DNA from: Synechococcus sp. AG-673-F03
GTDB lineage: Bacteria > Cyanobacteriota > Cyanobacteriia > PCC-6307 > Cyanobiaceae
NCBI GenBank assembly: GCA_003211205.1
Contig: QCTJ01000002.1
Span: 1-64,000, forward strand
Direction of reading: 5' to 3'
DNA: 64,000 bases
Both the position numbers and the translations under genes were made by a program. Positions 1 through 64,000 of the stretch are shown piece after piece. Below the pieces are notes generated by a model. That model made no database searches. It was not told where the DNA came from and saw only the letters and a list, made by a program, of their open reading frames with translations. Within the stretch, counting starts at the first letter, position 1; each line of letters opens with the position of its first letter.

Positions 1-759
1 TCGGGGGGATCACCTGTCCTGATTCCGCCCCTTGATGCCGTTCTACGCGGAGAGGGCCTGTTGCGGGAAGGCCCCGAAGCACTAAGGGCAGGCTGGCCAA
101 CCGATCCTCTCAGCAGCGAAACGCTGCCCCTCAGCCAGCTCGCTCAGCTTCAGCAGGAGCACCCAGAGCGCAAGCTGACGCTGATGGGTTTGTCCACCGC
201 AGCAGGAGTTGGTCTGCTGAAGCAATTGAGCTTGCGTCCTGCCGCGACCGTGAGCTGGTGGCACGTGCTAACGAGTAACAGTTCCAGTGCAGCCACGGCA
301 GCCTCATGGTTTGTTTCACCGTCCCTCGGCGACAGAACAGATCGTGCTGCACTCATCAAAGGCCTCAGCGAGGGCCTGATCCAGGCAATAGCTGTCCATG
401 CCTCACCGCTTGATGATGAAGAGTGCCTGCTGCCGCCTGATCAGCGCCAACGTGGGATCGCCGGTCATCAACACGTGCTTCCCTCTCTCTGGCAAACGCT
501 TGTGGTGTCGAGCGGCTGGACAGCAGAACGGCTCTGGGACGTGCTCAGCTTCGGTCCCTCCCGATTGCTGGGGGTTGAAGAGGAGCATCTGTCACAGGGA
601 AGCACTCGCTGGCTTCTGTTTGACCCCGATGTGATCTGGACACCGACGCGATCAGATCCATGGGCTTCGCAGGCCGCCAATCAGCCTTGCCTCGACCAGC
701 CGCTAAGTGGACGCGTTGTGCAATGCGGGATCAGGACCCCAGCGTGCCCAACCGATTGA
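1..759 (+). CDS. pyrC: dihydroorotase-like protein, 3' part
   Basis: Only the C-terminal ~252 residues lie in the window; the frame is open to base 1 and the gene starts upstream. The family closes dihydroorotate in pyrimidine synthesis. The tail carries the amidohydrolase-type ending (W-T-P-T-R-S...N-Q-P...L-S-G-R-V) and the IAGHQHVLP helix that follows the metal site. Where typical enzymes have a DHAPH motif, this protein reads AVHASPLDD, so the expected catalytic Asp is not obvious; it may be a cyanobacterial variant or a non-catalytic homologue. Its last 29 bases overlap the convergent lepB. Family assignment is fairly sure; activity is uncertain. Confidence 0.72.
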   Translation, partial: SGGSPVLIPPLDAVLRGEGLLREGPEALRAGWPTDPLSSETLPLSQLAQLQQEHPERKLTLMGLSTAAGVGLLKQLSLRPAATVSWWHVLTSNSSSAATAASWFVSPSLGDRTDRAALIKGLSEGLIQAIAVHASPLDDEECLLPPDQRQRGIAGHQHVLPSLWQTLVVSSGWTAERLWDVLSFGPSRLLGVEEEHLSQGSTRWLLFDPDVIWTPTRSDPWASQAANQPCLDQPLSGRVVQCGIRTPACPTD

Positions 760-1492
760 GAGGCCAGAACCGCCACAGCGCTCGGCCAATGATTTGGTCT
801 TCAGGCAAGAAAGGACCGCCTGGCCAATAGCGTCCATCCCAGCTGTTGCTGCGGTTGTCACCAAGGGCGAGCACGTGTCCTTCAGGCACAGTCACATTCA
901 GGGTGCGGCAGAGGCTCATCCCCTGCTCATCAAAAGGGCAATACTTGGTTACGTAGGGCTCATCCACGGGATCTCCATTCACGCGGACTTCACCTCGCGG
1001 GTTCACGGAGACCTGGTCTCCACCCACAGCGACAACCCGCTTGATGTAGGCATCGCATGCAGGATGGCTCAGGCCGGGGATCAGTCCCAGAAGAGGAAAG
1101 TTGGCCAGGGCACAGCGGAAGGTGGGGGGTGAGCCAGCGGTTTTCAATGCTGGATCAAAGGCATGCGGTGAGTTGAACACCACAATTTCTCCACGCTTGG
1201 GCCCTCGTGTGGCATAGGAAAGTTTTTCGACGAGCAGCCGGTCCTGGATCTGCAGACCAGGAAGCATCGAACCGGAGGGGATGAAACGCGCTTCAGCGAC
1301 GTAATGACGGATCCCGAGATACAAGCTCAGAGTGAAGATCACAGGTCCCCAGAAATCCCAGAAGGGATGTCCTTTTTGGCCCTGCGACTTGGAGGGGGCC
1401 GCAGACGAATCCGATTGAGAATCAGCTTCTAAAGGCGAATCGTCGTGCTGGGCGTCTGGCAACGGAAACCTTGGTGACCATGGATCAACCAA
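731..1492 (-). CDS. lepB: signal peptidase I (LepB)
   Basis: Membrane-anchored serine/lysine protease that removes signal peptides from exported proteins. The 253-residue product has a Pro/Ser-rich cytoplasmic N-terminus (~45 residues), one membrane segment (FWGPVIFTLSLYLGIR), then the catalytic Ser motif IPSGSMLPGL, the Lys motif YIKRVVAVGGD and the closing GDNRSNSWDGR box. All S26 family signatures are intact. The start at 1492 lies 52 bases from the divergent start of the next gene, so a shared promoter region is likely. The 3' end overlaps the dihydroorotase-like gene tail to tail. Cyanobacteria often have more than one lepB; which paralogue this is cannot be told. Confidence 0.95.
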   Translation of the reverse strand: MVDPWSPRFPLPDAQHDDSPLEADSQSDSSAAPSKSQGQKGHPFWDFWGPVIFTLSLYLGIRHYVAEARFIPSGSMLPGLQIQDRLLVEKLSYATRGPKRGEIVVFNSPHAFDPALKTAGSPPTFRCALANFPLLGLIPGLSHPACDAYIKRVVAVGGDQVSVNPRGEVRVNGDPVDEPYVTKYCPFDEQGMSLCRTLNVTVPEGHVLALGDNRSNSWDGRYWPGGPFLPEDQIIGRALWRFWPLNRLGTLGS

Positions 1493-1544
1493 GATAGGCC
1501 CGATGGCGATGGCCTCCTAGCCTCAGCTGAGAACGCTCACACCC

Positions 1545-3050
1545 ATGGTCAGACCTCGGTGGCAAGGTGTGAAACCCTCCGCAAGCCGTCGCTTCTGGCT
1601 TGGCTGGGACCGACTGGTCGCAGGGATTGCAGCTCTGAACCTGGCCTGGGTCGTCTTCGACGTGACCTATGTGCCACTGCGCAACTTCTGGCTGCAGCGC
1701 ACACTGTTTCCCCTGCCCTCCATCAGCCTTGCTGTTCCGCTGCCCTGGCTACCTGACATCACACCCTTGTACGACCCGGTGAAGGGAATTGAGCCTCATC
1801 AGGACACCGAGGCTTACATCCAACAGTTTGAGCGCTTGGAACGCACCGCCGCGGCCAGTGGTATCAACAGCCCTTCAGCCAAGCAGCTGCGCTTGGAAAT
1901 GGTGGTGCGCAACAGTCAACTGATCGATGAAAACCCTTTTGTCAGCTCCAACAAAACGGGAACACTGGAGAAACTTAAAAGTCGCCTGAGAGCCAGGGCA
2001 GGCATGGATTCAGCCAAACAATCTGCCGCCCATCTGCTTGGAGATCGCTATCTGGCGGATGAACGATGGGCTGCGGAACGAAGGTTCTGGCGCAACAGCA
2101 TTCTTCCTCTTGCTTCCACGAATTACTGGCGCGGCACGGATGAAAACGGGCAGCCGATCGACTTGTCATGGAGGATCGATCTTCCCTTCCAGATTCTCTT
2201 TCTTCTGGACATCATGCTGCGCGCCATTCGGCTGAAGCAGCGCTACCCCGCCATCGCCTGGAGAGACGCACTGCTGCGTCGATGGATTGATTTGCCACTG
2301 CTGATTCCGTTCTGGAGACTGCTGCGAATCGTGCCCGTTACGGAGCGACTGTCCAGCTCACGCATGATCCAGCTGGAACCCCTCAGAGCCGCGGTGAGCC
2401 GCGGCGTGGTCGCTGTACTCGCTCTCGAGTTGTTCGAAGTGATCACACTGCGCATCCTCGACGCAGCGCAGGATGCGGTGCGCTCACCCCATTGGCCCGA
2501 GAAAATCCGGCGTCTCTGCAGTCATCAGAGCATCGAATCGGATGGAGAAAGGGAGCTCGCTGAACTTCTGCGCCTCTGGCTTCCATTGGTGTTGACCCAG
2601 GTCGGGCCAGGCATGCGACCCCAGATGGTGGCCTTGGTCAGTCATGCTCTGCGACGCAACCTTGAAGACAAGGCAATCCCAACACCGCTGCGAGCAATGC
2701 CTGGGATTGAAAAAGCCGAAAATCAGCTCAGTCTTCAGCTCTCGACGGGCCTCGTTGACTCTCTGTTGAATCTCTCCCGCAACGCAGGCGATCGTTTTGC
2801 ACAGAAAGATCCGGTGCTTCAGGATCTGGGAATTCAGACCATCGACCGATTCTGGGAAGAACTAGCGAAAACTCTTGAGCAGGGTCCTGTTCTTGAACGC
2901 AGCCAGGAACTCGTGGCGGCTTTTCTCGAAGATTTCAAGAGAAGCAGCATGAATCAACTGAGGTCCCAGAAGGATGTCGATGAACTGATCACGGAGCTCG
3001 ACGGATTGAACTTCAGTTCAGAAGCAGCTCAGACCAGACCTCAGGCTTGA
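1545..3050 (+). CDS. conserved membrane protein of unknown function
   Basis: 501 residues, not assigned to a function. A first hydrophobic segment lies near residues 20-50 (LVAGIAALNLAWVVFDVTYV). A second block near 215-285 has DLPFQILFLLDIMLRAIRL followed by an Arg-rich stretch, WIDLPLLIPFWRLLRIVPV, that loosely recalls an S3-S4 voltage-sensor pair. The remainder (~300-500) is predicted soluble and helical with no catalytic motif seen. It probably sits in the inner or thylakoid membrane with a large soluble C-terminal domain. It starts 52 bases from lepB in the opposite direction and overlaps the next gene tail to tail by 38 bases. Coding status is firm from length and composition. Confidence 0.8.
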   Translation: MVRPRWQGVKPSASRRFWLGWDRLVAGIAALNLAWVVFDVTYVPLRNFWLQRTLFPLPSISLAVPLPWLPDITPLYDPVKGIEPHQDTEAYIQQFERLERTAAASGINSPSAKQLRLEMVVRNSQLIDENPFVSSNKTGTLEKLKSRLRARAGMDSAKQSAAHLLGDRYLADERWAAERRFWRNSILPLASTNYWRGTDENGQPIDLSWRIDLPFQILFLLDIMLRAIRLKQRYPAIAWRDALLRRWIDLPLLIPFWRLLRIVPVTERLSSSRMIQLEPLRAAVSRGVVAVLALELFEVITLRILDAAQDAVRSPHWPEKIRRLCSHQSIESDGERELAELLRLWLPLVLTQVGPGMRPQMVALVSHALRRNLEDKAIPTPLRAMPGIEKAENQLSLQLSTGLVDSLLNLSRNAGDRFAQKDPVLQDLGIQTIDRFWEELAKTLEQGPVLERSQELVAAFLEDFKRSSMNQLRSQKDVDELITELDGLNFSSEAAQTRPQA

Positions 3051-3372
3051 AGCCAACCAACAATCGACCGTCCGGACATTGAACAAAAGGACGCTTGATC
3101 AGCTTTCCATCGGCAGCCAGGGCTTGAAGGGCCTGATCATCGGTCATGGCTTTGACCGCATCAGCACCAATGGCCCTGTAGCTCTGCCCACTGGTGTTGA
3201 ACAAGGGCTTGACATGACCAAATTGCCGAAAAGCTTGATGCAGAAGATCGGATGATGGAGGAACGAGCGTGATGTCGATCACATCGCATTCAAAACCTTC
3301 ATTTTCAAGCCACAAAAGCGCTTTCCGGCAAGTGCTGCAGCGGGAATAACTGAAGACTTTGAAACCGGACAC
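3013..3372 (-). CDS. ArsC/Spx-family thioredoxin-fold protein
   Basis: 119-residue protein of the arsenate reductase/Spx/YffB family. The N-terminus has the fold's CxxC site in YSRCSTCRKALLWL, and the C-terminus carries LIKRPFVQCPDGRLLVGF, the conserved Arg-Pro region of the family. Members are either glutathione- or thioredoxin-linked reductases or redox-sensing regulators; the sequence alone does not separate these roles, though the CxxC rather than a CX5R arsenate site argues against a classical arsenate reductase. It follows the ferredoxin gene on the same strand with two bases between them, so the two are probably cotranscribed. Confidence 0.85.
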   Translation of the reverse strand: MSGFKVFSYSRCSTCRKALLWLENEGFECDVIDITLVPPSSDLLHQAFRQFGHVKPLFNTSGQSYRAIGADAVKAMTDDQALQALAADGKLIKRPFVQCPDGRLLVGFKPEVWSELLLN

Positions 3373-3374
3373 AG

Positions 3375-3734
3375 TTAACGGCTCAGGAGGCTCTTGACGG
3401 CACCAACGAGGCTGTTGGAGCCTTGACCAACTCCATCGCCTGGACGCGAACGGATGGTCACATCACCATTCACCGTCGTGCGGCAGCTGAGGCGGTAATT
3501 GGCTGGTCGATCAGCCAGATAGACCTCTTCAACATCACTAAGAGGAGAGAGGTTCTGAGCTCCCTCAAGCACTTCGACGACGCAAGTCCCACACTGACCG
3601 ACACCACCACAGTTGTTGAGGTTATTCAGTCCTTTGTAAGGATTGACACCAGCCGTGAGAGCCGCTTTGCGCAGGTTGGCACCCTCAATGCAGCTAATTT
3701 GCTGGCCTTCCTGCTCAAAACGGATAGTGGGCAC
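3375..3734 (-). CDS. [2Fe-2S] ferredoxin
   Basis: 119-residue electron carrier with a single [2Fe-2S] domain. Likely cluster ligands are C42, C48, C51 and C84 (NCGGVGQCGTC ... RLSC). The spacing is C-x5-C-x2-C, as in adrenodoxin-type proteins, rather than the C-x4-C-x2-C of photosynthetic PetF. The C-terminal ~25 residues (Gly/Ser-rich, then VKSLLSR) extend past the usual fold. It is therefore not the main photosynthetic ferredoxin; its partner is unknown. It lies two bases upstream of the ArsC/Spx-like gene, which suggests a shared redox role (inference). Start ATG at 3734. Confidence 0.9.
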   Translation of the reverse strand: MPTIRFEQEGQQISCIEGANLRKAALTAGVNPYKGLNNLNNCGGVGQCGTCVVEVLEGAQNLSPLSDVEEVYLADRPANYRLSCRTTVNGDVTIRSRPGDGVGQGSNSLVGAVKSLLSR

Positions 3735-3828
3735 GGATCTTTTACATCAGAATGTGGCTTAATTTACAAGCTTCACGGTTGCAACCGAGGATTTTGCCGC
3801 CACTTCCGGCTGAGCAAGATGTTTTTCC

Positions 3829-3863
3829 TGAAAGGAGTTCTTCCTGAAGGGTGTTCTTTCTGA
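3829..3863. repeat. imperfect ~16-base tandem repeat
   Basis: Three imperfect copies of a unit built around tTCCTGAAgg lie between the ferredoxin start and the stop of the pyrophosphatase gene. The copies differ by a few bases each. No coding role is evident. It may be a slippage product or part of the ferredoxin leader. Confidence 0.4.
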
Positions 3864-3875
3864 ACAGATGACTGA

Positions 3876-4388
3876 TCAGGCGGAAGCCGCCTGAACGCAG
3901 GTCTCCAGCAGGGGCTGAACCGCATCCACGTCGCGCCAACCGCCGATCTCGGTCACACGACCTTCCATGTTTTTGTAAGTGCGGAAAAATTCAGCAACAT
4001 CTTCAAGCTGGCTGGGCGCGATCTGAACAATGCTCTGAATGGCCTGCTGACGTGGGTCAGCCACAGGCACACAAAGAATTTTGCCGTCGTAATGGCCCAT
4101 ATCGGTCATATCAAGCACCCCGATGGGTCTTGCCTGAATCAGACATCCAGCAAAGGTGGGTTCCGCCATGATCACCATCGCATCGAGAGGCGATCCATCC
4201 TCAGCGAGGGTGTTGGGAATAAAGCCGTAATCAAATGGATATCTGACCGATGAGTGAAGAACTCGGTCGAGGGCCATGACCCCAGCTTCGGCGAAGTATT
4301 CGTATTTGTTACAGCTTCCCGCTGGGATCTCAACGATCAGATTCACCAGTCCTGGAGACGGAGATGGGGTAAGAGCCCTGAGATCCAT
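3876..4388 (-). CDS. ppa: class I inorganic pyrophosphatase, variant active site
   Basis: 170 residues, the usual length for a soluble class I PPase, which hydrolyses pyrophosphate from biosynthesis. Conserved parts seen are [39 protein letters not shown] and [10 protein letters not shown]. The metal-binding loop reads DGSPLDAM where active enzymes have DGDPxD: by alignment to the E. coli enzyme, D65 and D70 are kept but D67 is Ser (codon TCG on the coding strand). D97, D102 and K104 equivalents are present. Activity may be reduced or lost. A second, complete paralogue lies at 21374. A small membrane-protein reading frame overlaps its 5' end. Confidence 0.92.
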
Positions 4389-4557
4389 AACTCTCCTGGA
4401 CAGTGACGGAGGAGTGGGTGGGGCGATCGGTCAGCACAGCGGCCAATGGAATGCCTAGCCCTGTAATGGCGAGAGTAAACCCGAGAACAGCAAGAGCAGG
4501 AATAGCAACGAACTGCGCTGCAGGCGCAGGGTGCTTGGGGGCAGGCTCAGGGTCCAT
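4330..4557 (-). CDS. possible small membrane protein upstream of ppa
   Basis: 75-residue frame with a Pro/Ala-rich start ([15 protein letters not shown]) and one clear hydrophobic segment, [20 protein letters not shown], followed by a polar tail. It would overlap the start of the pyrophosphatase gene by 59 bases on the same strand. The TM segment and charge pattern look protein-like, but the long overlap and lack of recognised homologue leave it tentative. If real, it is a single-pass membrane protein of unknown function cotranscribed with ppa. Confidence 0.45.
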
Positions 4558-4699
4558 TCAGTGATGGTCGGGAACATCCCAGACTTGATGAGATCAGTGC
4601 TCAGAAGTCGTTCAGTACGTCCGAAGACGGCCTTAAGGGAGATTGAGCTGTGAATCCTAAGAATCAAAACTCATCTGCATTGTGACACCACTGCAAGTC

Positions 4700-5164
4700 T
4701 TATGCAGCAGGACGGTCCTGCCGATCACGACGGGAAGCAAGGTCAGACGGAGCTTCGGGGAGTCCATCAAGGCGGGACCTGATCAGTCGCAACTCATCGA
4801 GAATCGCTCCAAGCACTTGCTGCGTGGCCGTGGAGGGTGAGTTGAGAACCTCAACGGTGACCTCCTTGATCCGCAAGACATCCTTGGCAAATCGAGCGAC
4901 CTCGTTGGGATGGAACAGAAGAGGATCTTTCTGATCACTTCTGTATTCCGGGTTGAGCTTGCGGGGATTAAAAACAGGGTTGAGGTTGCGCGGATCGGTG
5001 TTGGTGTAGCGATACACAGATGCACGCGATCGATTCAACGACTTCTGAACATCATCGATTCCAACCAACGCTTCTGATTGAGAAAGAACAGCAGCAGCAT
5101 CACTCCGAAAATCCGAAGATTCACTCACGGCCGGCACTGAAACGTCTAACGACCGAGGAAACAT
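4700..5164 (-). CDS. HTH-like conserved hypothetical protein
   Basis: 154 residues, function not recognised. Residues ~33-60 (LVGIDDVQKSLNRSRASVYRY) look like a helix-turn-helix of the kind that reads DNA in MerR-like or resolvase-like regulators, followed by a basic loop and FHPNEVARFAKDVL. The C-terminal third is helical (LGAILDELRLIRSRLDGL) and might dimerise. It is divergent from proS with 147 bases between the starts, where a promoter for either gene could lie. A DNA-binding role is inference from the helix pattern only. Confidence 0.7.
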   Translation of the reverse strand: MFPRSLDVSVPAVSESSDFRSDAAAVLSQSEALVGIDDVQKSLNRSRASVYRYTNTDPRNLNPVFNPRKLNPEYRSDQKDPLLFHPNEVARFAKDVLRIKEVTVEVLNSPSTATQQVLGAILDELRLIRSRLDGLPEAPSDLASRRDRQDRPAA

Positions 5165-5311
5165 GAGACAGCGCTGGGACAGCTTGGATTTGGCAGAACA
5201 TAGCAGCTGAGACTCAGGACGCCAGCATCGATCACAGCAAAAGTGACAGTTCCCAGATCGACCGTTTTCTTGGCGGTGATAGCTTCCTGACCTCGTCTAT
5301 AAATTCCTGTC

Positions 5312-7096
5312 ATGCGCGTCTCCCGCCTGTCGCTGGTGACGTTAAGGAACGTGCCCGCTGACGCTGAAATCCCGTCTCATCAATTGCTTGTTCGAGGTGG
5401 TTACATCAGACGCGTCGGACCAGGCATCTATGCCTACCTCCCCTTGATGTGGCGGGTGCTGCGCAAAATCAGCACAATCGTTCGTGACGAGCTTGACAGT
5501 CTCGGCGCACTTGAGACGTTGCTTCCGCAGCTCCAACCCTCCGAACCATGGGAACGCAGCGGTCGATGGCAGGGCTACACCGCCGGCGAGGGCATCATGT
5601 TCCACCTGGAGGATCGCCAGGGCCGACGCGTGGGCCTCGGCCCCACCCATGAGGAAGTCGTCACGGAGCTCGCGGGGGAACTGCTGCGCTCCTATAAACA
5701 GCTGCCGGTCACGCTGTATCAGATTCAGACCAAATTCCGCGACGAGATCAGGCCCCGTTTCGGGCTGATGCGCAGTCGGGAATTCATCATGAAGGACGCC
5801 TACTCCTTCCATGCCGACGAAGCGGATCTGGAACAGACCTATGCACTCATGGCTGGGGCCTATGCCCGCATCTTCCAACGCTGCGGTCTCAACGCCGTTG
5901 GAGTGGATGCCGACAGCGGCGCGATTGGAGGAGCCGCATCCCAGGAATTCATGGTGATGGCAAATGCGGGCGAAGACCTGATTCTCTCCACGCCAGATGG
6001 GAGCTATGCAGCCAACCAAGAGAAAGCGGTGTCACATCCGTGCCCGGCAGAAGCACTGCCTCCGGGCGAAGAACGAATCATTGACACGCCAGCTCAGGCC
6101 ACGATTGAAGCTCTCTGCTCTGCCAACGACCTCTCCCCATCTCAGACCGTCAAGGTGCTGGTTTTGCTTGCCCGCCTCGACGATGGTCGAGAGCAGCCGT
6201 TACTGGTCAGCCTGCGAGGGGACCAGGAACTCAATGAGGTCAAGTTGACGAATGCCGTGACCCAGCGGATGGGGTCCTCCGCTCTGGAGATTGCACCGAT
6301 CAACCCAGAGCAACTTCGGAAGCAGGGCCTTGCGTCCCTGCCCTTCGGCTCGATCGGTCCGGATCTTGCCGACAGCACATTGAAGGACTGCCGAAGCTGG
6401 GAAACCCGATTTGAACGCCTGGCGGACCCAACCGCCCTCGATCTTGAGCACTTCGTCTGTGGCGCCAACAGCGCCGACAAGCACCGCTGGGGAGCGACGT
6501 GGAGCTCGATGCCCGCTCAGATCCAAGCTGATCTGCGCAATGCCAAGGCCGGAGATCGGTCTCTCATCAACCAGGAGCAGATCCTTGAGGAGCGGAGGGG
6601 CATCGAGGTGGGCCACATCTTCCAGCTCGGCAGCAAATACTCCGACGCGCTCGAGGCACGCTTCACCGACAAGGACGGCAAACAGGCATCGCTGCTGATG
6701 GGCTGCTATGGCATCGGCATCTCTCGCCTCGCCCAAGCGGCAGTGGAACAGCACCACGATGAGGCGGGGATCTGCTGGCCGGTGAGCATTGCGCCCTTCC
6801 AGGTAATCGTTGTTGTCGCGAACGTGCAGGACTCCACACAGCTGGCCCTGGGAGAGTCTCTTTACGGATCGCTGCGATCCGCAGGAGTTGATGCCCTGCT
6901 GGACGACCGCAGCGAACGTGCCGGAGTCAAATTCAAAGACGCCGATCTGATCGGAATCCCCTGGCGAATCGTTGTTGGCCGCGAAGCCGAAGCCGGACGG
7001 GTCGAAGTGGTGGAACGATCCACCCGCTCAAACAACACCATGTCGCATCAAGACGCACTGACCTCCGTACTCGAGGCCGTCCGGGGGCGGACCTGA
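5312..7096 (+). CDS. proS: prolyl-tRNA synthetase
   Basis: Class II aminoacyl-tRNA synthetase that charges tRNA-Pro. 594 residues, bacterial type. Class II motif 2 region is RDEIRPRFGLMRSREFIMKDAYSF, with motif 3 in LLMGCYGIGISRL. Between them (~235-390) sits the inserted YbaK-like editing domain (VKVLVLLARLDDG ... FVCGANSADKHRWG), which clears Ala-tRNA-Pro. The C-terminal anticodon-binding domain is residues ~480-590. It starts ATG at 5312, 147 bases from a divergent gene. psb27 follows in the same direction after 43 bases. Confidence 0.97.
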   Translation: MRVSRLSLVTLRNVPADAEIPSHQLLVRGGYIRRVGPGIYAYLPLMWRVLRKISTIVRDELDSLGALETLLPQLQPSEPWERSGRWQGYTAGEGIMFHLEDRQGRRVGLGPTHEEVVTELAGELLRSYKQLPVTLYQIQTKFRDEIRPRFGLMRSREFIMKDAYSFHADEADLEQTYALMAGAYARIFQRCGLNAVGVDADSGAIGGAASQEFMVMANAGEDLILSTPDGSYAANQEKAVSHPCPAEALPPGEERIIDTPAQATIEALCSANDLSPSQTVKVLVLLARLDDGREQPLLVSLRGDQELNEVKLTNAVTQRMGSSALEIAPINPEQLRKQGLASLPFGSIGPDLADSTLKDCRSWETRFERLADPTALDLEHFVCGANSADKHRWGATWSSMPAQIQADLRNAKAGDRSLINQEQILEERRGIEVGHIFQLGSKYSDALEARFTDKDGKQASLLMGCYGIGISRLAQAAVEQHHDEAGICWPVSIAPFQVIVVVANVQDSTQLALGESLYGSLRSAGVDALLDDRSERAGVKFKDADLIGIPWRIVVGREAEAGRVEVVERSTRSNNTMSHQDALTSVLEAVRGRT

Positions 7097-7139
7097 TCAA
7101 GATCTGCTCCGCCTTAAAGTTCCCCAAACTTTTCCTGCC

Positions 7140-7562
7140 ATGCAAATAGCGCTGCAACGCCTCAGCCGACAACTCAGGGGATTCACTTTGGCCCTGTGCC
7201 TTGGTCTTTCCCTGTTGCTCACCGCCTGCGGCGACACCGTCTCGACCATGACCGGTGACTACGTCGAAGACACAGTGGCCGTTGTTCAGTCGCTGCAGAC
7301 CACACTTGCACTCCCCTCTGATGCTGAAGGGTTACAAGAGTCTGAGCAGGTTGCTCATGATCTCATCAATGACTACATGTCGAGGTATCGAGCACGGCCC
7401 CGGATCAATGGCCTCAGCTCCTTCACCACGATGCAGACAGCCCTGAATTCTCTTCAAGGTCACTACAACACCTACACCAATCGTCCGGTGCCAGAAGCAC
7501 TGCGCACTCGTGTTGAAAAAGAGCTGAGCAAAGCCGAGAAAGCAGCTCTTCGAGGCACCTGA
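7140..7562 (+). CDS. psb27: photosystem II assembly lipoprotein Psb27
   Basis: 140 residues. The first ~30 residues form a lipoprotein signal with the lipobox LLTAC at about residues 26-30, so the mature protein is lipid-anchored on the lumenal side of the thylakoid. The mature part has the four-helix Psb27 pattern (GDYVEDTVAVVQSLQTTLAL ... YMSRYR ... FTTMQTALNSLQGHY). Psb27 binds CP43 in photosystem II assembly intermediates and keeps the Mn cluster from assembling too early. It stands between proS and purA on the same strand; a weak GCCTC...GAGGC hairpin follows the stop. Confidence 0.93.
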   Translation: MQIALQRLSRQLRGFTLALCLGLSLLLTACGDTVSTMTGDYVEDTVAVVQSLQTTLALPSDAEGLQESEQVAHDLINDYMSRYRARPRINGLSSFTTMQTALNSLQGHYNTYTNRPVPEALRTRVEKELSKAEKAALRGT

Positions 7563-7678
7563 GCCTCTCAACCGGGAGGCATTTCAGAATCCAATCACAA
7601 TTTCGCAACTCTCTTTGACCTCAGGCAGGTGGATCTGAGAGAGTTCCGTATTGTGCAGAATGGCGGCTTCGGGCCGCG

Positions 7679-8998
7679 GTGTCTTTGGCCAATGTTGTCG
7701 TCATCGGTGCGCAGTGGGGTGACGAAGGGAAAGGAAAGATCACAGATCTCCTCAGCCGTTCCGCTGATGTCGTTGTTCGCTATCAGGGCGGAGTCAACGC
7801 TGGCCACACCATCGTTGTGGACGATCAGGTTCTGAAGCTTCACCTGATTCCCTCTGGAATTCTTTATCCCGATACCGTTTGTCTGATCGGTTCAGGGACC
7901 GTCGTCGATCCCAAGGTGATGCTCGGCGAACTCGATATGTTGATCGAGAACGGGATCGACATCGCTGGCCTGAAGCTCTCCTCCACGGCGCATGTGACCA
8001 TGCCCTACCACCGCCTGCTCGACCAGGCGATGGAGAAGCAGCGCGGCGATCGCCGCATCGGCACCACGGGACGGGGCATCGGTCCGACCTACGCGGATAA
8101 ATCTCAGAGAAGCGGCATTCGGGTCATCGATCTTCTCAACGAAGCACGTCTGCGCGACCGCCTCGAAGGCCTACTGAATGAGAAGAATCAGCTTCTGCAG
8201 ACCATCTACGGCGTGGAACCGCTCGATGGAGAAGCGGTGATCAGTGAATATCTGGCCTACGGCAAACGGCTGGCCCCCCATGTGGTGGACTGCACCCGCG
8301 AGATTCACCAGGCGGCACGCGGTCGCAAAAACATTCTCTTCGAGGGTGCACAGGGAACGCTCCTCGACCTTGATCACGGCACCTATCCCTATGTGACCTC
8401 TTCCAACCCTGTGTCAGGCGGTGCCTGCATTGGGGCTGGCGTGGGGCCGACCCTGATCGACCGGGTGATCGGTGTGGCCAAGGCATACACAACCAGAGTT
8501 GGAGAAGGGCCATTCCCCACCGAACTCGATGGCAGCCTCAACGATCATCTCTGCGACCGAGGTGGTGAGTTCGGCACCACCACCGGCCGCCGCCGGCGGT
8601 GCGGTTGGTTCGACGGTGTGATCGGACGCTATGCCGTTGGTGTGAACGGCCTTGATTGCCTGGCCGTCACCAAGCTCGATGTGCTGGACGAACTCGACGA
8701 ACTTCAGGTTTGTGTGGCCTATGAACTGGATGGGGAAACAATCGAATACTTTCCTTCCTGTGCAGAGGCGTTCGCCCGCTGTCAACCGATTTTCGAAACA
8801 CTCCCGGGCTGGCAGTGTTCAACCGCTGAATGCCGCACGCTTGAGGATCTCCCCGAGAAAGCGATGGCGTACCTGCGCTTCCTGGCCGATCTGATGGAGG
8901 TCCCGATCGCCATCGTGTCACTGGGTGCCGGTCGCGATCAGACCATCGTTGTTGAGGATCCGATCCACGGTCCAAAACGGGCACTGCTCAGCGCCTGA
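7679..8998 (+). CDS. purA: adenylosuccinate synthetase
   Basis: Converts IMP, aspartate and GTP to adenylosuccinate, first committed step to AMP. 439 residues, normal length. Seen motifs: the N-terminal [11 protein letters not shown] loop with catalytic Asp, NAGHT, the [14 protein letters not shown]-binding segment, [21 protein letters not shown], and [13 protein letters not shown], with KLDVLD for the guanine. The best start is GTG at 7679, giving [17 protein letters not shown]; no in-frame upstream ATG fits better. About 50 bases separate it from the following kinase gene. Confidence 0.97.
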
Positions 8999-9051
8999 TT
9001 CCGGCAGAGCCCATCAGGCGTAAGACTGCCGCAGTCAACACCAGTTTGTTC

Positions 9052-10065
9052 ATGGCCGATTCCTCCCGTTTCCAGCCCAACGCTTCCCTGGATGTGGTGG
9101 GAATCGGCAACGCCATCGTGGACGTACTGGTCCAGACCAAGGACGGTTTTCTTAGTGAGCACGGACTGCAGAAAGGGGGAATGTGCCTGATCAATGAACA
9201 GCAGGCAGAAGCTCTTTACAAATCCAGTGGTCCTGGACTGGAAACCTCCGGCGGATCAGTAGCCAACACCATGGTTGGCATCGCTCAGCTTGGCGGGCGA
9301 ACCGGGTTCATCGGTCGGGTGCGTGATGACCAGCTTGGATCGATCTTCAGCCACGACATTCGTGCCGTGGGCACTCGATTTGAGACCCCCTCCGCAACCA
9401 CTGGCGCGACCACTGCACGCTGTCTCATTTATGTAACTCCCGACGCAGAGCGCACGATGTGCACCTTCCTCGGAGCATCAACTCAGCTTGAGCCGGAAGA
9501 TCTCGACCTTTCCATGGTCAAGGAGACGAAAGTGCTCTATCTCGAGGGATACCTCTGGGACAGCCCTGCAGCCAAGAGGGCCTTCATTGCTGCCGCGGAG
9601 GCTTGCCGTGCCGCCGGCGGGAAGGTCGCGCTCTCCCTCTCCGATGGCTTCTGCGTGGATCGCCACAGAGAAAGCTTTCTCGAGCTGGTGAACGGTCATG
9701 TCGATGTGCTATTTGCCAATGAAGTGGAAATCAAATCCCTTTATCAGACCGAAGACTTCGACACCGCAATCGAGAAGGTCCGCGGTTGTTGCTCGGTGAC
9801 GGCGGTGACCCGCGGAAGCGACGGATCCGTTGTTCTCAGCGGAGATCAGCGCTGGGACATCGGGATCTACGGACTCGGCGAGCTGGTTGACACCACTGGT
9901 GCCGGTGATCTCTATGCCGGAGGATTTCTGCATGCCTTCACCCAGGGGCATTCACTGGAGAGCTGCGGTCAGCTGGGAGCACTGTGTGCCGGTCAGATCG
10001 TCACCCAGCTTGGTGCTCGTTCCCAGGTCTCGCTTCCAGAGCTGATGCAGAAGCATCTGGACTGA
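9052..10065 (+). CDS. PfkB-family sugar or nucleoside kinase
   Basis: ~337-residue ribokinase-fold kinase. The N-terminal family signature is GGSVANTMVGIAQLGGRTGFIGRV, and the C-terminal signature with the catalytic base is DTTGAGDLYAGGFLHAF. The substrate is not certain; the overall pattern (LDVVGIGNAIVDVLVQ, then GLQKGGMCL) is close to adenosine-kinase-like PfkB proteins common in cyanobacteria. The start is taken at ATG 9052 rather than the upstream TTG 9046. Its 3' end overlaps the convergent cutA by 65 bases. Confidence 0.9.
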   Translation: MADSSRFQPNASLDVVGIGNAIVDVLVQTKDGFLSEHGLQKGGMCLINEQQAEALYKSSGPGLETSGGSVANTMVGIAQLGGRTGFIGRVRDDQLGSIFSHDIRAVGTRFETPSATTGATTARCLIYVTPDAERTMCTFLGASTQLEPEDLDLSMVKETKVLYLEGYLWDSPAAKRAFIAAAEACRAAGGKVALSLSDGFCVDRHRESFLELVNGHVDVLFANEVEIKSLYQTEDFDTAIEKVRGCCSVTAVTRGSDGSVVLSGDQRWDIGIYGLGELVDTTGAGDLYAGGFLHAFTQGHSLESCGQLGALCAGQIVTQLGARSQVSLPELMQKHLD

Positions 10066-10372
10066 GAGCATCCAGCGCCCACTCCGCATAGGCAGCTCCA
10101 GCCTGAGCTGCCATGTGGAGAATTTCAGGAGTGTCGTAGCTGTGCAGTGCCTGCAGTGCTGAAAGCAGCTCTTCGAGTCGATCAGAGCTCGTCTTGATGA
10201 ACAACTGCACTTCCTGAGCAAGCTCAATCTCCCCCTGCCAGCGGTAGCAGGACTGCACTGGCATCAAGGTGATACAGGCAGCCAACCGGCGGGTGATCAA
10301 TTGCTCAGCAAGCGCATCGGCCTTGATCTGATCAGCCTCCGTGGTGAGGACCACTCTCAGATTCTTTGACAT
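10001..10372 (-). CDS. cutA: CutA-family divalent cation tolerance protein
   Basis: Small trimeric protein of the CutA1 family. Typical segments are AEQLITRRLAACITLMPVQSCYRWQGEIELAQEVQLFIKT (described here in pieces) and the C-terminal HSYDTPEILHM with its AAYAEW helix. The role of CutA1 is poorly settled; it is linked to copper tolerance in E. coli, less clearly elsewhere. ATG at 10372 or 10378 could serve. The start overlaps the end of cobK on the same strand, so they are probably translationally coupled. The C-terminal tail is longer than usual by about 15 residues. Confidence 0.9.
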   Translation of the reverse strand: MSKNLRVVLTTEADQIKADALAEQLITRRLAACITLMPVQSCYRWQGEIELAQEVQLFIKTSSDRLEELLSALQALHSYDTPEILHMAAQAGAAYAEWALDALSPDASASALEARPGNEHQAG

Positions 10373-11156
10373 GGGCATCCAGCTGTCGAGACAACTGGTT
10401 CACGCTATGAACCACGTCAACATCGGGCAGCGGGTTGGGTCGTTTCAGCTTCCAGAGCCGAATGGAGTGGCGACGGGCCAGATCACTCCAGAGTTGATCG
10501 GCAGCTCCACCCGACTGACGACACAGCACATCGCTGATCTGCCAGCGACGACACAGTGCTGCTTCCAATCCTCCAGTGCGATCACCGGTCCCAGGCCTCA
10601 ACACCGCCAGCCGTTCGCCGGACAAGCCCGCAAGACCAGCCTGACAGATGGCTTCAGGTGTGGGCAGGACCCTGGCATGAACAAAGGCTCCTGCCAGCCT
10701 GGCTGCCGTCGCTGCGGCGGCCAGCTGCCTCGCGCCGACGGCAAGAAGCAGATGGTGGCCCGAAAGAGCACAGCCCGAGAGATCACTGACTGTTTCAAGC
10801 AGTGATACATCCGACACGACGTGGTCAGGCCGCTCGAATCGAAGCAGCGGCAGATTCCGGAGGGAGCAGGCCAACCGGAGTTGAGCGCTGATCTGCAGAG
10901 CGAAGGGATGGGTCGCATCCAGGACAAACGTCACACCCATTGCCGCAAGGTATTGCTCAAGAGCGTCCTGAGATGGGAATGGCCCCACATGCAGATCATC
11001 CAGATGCATGCCGGAATAGGCCCTTGCCGCAGCTGCACTGACGACGCTGATGCTGACGCGGTGACCGAACTCCAGCAGAGTCCTTGCGATTCCCGGTCCC
11101 TCACCGGTTCCGGCAAAGACCAGCACATGGTTCTGGCGATTCCGCCAGCGGTGCAT
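10332..11156 (-). CDS. cobK: precorrin-6A reductase
   Basis: ~274-residue NADPH-dependent reductase of cobalamin (or pseudocobalamin) ring synthesis. The N-terminus HVLVFAGTGEGPGIARTL is the family nucleotide-binding start, and VLDATHPFALQISAQL is the CobK/CbiJ signature. The start is taken as ATG 11156 (MHRWRNRQNHVLVF); a longer frame reaches 11261 but its extra 35 residues run through the divergent SSB gene start and look non-coding. It overlaps cutA downstream by ~41 bases. Another corrin gene, cobM, lies at 59257, so the pathway is scattered. Confidence 0.9.
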   Translation of the reverse strand: MHRWRNRQNHVLVFAGTGEGPGIARTLLEFGHRVSISVVSAAAARAYSGMHLDDLHVGPFPSQDALEQYLAAMGVTFVLDATHPFALQISAQLRLACSLRNLPLLRFERPDHVVSDVSLLETVSDLSGCALSGHHLLLAVGARQLAAAATAARLAGAFVHARVLPTPEAICQAGLAGLSGERLAVLRPGTGDRTGGLEAALCRRWQISDVLCRQSGGAADQLWSDLARRHSIRLWKLKRPNPLPDVDVVHSVNQLSRQLDAHVKESESGPHHGG

Positions 11157-11185
11157 CAGGATGGCGCTCACCGACCAGGCCGAGG

Positions 11186-11638
11186 ATGAATCACTGCGTA
11201 CTTGAGGTGGATGTTCTACAGGCTCCCACCCTGCGATACACCCAAGACAATCAGACGCCAATCGCTGAAATGGAAGTTGGGTTTGATGCGTTACGACCCG
11301 ATGACCCCAGAGGTCAATTGAAGGTGGTGGGATGGGGCAATCTTGCCCAGGATCTTCAAAATCGCGTGCAGGTGGGCCAGCGCCTGCTGATCGAAGGCAG
11401 GCTGCGGATGAACACGGTGCCCCGTCAGGACGGCACCAAGGAAAAACGCGCTGAATTCACGCTCGCCCGGCTGCACCAGGTTTCGGGTGCAGCCGGCTCC
11501 ACTGCTCCGGCGCAACCTGCAGCGTCAGCTCCTGCGAAACGGACAGAAGCTGCTGCTGCAGCCACATCTGCGCCAGAACCCGCTGCGCAGTGGAATACCG
11601 CGCCGTTGGTTCCAGACACGGACGACATCCCGTTCTGA
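11186..11638 (+). CDS. single-stranded DNA-binding protein (SSB family)
   Basis: 150 residues with an OB-fold of the SSB/PriB type: LEVDVLQAPTLRYTQDNQTP, MEVGFDAL, GQLKVVGWGNLAQDL and LLIEGRLRM. The C-terminal third is Ala/Pro-rich and disordered, ending in the acidic tip DTDDIPF, the usual SSB tail that recruits repair and replication partners. Start ATG 11186, 29 bases from the divergent cobK start. It may be the general ssb or a second paralogue; this cannot be decided here, and the short core favours an accessory or cyanobacterial variant. Confidence 0.85.
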   Translation: MNHCVLEVDVLQAPTLRYTQDNQTPIAEMEVGFDALRPDDPRGQLKVVGWGNLAQDLQNRVQVGQRLLIEGRLRMNTVPRQDGTKEKRAEFTLARLHQVSGAAGSTAPAQPAASAPAKRTEAAAAATSAPEPAAQWNTAPLVPDTDDIPF

Positions 11639-11655
11639 ACCAAGGGAAATTCTGT

Positions 11656-11874
11656 TCAGCGCTGATCAGCGCTGGAGCTGAAATGCTCTGAGGCCCGCTG
11701 CAACAGCTGGCCAAGCTCACGTTCGAGTGCAGCCAGGTCGAGGCGGAATTCCTGCCATCGCCCCCGGTCAATTTGTTCCAGCAACCAGGCCCTGTCCTGC
11801 TCAAGCTGCTGAATCAGCACCGTTGCATCCTCCATTGCGTTCTGATCCTGGTCTTGCGCTCGGGTGCTATCCAT
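11656..11874 (-). CDS. small conserved-looking hypothetical protein
   Basis: 72 residues from ATG 11874, mostly one long amphipathic helix (ATVLIQQLEQDRAWLLEQID, then LDLAALERELGQLLQRASEH) with heptad-like Leu spacing, so a coiled coil is likely. Function unknown. It converges with the SSB gene (17 bases apart) and diverges from the DUF2854 gene (68 bases). The last codons and stop fall inside an 18-base perfect palindrome. Confidence 0.6.
   Translation of the reverse strand: MDSTRAQDQDQNAMEDATVLIQQLEQDRAWLLEQIDRGRWQEFRLDLAALERELGQLLQRASEHFSSSADQR
11657..11674. repeat. 18-base perfect palindrome
   Basis: CAGCGCTGATCAGCGCTG reads the same on both strands and covers the final codons and stop of the 72-residue gene at the junction with the convergent SSB gene. 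It could form a short hairpin in either transcript but lacks a T-tract, so it is not a standard terminator. Confidence 0.6.
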
Positions 11875-11942
11875 CAACTGCGGCCACAGGCCCATCCATC
11901 CTGAACCCCGCACGGTCAGAATGGCGCCACTTCCAATGCCGC

Positions 11943-12527
11943 ATGAACGATCTGCTCTCGCCAGGAAGCCTGGTCACCATCGCCGGAGGTGTGCTCACCG
12001 TGGTTGGTGCTGTGGCCTACGGGACCGGCGCCGCCAATTTGAGCCTTCCGACCATTTTTTACGGAATTCCGATCCTGCTGGGTGGACTGGCCTTGAAGTC
12101 ATCGGAATTACCACCCGCCAAGCGCATCACGCCCAAAGCTCAACTGAAGGGAGAACGTGAGGCTGCCACTCCTGAACTGGGAAAACTTCTCGGCGATGTC
12201 ACGCGTTGGCGCTATGGCCAGAAAGCCCATCTGGAAAGCTCTCTGGAATCGCTCAAGCTCTGGGATGAGGACAAACCTCCTCAGCTACTGGAGATTGAGG
12301 AGATAGTGCAGAGCGGTCATTACGGACTGCGGTTGCGTTTCGCTTGCGAGGCCGTTCCCCTTGAGATCTGGCAGGAGCGAAGAGACCGACTGAGCCGCTT
12401 TTTTGCCAAGGGTTTCGAGGCAACCATCAAACCTCTGAGTGGAGACCGACTCGACTTGCTTCTTCTGCCAGTGGGTGTTTCGACATCGGATCAGCAAGGT
12501 GAATCCGGAGAACTGGCGAATGGATGA
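11943..12527 (+). CDS. DUF2854 membrane protein
   Basis: 194 residues matching the cyanobacterial/plastid DUF2854 family, function unknown. Two hydrophobic segments lie at residues ~8-30 ([20 protein letters not shown]) and ~34-50 ([17 protein letters not shown]), then a soluble domain with [20 protein letters not shown] and ITRWRYGQ-like [14 protein letters not shown]. Start ATG 11943 was chosen over a longer open frame. Its stop overlaps the argB start by 8 bases, so argB translation is probably coupled to it. Confidence 0.85.
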
Positions 12528-13377
12528 TGCCCTCAGGGTCTCTGTTCTGAGTGAGGCTCTTCCGTATATTCAGCGATTCGCAGGCCGCAGGATTGTGGTC
12601 AAGTACGGCGGTGCAGCCATGGCCCATGCCGAACTGCAAACTGCCGTTTTCAGAGACCTGGCGTTGCTCTGCAGTGTCGGAGTTCAGCCGGTTGTTGTGC
12701 ACGGCGGTGGGCCAGAGATCAATCACTGGTTGCAGCGACTGGCCCTCGCGCCGGAATTCAGAGACGGTTTGCGTGTGACCGACCCTGAGACGATGGACGT
12801 GGTGGAAATGGTCCTGGTCGGGCGAGTCAACAAACAGATCGTGAACGGACTCAACCGACTTGGTGCCAAAGCGGTCGGCCTGAGCGGCAGTGACGGCAGT
12901 CTGGTGGAAGCTCGCGCCTGGGGAGATGGCAGCCACGGGATGGTCGGCGATGTGGCCAAGGTCAACCCCGACGTGCTCGAAGCCCTTCTGGAACGGGGTT
13001 ATGTGCCCGTGATCTCCAGCGTGGCCGCCAATCCCGATGGAGTGGCCCACAACATCAACGCCGACACGGTGGCTGGCGAAGTTGCCGCCTCACTGCAAGC
13101 CGAAAAGCTGATTTTGCTGACCGATACTCCAGGCATCCTGCGCCACCGAGAGGATCCAGGATCTCTGATCCGTCAGCTGAAGCTTTCAGAAGCCAGGCAG
13201 TTGATTCACGAGGGCGTGGTGGCCGGGGGGATGACACCCAAGACCGAATGTTGCATCAGGGCTCTCGCCCAGGGAGTTTCCGCTGCCCACATCGTTGATG
13301 GACGCGTCGCCCATGCCCTGCTGCTGGAAGTGTTCACCGATGCCGGCATCGGCACCATGGTGGTGGGACGCAGCTGA
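12520..13377 (+). CDS. argB: acetylglutamate kinase
   Basis: Phosphorylates N-acetylglutamate, the controlled step of arginine synthesis. 285 residues: KYGGAAM phosphate loop, [34 protein letters not shown] and GGMTPK are all present. The N-terminal helix ([16 protein letters not shown]) is the mobile helix of the arginine-inhibited, hexameric kinases that bind the nitrogen signal protein PII in cyanobacteria (known for the family; inferred here). ATG 12520 lies inside the end of the DUF2854 gene. The next gene starts 3 bases after the argB stop. Confidence 0.96.
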
Positions 13378-13380
13378 GGG

Positions 13381-14475
13381 ATGAGCAAAGGGCTTGCGGC
13401 AGCCGAACGCGCACTCGAACGGGGTGATTACGGCCTGTGCCTACGCCTGCTGGAACCCCTCGCTGCCACCAACCCGATCACTGAACCCGAAGGAGCTGCC
13501 ATCCGCATGGTGATGGTGACGGCCTGGATGGGACAGGGTGAGGACCGCAAAGCGATCTACACCTGTCGTCTGCTCACACGCTGCAAGGATCCTGATCTAC
13601 GCAACCGGGCTCGTCAGTTGCTGAGTGTGCTCGAGGCTCCAAGCCTCGAGCGTCCTGCTCGCTGGTCGATGCAGTTACCGACGCTGGACATGGCTCCCCG
13701 CATGGGGAAAGGAAGCCCCAGCAGCAGCCAAAGACGAAGAAAACCCACTCCTCCACCTCCTCCTCCAACCGGTCCCACCCAGGCCCCATCAGCAGGTTTT
13801 GCAGTGCTAGTGCTGACAGTTCTGCTCGGGCTGACCCTGTTGCTCAGCGGATGCGTGCGCGTCAAAGCAGAGATTGATCTGGCGGGTCCTGATCGTCTGG
13901 CGATGAGCTGGCGGATCAACAGCCTCAGTGGCCACAGTCTTCCCTGGCAGCAGAACTTCGCCAAGGCGCTGCGTGCCGAAGGCCTGAACTGGACGGTGCA
14001 GAAAGACCGAACGGGCTCTCTCAACCTGATCAGCCCCACCCTGGGGTCCGACCAGGCCGCCAGGCTGATGCGCAGCAGTGTGGAGCTGGCTGGACGCAGC
14101 GCGGGCGTGACCCTTCCCACGCCCGACCTGTCGATCGTGGAGAGGAACTGGTTGATCGGAGTGCAGCAGCAACTGAATCTGCGACTCGACCTCTCACCCC
14201 TCGCCGAGTTCCCCGCAGGAGATCTGCAGGTCAGCATCACCCCTGTCCATGACCTCCAGCAGGTCAACAGCAGTCCCATGACCGGTCGGTTGAAGGGGGA
14301 TGTTCTGCTCTGGGCCCTCGACAGCGGCAGTATCAATCAACTGCAGATCCGCCGCTGGCAGTGGAGCCCGCTCGGGCTTGGCAGTGTGCTGATCGGTCTG
14401 CTGCTGCTGCTGAGTTTTCTGCTCCAGTCCATGCGGGTTCGACTCGGCTTCGGGTATCCCGAGCTGCCGTCCTGA
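13381..14475 (+). CDS. DUF3153 protein with TPR-like N-terminus
   Basis: 364 residues. Residues 1-90 form a helical, TPR-like domain (ALERGDYGLCLRLLEPLAA; WMGQGEDRKAIYTCRLL). A disordered Ser/Arg/Pro stretch with a run of prolines (~110-135) links it to a membrane segment that ends in LLLSGC at residues 154-158, exactly like a lipobox. The DUF3153 domain follows (VRVKAEIDL, MSWRINSLSG), closed by a second membrane segment near 335-352. In plain DUF3153 proteins this site would be the lipoprotein signal, so this looks like a fusion. Function unknown. It is three bases from argB and one base short of touching priA. Confidence 0.8.
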   Translation: MSKGLAAAERALERGDYGLCLRLLEPLAATNPITEPEGAAIRMVMVTAWMGQGEDRKAIYTCRLLTRCKDPDLRNRARQLLSVLEAPSLERPARWSMQLPTLDMAPRMGKGSPSSSQRRRKPTPPPPPPTGPTQAPSAGFAVLVLTVLLGLTLLLSGCVRVKAEIDLAGPDRLAMSWRINSLSGHSLPWQQNFAKALRAEGLNWTVQKDRTGSLNLISPTLGSDQAARLMRSSVELAGRSAGVTLPTPDLSIVERNWLIGVQQQLNLRLDLSPLAEFPAGDLQVSITPVHDLQQVNSSPMTGRLKGDVLLWALDSGSINQLQIRRWQWSPLGLGSVLIGLLLLLSFLLQSMRVRLGFGYPELPS

Positions 14476-14476
14476 T

Positions 14477-16771
14477 TCACAGCTGCAGAGGGTCCGGGTC
14501 AACAGCAAGAGAAACATCTTTGGGGAGCCCTTCCCAAAGACCGGTACCGGGGGGCAGGGGGATCTCACTGTCCTGGGGACCGTGAAGAAGCAGCTGCCAG
14601 CGACTGCGTCCCGCCACCCGAGCCACAGGAGCAGGTGCAGGACCCAGCAGTTGCCAGCCTGCAGAGGCACAGCCTGCACGGATCCGTTCAGCCAGCAATG
14701 TTCCCGCAGTCGCCGTATCGCTCGTGGACTCTCCCGAAAGGCGAATCAGGCAGGCCCGCGCAAAGGGAACCAATCCAGCTTCGCGGCGCAGGGTCGATTC
14801 CTCCTCCAGAAAACGTTCATAACGACCATCCACCAGGTGTTGGATCACAGGGTGGTCAGGGCTGTAGGTCTGAACCAGCACCTCACCGGGCTTCTCCGCG
14901 CGCCCAGCTCGGCCAGCGAGTTGAAGCAGAAGTTGCAGGCACTGCTCTCCAGCCCTCAGGTCGGGTCGATGCAACAGACCATCGGCGGCAAGCACCGCCG
15001 CCAGAGTCACGCGTGGCAGGTCCATCCCCTTAGCCAGCATCTGTGTTCCGACCAGCACATCGGCCGCACCCTCCGCAAACTGGTCCAGCAGTCTGCGGTG
15101 ACCATCACGACCGCCAGTGGTGTCGCGATCAAACCGCAGCAGACGCAGGTCACTGAGTTCCTCGCCAAGACGCTCCAACACCCGTTGTGTGCCTGCACCA
15201 AAGGGCTTGAACGCCAGGGAACCGCATGACCCGCATGAGGGTGTGATGGGTGCTCGATGGTCACACCAATGACAGCGCAACCACTGCTGCGCACCCCGAC
15301 TGCCATGAACAGTGAGAGGAACGTCGCAATGGGGACACATCACCACCTCTCCGCAGCTGCGACAGCTCAGAAACGTGCTGTATCCACGCCTTGGCACCAG
15401 CACGACAGCCTGCTCCCCTTTTTCTGGGAGCTGTGCCAGCCGGTCCATAAGGGCACGACTGATCAAGCGTTTATTGCCCTCGGCCAATTCATGCCGCATG
15501 TCGATGATCCGGACAGGTGGCAGTGGCTGGCTGGAAATCCGCGAGCGCAGCCGTGCAAGCACCAAAGGTCCGTGAGGCTGTAGACGACTCCAACTCTCGA
15601 GCGAAGGTGTCGCGCTGCCAAGCAGAAGACGGCCGCCCTGCAGCCTGACCCGCTCTGAAGCCATGACCCTTGCGTGATAGCAGGGCATGGGTGAGTCCTG
15701 CTTGTAGGAGTTGTCATGTTCCTCATCCAGCGCCAGCAGGCCCAGCGGGCGCAGGGGAAGAAATACAGCGGAGCGTGTGCCTACCACCACCACGGGATCG
15801 CCGCTCTCGAGACAGCGACGCCAGGTGCGAACCCGTTCACGGGGGGTACAACCGCTGTGATATTCCAGAACCCTCTCTCCGAAACGCTGTCTGCAACGAT
15901 CCACAAGCTGGGGAATCAGGCCGATCTCGGGAGTGAGCAGCAGAACGTGACGGCCAGCCACCAGCTCTGCAGCTGCCAGCTGCAAGTAGACCTCGGTCTT
16001 GCCGGAGCCGGTGATACCCCAGAGCAGCAGACCTCCACCCTCAGGAAGTGATTGAAACCGGTTGACCACGGACTGTTGCTCATTCGTCAGCGAGCGCGGT
16101 GACTCCAGCTCGGCAGCACTGGCTGCTGACTGGTCTGTTCCACGAGGGCCGCTCTCCGATTTGCGGTGCCGGCGGATCAGGCCTTTGCTCTCCAGACTCT
16201 TGACCGTGCCCGACTGAAACCCCTCCGCCAGAAGGTCCCGCTGCCATGCGCCACCGCCTCGGCGTTCGAGCTCTGCCAGCAGTGCGCTCTGCCTGGTGGC
16301 CTTCGGGAGAGCGGAGGGATCAGCAGCCTCAAGCCACTCAATCCACCAGAGCTGGCGCAAGGCAGGGGCCGAATCGGGCCGTTGGCCCAGCCATCCCGGA
16401 GGCAATGCCGCCTTGAGCATGCGAAAGGGACTGGTATGACAAAGGACCGCCATCGCATCGAGCCATGACCGCCAGGATGGGTCGACTGCAGCGCGCTGCA
16501 CCAGCTCTTCAACGGGGTTGAGCTGTCGACCATCGCTCTCAGCAGAATTCGCCTTTGCTGTGATCAATCGACAGCCCGTGACCAACCCCTGCAGTCGACG
16601 ACCTCGCAGCCGGACCACCACAAGATCACCCAATCCCACGCCGAGACTCAGGCTGTCGCAATAGCTAAAAGTACGCCCGTCACGACCGGCCTCCAGCCAG
16701 ACATCGACTTCCGAGAATGACTGCGCGGCAGGAGGACTGGAGGATTGGTTGACGGGGGTTGCCGACATCAC
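14477..16771 (-). CDS. priA: primosomal replication protein N' (PriA helicase)
   Basis: Superfamily 2 3'-5' helicase that restarts stalled replication forks. 764 residues. The Walker A loop WGITGSGKTEVY lies at residues ~251-262 and the DEEH box (ALDEEHDNSYKQ) at 349-352. Zinc-binding Cys pairs appear in SCRSCGEVVMCPHCD and LRCHWCDHRAPITPSCGSCG, and helicase motifs V/VI in GTQMLAKGMD and QLAGRAGRAEKPG. The N-terminal 3'-end-binding domain is shorter than in E. coli. It diverges from the sigma-factor gene across a 304-base spacer. Confidence 0.95.
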   Translation of the reverse strand: MMSATPVNQSSSPPAAQSFSEVDVWLEAGRDGRTFSYCDSLSLGVGLGDLVVVRLRGRRLQGLVTGCRLITAKANSAESDGRQLNPVEELVQRAAVDPSWRSWLDAMAVLCHTSPFRMLKAALPPGWLGQRPDSAPALRQLWWIEWLEAADPSALPKATRQSALLAELERRGGGAWQRDLLAEGFQSGTVKSLESKGLIRRHRKSESGPRGTDQSAASAAELESPRSLTNEQQSVVNRFQSLPEGGGLLLWGITGSGKTEVYLQLAAAELVAGRHVLLLTPEIGLIPQLVDRCRQRFGERVLEYHSGCTPRERVRTWRRCLESGDPVVVVGTRSAVFLPLRPLGLLALDEEHDNSYKQDSPMPCYHARVMASERVRLQGGRLLLGSATPSLESWSRLQPHGPLVLARLRSRISSQPLPPVRIIDMRHELAEGNKRLISRALMDRLAQLPEKGEQAVVLVPRRGYSTFLSCRSCGEVVMCPHCDVPLTVHGSRGAQQWLRCHWCDHRAPITPSCGSCGSLAFKPFGAGTQRVLERLGEELSDLRLLRFDRDTTGGRDGHRRLLDQFAEGAADVLVGTQMLAKGMDLPRVTLAAVLAADGLLHRPDLRAGEQCLQLLLQLAGRAGRAEKPGEVLVQTYSPDHPVIQHLVDGRYERFLEEESTLRREAGLVPFARACLIRLSGESTSDTATAGTLLAERIRAGCASAGWQLLGPAPAPVARVAGRSRWQLLLHGPQDSEIPLPPGTGLWEGLPKDVSLAVDPDPLQL

Positions 16772-17075
16772 ATGTTTTTCTTAAGATACAGATGTTGGAC
16801 AGCTCAACAGCTGTTGTCGGAACAGAGCAGAGTTCCGTCCAGTGGGAAGACACGAAGCTCGAGCCAGGGTTAAGCCCGACGGCCGACCGGTCTGCGAACG
16901 CCCCTGACAGCCCTGCCCCAGCCCAAAGCCCACCAATTGATTCTCGATCACTGTTTTTAGTCGTCTACCTCTCTGTTTGGGGGAGATCTGAAAGTAGTGA
17001 TGCGCCTCCAGGCCGAGCTTGGTTGCGTTCTAGTTGACTGCGTTAGTTCCGTACACCCTCACCATCCCAATCCCC
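16772..17075. other. spacer between priA and the sigma factor gene
   Basis: 304 bases with no convincing gene. It should hold the divergent promoters of priA and the sigma-factor gene. A 12-base perfect palindrome, CAACAGCTGTTG, lies at 16805-16816 and an AT-rich TTCTTAAGATA at about 16779. No regulator site can be named with confidence. Confidence 0.5.
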
Positions 17076-18524
17076 ATGAGTCCTGCTGCGAGCAAGTCAG
17101 CTCAGCCCACCGCTGCAGCGCCCAAGACTGCCTCTTCCAAGGCGGCTGCGTCCAAGGCGGCTGCTTCCAAGGCGGCTGCGTCCAAGGCGGCTGCGTCCAT
17201 TGTGATGCTTGCGGATTCCAAAGGAGTGGCGAAGGGTGTGAGTAAGAAGTCCAAGGCGAAGTCGAAGACTTCAGCTGCAAAGTCCTCAACCACGAAGGCC
17301 GCCGCGAAATCGAAACCGGCCGCTAAGAGCAGCGCAGCCAAGAGCGGTACAGCAGCCAAAAGCGCAGCAGCTGCCAAGACAACGAAAAGCGCGAAAACCT
17401 CTGCAGCCGCAACCCGTGCCAAGAGCACGGCCGCTGTCAAGCCCACTGAACTTGATGCCGCCGCTGATCAGTTGCTGGCCAAGACCTCCGGCAACCCTTC
17501 GGCAAGCAAGGAGGAGAAAGCCAAAGCAGACGCCAAGGCCAAGGTGCTGGCGAGCATCAAGGTTGGCCCCAAAGGGGTCTACACCGAGGATTCCATCAGG
17601 GTTTACCTGCAGGAGATCGGCAGGATTCGCCTGCTGCGACCAGACGAAGAAATCGAACTGGCCAGAAAAATCGCCGATCTTCTTTATCTCGAGGAGCTGG
17701 CGGCTCAGTTTGAAAGCGACAACGGCCGCGAACCCGACAACAAGGAGTGGGCGGCATTGGTGGAGATGCCCTTGATTCGTTTCCGCCGCCGACTGATGCT
17801 CGGTCGTCGAGCCAAGGAAAAAATGGTTCAGTCGAATCTGCGCCTTGTGGTGTCGATCGCCAAGAAATACATGAACCGGGGCCTAAGCTTTCAGGACCTC
17901 ATTCAGGAAGGCAGTCTGGGCCTGATTCGTGCCGCGGAAAAATTCGACCACGAGAAGGGCTATAAATTCTCCACTTACGCCACTTGGTGGATTCGCCAGG
18001 CCATCACAAGAGCCATCGCTGATCAGAGCCGAACGATTCGACTCCCGGTTCACCTCTACGAGACCATTTCCCGTATCAAGAAGACCACCAAAGTGCTCAG
18101 TCAGGAGTTTGGCCGCAAACCGACGGAAGAAGAGATCGCCGAATCAATGGAAATGACCATTGAAAAGCTTCGCTTCATCGCCAAGAGTGCCCAGCTTCCA
18201 ATCTCCCTTGAGACTCCCATTGGCAAAGAAGAGGATTCCCGCCTTGGCGACTTCATCGAAGCCGACATCGAGAATCCCGAGCAGGACGTGGCCAAAAATC
18301 TCTTACGTGAGGATCTGGAAGGCGTGCTGGCGACCCTCAGCCCGAGGGAGCGCGACGTTCTACGCCTGCGTTATGGCCTTGACGATGGACGCATGAAGAC
18401 CCTGGAGGAAATTGGCCAGATCTTCGATGTCACCCGTGAGCGGATCCGCCAGATCGAAGCCAAGGCATTGCGCAAGCTGCGGCATCCCAACCGGAACGGG
18501 GTCCTGAAGGAATACATCAAGTGA
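17076..18524 (+). CDS. rpoD: principal sigma-70 factor (RpoD/SigA type)
   Basis: 482 residues from ATG 17076. The C-terminal ~315 residues are a full group 1/2 sigma: region 1.2 ([16 protein letters not shown]), 2.1-2.4 ([25 protein letters not shown]), 3, and 4.2 ([20 protein letters not shown]) ending in [11 protein letters not shown]. Region 2.4 and the tail match the housekeeping type of cyanobacteria. The first ~165 residues are low-complexity Lys/Ala/Ser, histone-H1-like, encoded in part by 15-base tandem repeats. The promoter-binding role is certain; whether the basic arm contacts DNA or nucleic acid is inference. A strong terminator follows. Confidence 0.95.
17136..17195 (+). repeat. 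four 15-base tandem repeats in the sigma gene
   Basis: Four in-frame copies of TCCAAGGCGGCTGCG (copy 2 ends in T) encode Ser-Lys-Ala-Ala-Ala repeats in the N-terminal arm of the sigma factor. Being in frame, copy-number change would lengthen or shorten the arm without breaking the gene. Confidence 0.9.
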
Positions 18525-18552
18525 TTTCATAAAAGCAGCTCTCAGATCAATG

Positions 18553-18580
18553 AAAAAGGAGGCCAATGGCCTCCTTTTTT
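18553..18580 (+). terminator. intrinsic terminator after the sigma gene
   Basis: Stem AAAAAGGAGGCC / GGCCTCCTTTTTT with an AAT loop. The A-run before and T-run after make it able to act in both directions, which suits the convergent gene at 18606. Confidence 0.93.
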
Positions 18581-18605
18581 GATGGGTATTGATGAGCTCA
18601 ACCAT

Positions 18606-19058
18606 TCAGTGTGACTCGATGCTGTCGGTAAATTCCTGGAATGCTTTCTTCAACCGTTCCACAGGCGTTTCCGATGGAGGACATTCCTGATTGGTGGAAC
18701 GGGTATAGGCCTGAAGAATCCGTGCTTCCGGTTCTAGTAATGCTGCGACTGCAGCCTTGAGCATCACAACATTGCGCTGAGGCGTTAATCCAGCCAGATA
18801 GGAATGCAGAGACCACGGTCCTGAGTCATCCTGCTTTTCCAGCCGCAGGGGCCTGATCAATTGATAAGCCCGATCGCCATCAGAGTCAGTGGTCTGCCTG
18901 AGGCGTGCCACCAGCATCACCCCGCTAGTCAGCAAGACCAGTCGAATCGATCCCTCGCTCAACAAAGGCATGAAAGGCACTGATTCATCCGCCTGAGCCT
19001 GTGAGGATCCGGCGGATGACTGGCTCAGCTTTACCCCGTTGACCACAGGACCAGGCAT
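18606..19058 (-). CDS. conserved hypothetical protein
   Basis: 150 residues, not recognised. The middle is a beta-rich stretch (GSIRLVLLTSGVMLVARLRQ; DRAYQLIRPLRL) and the C-terminus is helical with a charged tail (VERLKKAFQEFTDSIES). No signal peptide, membrane segment or catalytic motif is clear. The N-terminal ~25 residues are Ser/Gln-rich. It shares the bidirectional terminator with the sigma gene and diverges from hemC by 164 bases. Coding is likely from the steady composition. Confidence 0.65.
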   Translation of the reverse strand: MPGPVVNGVKLSQSSAGSSQAQADESVPFMPLLSEGSIRLVLLTSGVMLVARLRQTTDSDGDRAYQLIRPLRLEKQDDSGPWSLHSYLAGLTPQRNVVMLKAAVAALLEPEARILQAYTRSTNQECPPSETPVERLKKAFQEFTDSIESH

Positions 19059-19222
19059 TGCGACCCTCGAGAACGCTCAGATCGTAAAGCTGCTTGCCTT
19101 GAAAAGTGGGCGATGCCGCTGAGCAGGAAGGCCAAGAAGCGATCACGGGCCTGCAATCTGTGAAATCTTGAACGGAACTGGGCCTTCGACTCCGTAGGCT
19201 AAATGGCTGTTTCAACTTGCCC

Positions 19223-20176
19223 ATGGCTCTCGAGCAACTGCGCATCGCCTCCCGCCGCAGCCAGCTGGCCATGGTGCAGACCAACTGGGTGAAAGCCGAA
19301 CTGGAGAAAGCCCACCCAGGCCTGGCGATCTCAGTGGAGGCCATGGCCACTCAGGGCGACAAAATTCTGGATGTGGCTCTGGCGAAAATCGGCGACAAGG
19401 GCCTGTTCACAAAGGAACTGGAGGCCCAGATGCTGGTGGGTCGAGCGGAGATCGCCGTGCATTCGCTCAAGGATCTACCCACCAACCTGCCCGATGGCCT
19501 GATGCTCGGTTGCATCACCGAGCGGGAAGATCCCGCGGATGCCCTGGTGGTGAACAGCAAGAGTGCTGAGTACACCCTGGAAACCCTGCCGGAGGGATCC
19601 GTCGTCGGCACCAGCTCGTTGCGCAGATTGGCACAGCTGCGTTATCACTTCCCCCATCTCCAGTTCAAGGACGTTCGCGGCAACGTCATTACCCGACTCG
19701 AAAAACTGGATGCTGGTGGCTACGACTGCCTGATCCTCGCGGCGGCAGGTCTGAGTCGACTCGGATTCGGGGATCGGATCCACCAGATCATTCCTGGCCA
19801 CATCTCTCTGCATGCCGTGGGACAGGGGGCCCTTGGCATCGAATGTGTCACAGACAACAAAGATGTTCTCAACATCATTCAAGTGCTTGAGCATGGCCCC
19901 ACCAGCGGACGATGCCTGGCGGAGCGAGCCTTCCTCCGGGAACTTGAAGGCGGCTGCCAGGTGCCGATTGGAGTCAACAGCCGCATTGATGGCCATGAAC
20001 TGGTACTCACTGGGATGGTGGCCAGCTTGGATGGCAAGCGAATGATCCGTGATGAACGCCGCGGCCCCCTCGGCAATCCCGAAGATGTGGGTCTGAAGCT
20101 CGCAGCAGACTTGAAATCTCAAGGTGCCGGCGAGATCCTGAAGGAAATCTTCGCCTCGGTTCGCCCCGAAGCCTGA
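19223..20176 (+). CDS. hemC: hydroxymethylbilane synthase (porphobilinogen deaminase)
   Basis: Joins four porphobilinogen units into hydroxymethylbilane on the way to haem, chlorophyll, bilins and corrins. 317 residues from ATG 19223. Motifs: [41 protein letters not shown] (shown in parts), [19 protein letters not shown], and the dipyrromethane cofactor Cys in [10 protein letters not shown]. With hemL at 35643 and two cob genes, tetrapyrrole synthesis is well represented in the window but not clustered. It ends 6 bases from the convergent L,D-transpeptidase. Confidence 0.97.
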
Positions 20177-20182
20177 CAAAAA

Positions 20183-20761
20183 TCAGCGGGTGATCATCAC
20201 TGGCGTGCCCACGTCCACCAGCTCGTAGAGCTTCTGAACGTGAGCATTGAGCATGCGGACGCAGCCATTCGAGACCGCCGCGCGGATTTTCACCCAATGA
20301 GGCCAGGGGGTTCCATGAATTCCGAATTGATTGGGTCCCTGCTGTAGGAAGCCGATCCAGCGATGGCCGAGGGGGCTCGTAGGCCCTGTCACCGGATGAA
20401 CCCGGCCGGATTTCGTGCTTTCGTACTGAGGATTGACAAGCTTGGTCTCGACCCGGAAAACACCCGTGGGGGTGGGAGTCTTGGGATCACCAATGGCCAC
20501 AGGCCAGCGCCCGATGGACTGACCAGCGCGGATCACACTGATGCGTCGCTGCTTGAGATCGAGATGAATGCTGGTCTCAATATTCACGGAATGCACTGTC
20601 GCTGAAGCAAATAACGGTGTCTGCGGCTGAGGGGAAGCAACCGCTGGACCCGATGCAGCCAGAGCCAAGGAAACGGCCCCAAGAGTCACCAGAGAAGAAC
20701 AGCCAACGCACTTGAGACCCATTACCAGACAGCCAAGACTCACTAGTCTCAACGTATCCAT
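20183..20761 (-). CDS. L,D-transpeptidase (YkuD domain)
   Basis: About 192 residues from ATG 20761 (an upstream ATG at 20782 is possible). The N-terminus is an export signal ending near ALAASGPAVAS. The YkuD catalytic domain shows TPTPTGVF, the HGTPWP histidine motif and the SNGCVRM cysteine motif, so the active site is complete. Such enzymes make 3-3 crosslinks in peptidoglycan or attach proteins to it, in the periplasm. Substrate is not known. No binding domain such as LysM is present, which makes it a minimal form. Confidence 0.92.
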   Translation of the reverse strand: MDTLRLVSLGCLVMGLKCVGCSSLVTLGAVSLALAASGPAVASPQPQTPLFASATVHSVNIETSIHLDLKQRRISVIRAGQSIGRWPVAIGDPKTPTPTGVFRVETKLVNPQYESTKSGRVHPVTGPTSPLGHRWIGFLQQGPNQFGIHGTPWPHWVKIRAAVSNGCVRMLNAHVQKLYELVDVGTPVMITR

Positions 20762-20857
20762 TGGCCGGAGGAAAAGCCGCACACCAGTGGAGGACTTTCT
20801 GAAGAAACCTCTTCAATCCATCACTGACTGCAGCAAAGCCTGCGGTATCCAGCCTCT

Positions 20858-21193
20858 TCAGGGCAGCACCGAAAAAGCAAACCAGAGCAGACAAACAGCA
20901 AAGGCAACATTGATGAGCTGGCTTCCTGCCCTCAGATGCTGGGGATTGCGCTGACGTTCAAAAAGATGCAAGACCGCTGCCTGGAGCAAATAGATGCCGA
21001 ACAACAGGATGAGCGAACCAAGAGTCGTGGTTCCCCAGTCCAGAGACGAAGCGATCAAAGCGACCACACCCCAGGCGAGGTTGGCGAATCCCACCTCGAT
21101 CTGGAAATCATTGCGCTTGCCAAGATCCCAGCCCATGCGCAACGCATCGCTGCGATGAAACACGGTATGGCGGACAAATGACAACAGCCCCAC
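20858..21193 (-). CDS. small membrane protein, unknown
   Basis: 111 residues with about three hydrophobic segments: ANLAWGVVALIASSL, LGSLILLFGIYLLQAAVLHL and INVAFAVCLLWFAFSVL. The N-terminus has FVRHTVFHRSDALRMGWDLG, a charged loop. No function recognised. It starts 12 bases after the stop of an even smaller membrane protein on the same strand, so the two are probably one transcript. Confidence 0.7.
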   Translation of the reverse strand: MGLLSFVRHTVFHRSDALRMGWDLGKRNDFQIEVGFANLAWGVVALIASSLDWGTTTLGSLILLFGIYLLQAAVLHLFERQRNPQHLRAGSQLINVAFAVCLLWFAFSVLP

Positions 21194-21205
21194 ACCACCG
21201 ACTGA

Positions 21206-21349
21206 TCAGAGCGCGACCCACTGAACGGCAGAAGAAATCTGGCCTGACGACAGGGCATTGAATCCAAAGAACAGACCGATGCCACCCACAACCCATATGA
21301 CTTGCATCAGCACCTTGGCAATCCGGGGATGGGTGGGCAGCATCATCAT
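21206..21349 (-). CDS. 47-residue single-pass membrane protein
   Basis: Short frame from the third of three tandem ATG codons (21349, 21346, 21343 all in frame). It reads MLPTHPRIAKVLMQVIWVV, then GGIGLFFGFNALSSGQ, one clear hydrophobic helix with flanking positive charge. It fits neatly between ppa and the 111-residue membrane protein on the same strand with short spacers, which supports it. Function unknown. Confidence 0.6.
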   Translation of the reverse strand: MMMLPTHPRIAKVLMQVIWVVGGIGLFFGFNALSSGQISSAVQWVAL

Positions 21350-21373
21350 GTTGAACGCGCAGCAACGCGTGGA

Positions 21374-21961
21374 TTAATCAACGAGCTTGGGATCGATCTC
21401 AGCCAGATAACGAGCCTCACAGGTCTTGATTATCTCAATGGCTTTATCCGTGCCGAAGAATCCGTTCACGGTGCAGGTCCCGGGCTTCTTCAGATCCTTG
21501 TAATGCTCCCAGTAATAAGTGGTTTCCTTTTTCCAGTGATCACCAAGATCCTCAAAGCTCTTGATGTGATCCATGCGCTTGTCATCAGCCAACACTGCGA
21601 TGACTTTGTCATCAACCTCACCACCATCATCAAAGGTCATGATGCCGATGATTCGAGCTTCAACGATCGAACCTGGAACCAGAGGCTCAGTGACATTGAC
21701 GATCTCAATATCAAGTGGATCACCGTCCTCATCCCAGGTCCGGGGAATACAGCCGTAAGCGAAGGGATAGGCCAGGGAGGAATAACCAACCCGATCCAAC
21801 TTCAGGTGACCGGTCTCGGTGATCAGCTCGTACTTGTTGATCGTGTTCGAGTTGAGCTCCACGATCGTGTTCAGACGCAACTCGGATTCGTCAGCAAAGG
21901 CCGGCAGCACATGCAGCAGGTTCGGCATGCTGCGGCTCGGAGCCTGGTCGAGATTGGCCAT
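21374..21961 (-). CDS. ppa: class I inorganic pyrophosphatase, second copy
   Basis: 195 residues from ATG 21961. All family I active-site residues are present: VELNSNTINKYEL, LDRVGYSSLAYPFAYGCIP, DEDGDPLDIEI (all three Asp of the metal loop), FDDGGEVDDKVIAVL and YWEHYKDLK. This is therefore the copy expected to be fully active, in contrast to the one at 3876. It has a longer N-terminus (about 20 residues) and a C-terminal extension relative to E. coli Ppa. Likely supplies bulk pyrophosphate removal. Two small membrane-protein genes lie downstream on the same strand. Confidence 0.93.
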   Translation of the reverse strand: MANLDQAPSRSMPNLLHVLPAFADESELRLNTIVELNSNTINKYELITETGHLKLDRVGYSSLAYPFAYGCIPRTWDEDGDPLDIEIVNVTEPLVPGSIVEARIIGIMTFDDGGEVDDKVIAVLADDKRMDHIKSFEDLGDHWKKETTYYWEHYKDLKKPGTCTVNGFFGTDKAIEIIKTCEARYLAEIDPKLVD

Positions 21962-22083
21962 GGAAGACGGCGTTCGGAGCGGTGATATTACGAGCACGTC
22001 TCAACGCAGCTTCGTGCTCAACCGTGTGGTGCAGCTCTGACATTCACCGCACGCTGATTCAGCACAAAGCACGGGGCAGAGGG

Positions 22084-23625
22084 TTAGGCCCGGACAGTGA
22101 ACAAACGCTGCAGCTTGGCTTCCAGGTAGTTCAGGAAGGGATCACTTGAGAGAGATCGGCCGGACACCTGCTCAACGAGCTGTTCAGCATTGAGGGCACG
22201 TCCGATGGGATGGACGTTGTCTCGCAGCCAACCGAGCATGACGCTGAGATCACCACGGCGAACATGCTCTTCAGGAGAACCAATTGCCGCCGTCATGGCC
22301 TCGCTCAACTGTGCGCTAACCAGGTGCCCAAGCAGATAGGAGGGGAAATAGCCAAACAGACCTTCGCTCCAGTGCACATCCTGGAGGCAGCCCTGCGCAT
22401 TATCAGCCGGGGTGACCCCCAGCAAGTCGCTGTAACGACGGTTCCATTCTCTGGGGAGATCCTCCACAGGCAGACCCTCTTCCAGCAGAGCCAGCTCAAG
22501 ATCCGTTCGCACAAGGATGTGAAGTCCGTAGCTGAGTTCATCCGCTTCCACCCGGTTGCATCCGGGAGCCACCGGATTCATCGCCTTCCACAGATCCGCC
22601 GACGACCCCAGAGGTGCACCTGCAGCGGCAAAGCGTTCCCACCAGAGTTCTGAAAAGGGTTGACTGCGGGCCACCCGGTTTTCCCAGAACAGCGACTGAC
22701 TCTCATGCACGGCCATCGACGTGGCCTGACCGAGAGGCCAGGCAAACCACTGATGTGAAGAGGTCGGCAGTCCCTGCTCGTACAACGAATGGCCCCACTC
22801 ATGGGCTGTGGCCAGAAAACAGGACAAAGGCTGACCCTCCACCACACGCGTGGTGATGCGGAAGTCGCGAGGACCCAATGTGATTGAGAAGGGGTGCGGG
22901 GAAGCCGCGACGCATGTGATCCCTTTGTCCCTGCCCCAGTCGCAGAGCAGCTGCTCACAGAGTTGCTGCTGAGTCGATGCGGGCAGATCCCAGCTCAGAG
23001 ACGACGGTCTTGGACTGCCCTTGAGTTGCTCCAACAACTCAGGCAAACGTCTGCGCAGTGGCGCGAACAAATTCTGAAGCCGCTGAAGCGTGAGGTCAGG
23101 CTCGAACGGCTGCGCGAGGGTTTCCCAGCAACTTCGAGGTTCTGCCAGCTGACAGGCCTGTTCCTGACGCAGCTCCACCATCCGACTAAGAGCTGGTGCA
23201 AACAGAGCAAAGTCGGAAGCGCTGCGGGCCTGTTGCCAAAGGTCGTAACCCTGGGATTTAGCAGTGGCCAAAGCACTGACAAGATCAGGATCCAGTGCCT
23301 GCTGCCGCTGGAGATCCTGCTCAAGCAGATCCAGATTGCGGGCCTGGCCAGTGACAATCTCAGGAGGATCTCCACAATTGGAGCGGGTTCGCCACTCATC
23401 ACGGGCTTCCGCGATCAGCTCCGCATAGTGCTCAGAGCTCTGGCGTGCATGGAGCTGGCGAGCCAGCAGAGCCAGTTGCTCACCCCGCCATGCTGCACCA
23501 CCGCTTGGCATTCGGGTGTTTTGATCCCAGTAGAGCGTTCTGGTTATGGAATCCATAACCTGGGTTTCGTGAAGGTGCGAGCCAAGACGCTCCCAAGCCG
23601 TTGTCCCGGCAGCCATTGGCTTCAT
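22084..23625 (-). CDS. M32-family carboxypeptidase (Taq type)
   Basis: 513-residue zinc metallocarboxypeptidase. The zinc motif HEWGH lies at residues 275-279, with the HPFSITLGPRDFRITTR block just before and HESQSLFWENRV after, including the third ligand Glu. These enzymes remove C-terminal residues from peptides in the cytoplasm, probably in peptide recycling. No signal peptide. The length and motif set are normal for family M32. It is separated from the neighbouring ppa by 122 bases and from a small membrane-protein gene by 90 bases. Confidence 0.95.
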   Translation of the reverse strand: MKPMAAGTTAWERLGSHLHETQVMDSITRTLYWDQNTRMPSGGAAWRGEQLALLARQLHARQSSEHYAELIAEARDEWRTRSNCGDPPEIVTGQARNLDLLEQDLQRQQALDPDLVSALATAKSQGYDLWQQARSASDFALFAPALSRMVELRQEQACQLAEPRSCWETLAQPFEPDLTLQRLQNLFAPLRRRLPELLEQLKGSPRPSSLSWDLPASTQQQLCEQLLCDWGRDKGITCVAASPHPFSITLGPRDFRITTRVVEGQPLSCFLATAHEWGHSLYEQGLPTSSHQWFAWPLGQATSMAVHESQSLFWENRVARSQPFSELWWERFAAAGAPLGSSADLWKAMNPVAPGCNRVEADELSYGLHILVRTDLELALLEEGLPVEDLPREWNRRYSDLLGVTPADNAQGCLQDVHWSEGLFGYFPSYLLGHLVSAQLSEAMTAAIGSPEEHVRRGDLSVMLGWLRDNVHPIGRALNAEQLVEQVSGRSLSSDPFLNYLEAKLQRLFTVRA

Positions 23626-23715
23626 CGATCTAAAAAGACCTTAACCAGCTTCCAGATCGGAGCACAGAGCCCAGATCGCTAATCCCTGCTCGATCTGCCT
23701 TCAAGCCATCAACCG

Positions 23716-23922
23716 TCAGGACAACTCCTGATCGTCACTTGCACTGGAATCGGGTTCCCCACCTTCAGCTCGAAGAGCCCTCTCCAGGGCATTGACCTGG
23801 GCTGTTCGTTCATGGGATTCAACAATGACGTTGACTTGTCGGACAGCGACGAGCTTGCGCCATAGCAGAGCGATCAGCCAGGAGGCCGTGGCGAAGACTG
23901 CTGCGAAATACAGGAGTCGCAT
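23716..23922 (-). CDS. 68-residue membrane protein
   Basis: One N-terminal hydrophobic helix (LLYFAAVFATASWLIALLW) followed by a basic patch and a charged helical tail (VNALERALRAEGG) rich in Glu/Asp/Ser at the end. Probably a single-pass membrane protein with a cytoplasmic tail. Function unknown; first of three small genes of unknown role in this stretch. Confidence 0.55.
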   Translation of the reverse strand: MRLLYFAAVFATASWLIALLWRKLVAVRQVNVIVESHERTAQVNALERALRAEGGEPDSSASDDQELS

Positions 23923-23999
23923 GATCTCCGAAGATCCGGCGGAAACGCTGTTCTAATTGAAACGGCGGTTCAAGGGCGGAGTCGAGATCGACAGGCCGC

Positions 24000-24143
24000 T
24001 TATGCCAGCTCTTCACCGTCTTCAGGAGAGCCGCTCTCCTGATCCCTTTGGTCCTCGAGCGTCAGCCGTTTCAACAGGCGCTGGGCATCCTGGCGCCTGA
24101 ACAGCTCATGAAATCGATTGATCAGATAGTCGACGTCTGTCAT
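24000..24143 (-). CDS. 47-residue hypothetical protein
   Basis: From ATG 24143: one amphipathic basic helix (DVDYLINRFHELFRRQDAQR) and an acidic tail. A longer frame to 24269 exists, but its extra part runs through the upstream gene and looks non-coding. No function recognised; support is modest. Confidence 0.45.
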   Translation of the reverse strand: MTDVDYLINRFHELFRRQDAQRLLKRLTLEDQRDQESGSPEDGEELA

Positions 24144-24210
24144 GAACCAAGCCCTGCTTCGCAGGCTGACCGCACACTCAACACATTCTCGCGCGGATCT
24201 GGCGATTGGT

Positions 24211-24456
24211 TTAGTCCCTGCGGCAATAGCCACCGCCCATGGGGTTCCAACCAGACGGACAGTTCTCATCCAGAGCCGGGCGCAGGGTGTAGCTCATCAA
24301 TCCGAGAGCGCTGCACTTGCCGTTTGACATATCGATGTAGCCCATCGGGCACTCAGCAGTGAGTTTCTTGACCACGCGTTGCGCCCTTGCCGGAAGCGGG
24401 GAAACGCTGACCATGGGAACCAGAATCAGCAGAAGCCAGCCCAGTCTGTTGAACAT
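24211..24456 (-). CDS. small secreted four-cysteine protein
   Basis: 81 residues from ATG 24456. A clear signal peptide (LGWLLLILVPMVSVSPLPARA) is followed by a ~55-residue mature part with four Cys (AECPMGY, NGKCSAL, ENCPSGW, GGYCRRD) spaced as if in two similar C-P-x-G-[YW] ... C units. This suggests two disulphides and an internal duplication. It probably acts in the periplasm or outside the cell. Function unknown. Confidence 0.65.
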   Translation of the reverse strand: MFNRLGWLLLILVPMVSVSPLPARAQRVVKKLTAECPMGYIDMSNGKCSALGLMSYTLRPALDENCPSGWNPMGGGYCRRD

Positions 24457-24517
24457 CGAATGATCAGAACCGCTGCTCACGCTCCAGGCTAGAGCTGAAG
24501 TTCAACGATGATGCCCA

Positions 24518-24799
24518 ATGGCAGCTCTGCTCAGCCTTCAAGAACGCGAAGACCTTCGCGTAACTCTGACGCAGTGGCAGGTGGGGGATGCGCGCCTCAA
24601 GCGCCAGTGGCAGTTCAGCGATTTCAGTGAGGCATTCGCCTTCATGACCAGGGTTGCCCTTTTGGCGGAATCGATGCAGCACCATCCCAACTGGAGCAAT
24701 GTCTACAACCGGGTGACGATCGAACTGACCACGCACGACCTGGGAGGACTCAGCAATCTGGATGCCGAGCTGGCGCGATCCATCGACGCCTTGCAGTAA
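24518..24799 (+). CDS. phhB: pterin-4a-carbinolamine dehydratase
   Basis: 93 residues with the family signature [20 protein letters not shown] (key residues HH...W...Y) and the helical [12 protein letters not shown]. It dehydrates 4a-hydroxytetrahydropterins; in bacteria lacking phenylalanine hydroxylase a related role in pterin or molybdopterin metabolism or folate salvage has been proposed. It lies 38 bases upstream of the CobW-type GTPase and may be cotranscribed with it. Confidence 0.93.
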
Positions 24800-24837
24800 G
24801 CCGCTGCCAGAATGATTCCCAGGCAGGCAATTTTCCT

Positions 24838-25872
24838 ATGACATCCAGCGTGAAGAGAGCCGCTGTGCCGGTGACGATTCTCACCGGCTTTCTTGGAGCA
24901 GGGAAAACGACGCTGTTGAACCACATCCTGAGCAATCAGGAGGGGCTTAAAACAGCTGTTCTAGTGAATGAATTCGGGGAGATCGGCATCGACAACGAGC
25001 TGGTGGTGAGCACCAACGAAGACATGGTCGAACTGAGCAACGGTTGCATCTGCTGCTCCATTAACGGAGAGCTGCTAGAGGCAGTCGAACGCATCCTCAA
25101 CAGACCCAAACCGGTCGAATACCTGGTGGTGGAAACCACGGGTCTGGCTGATCCGCTGCCTGTTGCCATGACGTTCCTGGGCAGCGAGCTGCGTGATTCG
25201 ACAAGGCTCGACTCGATCATCACCTTGATTGATGCTGAGAACTTCGGAGCAGAGGCCATTGCCAGCGAAGTCGGCCGATCACAGGTGATCTATGGCGACA
25301 TCCTGATGCTCAACAAGACCGATCTTGTCGATGAAGGGCGCGTGAAGGATGTCGAACAACAGCTGCGCGACGTCAAAAAGGATGCACGCATCCTGCACTC
25401 AGTGAAGGGGGATGTGCCGCTGCCCCTTCTCCTGAGCGTGGGTCTGTTCGAATCCGACCGAGTGGTGAACGAAAGCCATGACCATGAGCATGACCACGGG
25501 CACAGCCATGACCAAGGCCACAGCCACCATGACCATGGGCACAGCCATGACCACGGATTCGCGGATCATCTGGCCATCGAAGGCTTCACGTCACTGTCCT
25601 TCTCAAGCAGTGATCCCTTTGATCTGAGAGCCTTTCAGAATTTTCTCGACAACCACCTGCCTGAAAGCGTTTTTCGAGCCAAAGGAATTCTCTGGTTCAA
25701 GGAAAGCGAGCGACGTCACGTATTCCATCTGGCGGGCAAACGTTTCTCAATCGACGACAGCGACTGGACCGGGACCCGCAAGAACCAACTGGTGCTCATC
25801 GGCCGTGGACTCGACCATGACACCCTGAGGCATCAGCTCCAGGAATGCGTTGCCGTGCCTGTTAATCAGTAA
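24838..25872 (+). CDS. CobW/ZNG1-type metal GTPase
   Basis: 344-residue G3E GTPase and putative metallochaperone. The P-loop is GFLGAGKTTLLNH, the metal-binding CxCC is NGCICCSI, and the Walker B/G3 region is VVETTGLADP, with NKTD for guanine. A His/Asp-rich loop (residues ~210-242) holds about 14 His and probably binds Zn, Ni or Co. The C-terminal CobW domain follows (ILWFKESERRHVFHLAGKRF in part). Known members deliver Zn or Co under shortage. No Zur box was recognised upstream. Confidence 0.92.
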   Translation: MTSSVKRAAVPVTILTGFLGAGKTTLLNHILSNQEGLKTAVLVNEFGEIGIDNELVVSTNEDMVELSNGCICCSINGELLEAVERILNRPKPVEYLVVETTGLADPLPVAMTFLGSELRDSTRLDSIITLIDAENFGAEAIASEVGRSQVIYGDILMLNKTDLVDEGRVKDVEQQLRDVKKDARILHSVKGDVPLPLLLSVGLFESDRVVNESHDHEHDHGHSHDQGHSHHDHGHSHDHGFADHLAIEGFTSLSFSSSDPFDLRAFQNFLDNHLPESVFRAKGILWFKESERRHVFHLAGKRFSIDDSDWTGTRKNQLVLIGRGLDHDTLRHQLQECVAVPVNQ

Positions 25873-25925
25873 GTGCAGGCGAAGTTGCCCCGTATTCAGC
25901 AAACACGATTAGGGTGGCATGCAAT

Positions 25926-25935
25926 GAGGAGAGGG
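25926..25935 (+). promoter_or_regulatory. ribosome binding site of a small gene
   Basis: GAGGAGAGGG lies just upstream of the ATG at 25937, a stronger Shine-Dalgarno match than most genes in the window. It decides in favour of the 48-residue frame being translated, although the spacing (about 3-7 bases) is a little tight. Confidence 0.6.
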
Positions 25936-25936
25936 C

Positions 25937-26083
25937 ATGGTTGAAGTTCTCGCGGCTGGTGGTCTGTTGATGGCTCTGGCGCTTGCCTTCTGGCTGCTGC
26001 TCGATTCCGACGACGACAACGGTGGTGGTGGCCTGATGGAACCCTCACTTGTTCCCATCCCCGTGCGTCGCAGTGACCGCTGA
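25937..26083 (+). CDS. 48-residue membrane protein
   Basis: Short frame with one hydrophobic helix (VLAAGGLLMALALAFWLLL), an Asp-rich turn (DSDDDNGGGG) and a basic C-terminal end (VRRSDR). It has a good ribosome binding site and is followed closely by an intrinsic terminator. Together these make it a likely real gene. Function unknown. Confidence 0.7.
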   Translation: MVEVLAAGGLLMALALAFWLLLDSDDDNGGGGLMEPSLVPIPVRRSDR

Positions 26084-26113
26084 AAAGCACGTTTGAATTT
26101 GATTCACTGTTCA

Positions 26114-26139
26114 AACCCTCGCTTTGCTGAGGGTTTTTT
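26114..26139 (+). terminator. intrinsic terminator
   Basis: Stem AACCCTC / GAGGGTT with an 8-base loop and a T6 run. It ends the transcript of the 48-residue gene and perhaps the GTPase upstream. Confidence 0.85.
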
Positions 26140-26322
26140 CATGCATGCAGCCAAGTTATTGAATACCCTTCTCAAAACTGTTGCTGCGCCTGTTTTGCCA
26201 GCCTTCCTTCCTCGACGTATCAGATTCGGTCTGAATGGAAATCGCCACCCTGGCTGGATTCAAGTAACAGACCCGAAAGCGTGCTCAGCCCCTGAACACC
26301 CGTCGTTGCCAGTAATTAAAAC

Positions 26323-27897
26323 GTGAACAGCGACAGATCTTCCACGGCAGACCCTCGTGATCAAGGAGTTCTCGCCAGGACACGCCGCATGGTGTCAGGC
26401 CGCTTTTTGCTGGTCGCGGGAGCCGTTGCGATTGCGTTCCTTGCCCTGCTGCCGGTCATCGGTTTGCTGGGCGAAGGCCTGCGAGGCTTCAGCACGGGAA
26501 ACGCCAGTCTGGGCCCAGACGGACTGCTCCAAATCCGTGGCACGGTCGTGCTCCTGCTCGGCACGAGCCTTGTGGGAGGAGTGATCGGAACCGCCAACGG
26601 CTGGCTGCTGGCGAACTGTCGTTTCCCAGGTCGCCGCTGGCTGCGGATCGCCCAGCTGCTACCGCTGGCCAATCCGTCGTATCTACTTGCGGCGACTCTG
26701 GTGGATATCGGCAGTCTGGAAGGAATCACCATCAACGGGATGGGATGGGGAATCGCGGTGATGGCGCTCACCACCTACCCCTATGTGTTCTTGCTCAGCA
26801 CCGAAAGCTTCACCATCTGTGGACGCCGGCAACTGGAAGCCTGCCGCTCGCTGGGAGTGGGGCCCTGGAACAGTTTCCGCCGGATCGCACTACCCATGGC
26901 CCTACCAGCAATCGGAGCCGGCATTGCCCTGATGGGCATGGAGGTCGTGAATGAGCTTGGGGCCGTGGAACTGCTTGGCATTCCCAGCCTGTCGGCCGGA
27001 ATCGTTCAGGCCTGGAGGATGGAAGGCAATCCCACGGGAGCTGTGGGACTCGCCCTGATCACCCTCTGCATCGTGCTGATCCTTCTGTTCGGAGAACGTC
27101 GTCTGCGCAGCCGCAGCCGACGCTGGTCCGAAGGCGTCGCCGGAGGAGAATCTCCGGCATGGATGCTGACCGGCGGACGGGCCTTCTCAGCCCAGGTGCT
27201 TGGAGCGATCCCCCCGCTGATCACAATTGGCATTCCGTTGGTGTGGGGCGGAATGAACTGGCAGCAGTTGGCCACCGGACTGACACCCGAATTGCTGCTG
27301 CTCACCCTGCGCACTCTGGGACTCGCGCTGGCAGCGACCCTGCTGGCGGGCATAGCAGCCCTGTTGCTGGCCATTGCCAAACGCTGGAGTCGTGCCAGAT
27401 GGCTCAGAGGTGTGACGTTTCTGGCGGGCATGGGATATGCGATTCCGGGCGCTGTTCTGGCGCTCGCCCTGCTGGTGATTGGCGGACCCTGGCAACTGTC
27501 TCCAATCCTGCTTCTCCTCTGGGGATACAGCGACCGCTTCCTCGCGGTGAATAAGGGTGGAATTGATGCAGCTCTGGAGAGGCTTTCTCCCAGCCTTGAC
27601 GAAGCAGCAACAGGGCTGGGCTTGCGTTGGCCGGCCGTGCTCAGACGGGTTCACCTGCCACTTCTACGAGGCCCAATCCTTGTTGGCAGCCTGCTGGTGT
27701 TCGTGGACACCGTGAAGGAGCTTCCGCTCACATTCGCGCTACGACCTTTCGATTTCGACACGCTCGCTGTGAGGATTTATCAGTACGCAGGCGATGAACG
27801 ACTGGCTGCTGCTCTCTGGCCGGCACTGATGATCCTGGTTCTGGGTCTGATTGCTTCATCAGCCCTGGTTCCCCGATTGGATCAGGATACGGAGTAA
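26323..27897 (+). CDS. ABC transporter permease, ferric iron type
   Basis: 524 residues with two fused permease domains and about 12 membrane segments, as in FbpB/FutB/SfuB. Each domain has an EAA-type loop that contacts the ATPase: EACRSLGVGPWNSFRRIALP (about residue 170) and DEAATGLGLRWPAVLRRVHL (about 420). Family members import Fe(III), some thiamine or other small substrates; iron is the best guess in a marine cyanobacterium. Neither binding protein nor ATPase is encoded nearby. Start GTG 26323. Confidence 0.9.
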   Translation: MNSDRSSTADPRDQGVLARTRRMVSGRFLLVAGAVAIAFLALLPVIGLLGEGLRGFSTGNASLGPDGLLQIRGTVVLLLGTSLVGGVIGTANGWLLANCRFPGRRWLRIAQLLPLANPSYLLAATLVDIGSLEGITINGMGWGIAVMALTTYPYVFLLSTESFTICGRRQLEACRSLGVGPWNSFRRIALPMALPAIGAGIALMGMEVVNELGAVELLGIPSLSAGIVQAWRMEGNPTGAVGLALITLCIVLILLFGERRLRSRSRRWSEGVAGGESPAWMLTGGRAFSAQVLGAIPPLITIGIPLVWGGMNWQQLATGLTPELLLLTLRTLGLALAATLLAGIAALLLAIAKRWSRARWLRGVTFLAGMGYAIPGAVLALALLVIGGPWQLSPILLLLWGYSDRFLAVNKGGIDAALERLSPSLDEAATGLGLRWPAVLRRVHLPLLRGPILVGSLLVFVDTVKELPLTFALRPFDFDTLAVRIYQYAGDERLAAALWPALMILVLGLIASSALVPRLDQDTE

Positions 27898-27906
27898 GTG
27901 CCGAGC

Positions 27907-28992
27907 TCAGAAGGTGAATCGCTCGGGAGCACAGTCCGGTCCATGCCGCGGTGCCAGAACGGACAGCCAGCTGCTCTGCAAAGGTTGAAAACCATCGTCA
28001 CTCACCAGCACCAGCGAAATTCGACCGTCTTTCATCACCGGCCCCCAGGTCATGCCCTCCCAGTTGGCTGATGGCAGAGCAGCTGATGGCACAGCGTCGG
28101 CCAACAGATCCCAGCTTTGCATCGCTTGAATCGGCGGAGCTGACGGTGACTCGCTTCCCGGCAGACGCAGAACCTGAAGATGGGCAGACCAACCAGCTGG
28201 CAAAGCAAAACTGCGAAACAGGCCAAGAACTGCTGCATCACCCTCAAGGGCCAGTAGTTCGCTCAAACCGAGCTTCCGACTGGTCGATGCACCTGCAGGT
28301 CCAATCTCGAATCTGCCAAGGGGCTCGAGCTGCTGATCCGGACCGGGGCGGAGACGAGCGATCCGCACCCAGTCCTCGTCCTGCTGTGCCCTGTCCTGAA
28401 TCAGCGGAGCTTCGGCTGCCATGACCAGATCACCGGATGCCATCTGCGTGAGTAATTCAGGTCCTCGATTGGAGGCAAGTCCCTGCCCCTCCCTCTCTTG
28501 CCAATCAGCAAGGAGCGGGACCTCGCGCTGCAGGCGTCCGTTCAAGAGGCTGTAACGCTGCAGTCTTGCCCTTCTCTGAGGGCGTCGGCGCCCCTCACTG
28601 ACAATCCTGACCCGATGGCCATTGAGCACCAGGCCCTCACCGTCAAAGTCTGCCGGCAGAGGTGCCCCCTTTCGATCCCTCCATAGCAGACGACGACCAC
28701 CCCTCAGCGATGCTTGCTCACCCTTCAACAGACGGCTCAGGCCAGTGAAAGAAACCAAATAGCCAGTGGTTGCGTCGCTCAGTAACCAGAGGCGGTCATG
28801 CTTTCGCTGATAGGCCACAGCGGAGAAGCCACCCACACGCGCTTCATCCAATCCCCGGCCTGGGAGTTCAACGTTGTGAATCAACTCCCAGCCAGCCGCC
28901 AGAGGGCAGGGAAGTGCCTGTGCTGGCGATGGTAAAGCCGGCAAGACTGTGACCATCATGGTTTTAGGTGCCAGGGTCGACTGGAACATCAT
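27907..28992 (-). CDS. phytase-like / esterase-like exported protein
   Basis: 361 residues from ATG 28992, with an export signal ending in PSPAQA. The mature part matches the phytase-like domain family: GFSAVAYQRKHDRLWLLSD, DGEGLVL, ASNRGPELL, LALEGDAAVL and WEGMTWGP are repeated beta-propeller-type strands with acidic turns. Members are thought to be periplasmic phosphatases or esterases; substrate is unknown. The start could be 28989 or 28959. Its 5' end lies close to, and may overlap, the 5' coding part of the divergent cation transporter. Confidence 0.8.
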   Translation of the reverse strand: MMFQSTLAPKTMMVTVLPALPSPAQALPCPLAAGWELIHNVELPGRGLDEARVGGFSAVAYQRKHDRLWLLSDATTGYLVSFTGLSRLLKGEQASLRGGRRLLWRDRKGAPLPADFDGEGLVLNGHRVRIVSEGRRRPQRRARLQRYSLLNGRLQREVPLLADWQEREGQGLASNRGPELLTQMASGDLVMAAEAPLIQDRAQQDEDWVRIARLRPGPDQQLEPLGRFEIGPAGASTSRKLGLSELLALEGDAAVLGLFRSFALPAGWSAHLQVLRLPGSESPSAPPIQAMQSWDLLADAVPSAALPSANWEGMTWGPVMKDGRISLVLVSDDGFQPLQSSWLSVLAPRHGPDCAPERFTF

Positions 28993-29019
28993 CACCACCA
29001 CAGCCAGCAGGCATTCCGC

Positions 29020-29859
29020 TTGACGGTTGTGCTCAATGCCTGCCTGAGCGGTTTGCAGATCGCCGTGGGGATTGGCTGCGGATCGATCGCATTGATCGGC
29101 GATGCCCTGCACAACGTCGGTGACGTGATGGGTCTCCTTTTGGGCTGGAGCGCGGAAAGCCTGAGCCAGAAACCAGCAAAGGGGCGATTCAGTTATGGAT
29201 TCGGACGCTCCACCCAGCTGGCAGCCGTCGCCAACGCAGTGTTGATCTTGATGGCCTCCGCGGTGGTCTGCGTGGAATCCGTCCAACGGTTCCGTCAACC
29301 AGAGCTAGTGGTGGCCTGGCCGGTCGCCATTGCCGCAGGCGCTGGTTTGTTCGTGAACCTGGTCTCTGCCCGTCTGTTCGGTTCCGATCATCATGGGGAT
29401 CTGAACCGTCGAGCAGCAGCTCTTCACCTCCTTGGCGATGCAGCCGTCTCAGCTGCGGTGCTGCTGAGCGCGTTGGTCGCCGGAATCGCAGGCTGGAAAT
29501 GGATTGATCCAATCACAGGTCTTGGAGTCGGCCTGAGCGTGGGATGGCTGGGGATCATGTTGTTGCGCGATGGCCTCGCCGAGCTGATGGATGAAGTTCC
29601 CCATCGGATTGATCCAGCCGCCGTTTTGGCCGATCTGCAAGCAATGCCAGGGGTGCAGGGAGTCCATCATCTGCACATCTGGTCCATCGGCGGAACGCGC
29701 GTGGCCCTCACTGTTCACCTGCAGAGAGACGCGGGCCTGAGCGATCAGGATCCGAAGCTGCTGTGCGGGGTTCGGCAGGCGATGCACCACAAGGGCATCG
29801 AGCACTGCACGGTTCAGCTGGAAGAGCCTGGCGAAGACTGCGAGGAAGCGCTCAGCTGA
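29020..29859 (+). CDS. cation diffusion facilitator transporter
   Basis: 279 residues from TTG 29020. CDF metal sites are seen as DALHNVGD in segment 2 and HLLGDAAVSA in segment 5, with six membrane segments and a C-terminal cytoplasmic domain (GVQGVHHLHIWSIGG). It exports divalent metals such as Zn, Co or Fe by proton exchange. The frame stays open upstream to 28936 and encodes a His run (LEHHHHHSQQAFR) typical of CDF N-termini, but holds no ATG or GTG, only CTG at 28981. The true start is uncertain. The 3' end overlaps the next gene by 46 bases. Confidence 0.88.
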   Translation: MTVVLNACLSGLQIAVGIGCGSIALIGDALHNVGDVMGLLLGWSAESLSQKPAKGRFSYGFGRSTQLAAVANAVLILMASAVVCVESVQRFRQPELVVAWPVAIAAGAGLFVNLVSARLFGSDHHGDLNRRAAALHLLGDAAVSAAVLLSALVAGIAGWKWIDPITGLGVGLSVGWLGIMLLRDGLAELMDEVPHRIDPAAVLADLQAMPGVQGVHHLHIWSIGGTRVALTVHLQRDAGLSDQDPKLLCGVRQAMHHKGIEHCTVQLEEPGEDCEEALS

Positions 29860-30806
29860 TCCCAACGATCGGCAATCAGCCGGTCCACCTTCACACCTGC
29901 CGCGGCCAGCAGATCCGCAAGAGTGACCACAAGGCGATAACTGAGTGCGACTGCAAGCAGCGCTGCCTCCGGCACGGATGAACCCAGGCGCAGAAGCAAC
30001 ACTGCCTCAAACACACCCAACCCCCCTGGAGCAGCAGGGATTACAAGTCCTGTGGCCCACGCCAGAGCAAAGGCTGCAATCCAGTGGCCAATCGGCAGCA
30101 CCGAGGTCAGCCCGAACACCTGAATGCAGCACCAGAAACCAGAGAAACGTGAGGCGATGAACACCAGCTCGGCCGTCAGCGGTGCCCAGGGATAAACATC
30201 ACGCCCACTGCCCAGCTGTTCCAGAGGAGGCAAGGAGCCCAGATCAGGATCAGAGCGGTTGAGTTGCCTTAAACGGCTGCGTTCAAGCCTGTAGAGCAAA
30301 GGTTCTCTCCAGCGTGGCAACAGCAGCAAAGCGGGGAGCGGTGTCAGCAAGGCCAGGCCGTTCTGCCAGCCACCGAAAGGGACCCAGAGCAGGGCAGCCA
30401 CCGCCATCAACATGGGCTCAAGCAAAACGGACACAAGTGCCGGCCCCGTACCAATGGAAGGACCCAAGGTCCGCACACGCTGAAGGAAATGCCACACTCC
30501 GCCGGGCAAGTACTTGAGCAAATTGCTGCTCAAATGAAGAGAAACAAGCGGTATTGAGCCTGAGCCATGGCCCAGCCATCGCACCAGAACCTGCCAGGCA
30601 CCCGCATTCGCAACCAAACTCAGCCAACTGAGGCCGAGAGCAAGCACAAGCCACCACCAGCCCTCAGACGTGATCGACAAAGAGCGCAGTCCTACGGCAT
30701 GACCCGCCAGCGCCCAGCCCACAAATCCGAGCGTGATCAGGGTGATCCACAGCTTCAAGCCTCCCGGGGGCTTCACCGACAGCAGGGATCGGAAATGCTT
30801 CAGCAT
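29814..30806 (-). CDS. UPF0104/LPG-synthase-TM family membrane protein
   Basis: 330 residues from ATG 30806 with about eight membrane segments (LWITLITLGFVGWALAG, WWWLVLALGLSWLSLVA and so on). The family signature is in SNLLKYLPGGVWHF and AAPGGLGVFEAVLLL. The family includes the flippase/synthase membrane domain of lysylphosphatidylglycerol synthase and mycobacterial or archaeal glycolipid proteins; no synthase domain is attached, so lipid transport is an inference. Its start overlaps the larC stop by 7 bases, so it is the last gene of a coupled four-gene operon. Confidence 0.85.
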   Translation of the reverse strand: MLKHFRSLLSVKPPGGLKLWITLITLGFVGWALAGHAVGLRSLSITSEGWWWLVLALGLSWLSLVANAGAWQVLVRWLGHGSGSIPLVSLHLSSNLLKYLPGGVWHFLQRVRTLGPSIGTGPALVSVLLEPMLMAVAALLWVPFGGWQNGLALLTPLPALLLLPRWREPLLYRLERSRLRQLNRSDPDLGSLPPLEQLGSGRDVYPWAPLTAELVFIASRFSGFWCCIQVFGLTSVLPIGHWIAAFALAWATGLVIPAAPGGLGVFEAVLLLRLGSSVPEAALLAVALSYRLVVTLADLLAAAGVKVDRLIADRWDQLSASSQSSPGSSS

Positions 30807-32035
30807 GTCCACTCCTGCTGTGCATTGAACTCGAGGGTGTCCTGGGAAAGCTGCTGCCAGAGAGTTTCTGGAGAGAGACCGGCGCGCTGTGCAAGCTGCT
30901 GGAGGGCATCCCGCTCGGGCTTCACGGACTGGGTTCCATCCGGCTTCAACATCTGCTTGGCCGCCAGCTCGCCCCATGGAGTGTGGAGGACTCCTTCACG
31001 ACGCGGCAGCACCCAGCGCCCCTGACGCCGTTCGCGCAGTCCCAGCGTTGGACTATCCCTCCACCAGATCCGGCGCAGATCCGCTGCCTGATGAGGCAGC
31101 ACCAGGGCCGTAACGGCAGTGCCTGGACGACCCTTCTTCATCTGCAACGGACAACAGGCCACGTCTAAGGCACCCGCATCACGCAGCTGCTGGATCAGCC
31201 ATGCCAAGGCTTCAGCCGACACATCATCAATCCAAGCCTCCTGGATGATCAGGTCCTGCCAACCGGGCTGGTTGGTTTCAACAGGAGGCTGAGGGTGCTG
31301 GCGAATGAGGCGCAAAAGGTTGGGACGGTCCAGCTGACGATGACCAAGGCCAGTTCCCACCAGCTCTGGAGCCAACTGATCTGGCCATCCGAACCCGTCA
31401 GCAAGCACAGCCATCAAAGCCAGACCGGTCGGAGTTGTGAGCTCAGCTTCCGGCCAGTCATCGCCCCAGCGCAGTTGCACACCATGACGTCGCGCCAGCT
31501 CGAGAACTGCTGGAGCAGGGACCGGCAGCCGCCCGTGAGTTGTGGCAACTGAGCCCCGTCCCGCTGGAGGAGGGACGCACCAGATCGACAGCGGCTGGAG
31601 ATGCTCCATGGCAGCGCAGACACCAACCACATCCACCAAGCTGTCAATGGCTCCAACTTCGTGAAAATGCACCTGGTCAGCGGGAATTCCGTGAACGGCT
31701 GCTTCAGCGTCAGCGAGGGCCGTGAACACTGACAGCACCCGCGCCTGCAATGAAGGAGCAAGCAAGGCATTGCCGATCCTTTGGCGCAACTCTCCCCAGT
31801 GTCGATGCGATGGATGGGGGTCTCGCCCTTCAACATCCACAAGGAGTCCACGCAAACCGCCGTTTCGCGCCTCCTCAACACGGAGCACATAGTCGTTCTC
31901 AAAGCCAAGCTCCCGCAGAGGGGCATGAATCACCTCAGGGGGGACCCCCAGATCAAGACAGGCCGCCAGCAACATGTCTCCGGCCAGACCGGTGGGACAG
32001 TCCACCAAGTAGGCAGCGGCGTTGCCAGGGGTCAT
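30800..32035 (-). CDS. larC: nickel pincer cofactor cyclometallase LarC
   Basis: 411 residues of the LarC/DUF111 family. It starts CPTGLAGDMLLAACLDLGVP, followed by VHFHEVGAIDSLVDVVG and TTPTGLALM, and the C-terminal part has VMLIEAWIDD-like IIQEAWIDDVSAEAL. LarC inserts nickel, using CTP, into the pincer cofactor of lactate racemase-type enzymes. Here it is one continuous gene, not split as in Lactobacillus. LarA, LarB and LarE are not in the window. Its start overlaps the upstream gene by 4 bases (ATGA type) and its stop overlaps the downstream gene by 7. Confidence 0.93.
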   Translation of the reverse strand: MTPGNAAAYLVDCPTGLAGDMLLAACLDLGVPPEVIHAPLRELGFENDYVLRVEEARNGGLRGLLVDVEGRDPHPSHRHWGELRQRIGNALLAPSLQARVLSVFTALADAEAAVHGIPADQVHFHEVGAIDSLVDVVGVCAAMEHLQPLSIWCVPPPAGRGSVATTHGRLPVPAPAVLELARRHGVQLRWGDDWPEAELTTPTGLALMAVLADGFGWPDQLAPELVGTGLGHRQLDRPNLLRLIRQHPQPPVETNQPGWQDLIIQEAWIDDVSAEALAWLIQQLRDAGALDVACCPLQMKKGRPGTAVTALVLPHQAADLRRIWWRDSPTLGLRERRQGRWVLPRREGVLHTPWGELAAKQMLKPDGTQSVKPERDALQQLAQRAGLSPETLWQQLSQDTLEFNAQQEWTC

Positions 32036-32670
32036 GTCAGCTCCGGATCGAGGCCCTCCAGCAGCCTGTCAGCGATGACATCCAGATCCTCAAGACGCTT
32101 TTTCAAAAGCTGTTCCACCTCACGTCGAGCACGGCGCTGCTCGCGTTGTGCGGTGGCCACATCCTGACCTGACAATCCCCAGATCCTGCCGAGCAGTGCC
32201 CGATCATCAGCCCCGCCACGAGCGGATCCCTCCAGGAGTGTCTCAGCCACCATCCCTGCCTGCAGAACACGACTCCAGCGGCGCAGGTCTTCCAGGGGTA
32301 ATCGAACCTGATCCGGGAGCTCGAATTCGGTGGCACCATTGCTACGCAAGCCTGCTTCCAGACAGGGACGAGTGCCCACCAGAACGCGACGCACCTTCAT
32401 CTCCTCCTCACGCGCAACCAGCCAGTGACCTGCCTCATGGCGCGCCACCCGTCGCAGACGCATCTTTCCTCCAGGGAGAGCTTCAGCCAGAAGATGCCCG
32501 CCCATTCCCTCCAACTGCGATGCATCGATGGTGAGTCCAAGCAAGCCGCCACCCACGAGCAGAGCGATCCAGGCAGGCGAGAGACCTACGAGCGGTCCGA
32601 ACACCGCGAGCCCTGTGCAACCGGCCACCGCCAAACCGGCAGTGGTACTGGAGACCGGAGAGGCATTCAT
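32032..32670 (-). CDS. stand-alone M41-like membrane protein with HEAGH
   Basis: 212 residues. Two hydrophobic segments occupy residues ~10-48, then a soluble part begins with RRVARHEAGHWLVA, a perfect zinc-peptidase motif at 78-82 as in FtsH (M41), with GGADDRALLGRIW farther on in place of the FtsH GGRAAE region. There is no AAA ATPase domain, so it cannot act as a normal FtsH. It could be a small intramembrane-anchored protease or an FtsH partner. Its start shares one base with the upstream gene and its stop overlaps larC by four bases. Confidence 0.8.
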   Translation of the reverse strand: MNASPVSSTTAGLAVAGCTGLAVFGPLVGLSPAWIALLVGGGLLGLTIDASQLEGMGGHLLAEALPGGKMRLRRVARHEAGHWLVAREEEMKVRRVLVGTRPCLEAGLRSNGATEFELPDQVRLPLEDLRRWSRVLQAGMVAETLLEGSARGGADDRALLGRIWGLSGQDVATAQREQRRARREVEQLLKKRLEDLDVIADRLLEGLDPELT

Positions 32671-33335
32671 CAGCTGCTAGCCGTCCGACTGCGGTCTGCG
32701 GGGCGGCGGGAGGCACCACCGCGCCCCTTGCCACCACGGGTGGGCATCGGTGCGATCACCTCGGCGGACTCAACTTGAAGCATCTGTCCCTGGCGACGCA
32801 CGTCCAGGCTGACGAAATGGCGCAGGTGCGCAAGCTCAATCTCACCACTGAGTTGCAACTTGAACGGCAAGGGCCGAAAGCCATCAGCGCGGGGTTGCTG
32901 ACGCACCTTGACCACAACATCCGAAGCTTCCGGTTTCGTATAGATGAGCTCGCCCCTGATCGAGAAATAATCGTCACCTTCAGGCAACGCATCGATGGAT
33001 GTGTCACCAGATTCCGTCTCCGCATCCGAAGCTGAAAGAGTGCTCGGCTCCCAGATTCCAGCGATCTGGAGATGCAACTGACCGGCCTCCCTGCACCGCG
33101 GGTACACCACCCAGAGGTGAGGCTTGTCCATATCGAGATGACGTCGCATCAACGTCAGCATGCGGCCCAGAACAACGGCATCAATCTCATGGCCGTCGCC
33201 ATCAATCAAGTGGCCACGGGTGCTCTGATCTTCAGATTCGGGCCGGAATAGTCCGCGCACGACGCCGATTGCCCGGTACTGCAGCGGCTCGGTCACCGCG
33301 GGAATGGGATGGTCGCGCATCAGATTCAGGGGCAT
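32670..33335 (-). CDS. conserved hypothetical protein, first gene of the larC operon
   Basis: 221 residues from ATG 33335 (an alternative at 33371 adds 12). The core appears to be an OB-like or beta-barrel domain (LQYRAIGVVRGLFRPE, HLIDGDGHEIDAVVLG) followed by a second half that repeats the same theme (YFSIRGELIYTKPEASDVVV) and a basic, Gly/Arg-rich tail (TRGGKGRGGASRRP). The tail suggests nucleic-acid binding, an inference. Function unknown. It heads the tightly packed operon with the M41-like protein, larC and the UPF0104 protein. Confidence 0.72.
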   Translation of the reverse strand: MPLNLMRDHPIPAVTEPLQYRAIGVVRGLFRPESEDQSTRGHLIDGDGHEIDAVVLGRMLTLMRRHLDMDKPHLWVVYPRCREAGQLHLQIAGIWEPSTLSASDAETESGDTSIDALPEGDDYFSIRGELIYTKPEASDVVVKVRQQPRADGFRPLPFKLQLSGEIELAHLRHFVSLDVRRQGQMLQVESAEVIAPMPTRGGKGRGGASRRPADRSRTASS

Positions 33336-33406
33336 CCACTGGCCCGCGGCAACTCTAGCCAGCTTCGACAAAGAGCCTCAGACTGGTCGGGCGTTCCCAC
33401 GACACG

Positions 33407-34108
33407 GTGCCGGCTTACAGCCGTCAAACAACGGAAACTCTGGCCAAGCTGGGCGCAGTCGCCTGCCTTTGTTTGATCGCAGGCTGGATGGTGACCCAGA
33501 TCTGGCCCGAGACGCCCTCTGCAACCACTCTCCAGAGCCAGCCCTCCGACAGCGACGTCTCAGGGCTGGAGATTCTCAAAATCCAGGTTCATGATTATCC
33601 GAGCGACTGGCGCTTGGCACTGTTGCTGGCTCGCACACACTACGAGAACGGAAATCGCGAAGCAGCGGTTCGCACCCTGAGACCTTTGCAGCGACTTCAC
33701 CCCGATCGGCTTCAGGCGATGACCCTATGGGCTCTTCTCGCCCAGGAGACCGACCAGGTCACAGAGCCAATGAAGCAATTGAACAAACGTTTCGACTCCC
33801 TGCCAGCTGAACGGCGACTGAAACTGGGGTTGTTGTTGGCCGATCTCGAGCGCTTGTCCGGAGAATCAAAAGCTGCTGCCGATCGCTATCGCAATCTCAT
33901 CAACGACAACCCCAAACGACCTGAGCCATTACTGGCATTTGCCCTGCTGAAACGGGATCAAGGTCGAGGAGACGATGCCATCGCTCTGCTGCGCAAGGCC
34001 ATGCCCTTGAGCAAAAAATCTGGCCTCAACGGGTATGGATCTCGAGACACTTGCATTGCGCTGGGCGCTCGAAGCGGCGCGCAATCGACCGGCAAGCCCA
34101 GGCCCTAA
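33407..34108 (+). CDS. TPR-repeat membrane protein, frameshifted 3' end
   Basis: 233 residues as read. A single N-terminal membrane segment (LAKLGAVACLCLIAGWMV) is followed by TPR repeats (WRLALLLARTHYENGNREAAVRTL; PEPLLAFALLKRDQGRGDDA). After SKKSGLNG the sense is lost; the +1 frame continues plausibly as MDLETLALRWALEAARNRP up to a stop at 34125-34127. The switch lies at or near the A6 run 34013-34018 or GGG 34031-34033. So the intact gene probably ends at 34127. Start GTG 33407. Likely a scaffold protein; function unknown. Confidence 0.75.
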   Translation: MPAYSRQTTETLAKLGAVACLCLIAGWMVTQIWPETPSATTLQSQPSDSDVSGLEILKIQVHDYPSDWRLALLLARTHYENGNREAAVRTLRPLQRLHPDRLQAMTLWALLAQETDQVTEPMKQLNKRFDSLPAERRLKLGLLLADLERLSGESKAAADRYRNLINDNPKRPEPLLAFALLKRDQGRGDDAIALLRKAMPLSKKSGLNGYGSRDTCIALGARSGAQSTGKPRP

Positions 34109-34401
34109 GGCTGTGAAAACTCCCTGAGCGCCTCATCAATGGCATCAACTGGATCGGTGGCATCATTCATGGAGGTTGCTTGACGCAGAGACCGCATCAA
34201 CTCCATGGGATTCGTTACATCCAGCACCGATCCCTTCTGCTTGGGTTGACCTGGAAGAGTATTGAAAATATCGCGGTCTTCGTTGCGCTCGAGCACAGTC
34301 GGCTGTGACATCGTGGTCTGAGACTGAGCAGCAGGGCCAACCGAAAGCAAGCCGCTGCAGATAGCGAACACAAGACCAGAGGTCACGCGGAGCGATTGCA
34401 T
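34105..34401 (-). CDS. small exported protein
   Basis: 98 residues from ATG 34401. A signal peptide (LRVTSGLVFAICSGLLSVG) ends near PAAQSQ. The mature part is polar and acidic (VLERNEDRDIFNTLPGQP; ATDPVDAIDEALREF) with no Cys. It looks secreted or periplasmic; function unknown. It converges with the TPR gene, overlapping by 4 bases as read and by 23 if that gene is restored. Confidence 0.65.
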   Translation of the reverse strand: MQSLRVTSGLVFAICSGLLSVGPAAQSQTTMSQPTVLERNEDRDIFNTLPGQPKQKGSVLDVTNPMELMRSLRQATSMNDATDPVDAIDEALREFSQP

Positions 34402-34463
34402 GAGATCAAATGCTCGGTTCCGGGTGATGCTAGGGGTCTCCAATCAGGTACATCAGGGTCTCA

Positions 34464-35306
34464 GTGCAGATCGCAAGCTGGAATGTCAATTCGATTCGCA
34501 CGCGACTGGATCACGTCCTCCGCTGGTTGGATCAGAGCGGTGTTGATCTGCTGGCCCTTCAGGAGACCAAGGTTCATGATCCGCTCTTTCCGCTCGAGCC
34601 CTTCCGCTCAAGGGGTTACGAGGTCAGCTTCCATGGTCAGAAGTCATACAACGGCGTGGCCCTGATCAGCCGGCAGCCTCTAGAAGATGTGCGCTTGGGG
34701 TTCATTGGAGAACTGGAGGCTGATCCTGAAGCTGAAGAACTGAGCCAACAGAAGAGGGTAATCAGTGCTCTGGTGGATGGGATCCGGGTGGTCAACCTCT
34801 ATGTGCCAAACGGCTCCAGCCTCCAATCCGAGAAATACGACTACAAACTGAAGTGGCTCTCATGCCTTAAGAGATATCTGCGGGCAGCTCAGACCAGGGA
34901 TGAGCCCCTCTGCATGGTGGGTGATTTCAACATCGGACCGGAAGCCAGAGACCTGCATGACCCTGATCGTCTCAGCGGCGGAATCATGGCTTCAGACGCC
35001 GAACGAAACGCCCTTGCTCAAGCGCTTGGGGATGATCTCAAAGACGCCTTCCGGCTGTTCGAATCTGGCAGCGGTCACTGGAGCTGGTGGGATTACCGCA
35101 GCGGTGCATGGAACCGCGATAGCGGCTGGAGAATTGACCACATCTATCTCAGCTCCGACCTGCAGGAGCTTGCCCTGAGCTGCCAGATCGACAAACAGGA
35201 GCGTGACCGCGAGCAACCCAGCGACCATGCACCCGTGGTTGTTGACCTCTCCTGGGAGCTGGAGGAGGAGTGCGAGGACGATCCGGACAGCTTCGGCATG
35301 AATTAA
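34464..35306 (+). CDS. xth: exodeoxyribonuclease III
   Basis: AP endonuclease and 3'-5' exonuclease of base excision repair. 280 residues from GTG 34464. Motifs: MQIASWNVNSIRTRL, LLALQETKV (catalytic Glu), YNGVALISR, MVGDFNIGPEARDLHDP, WRIDHIYLS and the closing SDHAPVVVDL with catalytic His. The acidic C-terminal tail (EEECEDDPDSF) is a small extension. It begins 62 bases from the divergent small exported protein. Confidence 0.96.
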   Translation: MQIASWNVNSIRTRLDHVLRWLDQSGVDLLALQETKVHDPLFPLEPFRSRGYEVSFHGQKSYNGVALISRQPLEDVRLGFIGELEADPEAEELSQQKRVISALVDGIRVVNLYVPNGSSLQSEKYDYKLKWLSCLKRYLRAAQTRDEPLCMVGDFNIGPEARDLHDPDRLSGGIMASDAERNALAQALGDDLKDAFRLFESGSGHWSWWDYRSGAWNRDSGWRIDHIYLSSDLQELALSCQIDKQERDREQPSDHAPVVVDLSWELEEECEDDPDSFGMN

Positions 35307-35642
35307 GCCACAGGCTGTTTCGAAGCAATCTGATCGCAAAAAGGCGATTCCCAGGCGCTGTTGCTTCGGTCTGAAGCAAGGGAGGGCAAGTTCATGCTCG
35401 ATCCGTCACAGTCTTAAACAAGCCGTTCTTGCGCTGATGATGCAATGCCGAATGAGGCTGAAAATCGGCTCAAATCCTGCTCAGACGCTGTTCATACAAG
35501 TGTTGATCAGGAGCTCAAACACGATGCCGAGGCTGGTATCACAAGTTCCGGAATCCGCTCTTCGTACACAGATCAGCCGTTTTGGCACGTTCTTGAGTCA
35601 GGATGTGGCACGGTTTGTATCGGCCCTTTGGCATCCGCCCCC
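35307..35642. other. upstream region of hemL
   Basis: 336 bases between xth and the preferred hemL start. A 7-base perfect stem (TTGCTTC GGTCT GAAGCAA) lies at 35361-35379. The hemL frame stays open upstream for 66 codons from an ATG at 35445, but the encoded residues are unlike the family N-terminus, so I take the stretch as leader or promoter. Confidence 0.45.
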
Positions 35643-36944
35643 GTGACAGCACCAAGCTTGAACACCAGTCGCTCCCAGGAGCTCTTCAGTGCCGCCCAGG
35701 CTCTGATGCCTGGTGGCGTGAGCTCCCCAGTGCGTGCATTCAAATCTGTGGGTGGCCAGCCGATCGTCTTCGATCGGGTCAAGGGCGCTTACGCCTGGGA
35801 CGTTGATGACAACAAATACATCGACTACATCGGCACTTGGGGACCCGCGATCTGCGGTCATGCCCATCCAGAAGTAATCAGTGCGCTGCAGGAAACGATT
35901 GAGAAGGGCACCAGCTTCGGAGCTCCCTGCGCACTGGAAAACACGTTGGCGGAGATGGTGATCGACGCCGTCCCCAGTGTGGAGATGGTTCGCTTCGTGA
36001 ACAGCGGCACCGAAGCCTGCATGGCTGTGCTGCGTCTGATGCGCGCCTTCACAGGTCGCGACAAGGTCATCAAGTTCGAAGGTTGCTACCACGGCCATGC
36101 GGACATGTTCCTGGTGAAGGCCGGTTCCGGTGTGGCCACCCTCGGCCTGCCTGACTCACCTGGCGTCCCCCGCAGCACCACCGCCAATACCCTGACCGCC
36201 CCTTACAACGATCTGGAGGCCGTCAAGCAGTTATTCGCTGAAAACCCTGATGCCATTTCAGGTGTCATCCTTGAACCCATCGTCGGCAATGCAGGGTTTA
36301 TCCAGCCTGAGCCTGGTTTCCTCGAGGGTTTGCGCGAACTCACCAAGGAAAACGGCGCTCTGCTGGTCTTTGACGAGGTCATGACAGGCTTCCGCATCAG
36401 TTATGGCGGAGCCCAGGCCCATTTCGGTGTTACCCCTGATCTCACCACCATGGGCAAGGTGATTGGTGGAGGGCTTCCCGTAGGGGCCTACGGCGGTCGA
36501 CGCGAAATCATGGAGATGGTGGCTCCTGCAGGCCCCATGTACCAGGCCGGCACCCTGAGCGGAAATCCCCTTGCCATGACGGCGGGCATTAAGACACTTG
36601 AGCTTCTGAAACAGCCCGGTAGCTACGAAAAACTCACCGCCACCACTGAAAAACTGGTCGCTGGCATCAAGGAAGCAGCAACCTCTGCAGGCCTTCCGAT
36701 CACGAGTGGGAGCGTGAGCGCCATGTTCGGCTTCTTCCTCTGCGAAGGACCTGTACGCAACTTTGAAGAAGCGAAGGCAACAGACGCTGAACGCTTTGGC
36801 AAACTGCATCGCGCCATGCTTGAGCGTGGTGTTTATCTGGCTCCGTCAGCCTTCGAAGCAGGGTTCACCTCCCTGGCCCATTCGGACGCAGACATCGAAG
36901 CCACGATTCAGGCGTTCCGCGATAGCTTCGCTGCGATCGCCTAA
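35643..36944 (+). CDS. hemL: glutamate-1-semialdehyde 2,1-aminomutase
   Basis: PLP enzyme that forms 5-aminolevulinate in the C5 pathway, start of chlorophyll, haem and bilin synthesis. 433 residues from GTG 35643 ([19 protein letters not shown]), the usual family length. The PLP-binding Lys is in [18 protein letters not shown]; also seen are [36 protein letters not shown] and [11 protein letters not shown]. An ATG 66 codons earlier is in frame but the extension has no family support. The transcript leader is probably long. Confidence 0.96.
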
Positions 36945-37074
36945 AGCCTGAATCTGAGTCACTGCCGATGCCACATTCCAGCATCGGCATGGGGTACAAG
37001 TTCAAAAAGGCGTTGATCGGGCTGACCCGCGTGGTCGCATCACTGCAGACCCTTGTAAAGATTGTGGTCGCACC

Positions 37075-37374
37075 GTGAGCTTGGACCCTGCCAATAACCC
37101 TTATCCAAGATTTATCTCAGGTGGCTGGCTGAGCCAAGGCATCATTCCTGGCCGACCACTTGACGTGCTTGCTTGGGGACTGGGTCGAACCTGTTTCAGC
37201 CCAACCATCACCCCTTGGCTGAGCGACGGTGGAACGATTGAATTGAATGATTCCTTTGATGTTCCAGAAATCTTGCGAATTCAACCAGTGAAGCAATTGA
37301 TTATTAATCCAGGCGGTGAAGGCAAAGTCCCAGGAATCTGGGCCGGAGGCGTACAGATCAGTTTGAGTCTCTAA
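37075..37374 (+). CDS. hypothetical protein, 99 residues
   Basis: Unrecognised frame from GTG 37075. It reads as a soluble protein with many Gly/Pro turns (FISGGWLSQGIIPGRPLD; TPWLSDGGTIELND; INPGGEGKVPGIWAGG) and no membrane segment. It ends 3 bases from the convergent yajQ. Composition is protein-like but there is no family clue and no good ribosome binding site, so it is tentative. Confidence 0.45.
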   Translation: MSLDPANNPYPRFISGGWLSQGIIPGRPLDVLAWGLGRTCFSPTITPWLSDGGTIELNDSFDVPEILRIQPVKQLIINPGGEGKVPGIWAGGVQISLSL

Positions 37375-37377
37375 AAT

Positions 37378-37872
37378 TCAGCGGTAGTTCTCGAATTGAA
37401 GAGGCACATCCAGCTCATCCTCTTTTGAACGCAACAACTGAATCACCTGCTGGAGATCATCCTTACTTTTGCCTGTCACCCTGAGACTGTCTCCCTGAAT
37501 CGCCACGGTAACTTTCTTGAGCTCGTCACGGACAATCTTGCTCATTTTCTTGGCAAGTTCCTGACTGAGTCCCTTCTTCAATTGAACGGTCTGCTGCACA
37601 CGATTACCACCCACCGACTCCGCCGGCTGGAAATCAAAGATCTTCAAAGAGAGATTTCTTTTTGTCGCCTTGGCTCGCAGAATATCTTCAACAGCTTGAA
37701 GGGTCATGTCACTGGCCGTAGTAATCACAATCGCAGCGTCTTCAAGATCGATCTCTGTACCAGAATCCTTAAGGTCATAACGCTGAGAAACGTCCCTACG
37801 AACTTGATCAAGCGTATTCACCAACTCCTGACGGTCAAAATCAGAGACCACATCAAATGAATACGAAGCCAT
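37378..37872 (-). CDS. yajQ: YajQ-family (DUF520) protein
   Basis: 164 residues, near-complete match to the YajQ/DUF520 pattern: YSFDVVSDFDRQELVNTLDQ (N-terminal), RYDLKDSGTEIDL, KKGLSQELAKKMSKIVRDEL and SLRVTGKSKDDLQQVI. Two ferredoxin-like halves bind nucleotides; a Xanthomonas homologue binds cyclic-di-GMP, and others bind ATP or tRNA. The role in cyanobacteria is not known. It begins at ATG 37872, 226 bases from the divergent MAPEG gene. Confidence 0.93.
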   Translation of the reverse strand: MASYSFDVVSDFDRQELVNTLDQVRRDVSQRYDLKDSGTEIDLEDAAIVITTASDMTLQAVEDILRAKATKRNLSLKIFDFQPAESVGGNRVQQTVQLKKGLSQELAKKMSKIVRDELKKVTVAIQGDSLRVTGKSKDDLQQVIQLLRSKEDELDVPLQFENYR

Positions 37873-38098
37873 TGAACAATCGTTAGTGGTTGAAGGTTAG
37901 CAATGCTCTTGAAGCCAATCTCAACAGGAGATCTGACAACAGACGGATAGCCAGAGAAGCGTCATCTTCAATCAGCAACCCCGTTTCAAACCCCGCTTCA
38001 GGCAGCCAGAAGGACAACGGACGCAGACGACTTGGTGATCCAGTCGGATTAACCGCGTCGATCGAGAGTCGATCACTATCGTTTCAACCGCGATTGCC

Positions 38099-38557
38099 TT
38101 GATTGTGTTCATCACGGACCTTCTCACCCAGACACCCTCGGCGCCCTATGCCTTGTCGCTCGCGTTCTCGGGAGCTGTAGTGATCGCCAGCATCATTCCC
38201 CTGGGTGCTGCCCGTTCACAGGCGGACTTCACCCTGGACGACATGGAAGCTCCGAGGGCCATGTTCGACCGCCTCCCAGACTGGGGGAAACGAGCCAGCT
38301 GGGCCCATCAGAACAGCTTCGAGGCGTTCAGCCTGCATGCTCCAGCAGCGCTTCTAGCCCTGATCGCCGTTCTGCAAATCGGAGAGCTTCAGGGCCTTGC
38401 CATCCCCGCAGCTCTGCTACAGCCCATGCTGCGTCTGATTTATTTGCCGGCCTATGTGGCCAATGTTCCACCCCTGAGAGGACTGTGCTGGGCCGGTGCT
38501 CTGCTTTGCACCGGAATCCTCTACATCGAAGGATTAAAAGCTCTACTAACCGCCTAA
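38099..38557 (+). CDS. MAPEG-family membrane protein
   Basis: 152 residues with four membrane segments of the MAPEG fold (ALSLAFSGAVVIASIIPL; SFEAFSLHAPAALLALIAV; LRLIYLPAYVANVPPLRG; CWAGALLCTGILYIEGL). Key residues seen are WAHQNSFEAF and the second-helix LHAPA. Bacterial members may be glutathione-dependent peroxidases or transferases; this is inferred from family. Start is TTG 38099 or GTG 38105. It overlaps the convergent SPFH gene by 4 bases. Confidence 0.85.
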   Translation: MIVFITDLLTQTPSAPYALSLAFSGAVVIASIIPLGAARSQADFTLDDMEAPRAMFDRLPDWGKRASWAHQNSFEAFSLHAPAALLALIAVLQIGELQGLAIPAALLQPMLRLIYLPAYVANVPPLRGLCWAGALLCTGILYIEGLKALLTA

Positions 38558-39468
38558 TCCTTGCCTTGCTGGAACTGCTTCAGAGCAGCCAGCAGTGAGG
38601 CAGGTGACTGGGGATCCACCATCAGCACGCTGCCGGCAGGCGAGTCAGCCATGCGCTGCCCCATGGCCATCCAGTTTTCAGCCAGCATCAGCCGTACCGC
38701 CTCTTCCGCTTCCGGGCTCTCGGATAGTGCCCTGGCCATGACGCGTGCCGCTTCGGACTTCGCTTCAGCCATCACACCTTGCTGCTTGGCATGGGCTTCG
38801 GCCTCCAGCAGGATCGCCTCCTTCTGGGCACGTGCATCAAGCACGAGAGCCTCCGCACGGCCACGCGCCTCATTCAACTGAGCTTCCTTTTCGCCTTCGG
38901 AACGCAGAATCGCAGCGCGCTTCTCCCGTTCGGCAGTCATCTGAGCCTCCATCGCTTGCTTAACGCCCGGCGAAGGATTGATGTCGCGCATTTCAACGCG
39001 AGTCACTTTCACACCCCATGGATCGGTGGCCTCATCAAGCTCGTTCAGCAGAAGCTCGTTCACCTCACTGCGAGTGGTGAAGGTCTGGTCGAGATCCAGC
39101 TTGCCCATCTCGGCACGAATCTGGGTCAACACCAGATTCACCATCGCTGCCTGCAGATTGTCCACCGCGTAATACGCCTGGGAATGCTCGAGCAACTGCC
39201 AATACACCACCGCATCGACTTCGATGGAGACGTTGTCTCGCGTGATGCAGAGCTGGGGGGGAATGTCCAGAACCCGTTCCTTAAGCGACTCATGACTCAC
39301 CACCCGTTCGACAACGGGAATCACGACGGAGAGCCCTGGCTGCAACTCACGGTCGAACTTGCCAAGCCGCTCGACGAGACGCGAGCGGCCTCCGCTGGTG
39401 ACCTTGACGCTGCCACTACCCAGAAGCGCGATCAGGATCAGTGCAGGCAGGCTCAGCAGCGCTTCCAT
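38554..39468 (-). CDS. SPFH/band 7 protein (stomatin/QmcA type)
   Basis: 304 residues from ATG 39468 (a longer frame to 39534 is less likely). N-terminal membrane anchor (LLSLPALILIALLGSGSV), then the SPFH domain (RSRLVERLGKFDRELQPGLS; RDNVSIEVDAVVYWQ) and a long coiled coil rich in Ala/Glu/Lys (REKRAAILRSEGEKEAQLNE). Such proteins form membrane microdomains and hold proteases. The divergent gene 59 bases away is an NfeD-like protein, the usual partner of SPFH proteins. Confidence 0.93.
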   Translation of the reverse strand: MEALLSLPALILIALLGSGSVKVTSGGRSRLVERLGKFDRELQPGLSVVIPVVERVVSHESLKERVLDIPPQLCITRDNVSIEVDAVVYWQLLEHSQAYYAVDNLQAAMVNLVLTQIRAEMGKLDLDQTFTTRSEVNELLLNELDEATDPWGVKVTRVEMRDINPSPGVKQAMEAQMTAEREKRAAILRSEGEKEAQLNEARGRAEALVLDARAQKEAILLEAEAHAKQQGVMAEAKSEAARVMARALSESPEAEEAVRLMLAENWMAMGQRMADSPAGSVLMVDPQSPASLLAALKQFQQGKD

Positions 39469-39527
39469 GACGGATGGATGTCTACGGCGACGGTAGTCCC
39501 CAAAGTGAGGGGAAGCAGCCAGCAGAC

Positions 39528-39971
39528 ATGCCACCTCTTTGGAGTCCCTTGATCTGGTTGCTGGTGGCGGGCGTTCTGCTGGTCGTGGAGCTGGTGCAGC
39601 CCAGTTTCGATGGCTTGATGTTCGGCGTCTTCGCCGGTCTTGTCGTATCCGTACTGACGGCCTTGCTACCGCTGCAGGTTTGGATTCAGATCATCCTGTT
39701 CAGTCTCATCACAGTGCTGGGAACGCTTTGGCTGAGCAGATGGTCTGCGCAACGCAATCCACGGCCCGGACGGCGGCGGCTGAAAGACAACACAGCCGAG
39801 GTACTGGCCACGATTCAGCCCGGAGGGGAAGGCAGGGTTCGCTGGCATGGTCAGAGCTGGGCAGCCAGCTCGCTGGATGTCGAGACTCCTCTGCAGGCGG
39901 GAGATCGCGTGCTTGTGATCAGCAGGGAGGGAACCAGGCTCCAGGTTCTACCGACCCCGCCTTCGCCTTGA
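39528..39971 (+). CDS. NfeD-like membrane protein
   Basis: 147 residues from ATG 39528. Two to three membrane segments (LIWLLVAGVLLVVELVQPSF; LMFGVFAGLVVSVLTALL; WIQIILFSLITVLGTLWLS) precede a C-terminal OB-fold (DNTAEVLATIQPGGEGRVRWHGQ, ending VISREGTRLQVL). This is the short NfeD1b form. It pairs with the divergent SPFH gene, and the two probably work as a membrane complex (known for the family). Confidence 0.9.
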   Translation: MPPLWSPLIWLLVAGVLLVVELVQPSFDGLMFGVFAGLVVSVLTALLPLQVWIQIILFSLITVLGTLWLSRWSAQRNPRPGRRRLKDNTAEVLATIQPGGEGRVRWHGQSWAASSLDVETPLQAGDRVLVISREGTRLQVLPTPPSP

Positions 39972-39974
39972 ACG

Positions 39975-40487
39975 TCAGTCGAAAAACAGCAGGCTGACCA
40001 CCTTGCCCATGTCTTCGGCATTGTGACAGCTGGCAAGCAGTGTCTCGCTGTCATGGAAAGCCAGGCAAATCAGTTGGTCACAACGACTGATGATGTCCTG
40101 GTTGCAGAGGCTGCTGGCCATCGGCAGAGGCAGATCGTCGTGCTCAGGCTTCTCGATCAGGTGCAGAACCGTCTCCAACTGATCACGGATCTCAGGCCCT
40201 TGGCGACTCAGACTCTGCGGCAGCAACACCGTGAGCTTGGAGGCATCCACAGCCAGGACGCCTCGAATCACGGCTGCATTGACCCCCTGCGCACCTGATG
40301 TCACCAGAGAGTGGCCTTCCTGAGCAAGCGATCGGGCGATCAGCTCGATCAAGTGGATGGCGACCACCGGAACATGACGGCTGCCGAGGATGGCTATCCT
40401 CCGCGCCCCCTTGTCTTGGAGCAAGGCCAATTCCTGGGCAAGGGTGTCGACCCTGTCCATTGCAGGAAGATCAAGGGATCGGCTCAA
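39975..40487 (-). CDS. SLOG/DprA-like Rossmann-fold protein
   Basis: 170 residues. The N-terminus has GARRIAILGSRHVPVVAIHL and the loop LVTSGAQGVNAAVIRGVLA, typical of the nucleotide-binding SLOG superfamily shared with DprA and LOG proteins. The C-terminal half (ICLAFHDSETLLASCHNAEDMG) has no known signature. A DNA-uptake role is not implied by the fold alone; nucleotide binding is likely. The gene lies three bases from the convergent nfeD-like gene and 54 bases from the DRTGG gene. Confidence 0.75.
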   Translation of the reverse strand: MSRSLDLPAMDRVDTLAQELALLQDKGARRIAILGSRHVPVVAIHLIELIARSLAQEGHSLVTSGAQGVNAAVIRGVLAVDASKLTVLLPQSLSRQGPEIRDQLETVLHLIEKPEHDDLPLPMASSLCNQDIISRCDQLICLAFHDSETLLASCHNAEDMGKVVSLLFFD

Positions 40488-40541
40488 TGACTACCTGCGA
40501 GCATTCCTAGACGCTAGCAGCGGTGAACCCTGTCGGGACCA

Positions 40542-41651
40542 TCACTTTGAGCCGATCGCAAGGTGTTCCAGTCCCACGGCACTGAGCAGGTCTGCAAGCC
40601 GGCAATGTTCTTCCACAAGACGGAAGGCATAGGTCGCTTTCACCGCTTCGTGCAGACGCACGTGACCGAACGCCTGCTCGATCACTTCAACGGTCCCGAG
40701 TGTGTCCTGCTCGACCTTCAGCAGAGGGACTTCCAGTTCATCCGCTCGACTGATCAACTGGGGGAGTGGATCTCCAGCACCGGTCAAAATCAGGCATTGC
40801 GTGGATGCCTCCAGGGCCGCCAGCTGGATATCGGTGCGATCTGCTCCGGTCACCACAGCCATGTTGCGGCGGCGGCGGAAGAACTCCATTGCTGAGTTCA
40901 CATTCATGGCCCCGATGCTGAGAGTCTCGACCAACAAGTCGAGCTTCTCTTTGCAGCAGATCACCCGCGCATCGAGCCGACGCACGAGTTCGCCCACCGT
41001 GACGCTGCGCAGCAGAGGCGAGCGTGGCATCACACCGAACACCTTGATGCCAAGCGCCTGGAGAGACGGCACGACATCACGTTCAAGGCTTTCCACATCA
41101 TCAGGAGTGACTGCGTTCAGCACCACCCCGCGGAGTCGATCACCGAGCTGCTGACTGGCGGCCAGCAACGCATCGACGCTGCGACTGTCTTCCCAGAGAT
41201 GCACGAGCACCACCGGTGCGTCTAGATCGCGGGCCAATTGCACCAAACTCAGGCCGTAGAGCAAACCCTCATGGAGATTGCCGGCGGCTTCCAGCAGGGT
41301 GACACTGTTTTCTGTCTGCTCAAGACTGGTCCTGAGTTGCTCAAGCCCTTCTCCGGCAGCCAGGGTTCCCTTCGCAAGCCGTTGCTGTGCAGTCTCGGGA
41401 GACAGGAGGTGCAGAGAGGGGATCAGGTCCTGATGAGGCAGACCGAGGGTCTCTCCCACGAAACGGACATCGTCATCGATCAACGGTGAAGGCAAAACGT
41501 CTTGATCAGACTCCCAGTCCAGACTTGTGGCGAGCGGTTTTCCGAAGAGGACCCGAATCCCGACCGAGCGCAAATGCCTTGCAATCCCGAGCACTAGGGC
41601 GGACTTGCCGCTGAAGGGTTCACAGGATCCGATCAGCAGCTTTGAGCCCAT
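40542..41651 (-). CDS. BioD-like NTPase with DRTGG domain
   Basis: 369 residues. The N-terminal domain has a P-loop-like SCEPFSGKSALVLGIARHL and the dethiobiotin-synthetase-type layout, with LLEAAGNLHEGLLYGLSL and VVLNAVTPDDVES. The C-terminal DRTGG domain (residues ~215-320) includes the TGADRTDIQLAALEAST motif. The pair resembles the N-terminal part of some phosphotransacetylases, without the catalytic domain. Regulation by nucleotides is likely; the target is unknown. A small gene lies 29 bases upstream on the same strand. Confidence 0.88.
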   Translation of the reverse strand: MGSKLLIGSCEPFSGKSALVLGIARHLRSVGIRVLFGKPLATSLDWESDQDVLPSPLIDDDVRFVGETLGLPHQDLIPSLHLLSPETAQQRLAKGTLAAGEGLEQLRTSLEQTENSVTLLEAAGNLHEGLLYGLSLVQLARDLDAPVVLVHLWEDSRSVDALLAASQQLGDRLRGVVLNAVTPDDVESLERDVVPSLQALGIKVFGVMPRSPLLRSVTVGELVRRLDARVICCKEKLDLLVETLSIGAMNVNSAMEFFRRRRNMAVVTGADRTDIQLAALEASTQCLILTGAGDPLPQLISRADELEVPLLKVEQDTLGTVEVIEQAFGHVRLHEAVKATYAFRLVEEHCRLADLLSAVGLEHLAIGSK

Positions 41652-41680
41652 CAGGGAGATCTGAGATTGATTCCCACAAT

Positions 41681-42004
41681 TTAGGGGGAACCATCCTCCC
41701 CAATCTGCTCAAGCAACAACCACTGCCAGAAGCTTTCCGGCAGATCCTGACGGCCAGTTTCCACAACTTGCATCAGCCAATCGAGCAGTTGATGCGCAGG
41801 GCATTCGAACGGATACAGCTGATCAGCCTGTTCCTGAAATCGCAACTCACAGCGGCACGTCTGCAGCGGGGCATTGGCAGGGCTCCAGGTCAGCAGGTAG
41901 CGATGGGGCTGAGCACCACTGCGGATACGCTCGCCATCAAACTGGCTTAGGGGCAGCTGTTCAAGAGCATGCCTGAGGGCCTGCTCGCGACGAAGCCCCC
42001 GCAA
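41681..42004 (-). CDS. conserved hypothetical protein, 107 residues
   Basis: Unrecognised soluble protein. It mixes strands (YLLTWSPANAPLQTCRCELRF) and a C-terminal amphipathic helix (AHQLLDWLMQVVETGRQDLP). It looks real from even composition and tight placement upstream of the DRTGG gene, but no function can be given. Divergent SDR gene starts 73 bases away. Confidence 0.65.
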   Translation of the reverse strand: MRGLRREQALRHALEQLPLSQFDGERIRSGAQPHRYLLTWSPANAPLQTCRCELRFQEQADQLYPFECPAHQLLDWLMQVVETGRQDLPESFWQWLLLEQIGEDGSP

Positions 42005-42077
42005 TACGGAGCGAACAGAGCCAGTTGAGCGTCACCGGACGGACTGGACAACGTCATACCGTCGAGCTGTTCCAAGC

Positions 42078-42866
42078 ATGCACCAGTTCACCGCCATGGC
42101 CCAGCCTGTGCCAAGGACCTCCGATTCAAGCTCGATGGCAGAGACCTGGTCAGGTCGCAGGGTGGGAATCACAGGAGCAGGAGGTGAACTGGGTCGTGCA
42201 CTCACGCGCCGACTCAGACAGAGGGGCGCCTGGGTCGTTGCTCTGAGTCATCGCCCTAAACCACCGGAGCTGAACAGCCTGACCGGACCACAGGAGTGGG
42301 TGTGCTGGAGCTGCGGAAAGGAAGAGGAACTCGATTCCACCCTGAGGGGTCTGGATCTTCTTGTGCTCAACCACGGCATCAACCCCGGAGGCGATCAAAG
42401 CCCCGAGAGCCTGAACAAGGCCCTTGAGATCAATGCCCTCAGCAAATGGAGGCTTCTGCAGCGCTTTGAGCAGTTGGAGAGGAACCTCCAGCAAGACACG
42501 CGTCCACCGGAACTGTGGGTGAACACATCGGAAGCCGAGATCCAACCAGCCCTGAGCCCTGCTTATGAGCTGAGCAAGCGCTTGATCGGCCAACTCGTCA
42601 GCCTGCGCTGGAGTGCACCGCGTCATCATCGGAACAAGCTTCCAACTCTGCGCAAGCTGGTGCTCGGTCCGTTCCGTTCGAGCCTCAATCCGATCGGTGT
42701 GATGTCAGCTGATTTCGTGGCAGGTCAGATTCTTTGGCAAGCCGACTTGGGACTGCCACTGATCATCGTGACCCCCAATCCACTCACCTTGCTGGCGATG
42801 CCTTTGATTGAGCTGGGGCGATTGACCTACAACAGACTGTTATGGGCTAATCACCACGATCCGTGA
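42078..42866 (+). CDS. short-chain dehydrogenase/reductase
   Basis: About 262 residues. The Rossmann glycine motif is [15 protein letters not shown], the NAG-like strand is VLNHGIN and the catalytic Tyr/Lys pair is in YELSKRL. The catalytic Ser is probably in VNTSEAE. The last ~55 residues are hydrophobic ([21 protein letters not shown]). Substrate unknown; the N-terminus could start at 42078, 42096 or 42135. It overlaps the convergent map gene by 20 bases. Confidence 0.85.
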
Positions 42867-43686
42867 GGATCTCGCATCCGTCGGATGTCACGACAATGGT
42901 GTGCTCCCACTGCGCGGACAGGCCGCCATCGCGCGTGACCACAGTCCAGCGGTCCCTGAGCGTGCGACAGGCTTTGCTGCCGGCGTTCAGGATCGGTTCC
43001 ACAGCAAGGGTCATGCCGGGACGCAACTTCACGTTCGGCAGAGCGTCCGTCCGGAAGTTGAAGACGGAAGGTTCTTCGTGAAGATTGCGGCCAACACCAT
43101 GACCCGTGTAGTCCTCCACCACACTGAAACCACCTTCATGGACGCGATCCTCAACGGCTCCAGCGATATCGAGCAGCGTGTTCCCCAAGCGGATCTGAGC
43201 CAATCCGGCCATCAGTGATTCCTGAGCCACCTTGCTGAGGGCTGCCGCCTGATCACTGACCTCACCCACACAGATGGTGACGCAGCTGTCGCCGTGATAG
43301 CCCTCGTAAAAAGCGCCCGTGTCCACTTTGAGCAAATCGCCGGCATGAATCACCTTTCTGTTGTTGGGAATGCCGTGTACCACCTCATCATTGATGCTGG
43401 AACAGATGCTGGCGGGGAACCCGTGGTACCCCTTGAAACTTGGGGTTGCTCCCATTTCCCTGATGCGCCGCTCGGCATGGGCATCCAGATCGGCGGTGGT
43501 TTGACCGGGCTCGACCATCTCCATGATTTCCCGAAGCACAGTCGCCACAATGCGACTGGCCTTGGCCATGATTTTCAGCTCTCTCGCCGACTTGATCTCC
43601 ACTCCACGACGCTGCTGGATGCGGGGGCCTGTGGCAGTCACGCTGCCGGTTTTGGTCGAAGCAAGCAGATCAGCGAACAAGTTCAT
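42847..43686 (-). CDS. map: methionine aminopeptidase
   Basis: 279 residues from ATG 43686, type Ia dinuclear-metal enzyme that removes initiator Met. The five metal ligands are seen in [16 protein letters not shown] (two Asp), [16 protein letters not shown] (His), AVEPILN (Glu) and AQWEHTIVV (Glu). An N-terminal extension of ~30 residues precedes the catalytic core ([15 protein letters not shown]). It is divergent from the PepSY-type gene by 60 bases. Confidence 0.96.
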
Positions 43687-43746
43687 CGGTGATTCCTTCG
43701 GGCAGTCCCGACGTCCTGCTGTCACGCTATCAATGGTGACGAGCTA

Positions 43747-44070
43747 ATGCCGGTGGCTCTCTGGATGGCACGACTGCGGCGCTGGCACAGCAGGGTGGCG
43801 CCCTTGGTTCTTCTGCCGTTGATGACCACAGTCATCACAGGTCTGAGCTACCGGGTCGCGCGCGATTGGTTCGGAGTGAGTCGAGACAGCGCCCACTGGC
43901 TGATGAGCCTGCATGAAGGGGAATGGCTGGGACCGCAGCTTGAACCCGTCGTAGTTGTTCTCAATGCACTGGGAGTGCTGTGGATGTTGATCACCGGCGG
44001 AGGAATGATGCTGCAGTCCTGGAGAAACGCTTGGAAGAAACGCTCAGTGGACGGTGGGCCGGCAGGGTAA
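43747..44070 (+). CDS. small PepSY-like membrane protein
   Basis: 107 residues with two membrane segments: VAPLVLLPLMTTVITGLSY and VVVVLNALGVLWMLITGGG. Its N-terminus (RLRRWHSRVAPLVLLPL) and the WLMSLHEGEW loop are typical of short PepSY-associated membrane proteins. No enzymatic residues are present. It lies 33 bases upstream of rplS on the same strand. Confidence 0.72.
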   Translation: MPVALWMARLRRWHSRVAPLVLLPLMTTVITGLSYRVARDWFGVSRDSAHWLMSLHEGEWLGPQLEPVVVVLNALGVLWMLITGGGMMLQSWRNAWKKRSVDGGPAG

Positions 44071-44103
44071 GGTGGTTGTTTGGCGTGATTACCCGGAGCT
44101 GGG

Positions 44104-44568
44104 ATGGCAGCGGACCAGAACGACACATCTGCACAAGACAGCGCAGACGTCACAAGCACTGAGAACGAGTCCCCGAAGACTGCTGCTCCAGCCGCATCGA
44201 AGGCTGCACGCCTCAAACCTGCTGAGCTGATCAGAGAGTTTGAGCAAGCGCAGCAGAAAACAAACCTCCCCGACATCTATGTCGGGGACACTGTTCGTGT
44301 CGGCGTTCGCATCAGCGAGGGCAACAAGGAACGGGTCCAGCCCTATGAAGGAGTGGTGATCGCCAAGCGTCATGGCGGGGTGAATCAGACCATCACGGTC
44401 CGCCGGATCTTTCAGGGCATCGGCGTTGAAAGAGTCTTTATGCTGCATAGTCCTCAAGTTGCCTCCATCAAGGTGGAGCGCCGCGGTAAGGTACGCAGGG
44501 CGAAGCTTTTCTATCTGCGGGAACGGGTGGGCAAGGCCACCCGCGTGAAGCAGCGCTTCGATCGCTGA
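44104..44568 (+). CDS. rplS: 50S ribosomal protein L19
   Basis: 154 residues. The ribosomal part begins near residue 37 ([20 protein letters not shown]) and includes [40 protein letters not shown] and [14 protein letters not shown], close to E. coli L19. It sits at the 30S-50S interface. The first ~36 residues are an Ala/Ser/Thr-rich, acidic extension not found in E. coli but seen in some cyanobacteria. tRNA-Trp follows 62 bases later. Confidence 0.96.
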
Positions 44569-44630
44569 GGCTTAGGCCTCGTTCAATCCAATGTCATCAC
44601 TTTTGTGATGGTCGAGGGGCCCATCGCCTT

Positions 44631-44703
44631 GCGCCGTTAGTTCAGTTGGTAGAACGCAGGTCTCCAAAACCTGATGTCGGGGGTTCAAGTCCTCCACGGC
44701 GCG
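44631..44703 (+). tRNA. trnW: tRNA-Trp (CCA)
   Basis: 73-base cloverleaf. Acceptor GCGCCGT pairs with ACGGCGC, the anticodon arm CAGGT-CTCCAAA-ACCTG shows CCA, and the T arm is GGGGGTTCAAGTCCTCC. Discriminator G is tRNA-Trp-like. CCA is not encoded. Confidence 0.96.
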
Positions 44704-44739
44704 TCCGATGGCCCCTTCTGCAGTTTCCTAGTTTCGAGC

Positions 44740-44928
44740 ATGGAGTTGGATCTTCAACCTGGTGATGTGGTCAAGGTCCTCGAATCAGCCGCTCTCGGCT
44801 GGGTTCGTGCCCGTGTCATCCGCGTCAAATCCGGAGGACGTGTGGTCGTGCAGAGCGACCAGGGCCGTGAATTCACTGCCCGTGGCAATCAAGTCCGTTT
44901 AATCGAGCCTGCAGGTTTCCGTCCCTGA
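44740..44928 (+). CDS. 62-residue SH3/KOW-like protein
   Basis: From ATG 44740: a compact beta-rich protein (LDLQPGDVVKVLESAALGWV; ARVIRVKSGGRVVVQSDQG; NQVRLIE) that looks like a small barrel of the SH3 or KOW type. It starts 37 bases after tRNA-Trp and is followed by a strong terminator, so it likely belongs to the rplS-tRNA transcript. Function unknown; a ribosome or RNA role is a guess from fold and place. Confidence 0.75.
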   Translation: MELDLQPGDVVKVLESAALGWVRARVIRVKSGGRVVVQSDQGREFTARGNQVRLIEPAGFRP

Positions 44929-44964
44929 CCAAGCTGAATTCGTCCCTTCATGGGATCACTGAGG

Positions 44965-44990
44965 CCGGTGGCTGTTGCCACCGGTTTTTT
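44965..44990 (+). terminator. intrinsic terminator
   Basis: CCGGTGGC-TGTT-GCCACCGG followed by T6, an 8-base perfect stem, ending the rplS-trnW-62-residue gene transcript. Confidence 0.95.
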
Positions 44991-45357
44991 ATGGCGTCCG
45001 CGGGTGTGCTGTCGGCACGAATCGTTGTTGGTGGTTGAGCAAAGATTCAAGTCCGATTCAGAATGCTGCCAGAGCTTGAAGAAGAACCCATGCTCTGCAT
45101 GCCATCCACACGTTGGTTCAATCTTTCATCCCCGCTTGACCAAGGCGTCCAGGGATCCATTGAGCGGAATCTGAAACACGAACGCATCGCAACGGCTGGT
45201 GGCCATCCAGGTGAGGTGGGTTCTGAAGCCAACTTGTTCAGAACCCGACCAACGCGCGTATTGACGGAGGGCAGGGCAACAGTCGATACTTTCGATGTCG
45301 CGCGAGCGACACAGATCAGATTCCAACGGACGAGCACCGTCGATCTGAATCCGATCT
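44991..45357. other. gene-free interval with two strong hairpins
   Basis: 367 bases between the terminator and tRNA-Asp hold no convincing gene on either strand. Hairpin 1 (45218-45246) is a 10-base perfect stem, GGGTTCTGAA / TTCAGAACCC, with a 9-base loop. Hairpin 2 (45296-45311) is TGTCGC-GCGA-GCGACA, a 6-base stem closed by a GNRA-type tetraloop. It may be a small RNA gene or the leader of the tRNA-Asp/gltX transcript; neither is shown. Confidence 0.5.
45218..45246. repeat. 10-base inverted repeat (hairpin)
   Basis: Perfect inverted repeat with a GCCAACTTG loop and no T-tract. It is the best structural element in the gene-free interval before tRNA-Asp. Confidence 0.7.
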
Positions 45358-45431
45358 GGGACCGTAGTTCAACCGGTTAGAGCACCGCCCTGTCACGGCG
45401 GAAGTTGCGGGTTCGAATCCCGTCGGTCCCG
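45358..45431 (+). tRNA. trnD: tRNA-Asp (GTC)
   Basis: 74-base cloverleaf. Acceptor GGGACCG pairs with CGGTCCC, anticodon arm CCGCC-CTGTCAC-GGCGG shows GTC, T arm GCGGGTTCGAATCCCGT, discriminator G. It lies 21 bases upstream of gltX and may share its transcript. Confidence 0.96.
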
Positions 45432-45452
45432 TTCTTCATCCCGAGCCCCGCC

Positions 45453-46886
45453 ATGGTGCGTGTTCGTCTGGCCCCGAGTCCAACGGGCACTCTCCACATC
45501 GGGACGGCAAGAACAGCGGTCTTCAACTGGCTGTTCGCGCGACACCAGAAGGGTCAGTTCCTGCTGAGGATTGAGGACACTGACAAGGAGCGCTCAAAGC
45601 CGGAATTCACCGCGAACATCCTCGATGGACTGAAATGGCTCGGTATCGACTGGGATGAAGATCCCACGATTCAAAGCGAGCGGGTCCAAGAGCATCGCTC
45701 TGCGATCCAGCTGCTGCTCGACCGCGGCCTCGCCTATCGCTGTTACGCCAGTGAAGAGGAGCTCACAAGCATGCGTGAGGCCCAAAAAGCTGGGAACAAA
45801 GCACCTCGCTACGACAACCGACACAGACAGCTCACGGCCGAGCAGGAGGCGTCGTTCCTGGCCGAGGGCCGTGAAGCGGTGATCCGCTTCCGGATCGATG
45901 ACAGTGAAGAGATCCACTGGCGTGACCTTGTCCGAGGGCCGATGCATTGGCGCGGAGCTGATCTCGGCGGTGACATGGTCATCGCCCGACGTGCTCCCGC
46001 CGATCAGATCGGCGACCCTCTCTACAACCTTGTGGTGGTGGTCGATGACGCGGCCATGGCGATTACGCATGTCATCCGAGGCGAGGACCACATCGCCAAC
46101 ACAGCCAAGCAACTTCTGCTCTACAAGGCTCTCGAGCTGGCCGCGCCGGTCTTTGCCCACACCCCGCTGATCCTCAATGCCGAGGGACGCAAACTCTCCA
46201 AGCGCGACGGCGTCACATCGATCAATGATTTCCGGTCCATGGGTTACACGGCGGAAGCGATCGCCAACTACATGACCCTGCTGGGCTGGTCCGTTCCCGA
46301 AGGGATGGAGGAACGCTTCACCCTCACGCAGGCAGCCGAGGCGTTCAGCTTCGATCGCGTGAACAAAGCCGGTGCGCGTTTCGACTGGGACAAGCTCAAC
46401 TGGCTCAATGCACAGGTTCTGCATGGCCTCACACCACAGCAACTGCTGGAGGACATCTCGCCGCTCTGGCGCGAGCAGGGATGGAACCTCCCTGAGGACG
46501 TGAGCTGGAGCATGGCTTTGAGCGAATTGCTAGGCCCCTCTCTCACCCTGCTGAAAGACGGCATTGACCAGGCACAACCCTTTTTTGTTTGCCCTGAGCT
46601 TGAGGAGGATGGCCTCAAGCAACTGGAGGTTGATGGAGCCCGGGTAGCAATCGGTCAGCTTGTGGAATTACTTGAACGTGATCGATGGGACGGCAGTGAC
46701 ACCGCACAGGCTCAGTCACTCCTTGCTGATGCCGCCAACAAAGCCGGCGTCAAAAAGGGGGTTCTGATGAAATCGTTGCGTGCTGCTCTGCTCGGCCGGC
46801 TCCAGGGGCCGGATCTGATCACGACCTGGTCATTGCTGGCCAGGGTCGGGCAGGACCTGCCCCGCCTGAAGCGCTGCCTCACCTGA
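45453..46886 (+). CDS. gltX: glutamyl-tRNA synthetase
   Basis: Class Ic synthetase, 477 residues from ATG 45453. The HIGH motif is [12 protein letters not shown], the KMSKS motif is [12 protein letters not shown], and [13 protein letters not shown] is the Glu-binding strand. In cyanobacteria Glu-tRNA also feeds tetrapyrrole synthesis (with hemL above). It may also act on tRNA-Gln before amidation; the sequence cannot decide this. Its last 57 bases overlap the convergent antiporter gene. Confidence 0.96.
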
Positions 46887-48089
46887 ATCCTCAGGCCCGG
46901 ATTGAATCAAACCCAAAACGCGTGCAAGCGGTTGGGCCGTCAGTCCCTGGAATCCCACAGTCATCAGGATCGTGAGAAACACCAGACCCTGAAGTCGTCC
47001 TGCACCGAGAATCCCGGCCTGCTCAAGACGAATGGAAAACAGGGATGCCACGGCGGCCGTGACAATTCCGCGCGGCGCCAGCCATCCCATGAACAGGCGT
47101 TGACGCCAGTCCAGTGGCAATCCGATCGTGGCCACGCCCACTGCCGCCGGACGCACCAGCAGCATCAGCACCAGAACACAACTGATGCCACCCCAACCCA
47201 ACGGACTGAGTTCAGCCCACGACACATCAGCCGCCAGCAGCGGGAACAGCACCGTGATCGCCAATCTGGCCAGTTCGCGGATCAGCTCGTCGAGTTGAGC
47301 CGCCTGCGTTGAGGGACGACGGCCAACCACAACTCCGGCAGCAACCGATGCAGGCAAACCGGATTCGGGGAGCAGCCATTCGCAGACGGCAAACATCAGA
47401 AACAGAACACCAAGGGTCAGCTGCAGCCTCAAGCCCACGGCATGCTCTGAAGGCAGACGTCTCAACAGCTCCGCCATCAGCCATCCAACAGCAACTCCGA
47501 TCAGCACCCCACCACCGAGGCGCGACAGCAGACCAATCGCAAGACCTCTCCAGCCGTAGAGATCGCCCAGCAACAGCTCAAGCAGCAGCAGCGCCAGAAC
47601 GGCACCCACTGGCTCGAGCACCAGTCCCTCCGCTTCGAGCACATCTCCAAGGGGAGGAGCCAGGCGAATCTGCTGCACGATCGGCGTGACCACTGTGGGG
47701 CCCGTTCCCAACACGATGGCGCTGTAGACGGCAGCCACGGACCATCCCAGTCCGGCAAGCCAATGCGCTGCCAGGATTCCCGCTCCCAGCGACATCAACA
47801 AACGCAGCACGGAGATCCGCAGCACGGTCGCCTTGATGGTGTCGCCGGGCAAGCGCAGATTCAGCCCTCCATCAAACAGAACGAGACTGACAAGCAGGCC
47901 AACCGTTGTCTCGAGCCCCTCTCCCAGGTCCAGAGGCTCCACGAGGCCAAGGCCGGATCGTCCGATCAGCAGTCCTGACAACAGCAACAGCACCACACCT
48001 GGCAGTCCTGACAGGGCGGCGAGCAATCGCGCACCGGCCCCGGCAAACACCGTGATGCCCCAGAGCAGTCCGAGCCTCTCAGGCGTCAT
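46830..48089 (-). CDS. CPA1-type Na+/H+ antiporter
   Basis: 419 residues from ATG 48089 (48116 also possible), about 12 membrane segments. It begins with an [20 protein letters not shown] core typical of cation:proton antiporters. The ion-site region reads [14 protein letters not shown] and then [11 protein letters not shown], in place of the TDP and ND motifs of NhaP. The subgroup with GPT usually has an Asp-Pro (DP) here; this protein has Glu-Pro. Ion choice is unknown. It is the last of a coupled four-gene operon: its start overlaps the upstream gene by 11 bases. Confidence 0.88.
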
Positions 48090-48324
48090 CGATGGATGCG
48101 AATTGCGGTTCCACACGCACGCCGATGACCGCTTCGGGACGGATCACCAGATATTCCCCTTCGAGATCCCCGAGCGGGATGTTCACGAAAGCCTGACCAC
48201 TCCCACCGTTGACCAGACCCTGATACCACTCCTGAAATGTCTCGAGAGTCGGGAAATGCACCACCTCTGTTTGACCTCCCGAGAGGTGAAGAGAAATCTT
48301 GTAGCGGCGAGGCGTACGTGTCAT
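48079..48324 (-). CDS. 81-residue hypothetical protein
   Basis: Small soluble protein with beta strands (RRYKISLHLSGGQTEVVHFP; GEYLVIRPEAVIGVRVEP) and a helix, LETFQEWYQGLVN. Unknown function. Its start shares one base with the DUF1643 stop and its stop overlaps the antiporter start by 11 bases, so translation is probably coupled through the set. Confidence 0.75.
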   Translation of the reverse strand: MTRTPRRYKISLHLSGGQTEVVHFPTLETFQEWYQGLVNGGSGQAFVNIPLGDLEGEYLVIRPEAVIGVRVEPQFASIDDA

Positions 48325-48905
48325 CAGCGAACCGTACAGGCCCAGGGGAAAAGCTGGCTCCCCGCAGCCACATAGAGCGGGTGACGAGGTTGACTGCTGC
48401 GGGTGGTTCCGATCACGAGTGGAGGAGCCCCCTGCAGCCGCAAAGCCAGAGCTGTGGCGAGCATCATCAGCACCTGCTGGTCACGGCAATGCAGGGAGCC
48501 CGACTCACCCCAGCCCAACCAGAGATCGCAGGTGGGTGAACGGGACCATCTCTCAAACCAGCGCGTCAGCACGCTGTCGGAATGCTGCCCCACGGGATCA
48601 CCGCAACGACGCAAAGCCGTAGGAGACGGTGAGATCCTCCCGAACAGATTGAGGACCACCAGCTGGTGATAGCCCCAGTTTCGAGCAAAACCCTGGAGTC
48701 GCCTCAGCGTGGGGTCATCGCGGCCAGCATCGGCCAAAGAAGGATTGAGACCGACAAACAGGAGCTCCCTGCAGGGGTCAGCCTGCGACGGCCTGCGGAT
48801 TGAACGACGCAGCACCCAGCGGTAATGGCCGCAGGGACTGAAGGTGGCATCAGCCGTTGAGCAGAGCAAGGGCAGCTTCAAGGATCCTGCCGCTGGCTCG
48901 ACCAT
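48324..48905 (-). CDS. DUF1643 protein
   Basis: 193 residues. The family signature is plain: LLFVGLNPSLADAGRDDPTL and LRRLQGFARNWGYHQLVVLN, then LFGRISPSPTAL and DPVGQHSD. Function of the family is not known, though a Rossmann-like or glycosylase-like fold has been suggested. ATG 48905 is used; its start lies 56 bases inside wecB. It is the second gene of the wecB operon. Confidence 0.85.
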   Translation of the reverse strand: MVEPAAGSLKLPLLCSTADATFSPCGHYRWVLRRSIRRPSQADPCRELLFVGLNPSLADAGRDDPTLRRLQGFARNWGYHQLVVLNLFGRISPSPTALRRCGDPVGQHSDSVLTRWFERWSRSPTCDLWLGWGESGSLHCRDQQVLMMLATALALRLQGAPPLVIGTTRSSQPRHPLYVAAGSQLFPWACTVR

Positions 48906-49962
48906 CTCCGAAGGGGTTCACGGCCCTGGCCATCTGTTGATAGGCCTTCGGATCATCGAGGAGGCGTGAAGCCTCACGGGCGATCGAGTCACTGTCGGTC
49001 CCGATCAATCGAGCGGTGCCGGAATCAACAGCCTCGGGTCGTTCAGTCGTGCGACGCAACACCAGCACAGGCTTCCCAAACGCAGGTGCTTCCTCCTGGA
49101 GGCCACCGGAATCGGTGAGCAAGAGAGTGCACCCTTTCATCGCAGCAACCAGCCGGTCGTAGTCCAGAGGCTCACTCAGGACGACCCTGGGATGGTCGCC
49201 AAGCAAGGCACGCAGAGGCTCACGAACCGTGGGGTTGCGATGCAGGGGCAACAACAGAATGGTGTCCTGATGACTGTCAAGCACCTGAAGCATGCCCGCG
49301 GCGATGCTGTTCAGGCGCTCACCCCAGTTCTCGCGGCGATGGACCGTGGCCAGGATCACGCGCTGATTGGCCCAGTCGATGGGCAGATCAGAGAGTGCCG
49401 GAGCCTGCTCAGCCATGCGCAGCAGCGCATCGATCACCGTGTTACCGGTCACCATCACCCGACCGACCACACCGGAAGCGTTCAGGTTGGCTTCCGAACG
49501 TTCGGTGGGAGCAAAATGCAGCTGGGACACCTGGGAGATCAGACGGCGATTGGCCTCTTCGGGGAATGGGTCCAAAAGATTGTCCGTTCGCAGACCAGCC
49601 TCCACATGGCCGACGGGAATCTGCTCATAAAAGGCAGCCAGGGCAGCGGCGAAGGCCGTGGTGGTGTCTCCCTGAACAAGCACCAGCCCAGGGGGGAACG
49701 CCTGGAAGTCATCGCGCAGGCCCTGAAGAGCCGCACAAGTCACGTGGGTGAGGGTCTGGCGCGGCGCCATCAGATCAAGGTCCTGGTCGGCCTTCAATTG
49801 AAAGAGATCCATCACCTGCGTGACCATCTCACGATGCTGTCCCGTCAGAACCACCCGTGTGTCGAGAGCTGAACAGGCTCGGAATTCCTGAATGACGGGG
49901 GCAAGCTTGATGGCTTCCGGGCGGGTGCCAAGGACGATGGTGACGCGGGGCCTGGCAGCCAT
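48850..49962 (-). CDS. wecB: UDP-N-acetylglucosamine 2-epimerase (non-hydrolysing)
   Basis: 370 residues converting UDP-GlcNAc to UDP-ManNAc for surface polysaccharide. Motifs: VLGTRPEAIKLAPVI, VLVQGDTTTAFAAALAAF, HVEAGLRTDN and PFPEEANRRL, with TDSGGLQEEAPAFGKPVLVL for UDP. It starts a four-gene operon whose other members are a DUF1643 protein, an 81-residue protein and an antiporter. It is divergent from the PilT-like gene by 91 bases. No wecC is next to it. Confidence 0.95.
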   Translation of the reverse strand: MAARPRVTIVLGTRPEAIKLAPVIQEFRACSALDTRVVLTGQHREMVTQVMDLFQLKADQDLDLMAPRQTLTHVTCAALQGLRDDFQAFPPGLVLVQGDTTTAFAAALAAFYEQIPVGHVEAGLRTDNLLDPFPEEANRRLISQVSQLHFAPTERSEANLNASGVVGRVMVTGNTVIDALLRMAEQAPALSDLPIDWANQRVILATVHRRENWGERLNSIAAGMLQVLDSHQDTILLLPLHRNPTVREPLRALLGDHPRVVLSEPLDYDRLVAAMKGCTLLLTDSGGLQEEAPAFGKPVLVLRRTTERPEAVDSGTARLIGTDSDSIAREASRLLDDPKAYQQMARAVNPFGDGRASGRILEAALALLNG

Positions 49963-50053
49963 AAACCGTGAGTTGGTGGCGAAATCCTAAGCGGGTTTCA
50001 CACACCTCCCAGCAAGCCTTGACTTGCCAATGGCCCAGCTTTGGCGAAGCTGA

Positions 50054-51235
50054 GTGAAGACGTCCAAAACTTGTGTGAGAAAGCCGATCTTTCCCCCGGG
50101 CTTTCCCGCTGGTGCCGTCTCCCCGCCAGGGCATCCTTCACCAGCAGCCGCAGCGATCAGCGACGGAAAGGATGAGGCGCCCAGCCTGGAACAGATCGTG
50201 CGCATCGCCCATGACAAAGGGCATTCAGACGTTCATCTTGGCGTTGGTGAAATTCCTCGATACCGGGCCCGGGGCGAGATGCTGACGACTGAGTGGCCCT
50301 GCTCAACGCAGCAAACCTTCCAACGCTGGCTGAAGGAAATCCTGACCCCTCAGCAGATCGATGATTTCCATCAGATCAAGGAATTCGATGGGTCCCATGC
50401 GTTTCCTTTTGTGCGCGTGCGCATCAACCTTCTGGACTCTCTACGAGGGCCAGCAATGGTTCTGCGGCTTATTCCCCAGACAATCCTGACCCTTGAGCAA
50501 CTCAAACTGCCCGATGTTCTGCGTGAGCTGTCCTCACGCCCCAAGGGTCTCGTCCTGATCACCGGCCCGACCGGATCCGGGAAAAGCACAACACTGGCCG
50601 CGATGATCGATTGGATCAATCGAAATCAGAATCGACACATCCTCACCATTGAGGACCCGGTCGAATTTGTGCACTCAAGCCAGCGCTCACTGATCCGACA
50701 CCGGGAGGTCGGACTGCACACACTGAAATTTCACAACGCTCTGAAAGCGGCACTGCGTGAAGATCCCGACGTCATTCTCGTCGGTGAAATTCGCGACCAG
50801 GAAACTCTGAGTACAGCGCTGGAGGCCTCTCAAACCGGGCATCTTGTGTTTGGAACACTGCACACCAACTCAGCGGTCAAAACCGTAGAAAGGGTGCTCG
50901 GCATGTTCCCTCCCGAGGACCAGGAAAGCGTGCGGCGTTCTCTGTCGGAGTCCCTGCTCGGTGTGATCTCACAGGGTCTGATTCGCACCACAGACGGCAA
51001 GCGGGCGGCCTTCCACGACATCCTGATCAACACGGAGGCCTGCAAGGACTACATCCAGCGGGGAGCCCTGGATGAAGTGGAGGAAATCATGGAACGCAGC
51101 GGTTTCGACGGCATGATCACCCCCAATCAATGCCTCCAGGATCTTGTGGAGCAAGAGAGAGTCGAACCGGATCATGCTGTCGCTCAGAGCTTGAAACCGA
51201 ATGAACTGGCTCAGGCCCTGCGGGGACGGGGATGA
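50054..51235 (+). CDS. PilT-like twitching-motility ATPase
   Basis: 393-residue secretion-type ATPase. A Pro-rich N-terminus (~35 residues) precedes the PAS-like N-domain (HSDVHLGVGEIPRYRARGE), then Walker A ITGPTGSGKSTTLAAMIDWI, the Asp box (TIEDPVEFVHS), Walker B (REDPDVILVGEIRD) and His box (TGHLVFGTLHTNSA). PilT powers retraction of type IV pili, used in twitching and DNA uptake. PilB and PilC are not in the window. The IRHREVGLHT and QGLIRTTDGKR segments match PilT rather than PilB. Confidence 0.93.
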   Translation: MKTSKTCVRKPIFPPGFPAGAVSPPGHPSPAAAAISDGKDEAPSLEQIVRIAHDKGHSDVHLGVGEIPRYRARGEMLTTEWPCSTQQTFQRWLKEILTPQQIDDFHQIKEFDGSHAFPFVRVRINLLDSLRGPAMVLRLIPQTILTLEQLKLPDVLRELSSRPKGLVLITGPTGSGKSTTLAAMIDWINRNQNRHILTIEDPVEFVHSSQRSLIRHREVGLHTLKFHNALKAALREDPDVILVGEIRDQETLSTALEASQTGHLVFGTLHTNSAVKTVERVLGMFPPEDQESVRRSLSESLLGVISQGLIRTTDGKRAAFHDILINTEACKDYIQRGALDEVEEIMERSGFDGMITPNQCLQDLVEQERVEPDHAVAQSLKPNELAQALRGRG

Positions 51236-51244
51236 CAATCACCT

Positions 51245-51263
51245 CCTGCCGTCAGGCGGCAGG
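51245..51263. repeat. 7-base hairpin at a convergent junction
   Basis: CCTGCCG-TCAGG-CGGCAGG lies between the PilT-like gene and the Hlip stop codon. There is no T-tract, so it is at best a weak terminator or RNA end stabiliser. Confidence 0.5.
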
Positions 51264-51449
51264 CATTCCCGTGGTTGAGACCCTGATCACAAACAGAGTT
51301 CCGAGCGCAATCGACAAACCAAGCATGGCCAGTCGGCCATTCCAAATTTCGGCCTGAGGGGTGAAGCCTCTGCGCCAGGCATTCAATTCACCGGAATCAA
51401 CTTCTTCGACGTTGTTCTGCTGACGCGTCTCAGCCTTGATCGACATCAC
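51252..51449 (-). CDS. high-light-inducible protein (Hlip)
   Basis: 65 residues, single-helix relative of chlorophyll a/b-binding proteins. The signature AEIWNGRLAMLGLSIAL carries the chlorophyll-binding ExxNxR motif. It sits in the thylakoid and dissipates energy or holds chlorophyll during photosystem assembly under strong light. The N-terminal ~30 residues are polar. The start may be the second Met. It lies between the PilT-like gene and tsaD. Confidence 0.92.
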   Translation of the reverse strand: MMSIKAETRQQNNVEEVDSGELNAWRRGFTPQAEIWNGRLAMLGLSIALGTLFVIRVSTTGMPAA

Positions 51450-51484
51450 CGGAGTGCAAGTCGCGACACCTTATGCACTGCAAT

Positions 51485-52555
51485 TCAGAAAGGCGGATTC
51501 GATTGATACAGACGAGCGCAGTTTTCGAGAGCCCAACGTGCTGAAACACCCAGAGCCAAAGAACTGGAAATGGCTTCGGAGTTCAGACGTCCAAGCGCAG
51601 CAGCCCCCACCATTGCAGCGTTATCGGTGCAGTAGCGAAGCGGCGCCAGGTGTACATCAACGCCCTGTTCAGCACCTCTTGCATGCATGCATTCACGCAA
51701 CCGTTGATTAGCCGCCACTCCACCCACCATCACCAGTGTCGACAGGCCGAGCTCGGAACAGCATCGGAGGCTGCGGTCGACCAACACATCCACAACGACT
51801 TGCTGGAAGCTGGCGGCCAGATCCGCCAGGGGCAAAGGCTCGTCCCAAGTCCGACAAGCCTCCACCTGACGAAGCATCGCCGTTTTTAGGCCGCTGAATG
51901 AGAAGTCATAGGGGTAGAACCCCCCTCCGGGTTTTGAAACACGGCCTTTCGGCAAGCTGAAACGGGCGACATCCCCCTGAAAGGCCGCGGCCTGGATCGC
52001 AGGCCCCCCTGGGTACTCAAGGCCCAGCAGCCGGGCGACCTTGTCAAAGGCTTCCCCAGCGGCGTCGTCATGACTACGCCCAAGGCGCTCCAGCACTCCC
52101 TTTGCATCGACGCGAATCAGTTCCGTATGTCCGCCGCTCACCAGTAGGACGAGATAAGGCGGCGCTGGGGGGGATAACGCCAGCCGAACCGAGGCCAGAT
52201 GGGCTTCGAGATGGTGGATGGCGATGAAAGGTCGGCGATGGAGCGCTGCCAGGGTGCGGCCCGTCACGGAACCCACCATCAGTGCACCAACCAGACCTGG
52301 GGTGACAGTGGCAGCCACCGCATCCAGATCGCTGATCGAGAGTCCCGCGGCATTGAGCGATTGGTCGATCAAATGGGGAAGAGCTTCCACATGCCGGCGT
52401 GAGGCAATCTCCGGCACCACGCCGCCCCATTGGGCATGTTCCTCGATCTGAGACGCAATCCGATGCGACAGAACCTGAAGGCGACCGTCGCTGTGCTCCA
52501 CAACAGCCGCGGCAGACTCGTCACAACTTGTTTCGAGGGCTAGGACCTTGACCAT
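51485..52555 (-). CDS. tsaD: tRNA t6A modification protein TsaD
   Basis: 356 residues from ATG 52555. It transfers threonylcarbamoyl to A37 of ANN-decoding tRNAs. Motifs: [26 protein letters not shown] (metal-binding HxxxH), [17 protein letters not shown]-like [15 protein letters not shown] and [12 protein letters not shown]. Full length for the family. It is divergent from psaF by 76 bases. Confidence 0.96.
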
Positions 52556-52631
52556 GCAGGCCAACAGCCTCCACTACTGTCAATTTGATACATCCTGCCT
52601 CCCCAGAGCAGGTTCAACAGGAACCGTTCCG

Positions 52632-53111
52632 ATGCGTCGTTTCTTCGCCCTTGCGCTGTCGGCCCTGCTGGTCTTCGGCTTCGCACCGGTCGCCAGAGCT
52701 GATGTTGCAGGACTGACTCCCTGTTCCGAGAGTGCACGATTCCAGCAACGTGCCAGTGCAGCCTCAACCCCACAGGCTGTCGCTCGCTTCAAGATGTACA
52801 GCAAAGCCTCCTGTGGTGAAGATGGTCTCCCTCATCTGATCGTTGACGGTCGCTGGAACCATGCTGGTGATTTCGTGCTTCCCGGGCTGATGTTCCTTTA
52901 CATCACCGGAACCATTGGCTGGGCCGGCCGTAGCTATCTCATGGCCATTCGTGGTCGCAAGGACCAGAACATGCTCGAGATTCAGCTGGACATGAAATTG
53001 GCCTTGAACTCGGTTGCCAAAGCAGCAACATGGCCTGTTGCTGCCATTGCAGAGTTCAACAGTGGCAAGCTGACTGAAAGTGATTCGAAAATCACAGTTT
53101 CACCTCGCTGA
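52632..53111 (+). CDS. psaF: photosystem I subunit III (PsaF)
   Basis: 159 residues from ATG 52632. A lumen-targeting signal (FFALALSALLVFGFAPVARA) precedes the mature start ADVAGLTPCSESARFQ. A membrane segment lies near residues 85-105 (LPGLMFLYITGTIGWAGRS), and the C-terminus ends on the stromal side. In cyanobacteria PsaF is at the PSI edge near plastocyanin and PsaJ. psaJ follows after 33 bases, the usual operon. Confidence 0.96.
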   Translation: MRRFFALALSALLVFGFAPVARADVAGLTPCSESARFQQRASAASTPQAVARFKMYSKASCGEDGLPHLIVDGRWNHAGDFVLPGLMFLYITGTIGWAGRSYLMAIRGRKDQNMLEIQLDMKLALNSVAKAATWPVAAIAEFNSGKLTESDSKITVSPR

Positions 53112-53144
53112 TTACAACATCTCATCTCTCTGAACTGTTCAACG

Positions 53145-53261
53145 ATGAAAAAATTTCTCTCCACTGCACCTGTGGTTGCCGCCATCTGGTTCACGTTGAC
53201 TGCCGGGATCCTGATCGAATGGAACAGATTCTTCCCAGACCTGCTGTTCCACCCGCTCTGA
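53145..53261 (+). CDS. psaJ: photosystem I subunit IX (PsaJ)
   Basis: 38 residues, a single membrane helix ([38 protein letters not shown]), the exact PsaJ length and layout. It packs beside PsaF in photosystem I and binds chlorophyll. The gene ends 4 bases from the convergent gmk. Confidence 0.96.
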
Positions 53262-53265
53262 TCCC

Positions 53266-53838
53266 TCAGGCGTCGCCAAGCTCCATCAACCGCCCTAGAT
53301 CAATCAGAGCAGTTTCGAGATCATCGTTGATGACCACTGCATCGAATTCCTGCTGAGCTTGGAGTTCAGTTCTGGCGCGATCCAGGCGCTTCGCAATCGC
53401 GGCCTCCATTTCAGTGCCGCGGCCACGGATGCGCTGTTCGAGCTCTTCAAAACTTGGGGGTGCAAGAAAGACCTGCAGAGCTTCCGGAAAGCTGCGACGC
53501 ACCTGACGAGCACCTTCGAGTTCGATTTCCAGCAATACAGGAGTGCCCAGCTCAAGCCTCTCCATCACGGGTTGCTTGGGTGTTCCGTAGCAGTTACCGG
53601 CGAATTCAGCCCACTCCAGCAACCCTCCCGCGCTGACCAGTTGGTCAAACGATTCACGCGAGTGAAAGAAGTAATGAACGCCATCCTGTTCACCCTCTCT
53701 TGGAGCGCGGGTGGTGGCGGACACAGAAAGCCAGAGCTGGGGATGACGTTCGAGTAGGCGTGCCACCAGAGTCCCTTTGCCAACGCCGCTGGGGCCTGTC
53801 AGCAAAGCGAGCCTGGCGCGGCGGTCGGTCGTTGCCAT
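53266..53838 (-). CDS. gmk: guanylate kinase
   Basis: 190 residues. P-loop [21 protein letters not shown] site [19 protein letters not shown], then [14 protein letters not shown] and the lid [14 protein letters not shown]. It phosphorylates GMP to GDP. It starts 63 bases from the divergent rqcH gene and ends near psaJ. Confidence 0.96.
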
Positions 53839-53901
53839 GGCTTGTGTGCAGTCAGGCAGCAGGGTAGGAAGGCACCCCAGTCGAAAGGCCAGCGGCTAGC
53901 G

Positions 53902-55620
53902 ATGGCGAAGAGCACGCTTCAGGTGATGGACCTCACCAGCCTTCGGGCGGTGCTGGCAGATCTGAGAGCACAGATCATTCCAAGTCGCTTTGAAAAAGCA
54001 CAACAACCCAATCAGCAGAGCCTGCAGCTGGGCTTCAGAACCCTCAAGGGAATGGTCTGGCTGGAACTCAGCTGGCAGGCAGACGCCGCCAGATTGGTTC
54101 AGATTCCATCACCTAGCCGGATTGGGAGTGGCAGCACTCTGGCTCAGCAGGTACAGAACGGCCTCAGGCAGCTGGCCCTGGTGGAACTGGAGCAGCGAAA
54201 CTTTGAACGGGTTGTGCTGTTTCATTTCGCTCCACGCCCTGGCGCGGCGAGCGTGCGCACTTTGGTCCTGGAGCTGATGGGACGTCACAGCAATGTGCTG
54301 CTGCTCGATGACCAGAAACGGATCACCGCCATTGCCAGGCAGGTCAGACAGCACCAGTCACGGGTCCGTCCGCTCAGCACTGGAGACCCCTACATCCCGC
54401 CGCCATCGCTGCAGAGCCTGCCGCCAAGCTGCGAGGAACCGTTCGAACAATGGAAGCGCAGACTGACGTTGGTGCCGGTTGATCTCGGCAAAGCGCTGCG
54501 CGATACCTATCAGGGCATCAGCCCCGCGCTAACGAAGCAACTCATCAACTTCTCCTCGAAGGATGAGGAACAGTTACCGCTCTCGGCCAGCACTCCTGTC
54601 GAAGAGATCAGCGACAACCAATGGCGATCGCTTCACACGCGCTGGACGCGATGGCTGAACCAACTCAGTTATGACGACTTCATCCTTCAGCTGGATGAGG
54701 CCGGCGGCTATCGCGTCTGGAACAATCCGGCCGACTCAGCGAGCAACAGCGAATCACTCAGCCTGCGTCTAGGGCTTTATTACCGGAAGCATCTCAACCA
54801 GCGACAACTGCTGAGAGAAAGCCAGGACCTGCAACAGCTTCTGGAACAGAGCCGACAACGGGAACAGGCGCAGCGCCTCGAGCAGATCGAGCGGCTGAAT
54901 GCCACTGGCGGCGCCGATGAATTGCAACATCAGGCGGATGCCATTCTCTGTCAGGCCGCTCCTAACAGGGCAAGCATTGAGCAGGCCCAGAAGCTTTACC
55001 AACGAGCGAAGCGACTGCGCCGGTCGATTCCCTTAATCGAAGAACGCCTGGTCCACCACGATCAACGCCTTGCGCTGATTGACGGCAGCGCAGGATTCCT
55101 GGCAGACCTGATGCAGGCGGACTGGGACGATGCCGACGACCGCAACCGACAATTGCTTGAGCTGAAGGTTGAACTGGAGGACCTGCTCACCCCTCGCCGT
55201 CGCCGTCGCCGTCGCGGTCCTCCTCCAGGGCAACCCCAGCCACTGGAGATCCGCTCTCAGCATGGATTGGTGATTCAGGTGGGGCGCAATCACCGCCAGA
55301 ACGAGTGGATCAGCCTGCGTCAAGCACGCTCAGGGGATCTCTGGTTTCACGCGCAGGAGTGTCCAGGCAGCCACGTGGTGTTGAAGGCTTCCGCAGCGGC
55401 CGCTGCGGAATCAGACCTGCAGCTTGCGGCAGACCTTGCCGCCTGGTTCAGTCGGGCCAAGGGCAATCGACATGTGCCGGTGGTGATGACTGGCGTGGAA
55501 CATTTGCAGAGAATCCCGGGCACTGCACCGGGAACCGTTAGGCATCGCCAAGCCGAGTTGGTCTGGGCGGAACCGGACCGAGCACACAAAGCCCTTGAAG
55601 CTTGGGACCCCTTAGCCTGA
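53902..55620 (+). CDS. rqcH: Rqc2/RqcH-family NFACT protein
   Basis: About 572 residues from ATG 53902 (53926 also possible). NFACT-N domain (MDLTSLRAVLADLRAQIIPS; RVVLFHFAPRPGAAS; MGRHSNVLLLDDQ), a long coiled coil (~300-420, LNQRQLLRESQDLQQLLEQS), and the C-terminal NFACT-R domain (DLWFHAQECPGSHVVLKASA). RqcH binds 50S subunits with stalled chains and adds Ala tails that mark them for decay. In older annotations it is a fibronectin-binding protein. A run of Arg (RRRRRRRG) precedes NFACT-R. Confidence 0.92.
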   Translation: MAKSTLQVMDLTSLRAVLADLRAQIIPSRFEKAQQPNQQSLQLGFRTLKGMVWLELSWQADAARLVQIPSPSRIGSGSTLAQQVQNGLRQLALVELEQRNFERVVLFHFAPRPGAASVRTLVLELMGRHSNVLLLDDQKRITAIARQVRQHQSRVRPLSTGDPYIPPPSLQSLPPSCEEPFEQWKRRLTLVPVDLGKALRDTYQGISPALTKQLINFSSKDEEQLPLSASTPVEEISDNQWRSLHTRWTRWLNQLSYDDFILQLDEAGGYRVWNNPADSASNSESLSLRLGLYYRKHLNQRQLLRESQDLQQLLEQSRQREQAQRLEQIERLNATGGADELQHQADAILCQAAPNRASIEQAQKLYQRAKRLRRSIPLIEERLVHHDQRLALIDGSAGFLADLMQADWDDADDRNRQLLELKVELEDLLTPRRRRRRRGPPPGQPQPLEIRSQHGLVIQVGRNHRQNEWISLRQARSGDLWFHAQECPGSHVVLKASAAAAAESDLQLAADLAAWFSRAKGNRHVPVVMTGVEHLQRIPGTAPGTVRHRQAELVWAEPDRAHKALEAWDPLA

Positions 55621-55731
55621 CTCAAGTCAACTGCTCACTCACCTCTGACGCCGATCACGCCTGAAGAGTCCCCGAAGCTGTCACCGCCGCCGCCGATTCG
55701 GATCGGAGTTCAGGACGGCCCTCCCAACGAC

Positions 55732-56472
55732 GTGGAAATGCCTCTGGTCGACCACCTTGAGGAGCTGCGTCAGAGAGTGCTGCGCAGTCTTGTTGCAGTG
55801 GTTGTCTGTGCCTTGGCCTGCCTTCTGGCGGTGCGCCCTCTGGTCAGAATTCTGGAAGAGCCTGCCGGTTCGATCCGCTTCCTGCAATTGGCTCCTGGCG
55901 AATTTCTATTCGTGTCGTTCAAAGTCGCAGGCTATGCAGGACTCACGCTGGCACTTCCCTACGTGCTGTATCAGGGGCTGGCCTTTGTTCTGCCAGGACT
56001 GACCCAAGCAGAACGCCGATTAATTGCGCCATCGGTGGCTGGATCAGCCGTTCTGTTTCTGGCCGGTCTTGCCTTTGCCTGGTGGGCTCTGGTGCCTGCT
56101 GCACTGAATTTTCTCGTCAGCTACGGCGCCGATGTTGTCGAGCCCATCTGGTCGATTGAGCGCTATTTGGACTTCGTGCTCTTGCTGATGCTGTCGACCG
56201 GACTGGCCTTTCAGCTTCCTGTTCTGCAGCTTCTTTTGGGAGTCTTCGGCCTGGTCAAATGGCAGCGCATGCTCTCCGCATGGCGCTGGGTCGTATTGAT
56301 CTCTGCCCTAGCCGGCGCTGTCCTGACACCGTCGACAGACCCGGTCACCATGTTGTTGCTGGCTGGGGCGATCACCGCTCTCTACCTGATCGGCGTGATT
56401 CTTGTCGCAGCGGTTCAACGGTTCAGAGCAGAAACTCCTCCAGAGTCCCCTCCCCCTGCAGCTGCAGACTGA
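55732..56472 (+). CDS. tatC: Sec-independent protein translocase TatC
   Basis: 246 residues with six membrane segments. N-terminal MPLVDHLEELRQRVLRSL is the TatC signature for twin-arginine binding, followed by APGEFLFVSFKVAGYAG. It is the core receptor of Tat, which exports folded proteins such as the Rieske subunit. GTG 55732 or ATG 55738 starts it; the frame is open back to the rqcH stop with a Pro-rich stretch, but only CTG codons could initiate. Its 3' end overlaps the DUF3067 gene by 50 bases. Confidence 0.94.
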   Translation: MEMPLVDHLEELRQRVLRSLVAVVVCALACLLAVRPLVRILEEPAGSIRFLQLAPGEFLFVSFKVAGYAGLTLALPYVLYQGLAFVLPGLTQAERRLIAPSVAGSAVLFLAGLAFAWWALVPAALNFLVSYGADVVEPIWSIERYLDFVLLLMLSTGLAFQLPVLQLLLGVFGLVKWQRMLSAWRWVVLISALAGAVLTPSTDPVTMLLLAGAITALYLIGVILVAAVQRFRAETPPESPPPAAAD

Positions 56473-56770
56473 GCGCCTTTCCAAGTCGCGGCTTGTCCCG
56501 CGTCGTGAGCAACCAGTCCCGGACAGTCTCCGCTTCCCCCAATCTGTTCACAATTTCCAAGACTTCGGCGAGATGAGCCCGGTAGTCAGGCTCATCCAAT
56601 GGGAAGGACTGTTGCTCGAGGTAGGCCCACATCACCTGGAAGTACATCCGTCTGCGCCTGGTGACCAGCTGCAGGTCGTAGCTGGCTTGCCAGCGAGAGC
56701 GCAAAAGGTCGATGACTTCATCGACGCTCAGAGGGCGCGACTCCAGCGGGGAGGAGTGATCAGTGCGCAC
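56423..56770 (-). CDS. DUF3067 protein
   Basis: 115 residues in the cyanobacterial/plastid DUF3067 family: LSVDEVIDLLRSRWQASYDL, RMYFQVMWAYLEQQSFPLDE and YRAHLAEVLEIVNRLGEAET. Soluble and helical. In plants a homologue is linked to photosynthetic complex assembly; function here is unknown. It lies between tatC and petC, suggestive of a role in cytochrome b6f or Rieske biogenesis (inference). Confidence 0.88.
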   Translation of the reverse strand: MRTDHSSPLESRPLSVDEVIDLLRSRWQASYDLQLVTRRRRMYFQVMWAYLEQQSFPLDEPDYRAHLAEVLEIVNRLGEAETVRDWLLTTRDKPRLGKALSLQLQGEGTLEEFLL

Positions 56771-56874
56771 GGAACAAGACCTTGAACATCAATGAAAATC
56801 CAGTCTCCGCAAAGTGTGACATGACCTAATAGAGCCCATAATGAGCCCCATCCAGTGCCCAACGAACGTCAGAT

Positions 56875-57411
56875 ATGACTCAGATGCCAGCCGCTGATGT
56901 GCCCGGAATGGGCCGCAGGCAGTTCATGAATCTGCTGACCTTCGGGTCCGTGACCGGCGTCGCCCTCGGAGCGCTCTATCCGGTGGTGAGTTACTTCATT
57001 CCTCCACGGGCTGCAGGAAGCGGCGGAGGCACCAGTGCCAAGGATGAGCTCGGCAACCCCGTGACGCTCAGCGGCTGGCTCAGTGACCACCCCTCAGGTG
57101 ACCGCAGCCTTGTTCAGGGTCTGAAGGGTGATCCCACGTATTTGATCGTTGAAGGGGAAGACGCCATCGGCAGTTATGGCATCAATGCCATCTGCACCCA
57201 TCTGGGCTGTGTTGTGCCCTGGAACAGTGGCGCCAACAAGTTCATGTGCCCGTGTCATGGCAGCCAGTACGACGCCACCGGCAAAGTTGTCAGAGGTCCG
57301 GCGCCCCTCTCGCTGGCCCTGGCCAATGTGAGCGTTGAGGACGACAACGTTTTTGTAAGCCAGTGGACCGAAACCGACTTCCGCACAGGTGAGAAGCCCT
57401 GGTGGGGCTGA
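56875..57411 (+). CDS. petC: Rieske iron-sulfur protein of cytochrome b6f
   Basis: 178 residues. N-terminal [17 protein letters not shown] is a twin-arginine-like uncleaved anchor (residues ~12-38). The [2Fe-2S] ligands lie in [10 protein letters not shown] and CPCHGSQYD. The protein moves electrons from plastoquinol to cytochrome f. petA begins 44 bases after the petC stop, the standard petCA operon. Close tatC fits Tat export. Confidence 0.97.
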
Positions 57412-57455
57412 TCAAGAACCTTTTGCCCACCGCTCTCTCCCGAAACACGCCTCCG

Positions 57456-58388
57456 ATGCGCCGAATTCTCTCCTCACTTTTCGCAGCCCTGATCCTGGGT
57501 CTTGCCGTGTTCACGGCTCCATCAAGCACCTGGGCCTACCCATTCTGGGCTCAGCAGAACTACGCCTCGCCAAGAGAAGCCACTGGCAAGATCGTCTGCG
57601 CCAACTGCCACCTCGCCAAGAAAATCACCCAGGCAGAGGTTCCTCAATCCGTTCTTCCGGACACGGTCTTTAAGGCGGCAGTGAAAATCCCTTATGAGCA
57701 AGGGATCCAGGAAATCGGTGCCGACGGCAGTGATGTTGGTTTACAGGTTGGAGCTGTCATCCAGCTGCCTGATGGCTTCACCCTGGCCCCACAGGACCGC
57801 TGGACTGATGAGATCAAGGAGGAAACCGAAGGTGTTTATTTCACGCAGTACAGCGACGATCAACCCAACATTCTTCTTGTAGGTCCGATTCCAGGTGATC
57901 AGCACCAGGAAATCGTCTTCCCTGTCCTGTCACCGGATCCTGCCACCGACAGCAACATCCATTTCGGCAAATATCAGATTTTCGTTGGGGGTAACCGAGG
58001 CCGTGGTCAGGTCTATCCGACAGGAGAAAAGAGCAACAACACCGTTTACACCTCTCCTGCAAGCGGAACCGTCTCAGCAATTGAAGACGGCGACAATGGA
58101 GCCAAAGTCGTCAGCATCGACACCGCGGACGGCGAGACCGCCACTGAAACCATTCCCGTTGGTCCTGCTCTGATGGTCGGAGTCGGTGACACCGTTGAAG
58201 CCGGTGCTCCCCTGACCGACGATCCGAATGTGGGTGGTTTCGGACAGGTTGATGCGGAAGTTGTGCTTCAGAACCCCGTTCGGATTTATGGTCTGTTGGC
58301 ATTCTTCGCAGCTGTTTCGCTCGCCCAGATCATGTTGGTTCTGAAGAAGAAGCAGATTGAGAAGGTGCAAGCCGCTGAGGGTGTCTGA
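57456..58388 (+). CDS. petA: cytochrome f
   Basis: 310 residues from ATG 57456. A cleaved signal ends with SSTWA; the mature start YPFWAQQNY supplies Tyr1 as axial haem ligand. The haem c site is VCANCHLA. A lumenal large domain follows, and a C-terminal membrane helix ([20 protein letters not shown]) with the stromal end KKKQIEKVQ. An upstream frame to 57402 overlaps petC and is not used. Confidence 0.97.
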
Positions 58389-58393
58389 GCTCA

Positions 58394-59260
58394 GTGTTGA
58401 TCCCTGCAATTTTCACGTCCCCAGGGCCGGAGCTGTTTCAGCTCGGGCCTTTCGTACTGCGTTGGTACGGACTGCTAATTGCGATTGCCGTCTTGATCGG
58501 ACTCAATCTCTCCAGCTGGCTGGCGCGACAGCGTGGCCTTGACAGCAATCTGATCAGTGACTTGCTGCCAATCCTTGTGCTGGCAGCAGTCGTCGGTGCG
58601 AGAACGTACTACGTCGCCTTCGAATGGGATTCCTACCAACGCTCATGGTGGGATGCATTCGCGATCTGGGAAGGAGGCATTGCAATCCATGGAGCACTCC
58701 TAGGAGGATCGCTGGCGGTCATTTTGTTCTGCCGTTGGCGACGGGTGTCTTTCTGGGATGTTCTGGACGTGTTGGTGCCCTCGGTGGTGCTGGGACAGGC
58801 CATTGGCCGCTGGGGGAACTTTTTCAATTCAGAGGCGTTTGGAGTCCCCACCGATCTGCCATGGAAACTTTTTATTCCCGCAGCAAACCGGCCAGGTGTT
58901 TTCAAAACAGCTGAATTCTTCCACCCCACATTTCTCTACGAATCCCTCTGGAACATTGGACTCTTTGTGTTGTTAATAGTGCTTTTCCGGCTCGGCCGCC
59001 AAAAAACAATCTCCCTGCCATCAGGAGCTCTCAGCTGCATCTATCTGGTCAGCTACAGCCTTGGCCGCATCTGGATTGAAGGTCTAAGGATCGACCCGCT
59101 CTGCCTCGGCGGACAACCTCCGTTCTGTGATGGTGGCCTGCGCATTGCTCAGCTGATGAGTCTCAGTTTGATGGCCATCGCTGGCTTGGGGCTGTTCTGG
59201 CTGTATGGACGCAAGTCGCCACTTCCGGATCCCGGACTCAAAAAGGCAGACCCTTCATGA
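58394..59260 (+). CDS. lgt: prolipoprotein diacylglyceryl transferase
   Basis: 288 residues, about seven membrane segments. Family motif [13 protein letters not shown] and the HGALLGG segment are present, with [15 protein letters not shown]. Lgt attaches the diacylglyceryl group to lipobox Cys (such as in Psb27). GTG start at 58394, five bases after petA, so it belongs to the petCA transcript. Overlaps cobM by 4 bases. Confidence 0.95.
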
Positions 59261-60012
59261 GCATGATCTCGATCGTGGGTGCTGGCCCGGGAGCACCTGA
59301 TCTACTGACCCGCCGTGCCGAAGACCGCATTGCCCATGCTGATGTTCTGATCTGGACTGACTCACTCGTATCGCCCCAGATCGCGGATCTTGCACCGGCC
59401 GGCTGCGAAAAGATCCGCACCAGCACGCTCACGCTTGAACAGGTTCTTCCCCTGATGATCGAGCGTGTGAGCACCGGGAAGAACGTGGTGCGTCTTCACG
59501 ATGGTGACCCCTGTCTCTACGGAGCGCTCAGCGAGCAGGTCAGCGGGCTTGCCGATGCAGGAATCGAAGTGGAAGTGGTTCCTGGCATCAGCGCCTATCA
59601 GGCAACCGCCTCGGCTCTCAAAGCGGAATTGACCATCCCAGGCCTTGTGCAAACCATCGTGCTAAGCCGCAGCGGAGGCCGAACCGGCGTTCCGGAACGA
59701 GAAGAGCTGAGACACCTGGCCAGCCTGAGAGCCTCGCTCTGCCTCTACCTCAGCGCCCGCCATGTGGACGAGGTCCAATCGACGCTGCTTGAGCATTACC
59801 CCGCAGACACCCCGGTCGCCATCGGATACAGGGTCAGCTGGCCTGATGAATCGCTCGATCTGGTCCCTCTTGATCAGATGGCAAAGGTCACACATGATCG
59901 CAACCTGATTCGCACCACGCTATTTGTGATCAGTACGGCCTTTCGTTCAACCAATCTGCGATCAAAGCTCTATTCGCCTGATCATGACCACTTGTTCCGT
60001 CCCAATCGGTAA
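59257..60012 (+). CDS. cobM: precorrin-4 C11-methyltransferase
   Basis: 251 residues. SAM-dependent corrin methyltransferase: N-terminal [51 protein letters not shown], and TLFVIS at the end. It acts after cobK-type steps of the cobalamin or pseudocobalamin ring. Start ATG 59257 overlaps the lgt stop (ATGA type). It is the last gene of petC-petA-lgt-cobM before tRNA-Val. Confidence 0.95.
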
Positions 60013-60049
60013 ACAATCCGGACAGGTGGTGTTTTAAGATTGAAGGATC

Positions 60050-60121
<72 letters not shown>

Positions 60122-60426
60122 TGCTCCTCAAACCTTTGCTTTTCAGGGTTTTCATCTCATTATCAAGCGCATTTTTCGGGCGACATCAGCATTAACGAAG
60201 GCCAGAGAAACCGGGAATTAAAGAATTATCAGAGAGATTAATTATCTCACATTCGAGATTCAAAGCACAGGATGTGATGCATCTCAAACGATGCGGTCTT
60301 GGCCGTCTTCAGTTGTCACTTCTGTTGTTGAGTTGTGATCACGCTTCAGTGATCAGAAACCTGCTTCATGCACAGCTCCTAACAGCACAGTTCCAACTAC
60401 ATTCAGTGCATCAGATTTCTGTTGTC
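60122..60426. other. AT-rich spacer after tRNA-Val
   Basis: 305 bases without a convincing gene. Positions ~60190-60260 are notably AT-rich compared with neighbours. A 7-base inverted repeat, TGATCAC-GCTTCA-GTGATCA, sits at 60336-60355. It may carry the promoter of the DUF1330 gene. Confidence 0.45.
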
Positions 60427-60720
60427 ATGGCAAAGGGCTACTGGATCAGTACCGGCACGATTCACACACCACTGGCCATGGTCCCCTACATCAGTCGACT
60501 CACGGAATGGCTCCCCAGCGTCGGGGCCAAATTCCTAGTGCGCGATGTTCAATGTGATGTTCGTGAAGGTACCCCTGGTTCTTTGAATGTGATCATCGAG
60601 TTCCCATCTCTCCAGTCAGCCATATCGGCCTATGAGTCAACGGACTATCAATCTCTGATTGAGCTACGAACACCCCACTCGGAGCTCACCCTGTCGATCT
60701 CAGAAGAATTAGTTGCCTAG
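60427..60720 (+). CDS. DUF1330 protein
   Basis: 97 residues from ATG 60427. Ferredoxin-like dimeric alpha/beta-barrel family: AKGYWISTGTIHTPLAMVPY, then VRDVQCDVREG and NVIIEFPSLQSAISAYES (conserved F-P-S), DYQSLIELR. Members are small proteins of unknown function, some involved in oxidative chemistry. A longer frame upstream (60274) is not needed. A terminator follows after about 90 bases. Confidence 0.88.
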   Translation: MAKGYWISTGTIHTPLAMVPYISRLTEWLPSVGAKFLVRDVQCDVREGTPGSLNVIIEFPSLQSAISAYESTDYQSLIELRTPHSELTLSISEELVA

Positions 60721-60811
60721 ATATTCAAGGTGTTGATCACTACGGATGTTTTGAAGACTTTCGTGCAAAATCGATTCGTCTTCGGGTCATCAACCGGAGA
60801 TGCGTCGAACC

Positions 60812-60837
60812 AAGGAGGGGTGGGACCCTCCTTTTTT
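60812..60837 (+). terminator. intrinsic terminator
   Basis: AAGGAGGG, a GTGGGA loop, CCCTCC and T6 form a stem about 90 bases after the DUF1330 stop. Confidence 0.88.
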
Positions 60838-60941
60838 CTTGGCTTATGAGCAAGACTTGGTATCGCGACTAAAGTCAATCCGCAGTTCCGTGAGTGGATA
60901 CGCCAGAGTCTGCACACTTACCGGGTCATTTGATGCTTCCA

Positions 60942-61133
60942 ATGAAGAACCCGATTCTTCAAAGAATCTGGGCGATCATCACTTGGCGATGGCGTATGCA
61001 GATTGCCCTCAATGCGCCTTTTGCGCTCCTATGGGTTGCTGATAAAACCAATCCAGCAGTGCATGCTTTCAACATGACAGCTCTCTCAGCCGTGCATGCT
61101 GAATGGCTAGCACCAATGATTGGCATTGCTTGA
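60942..61133 (+). CDS. 63-residue probable membrane protein
   Basis: From ATG 60942 (60933 possible): MKNPILQRIWAIITWRWRMQ, then IALNAPFALLWVADKTNPAV, HAFNMTALSAV. A basic N-terminus, Trp-rich segment and hydrophobic core suggest a membrane or membrane-surface protein. No homologue can be named with certainty. Composition and length look real. Confidence 0.5.
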   Translation: MKNPILQRIWAIITWRWRMQIALNAPFALLWVADKTNPAVHAFNMTALSAVHAEWLAPMIGIA

Positions 61134-61152
61134 GGTTCCAACGCGCAGCTCC

Positions 61153-61180
61153 AATCAGCGTTGACGAATCAGCGTTGACG
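61153..61180. repeat. 14-base direct tandem repeat
   Basis: AATCAGCGTTGACG occurs twice without a gap, at 61153-61166 and 61167-61180. The second copy's start covers the last codons and stop of the 36-residue frame on the minus strand. Confidence 0.85.
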
Positions 61181-61279
61181 GAGAGTGAGCATCCAGAGCC
61201 AGATGGCGAACAATGTCCCAACGGGAATCACGATCACAAGCAGCTGAGCAATCACCAGATTGCGAACGTCTGGGTCCAT
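61169..61279 (-). CDS. 36-residue single-helix protein (candidate)
   Basis: Frame from ATG 61279: MDPDVRNLVIAQLLVIVIPV, then GTLFAIWLWMLTLRQR. A textbook single membrane helix of the size of small photosynthetic or respiratory subunits, with acidic N-terminus and basic C-terminus. The ATG follows a TGA of the frame at 61282 by two bases, as in an operon. Not recognised as a known subunit. Confidence 0.5.
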   Translation of the reverse strand: MDPDVRNLVIAQLLVIVIPVGTLFAIWLWMLTLRQR

Positions 61280-61826
61280 GTTCAGAAGGGAATGACAAGC
61301 GACCAGCGTTTGCGTCTATACCGCCAACGATTGCCTGATTCCTCCGCCTCTGGCACTTCACCTGCCAAAAATCCTTTCGGATCTTCAGGGTTGTCGCTGA
61401 CTTCAGCAGCACCCTCATTCGGCACCTCGCAACCAACAAATTGATGGGCTTCTTGCTTGCAAAACCGCACTGGATTTTGCGAAGTGCTGGTCCACAGACC
61501 AGTTCTGCGGATGCTGTATTGACCAGAGGAGTCAGCCCTGCGATTACAAGCTCGCGAGGCTGAGTCCGGCGACTCATAGCGGCCCAGAGCTCCGATGAAG
61601 TGGATGAGATTGAGGATCTGATTGTCCACCAGAGCAGCTAGCAAAAGCTACGTGATCCGGATTGATTTCATAATGCTGAACTCCCGCTCTCACGATCACC
61701 GAAAACCCGCATGCCATTGGAGGAAAGAATGAATTCCGATGTGGCAACTGTCTCTGTGTGCCTCGTGGCACTTACAGAACTGACAATCGAGCTTAATTTC
61801 AATGAAACGAATTCAGTGAGGGTCTG
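61280..61826. other. gene-poor stretch before the RodZ-like gene
   Basis: 547 bases with no firm gene. The minus-strand frame 61282-61644 could encode a charged polypeptide (EGAAEVSDNPEDPKGFLAGE ... RWRYRRKRW) that ends two bases before the 36-residue frame, but its only ATG is far upstream and the N-terminal part looks random. A remnant or a short gene with a non-ATG start is possible. Confidence 0.4.
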
Positions 61827-62630
61827 ATGTGGTTGTCGGATTCCGAGCAGACGAAGGATGGAGCAACCGTCTCAACCCTGCAGGAGATCGGTGACCTGCT
61901 CCGTCAGGCCCGCGAAGCACAGGGCCTGAGCTGCGATCAACTGGCTCAATCTTTAAAGATGGGCAGCGAACAGTTGAAGGCTCTGGAGACTGGTGAACTG
62001 GAGAAACTTCCAGAACCGGTCTTCATCAAAGCCATGACCCGCAGGGTCGCTTCCAAGCTCGGCCTCGATGGCGACTCCCTAATCAGCAGACTTCAAGACG
62101 TTCTGCCAGCGCCCAAGACCACGACCAACCTGTTCGGTGCTCCTGGTGGTGCTGATGCCAAAAGCGGTGTCGCCAATGGTCGGATCTCGACGAGTTCGGA
62201 AAGCAGCAAAAGACCTGTGATGCCATGGCAGCGCCTGGCCCTGGCTACTCTGACGATCGGCGCTGTCACCGGGGGAGCGATGGTGGTGGCCAGTCAGCGT
62301 CGCTCCGTTGAGCTTGCCTCCATGAAGGTTGTCACCGTGTTGAAACAACCCACTGCGACGCCCCCTCAACCCGTTTCACCCGAGGGCAAGGCCTCAGGGC
62401 AGATCTCCATTATCAGCCAAGAACCCAGCTGGATCTCAATCCGTAATGGCGAAGGCGACGTTGTGTACGAGGGAACCCTCTCTGAGCGCAAAATCCTCCC
62501 TGCTGATTCACAACTGGAAATCCTCCCCGGACGTCCTGACCTGGTCTTGATCAGTCATGGAGACGATGCACCGAAGCCCCTGGGACCCATCGATCAGGTG
62601 CGTTGGTACAAACTCAATCCTGAACTTTGA
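61827..62630 (+). CDS. RodZ-like HTH membrane protein
   Basis: 267 residues. N-terminal Cro-type HTH (IGDLLRQAREAQGLSCDQLA; MGSEQLKALETGELEKLPE) and a membrane segment near 135-155 (LALATLTIGAVTGGAMVVAS), then a periplasmic DUF4115-type beta domain (QISIISQEPSWISIRNGEGD; GTLSERKILPADSQLEILPG). RodZ links MreB to the wall machinery; here cell-shape function is inferred, and no mreB is in the window. It overlaps ppx tail to tail by 17 bases. Confidence 0.86.
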   Translation: MWLSDSEQTKDGATVSTLQEIGDLLRQAREAQGLSCDQLAQSLKMGSEQLKALETGELEKLPEPVFIKAMTRRVASKLGLDGDSLISRLQDVLPAPKTTTNLFGAPGGADAKSGVANGRISTSSESSKRPVMPWQRLALATLTIGAVTGGAMVVASQRRSVELASMKVVTVLKQPTATPPQPVSPEGKASGQISIISQEPSWISIRNGEGDVVYEGTLSERKILPADSQLEILPGRPDLVLISHGDDAPKPLGPIDQVRWYKLNPEL

Positions 62631-64000
62631 TCTTGAGGTGCAGACCGGTGACATCCCTCACCAGAGTTGAACAACTTTCGAGACTCCATTGTTCAAGGCT
62701 GAGGTTCTGATTCACTCGCTCCGGCACCAGCTCCAGAATCAGATCACTGCCTTTCACTGCGGCTTTCAACGTCTGAACCACCGGATCAGGTCGTCGATCC
62801 AGCGCAGCGGCCAAACGCAGTAACAAAGCCATCTCTGACACCGCCCTGCGATTGTCCCGGGTTTGAAGTGCCTGCCAGGACTCATGTCGCTTCTTGGGAA
62901 GACTGCGGCGGTGATAACGGGCGATGGCCGCGATCATCAGATGTTCGGATTCTGAATAACCCAGCAGCTCGCCATGGCGAATGAGATACCAGGAATGCTT
63001 GTGATAAGCACTCAGGTTGATGTGCTGACCACAGGCATGAAGCATGGCCGCAGCCCAGAGGAGATCCCGGCCGGATCCGTCATCACGGTGCAAGGTCTTG
63101 TGGGTACTGTCGTAGAGCGTGAGAGCGTGGCTGGCAACACGCTCGGCACGGGCCTGATTGACCGCAAAACGTTGCACCTGATGGACCACGGTGCGCTGGC
63201 GGATACTGCTCTGGAAACTGAAGCGGTCTTCGAGAAGGCCATGGCGCAGCATCCAATCCACGATCAGTCCTTCGCGCAAAGCCCGCTCGCTCAGAACCAA
63301 TTCATCGACTCCGAGCATCTGCATGGTGGTTTGCAGGATGAGCGAACCCGGCACGATGATTTCCGCGCGCCGATCGTTGATGGCCGCCAGACCACGGCGC
63401 TGCTCCGGTGTCATGACGGCCAAACGGTCCACGACACGGTTCAGGCGCTGCCTTGAAACCTTGTAACCGTGCAGCTTGAGAGGTGGCCGGTCGTCTTCGC
63501 TGGCCGCCAACGCACCAATAGCCATTGCCGTGCCGCTGGTCGCAACAAGCACTGGTGTCTCTCCCGGCTTGATCCGTCGATGCACCTTGTCCACGGCCGG
63601 TTCCAGCGAGCCCTGGATGAACGCCTGCAGAAATGAGCGGCGTTGGGGAGGGATCGGATCATCCTTGACGAAATCCCGCTGAAGCCTCACAGCGCCGACG
63701 CGTGTGCTGGTGAGTGCGCGTGCATCCCGACCATCCGCCAGGATCAGCTCCGTGGAGCCGCCGCCGATATCCAGCACCAAATGGGGACGATCGCCAAAGG
63801 GCATGCCTGACAACACTCCCAGGTAGATCAGCCGTGCCTCCTCAGGGCCACTGACCAGATCCACATCCAGGTCGAGTTCATCTTTGATGGTTTGCAGAAA
63901 GTCCCTGCCGTTTGGAGCCTCTCGTACAGCACTGGTCGCTGCGACAACCACCTGCTCCACCTGATGGCTCACAGCCAGCTCACGAAAACGGCGAAGGCTC
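62614..64000 (-). CDS. ppx: exopolyphosphatase (Ppx/GppA), 5' end beyond window
   Basis: About 462 residues seen; the frame is open to base 64000 and the true start is past it. Two actin-like halves: VVAATSAVREAPNG, LVLDIGGGSTELILADG and LVATSGTAMAIGALAAS are family motifs, and the HD-type C-terminal domain (MLHACGQHINLSAYHKHSWYLI in part) follows. It hydrolyses polyphosphate or pppGpp. Bacterial and cyanobacterial forms are usually >500 residues; about 70 N-terminal residues are missing. Confidence 0.94.
   Translation of the reverse strand, partial: SLRRFRELAVSHQVEQVVVAATSAVREAPNGRDFLQTIKDELDLDVDLVSGPEEARLIYLGVLSGMPFGDRPHLVLDIGGGSTELILADGRDARALTSTRVGAVRLQRDFVKDDPIPPQRRSFLQAFIQGSLEPAVDKVHRRIKPGETPVLVATSGTAMAIGALAASEDDRPPLKLHGYKVSRQRLNRVVDRLAVMTPEQRRGLAAINDRRAEIIVPGSLILQTTMQMLGVDELVLSERALREGLIVDWMLRHGLLEDRFSFQSSIRQRTVVHQVQRFAVNQARAERVASHALTLYDSTHKTLHRDDGSGRDLLWAAAMLHACGQHINLSAYHKHSWYLIRHGELLGYSESEHLMIAAIARYHRRSLPKKRHESWQALQTRDNRRAVSEMALLLRLAAALDRRPDPVVQTLKAAVKGSDLILELVPERVNQNLSLEQWSLESCSTLVRDVTGLHLKIKVQD

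Follow-up and report, generated by a model that had tools for sequence, protein, structure and literature searches.

What process, if any, joins a nickel insertase gene to three genes of other kinds in one run of overlapping reading frames? In the window, a stretch of 64,000 nucleotides from Synechococcus sp. AG-673-F03 (contig QCTJ01000002.1), four genes lie on the minus strand in the 5'-to-3' order P4, P3, LarC and P1, successive genes sharing 1, 4 and 7 bases. The reading frames, first listed as 33371-32670, 32670-32032, 32035-30800 and 30806-29814 (minus strand), were confirmed together with their overlaps. A preliminary description of the locus had suggested that such tight coupling reflects one process, possibly the delivery of a nickel cofactor. 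The genes of the operon and its flanks are listed below.

P4: 32670..33320, minus strand, 216 aa, predicted two SSB-like OB folds and a basic glycine-rich tail (start as probably corrected)
P3: 32032..32670, minus strand, 212 aa, two N-terminal helices and a predicted FtsH-like M41 peptidase fold
LarC: 30800..32035, minus strand, nickel insertase, full length, for the synthesis of the nickel-pincer nucleotide (NPN); a single frame covers the LarC1 and LarC2 regions
P1: 29814..30806, minus strand, 330-aa membrane protein of the LPG_synthase_TM family
TPR protein: 33407..34108, plus strand, divergent from P4, outside the operon
Cation-efflux (CDF) transporter: 29020..29859, plus strand, convergent, sharing 46 bases with the 3' end of P1

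The four-gene set is a real, tightly packed operon of Synechococcus and close relatives. Its gene order, the conservation of which the preliminary description had proposed to check, is kept in 24 of the 24 genus loci examined, the source genome's own locus included. Both the P3-LarC and the LarC-P1 overlaps are present in all 24, and P4 and P3 overlap in 18 and are separated by 4-47 bases in six, with starts set automatically at the nearest start codon in these loci. In one further genus genome, the 25th (G002, 70% complete), no match to P3 was obtained. Among loci from named records, 80 of 80 are compatible with the order P4-(P3)-LarC-P1 on a single strand. Each of the four genes shows purifying selection, with pN/pS values of 0.04-0.37 against five relatives (for P1 over 88-93 codons only). 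A promoter scan of the operon found no sigma-70-like site, a result that tells little for this organism. A CobW GTPase gene lies about 5 kb from the operon.

The identity of larC, already named in the preliminary description, was firmly upheld. The protein scored 380 bits against PF01969 (cut-off 22.1) over profile positions 3-371 of 375, passed the cut-offs of both TIGR00299 and NF052512, and matched the solved nickel insertion protein of PDB 12bi over its full length (E 3.9e-64). The LarC1 model gave 179.6 bits (cut-off 90) and the LarC2 model 110.5 bits (cut-off 50), both in one frame; the LarC of L. plantarum is split by a frameshift. Of 80 columns conserved among 27 LarCs from outside f1, the family of the source genome, the window LarC keeps 65, including HFHEVGA, PTG and K300/R303/G305. 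We infer from this family membership that it would insert nickel into P2TMN in a CTP-dependent manner. It differs at the remaining 15 core columns, changes faster here than either P3 or P4 does, and belongs to a group of f1 LarCs scoring 365-397 bits against PF01969 versus 434-513 bits for other unsplit Cyanobacteriia LarCs; together these three features make an altered function of f1 LarC possible. No viral larC copies were found in one scan with a single query.

The other lar genes, absent from the operon, were then sought across the genomes, and in the source genome this succeeded for larE only (G000:C3:13380-14150, 286 bits, cut-off 150). In the source assembly, which is 81% complete, LarB gave just a weak partial match of 36 bits and the LarA family (PF09861) gave 0 matches. 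Of the 40 genomes searched, 38 had LarB above the cut-off, the source genome being one of the two without, and among the 38 was G001, whose P3 is 100% identical to the window P3. Neither of the outcomes that the preliminary description had named as counting against it, a gene order conserved in no relative or a genome wholly without larB, larE and LarA-like enzymes, was observed. Across 89 sampled Cyanobacteriia, LarC was found in 88, LarE in 88, LarB in 86 and all three together in 85. LarA was represented in the same 89 genomes by three weak matches near the cut-off (G092, G113 and G129), among them frame L041 of G092, which weakly matched LarA-family models, best over about 280 residues. 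LarA is therefore too rare in Cyanobacteriia to be the general NPN client. A Synechocystis study (PMC11796402) reports that the LarB, LarC and LarE homologs produce, in E. coli, NPN that is active with LarA of L. plantarum, the LarC homolog inserting nickel in that host, and already presents cyanobacterial cofactor synthesis as serving another protein without LarA.

Other candidate clients were rejected. Neighbours of larB (ispF-like, trmD-like by eye, and a family-5 solute-binding protein in five non-f1 loci) yielded no candidate, nor did those of larE, of which f1 and other families share little. AKR47, a Tat-signal Fe-S aldo/keto reductase from the sister family f38, has no match in Cyanobacteriia at E 1e-60, and it or its partner is still carried by genomes that lack lar genes. 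AKR47 has a strong neighbourhood in f38 (21 of 22 loci, counted by hand) and remains a side lead; within the open-licence literature searched, no paper combined nickel-pincer and aldo-keto reductase.

P4 had been described as an unknown beta-rich protein. It indeed has no match in Pfam or NCBIfam at E 1, but it is now predicted to be a tandem OB-fold protein with a revised start. The best of five models (pLDDT 71) superposes on the Thermus SSB 2fxq with Z 10.5 and an rmsd of 4.0 over 145 residues. The true start is probably the ATG at 33320 (MRDHP...), 17 codons after the TTG at 33371, because the L076 and L077 frames cannot open earlier. P3 carries the HEAGH motif previously noted, placed after two hydrophobic-looking N-terminal helices, its membrane placement being judged by look. 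Its H78-H82 motif and D156 are invariant in 18 homologs, and we take D156 to correspond to the third ligand of FtsH. P3 scored 17 bits against the M41 Pfam model PF01434, below the cut-off of 29.9, and its structural model shows the M41 fold in comparison with 9a2p (Z 17.0, rmsd 2.2 over 143 residues). The Foldseek matches of the P4 and P3 models all had E values above 0.001, and the fold statements come from a VIA-align second look at these matches. The 212 residues of P3 comprise the N-terminal helices and the peptidase fold only, with no AAA+ ATPase module, and the protein is predicted to be an FtsH-like peptidase without ATPase, probably in the membrane. P1 matched PF03706 with 38 bits (cut-off 33.4), in agreement with the LPG-synthase-like membrane protein first suggested, and 15 of 16 aligned members of its family match PF03706 at E 0.01; against the bifunctional MprF model it reached 33.8 bits, far under the cut-off of 600. 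Within its motif NxxK[YF]xPG[GN]x[WG]Hx3R, the N, K, P, G, H and R are invariant in 16 sequences.

Based on the distribution of the four genes, we propose, and consider quite probable, that this is a lineage-specific picocyanobacterial operon in which P4 and P3 joined an older larC-P1 pair and LarC serves a non-LarA client. LarC, as the CTP-dependent nickel insertase, would complete the NPN made with LarB and LarE, encoded elsewhere in these genomes, and the finished NPN would be handed to a non-LarA protein. In the picocyanobacterial ancestor, P4 and P3 would have been inserted ahead of the larC-P1 pair, and the four genes would be co-expressed through position. A P4 gene within 10 kb of larC is seen in 13 of 13 f1 genomes versus 0 of 73 others. 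In 24 non-f1 class loci, the surroundings of larC showed no P3, and strong P3 matches occur in 50 of 121 f1 genomes by a hand count. P1, in contrast to P4, follows larC on the same strand in 38 of the 77 genomes with both, namely in 13 of 13 f1 genomes and in 25 of 64 non-f1 genomes, the latter from 6 of 21 non-f1 families. By these comparisons, larC-P1 appears to be the sole old pairing in the operon, and at least two partner genes seem to have joined larC only in this lineage, P4 and P3 probably being passengers beside it. The merger history and the meaning of the larC-P1 pair are both read from gene order. In place of a merger, an old operon could have been broken up in other cyanobacteria, and the genus-wide coupling could also express a real shared role that unlinked genes meet in other cyanobacteria.

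The closest competitor, to which we give somewhat less than even chances, is that streamlining placed four unrelated genes under one promoter in compact genomes, with larC-P1 as an inherited neighbourhood without function. It overlaps the main explanation and differs only by denying larC-P1 any meaning. Older neighbourhoods do have differing partners, and control pairs are conserved as well: larC adjoins a divergent Sua5/YrdC gene in 19 of 24 non-f1 loci, and in 4 of 12 loci larB has a gene named by eye as ispF in its vicinity, both counted by hand. However, larC and P1 are co-directional in 38 of 38 linked genomes, six non-f1 families among them, and in some genomes of f21, f22, f23 and f32 fewer than 200 bases separate the matched regions of the two genes, with overlap at three loci.

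That all four genes form one membrane-linked process delivering or using the nickel cofactor, as the preliminary description had it, is unlikely. The P3-LarC and LarC-P1 overlaps throughout the genus, the order kept in named loci with room for it, the nickel insertion by the LarC family, the cation-efflux gene at the operon's 3' end and the CobW gene would all fit such a process. However, the P4-larC linkage is confined to f1, and P4 and P3 adjoin other genes elsewhere. P4 occurs in 87 of 194 phylum genomes, every one of Cyanobacteriia, and of 11 loci away from larC, 7 have a TPR gene next to P4, in two cases separated from it by a small frame; P3 stands behind VanY in 5 of 9 loci elsewhere. 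In addition, Prochlorococcus loci lack P3 yet retain P4-LarC-P1, and P4 persists in G089, where larB and larC are both missing, while G182 and G216 carry both of these genes and no P4. The window TPR gene holds the same position as the TPR gene adjoining P4 in other cyanobacteria. Its protein matches those neighbours weakly (best E 5e-7), and the TPR gene is a probable older neighbour of P4.

A shared pathway is plausible for larC and P1 alone. That P1 is itself a functional NPN partner, a membrane protein carrying, receiving or depending on the cofactor or its product, is nevertheless very doubtful. At E 1e-20, P1 is restricted to Cyanobacteriia (77 of 89 genomes; 0 of 105 others in the phylum), about half of these carrying it behind larC as counted above, and K98 and H106 are invariant in 16 P1 sequences. 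G089 is the single class genome lacking larC, and it lacks larB too; of 24 f22 genomes (counted by hand), it alone has no P1, although a single deletion could explain the joint loss of larC and P1. Against a partnership, LarC occurs without any P1 match at E 1e-20 in 11 class genomes, no P1 was found in lar-bearing genomes outside Cyanobacteriia, and in G038 P1 lies 8.5 kb upstream of larC on the opposite strand. The larC-Sua5/YrdC and larB-ispF linkages likewise persist between seemingly unrelated genes, and for this reason P1 as a cofactor partner is a lead and not a result. The narrower proposal, that P1 is the missing non-LarA partner which binds NPN (perhaps by Lys98/His106) or acts at the membrane on what an NPN enzyme produces, is highly improbable. 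Within the open-licence literature searched, no paper combined larC, lysylphosphatidylglycerol and cyanobacteria.

Cyanobacteria make a rare nickel cofactor (PMC11796402), and larC-P1 offers a concrete and cheap first candidate for its user, while dissection of the operon separates P4 and P3 as probable passengers. Compared with known LarC proteins (PDB 12bi and 6bwo; Synechocystis P72725), the window LarC resembles them in its full-length match to 12bi, both LarC regions and the conserved core, whereas its gene does not adjoin larB, larE or larA and has P4, P3 and P1 as operon partners. The LarA-less NPN pathway of Synechocystis sp. PCC 6803 is mirrored in the class-wide LarB, LarC and LarE with no strong LarA; that study (PMC11796402) reports biosynthetic activity, and the passages of it considered here do not treat gene neighbourhoods, P1 or the picocyanobacterial operon. 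P3 shares the fold of the FtsH M41 domain but lacks the AAA+ module of FtsH and falls under the PF01434 cut-off. Similar to P3, Arabidopsis VIR3 is described in PMC9166295 as a membrane protein with HEAGH and no ATP-binding domain. P1 matches LPG_synthase_TM (PF03706), the flippase region of MprF, and aligns locally with MprF chains; however, with 330 aa it is too short for the transferase domain, and its subfamily is found here only in Cyanobacteriia.

In the window, four minus-strand genes form an overlapping operon around larC, as the preliminary description had proposed, with overlaps of 1, 4 and 7 bases for P4/P3, P3/LarC and LarC/P1, respectively. The start of P4 is probably the ATG at 33320. 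The operon and its flanking genes are arranged as follows:

33407-34108, divergent from P4: TPR gene
32670-33320, minus strand: P4, predicted tandem OB-fold protein
32032-32670, minus strand: P3, HEAGH protein, probably in the membrane
30800-32035, minus strand: LarC, nickel insertase
29814-30806, minus strand: P1, LPG_synthase_TM-family membrane protein
29020-29859, convergent with P1: cation-efflux gene

The TPR frame encodes 233 residues, compared with 278-326 for frames of the same cluster in loci L078, L081 and L106, and its C-terminal part may lie in another reading frame. About 5 kb separate larC from a CobW-family GTPase gene (24838-25872), a member of whose cluster immediately follows larC in family f17 (locus L092).

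A search with P3 recovered the locus in 23 of 24 same-genus relatives, the one without it being a 70% complete genome (G002). The gene order is the same in these 23 loci and in the window's own. The P3-LarC and LarC-P1 overlaps are present in all 24; P4 and P3 overlap in 18 and are separated by 4-47 bases in 6. As these loci are short, P1 is visible in part only, and that of L027 was missed by one search and found by a second. For the named records, the best 80 of 178 relatives were compared, and all 80 are compatible with the order P4-(P3)-LarC-P1 on one strand as far as the contigs reach, indicating that the order is conserved among relatives. Among these 80, the window comes nearest to a contig deposited under the name of a Roseibacillus MAG (96%), followed by Synechococcus sp. 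AG-679-A04 (89%). The first contig (L195:192-1424), whose LarC operon is Synechococcus-like and 96% identical, has probably been mis-binned. P3 is found in 9 of the 80 (Synechococcus, Vulcanococcus, Cyanobium, an uncultured cyanobacterium and the mis-labelled MAG) and was not seen in the Prochlorococcus-labelled loci among them, one of which (L203) has no upstream room. In other genera of the picocyanobacterial family f1, two loci (L080, L081) hold all four genes and five (L075-L079) hold P4-LarC-P1 without P3. A P3 profile search of 121 f1 genomes gave strong matches in 50, weak matches alone in 67 and none in 4; among the matches listed, the weak ones are mostly FtsH-sized frames. Purifying selection acts on each of the four genes, with pN/pS of 0.04-0.37 against five relatives (P1 from 88-93 codons only).

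The operon comes apart outside f1. In a phylum sample of 194 genomes, P4 was confined to Cyanobacteriia (87 of 89, against 0 of the 105 others); its distance from larC is at most 10 kb in 13/13 f1 genomes versus 0/73 other genomes with both genes. A divergent TPR gene adjoins P4 in 7 of 11 non-f1 loci, as in the window (two of the seven with a small frame between), and the window TPR protein matches these neighbours weakly (best E 5e-7). None of 24 non-f1 larC loci of the class showed a P3 nearby, and a same-strand VanY carboxypeptidase gene precedes P3 in 5 of 9 non-f1 P3 loci (two of the five Pfam-confirmed). G089 retains P4 in the absence of larB and larC; conversely, G182 and G216 have both lar genes and no P4. 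As for the operon, because P4 and P3 stand apart from larC with other neighbours outside f1, it seems to have arisen in the picocyanobacterial ancestor by the joining of older units. The suggestion that the four genes serve one process, possibly nickel cofactor delivery, is therefore only partly supported: conserved order and overlaps favour it, whereas the missing linkage of P4 and P3 to larC outside f1 speaks against it.

The nickel-pincer nucleotide cofactor is made with LarB, LarC and LarE. We found larE in the window's own genome (2.0 Mb, 81% complete), and LarB scored over the cut-off in 38 of 40 genomes searched. Only the window's genome and G022 (80% complete) gave no LarB over the cut-off; in G001, which shares an identical P3 with the window, LarB is present. 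CpmA is presumably a member of the LarB family. In S. elongatus, the available text of one study reports CpmA as a clock-output factor (PMC3549803). Among the 89 Cyanobacteriia, LarC is found in 88, LarE over the cut-off in 88, LarB in 86 and all three in 85. Within the class, the LarA family (PF09861) was matched three times and weakly; outside it there were three strong matches and a weak one. One cyanobacterium (G092, L041:1-1896) encodes a 631-residue distant LarA-family protein, whose neighbour resembles by eye a cyclic-nucleotide-binding protein; weak matches also occur in G113 and G129. The class-wide occurrence of LarB, LarC and LarE without strong LarA agrees with the available text of PMC11796402, in which Synechocystis LarB, LarC and LarE produce the cofactor in E. 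coli, LarA is missing from most cyanobacteria and the cofactor's user there is unidentified.

The user of the cofactor in cyanobacteria is of continued interest, and P1 is a testable candidate for it. At E 1e-20, P1 is found in 77/89 Cyanobacteriia and 0/105 other genomes of the sample, with one copy per genome except in G154, where a second match is gene-sized, and G157, where the second is partial; in G135 and G165 a single gene was matched in two pieces. P1 follows larC co-directionally within 10 kb in 38 of 77 genomes with both genes (13/13 in f1 and 25/64 outside, spread over 6 of 21 families). Outside f1, 15/64 have the matched regions within 500 bases. In G038, P1 is 8.5 kb upstream on the opposite strand, and in the remaining 38 it is distant or on a different contig. 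Chance would place the pair within 3.5 kb in about 0.00035 per genome, although the genomes are related and hence non-independent. A functional linkage, with P1 as a partner of the nickel cofactor, is a lead of low probability. In family f22 (24 genomes), G089 alone lacks larC, with larB missing there too, and G089 alone lacks P1; this amounts to a single case, and one deletion could have taken both larC and P1. Against a functional reading, eleven genomes have LarC without P1. Moreover, a divergent Sua5/YrdC gene adjoins larC in 19 of 24 non-f1 loci (two checked by Pfam) and larB lies near an ispF-like gene in 4 of 12, so long-standing linkage of genes with no evident relation is not rare here. 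G089 (3.8 Mb), in which larE and P4 are retained and larB, larC and P1 are gone, offers a natural loss for comparison.

A side lead comes from family f38, non-photosynthetic relatives in which 25 sampled genomes have LarC (leaving out a twenty-residue scrap in G205) and none sampled has PF09861 over the cut-off. Loci were examined in 22 of the 25 (L109, L110, L171-L190). In 21, the lar genes lie together with AKR47 (an aldo/keto reductase with a Tat-like signal and two 4Fe-4S motifs), FeS46 (a NapH-like ferredoxin) and TatC, and in 20 also TatA; L172 is the exception, and three loci have inserted genes. A CbiM-like permease and larE follow LarC in most. AKR47 exceeds 600 bits in 24 genomes, all within the 25, G095 being the one without. 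Several findings speak against a strict tie: G093, G177, G185 and G205 lack lar genes yet keep a full-length, divergent AKR47-FeS46 pair; G151 has a strong FeS46 and AKR47 in two frames; AKR47 is partial or broken in G042, G153, G187 and G197, and weaker in G052. Co-loss of lar and AKR47 could be explained by physical linkage alone. We propose the lar-AKR47-FeS46-TatC cluster as a candidate context in which a protein other than LarA would use the cofactor.

LarC of the window matches PF01969 over its full length and both NCBIfam halves, and a solved nickel insertion protein at E 3.9e-64. It keeps 65 of 80 conserved core columns; the 15 changes include Gln275 to Glu, found in 17/17 aligned f1 sequences. 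The best of five models predicts P4 as two OB folds (pLDDT 71; the remaining four 44-53), nearest to Thermus SSB (Z 10.5, rmsd 4.0). The LPG_synthase_TM family matches 15 of 16 P1 members, and P1 has local similarity to MprF chains.

In L. plantarum, a frameshift separates LarC1 and LarC2. The LarC genes of two Cyanobacteriia, G141 (G141:C17:61123-62324) and G225 (L104), are broken into two frames, an arrangement that recalls this frameshift. P3 is predicted to consist of two N-terminal helices followed by an FtsH M41 peptidase fold (Z 17.0, rmsd 2.2 over 143 residues). Its HEAGH motif and Asp156 are invariant in 18 sequences; it has no AAA+ domain and scores under the Pfam cut-offs. In the available text of PMC9166295, Arabidopsis VIR3 is a membrane protein with HEAGH and without an ATP-binding domain, a description that P3 resembles.
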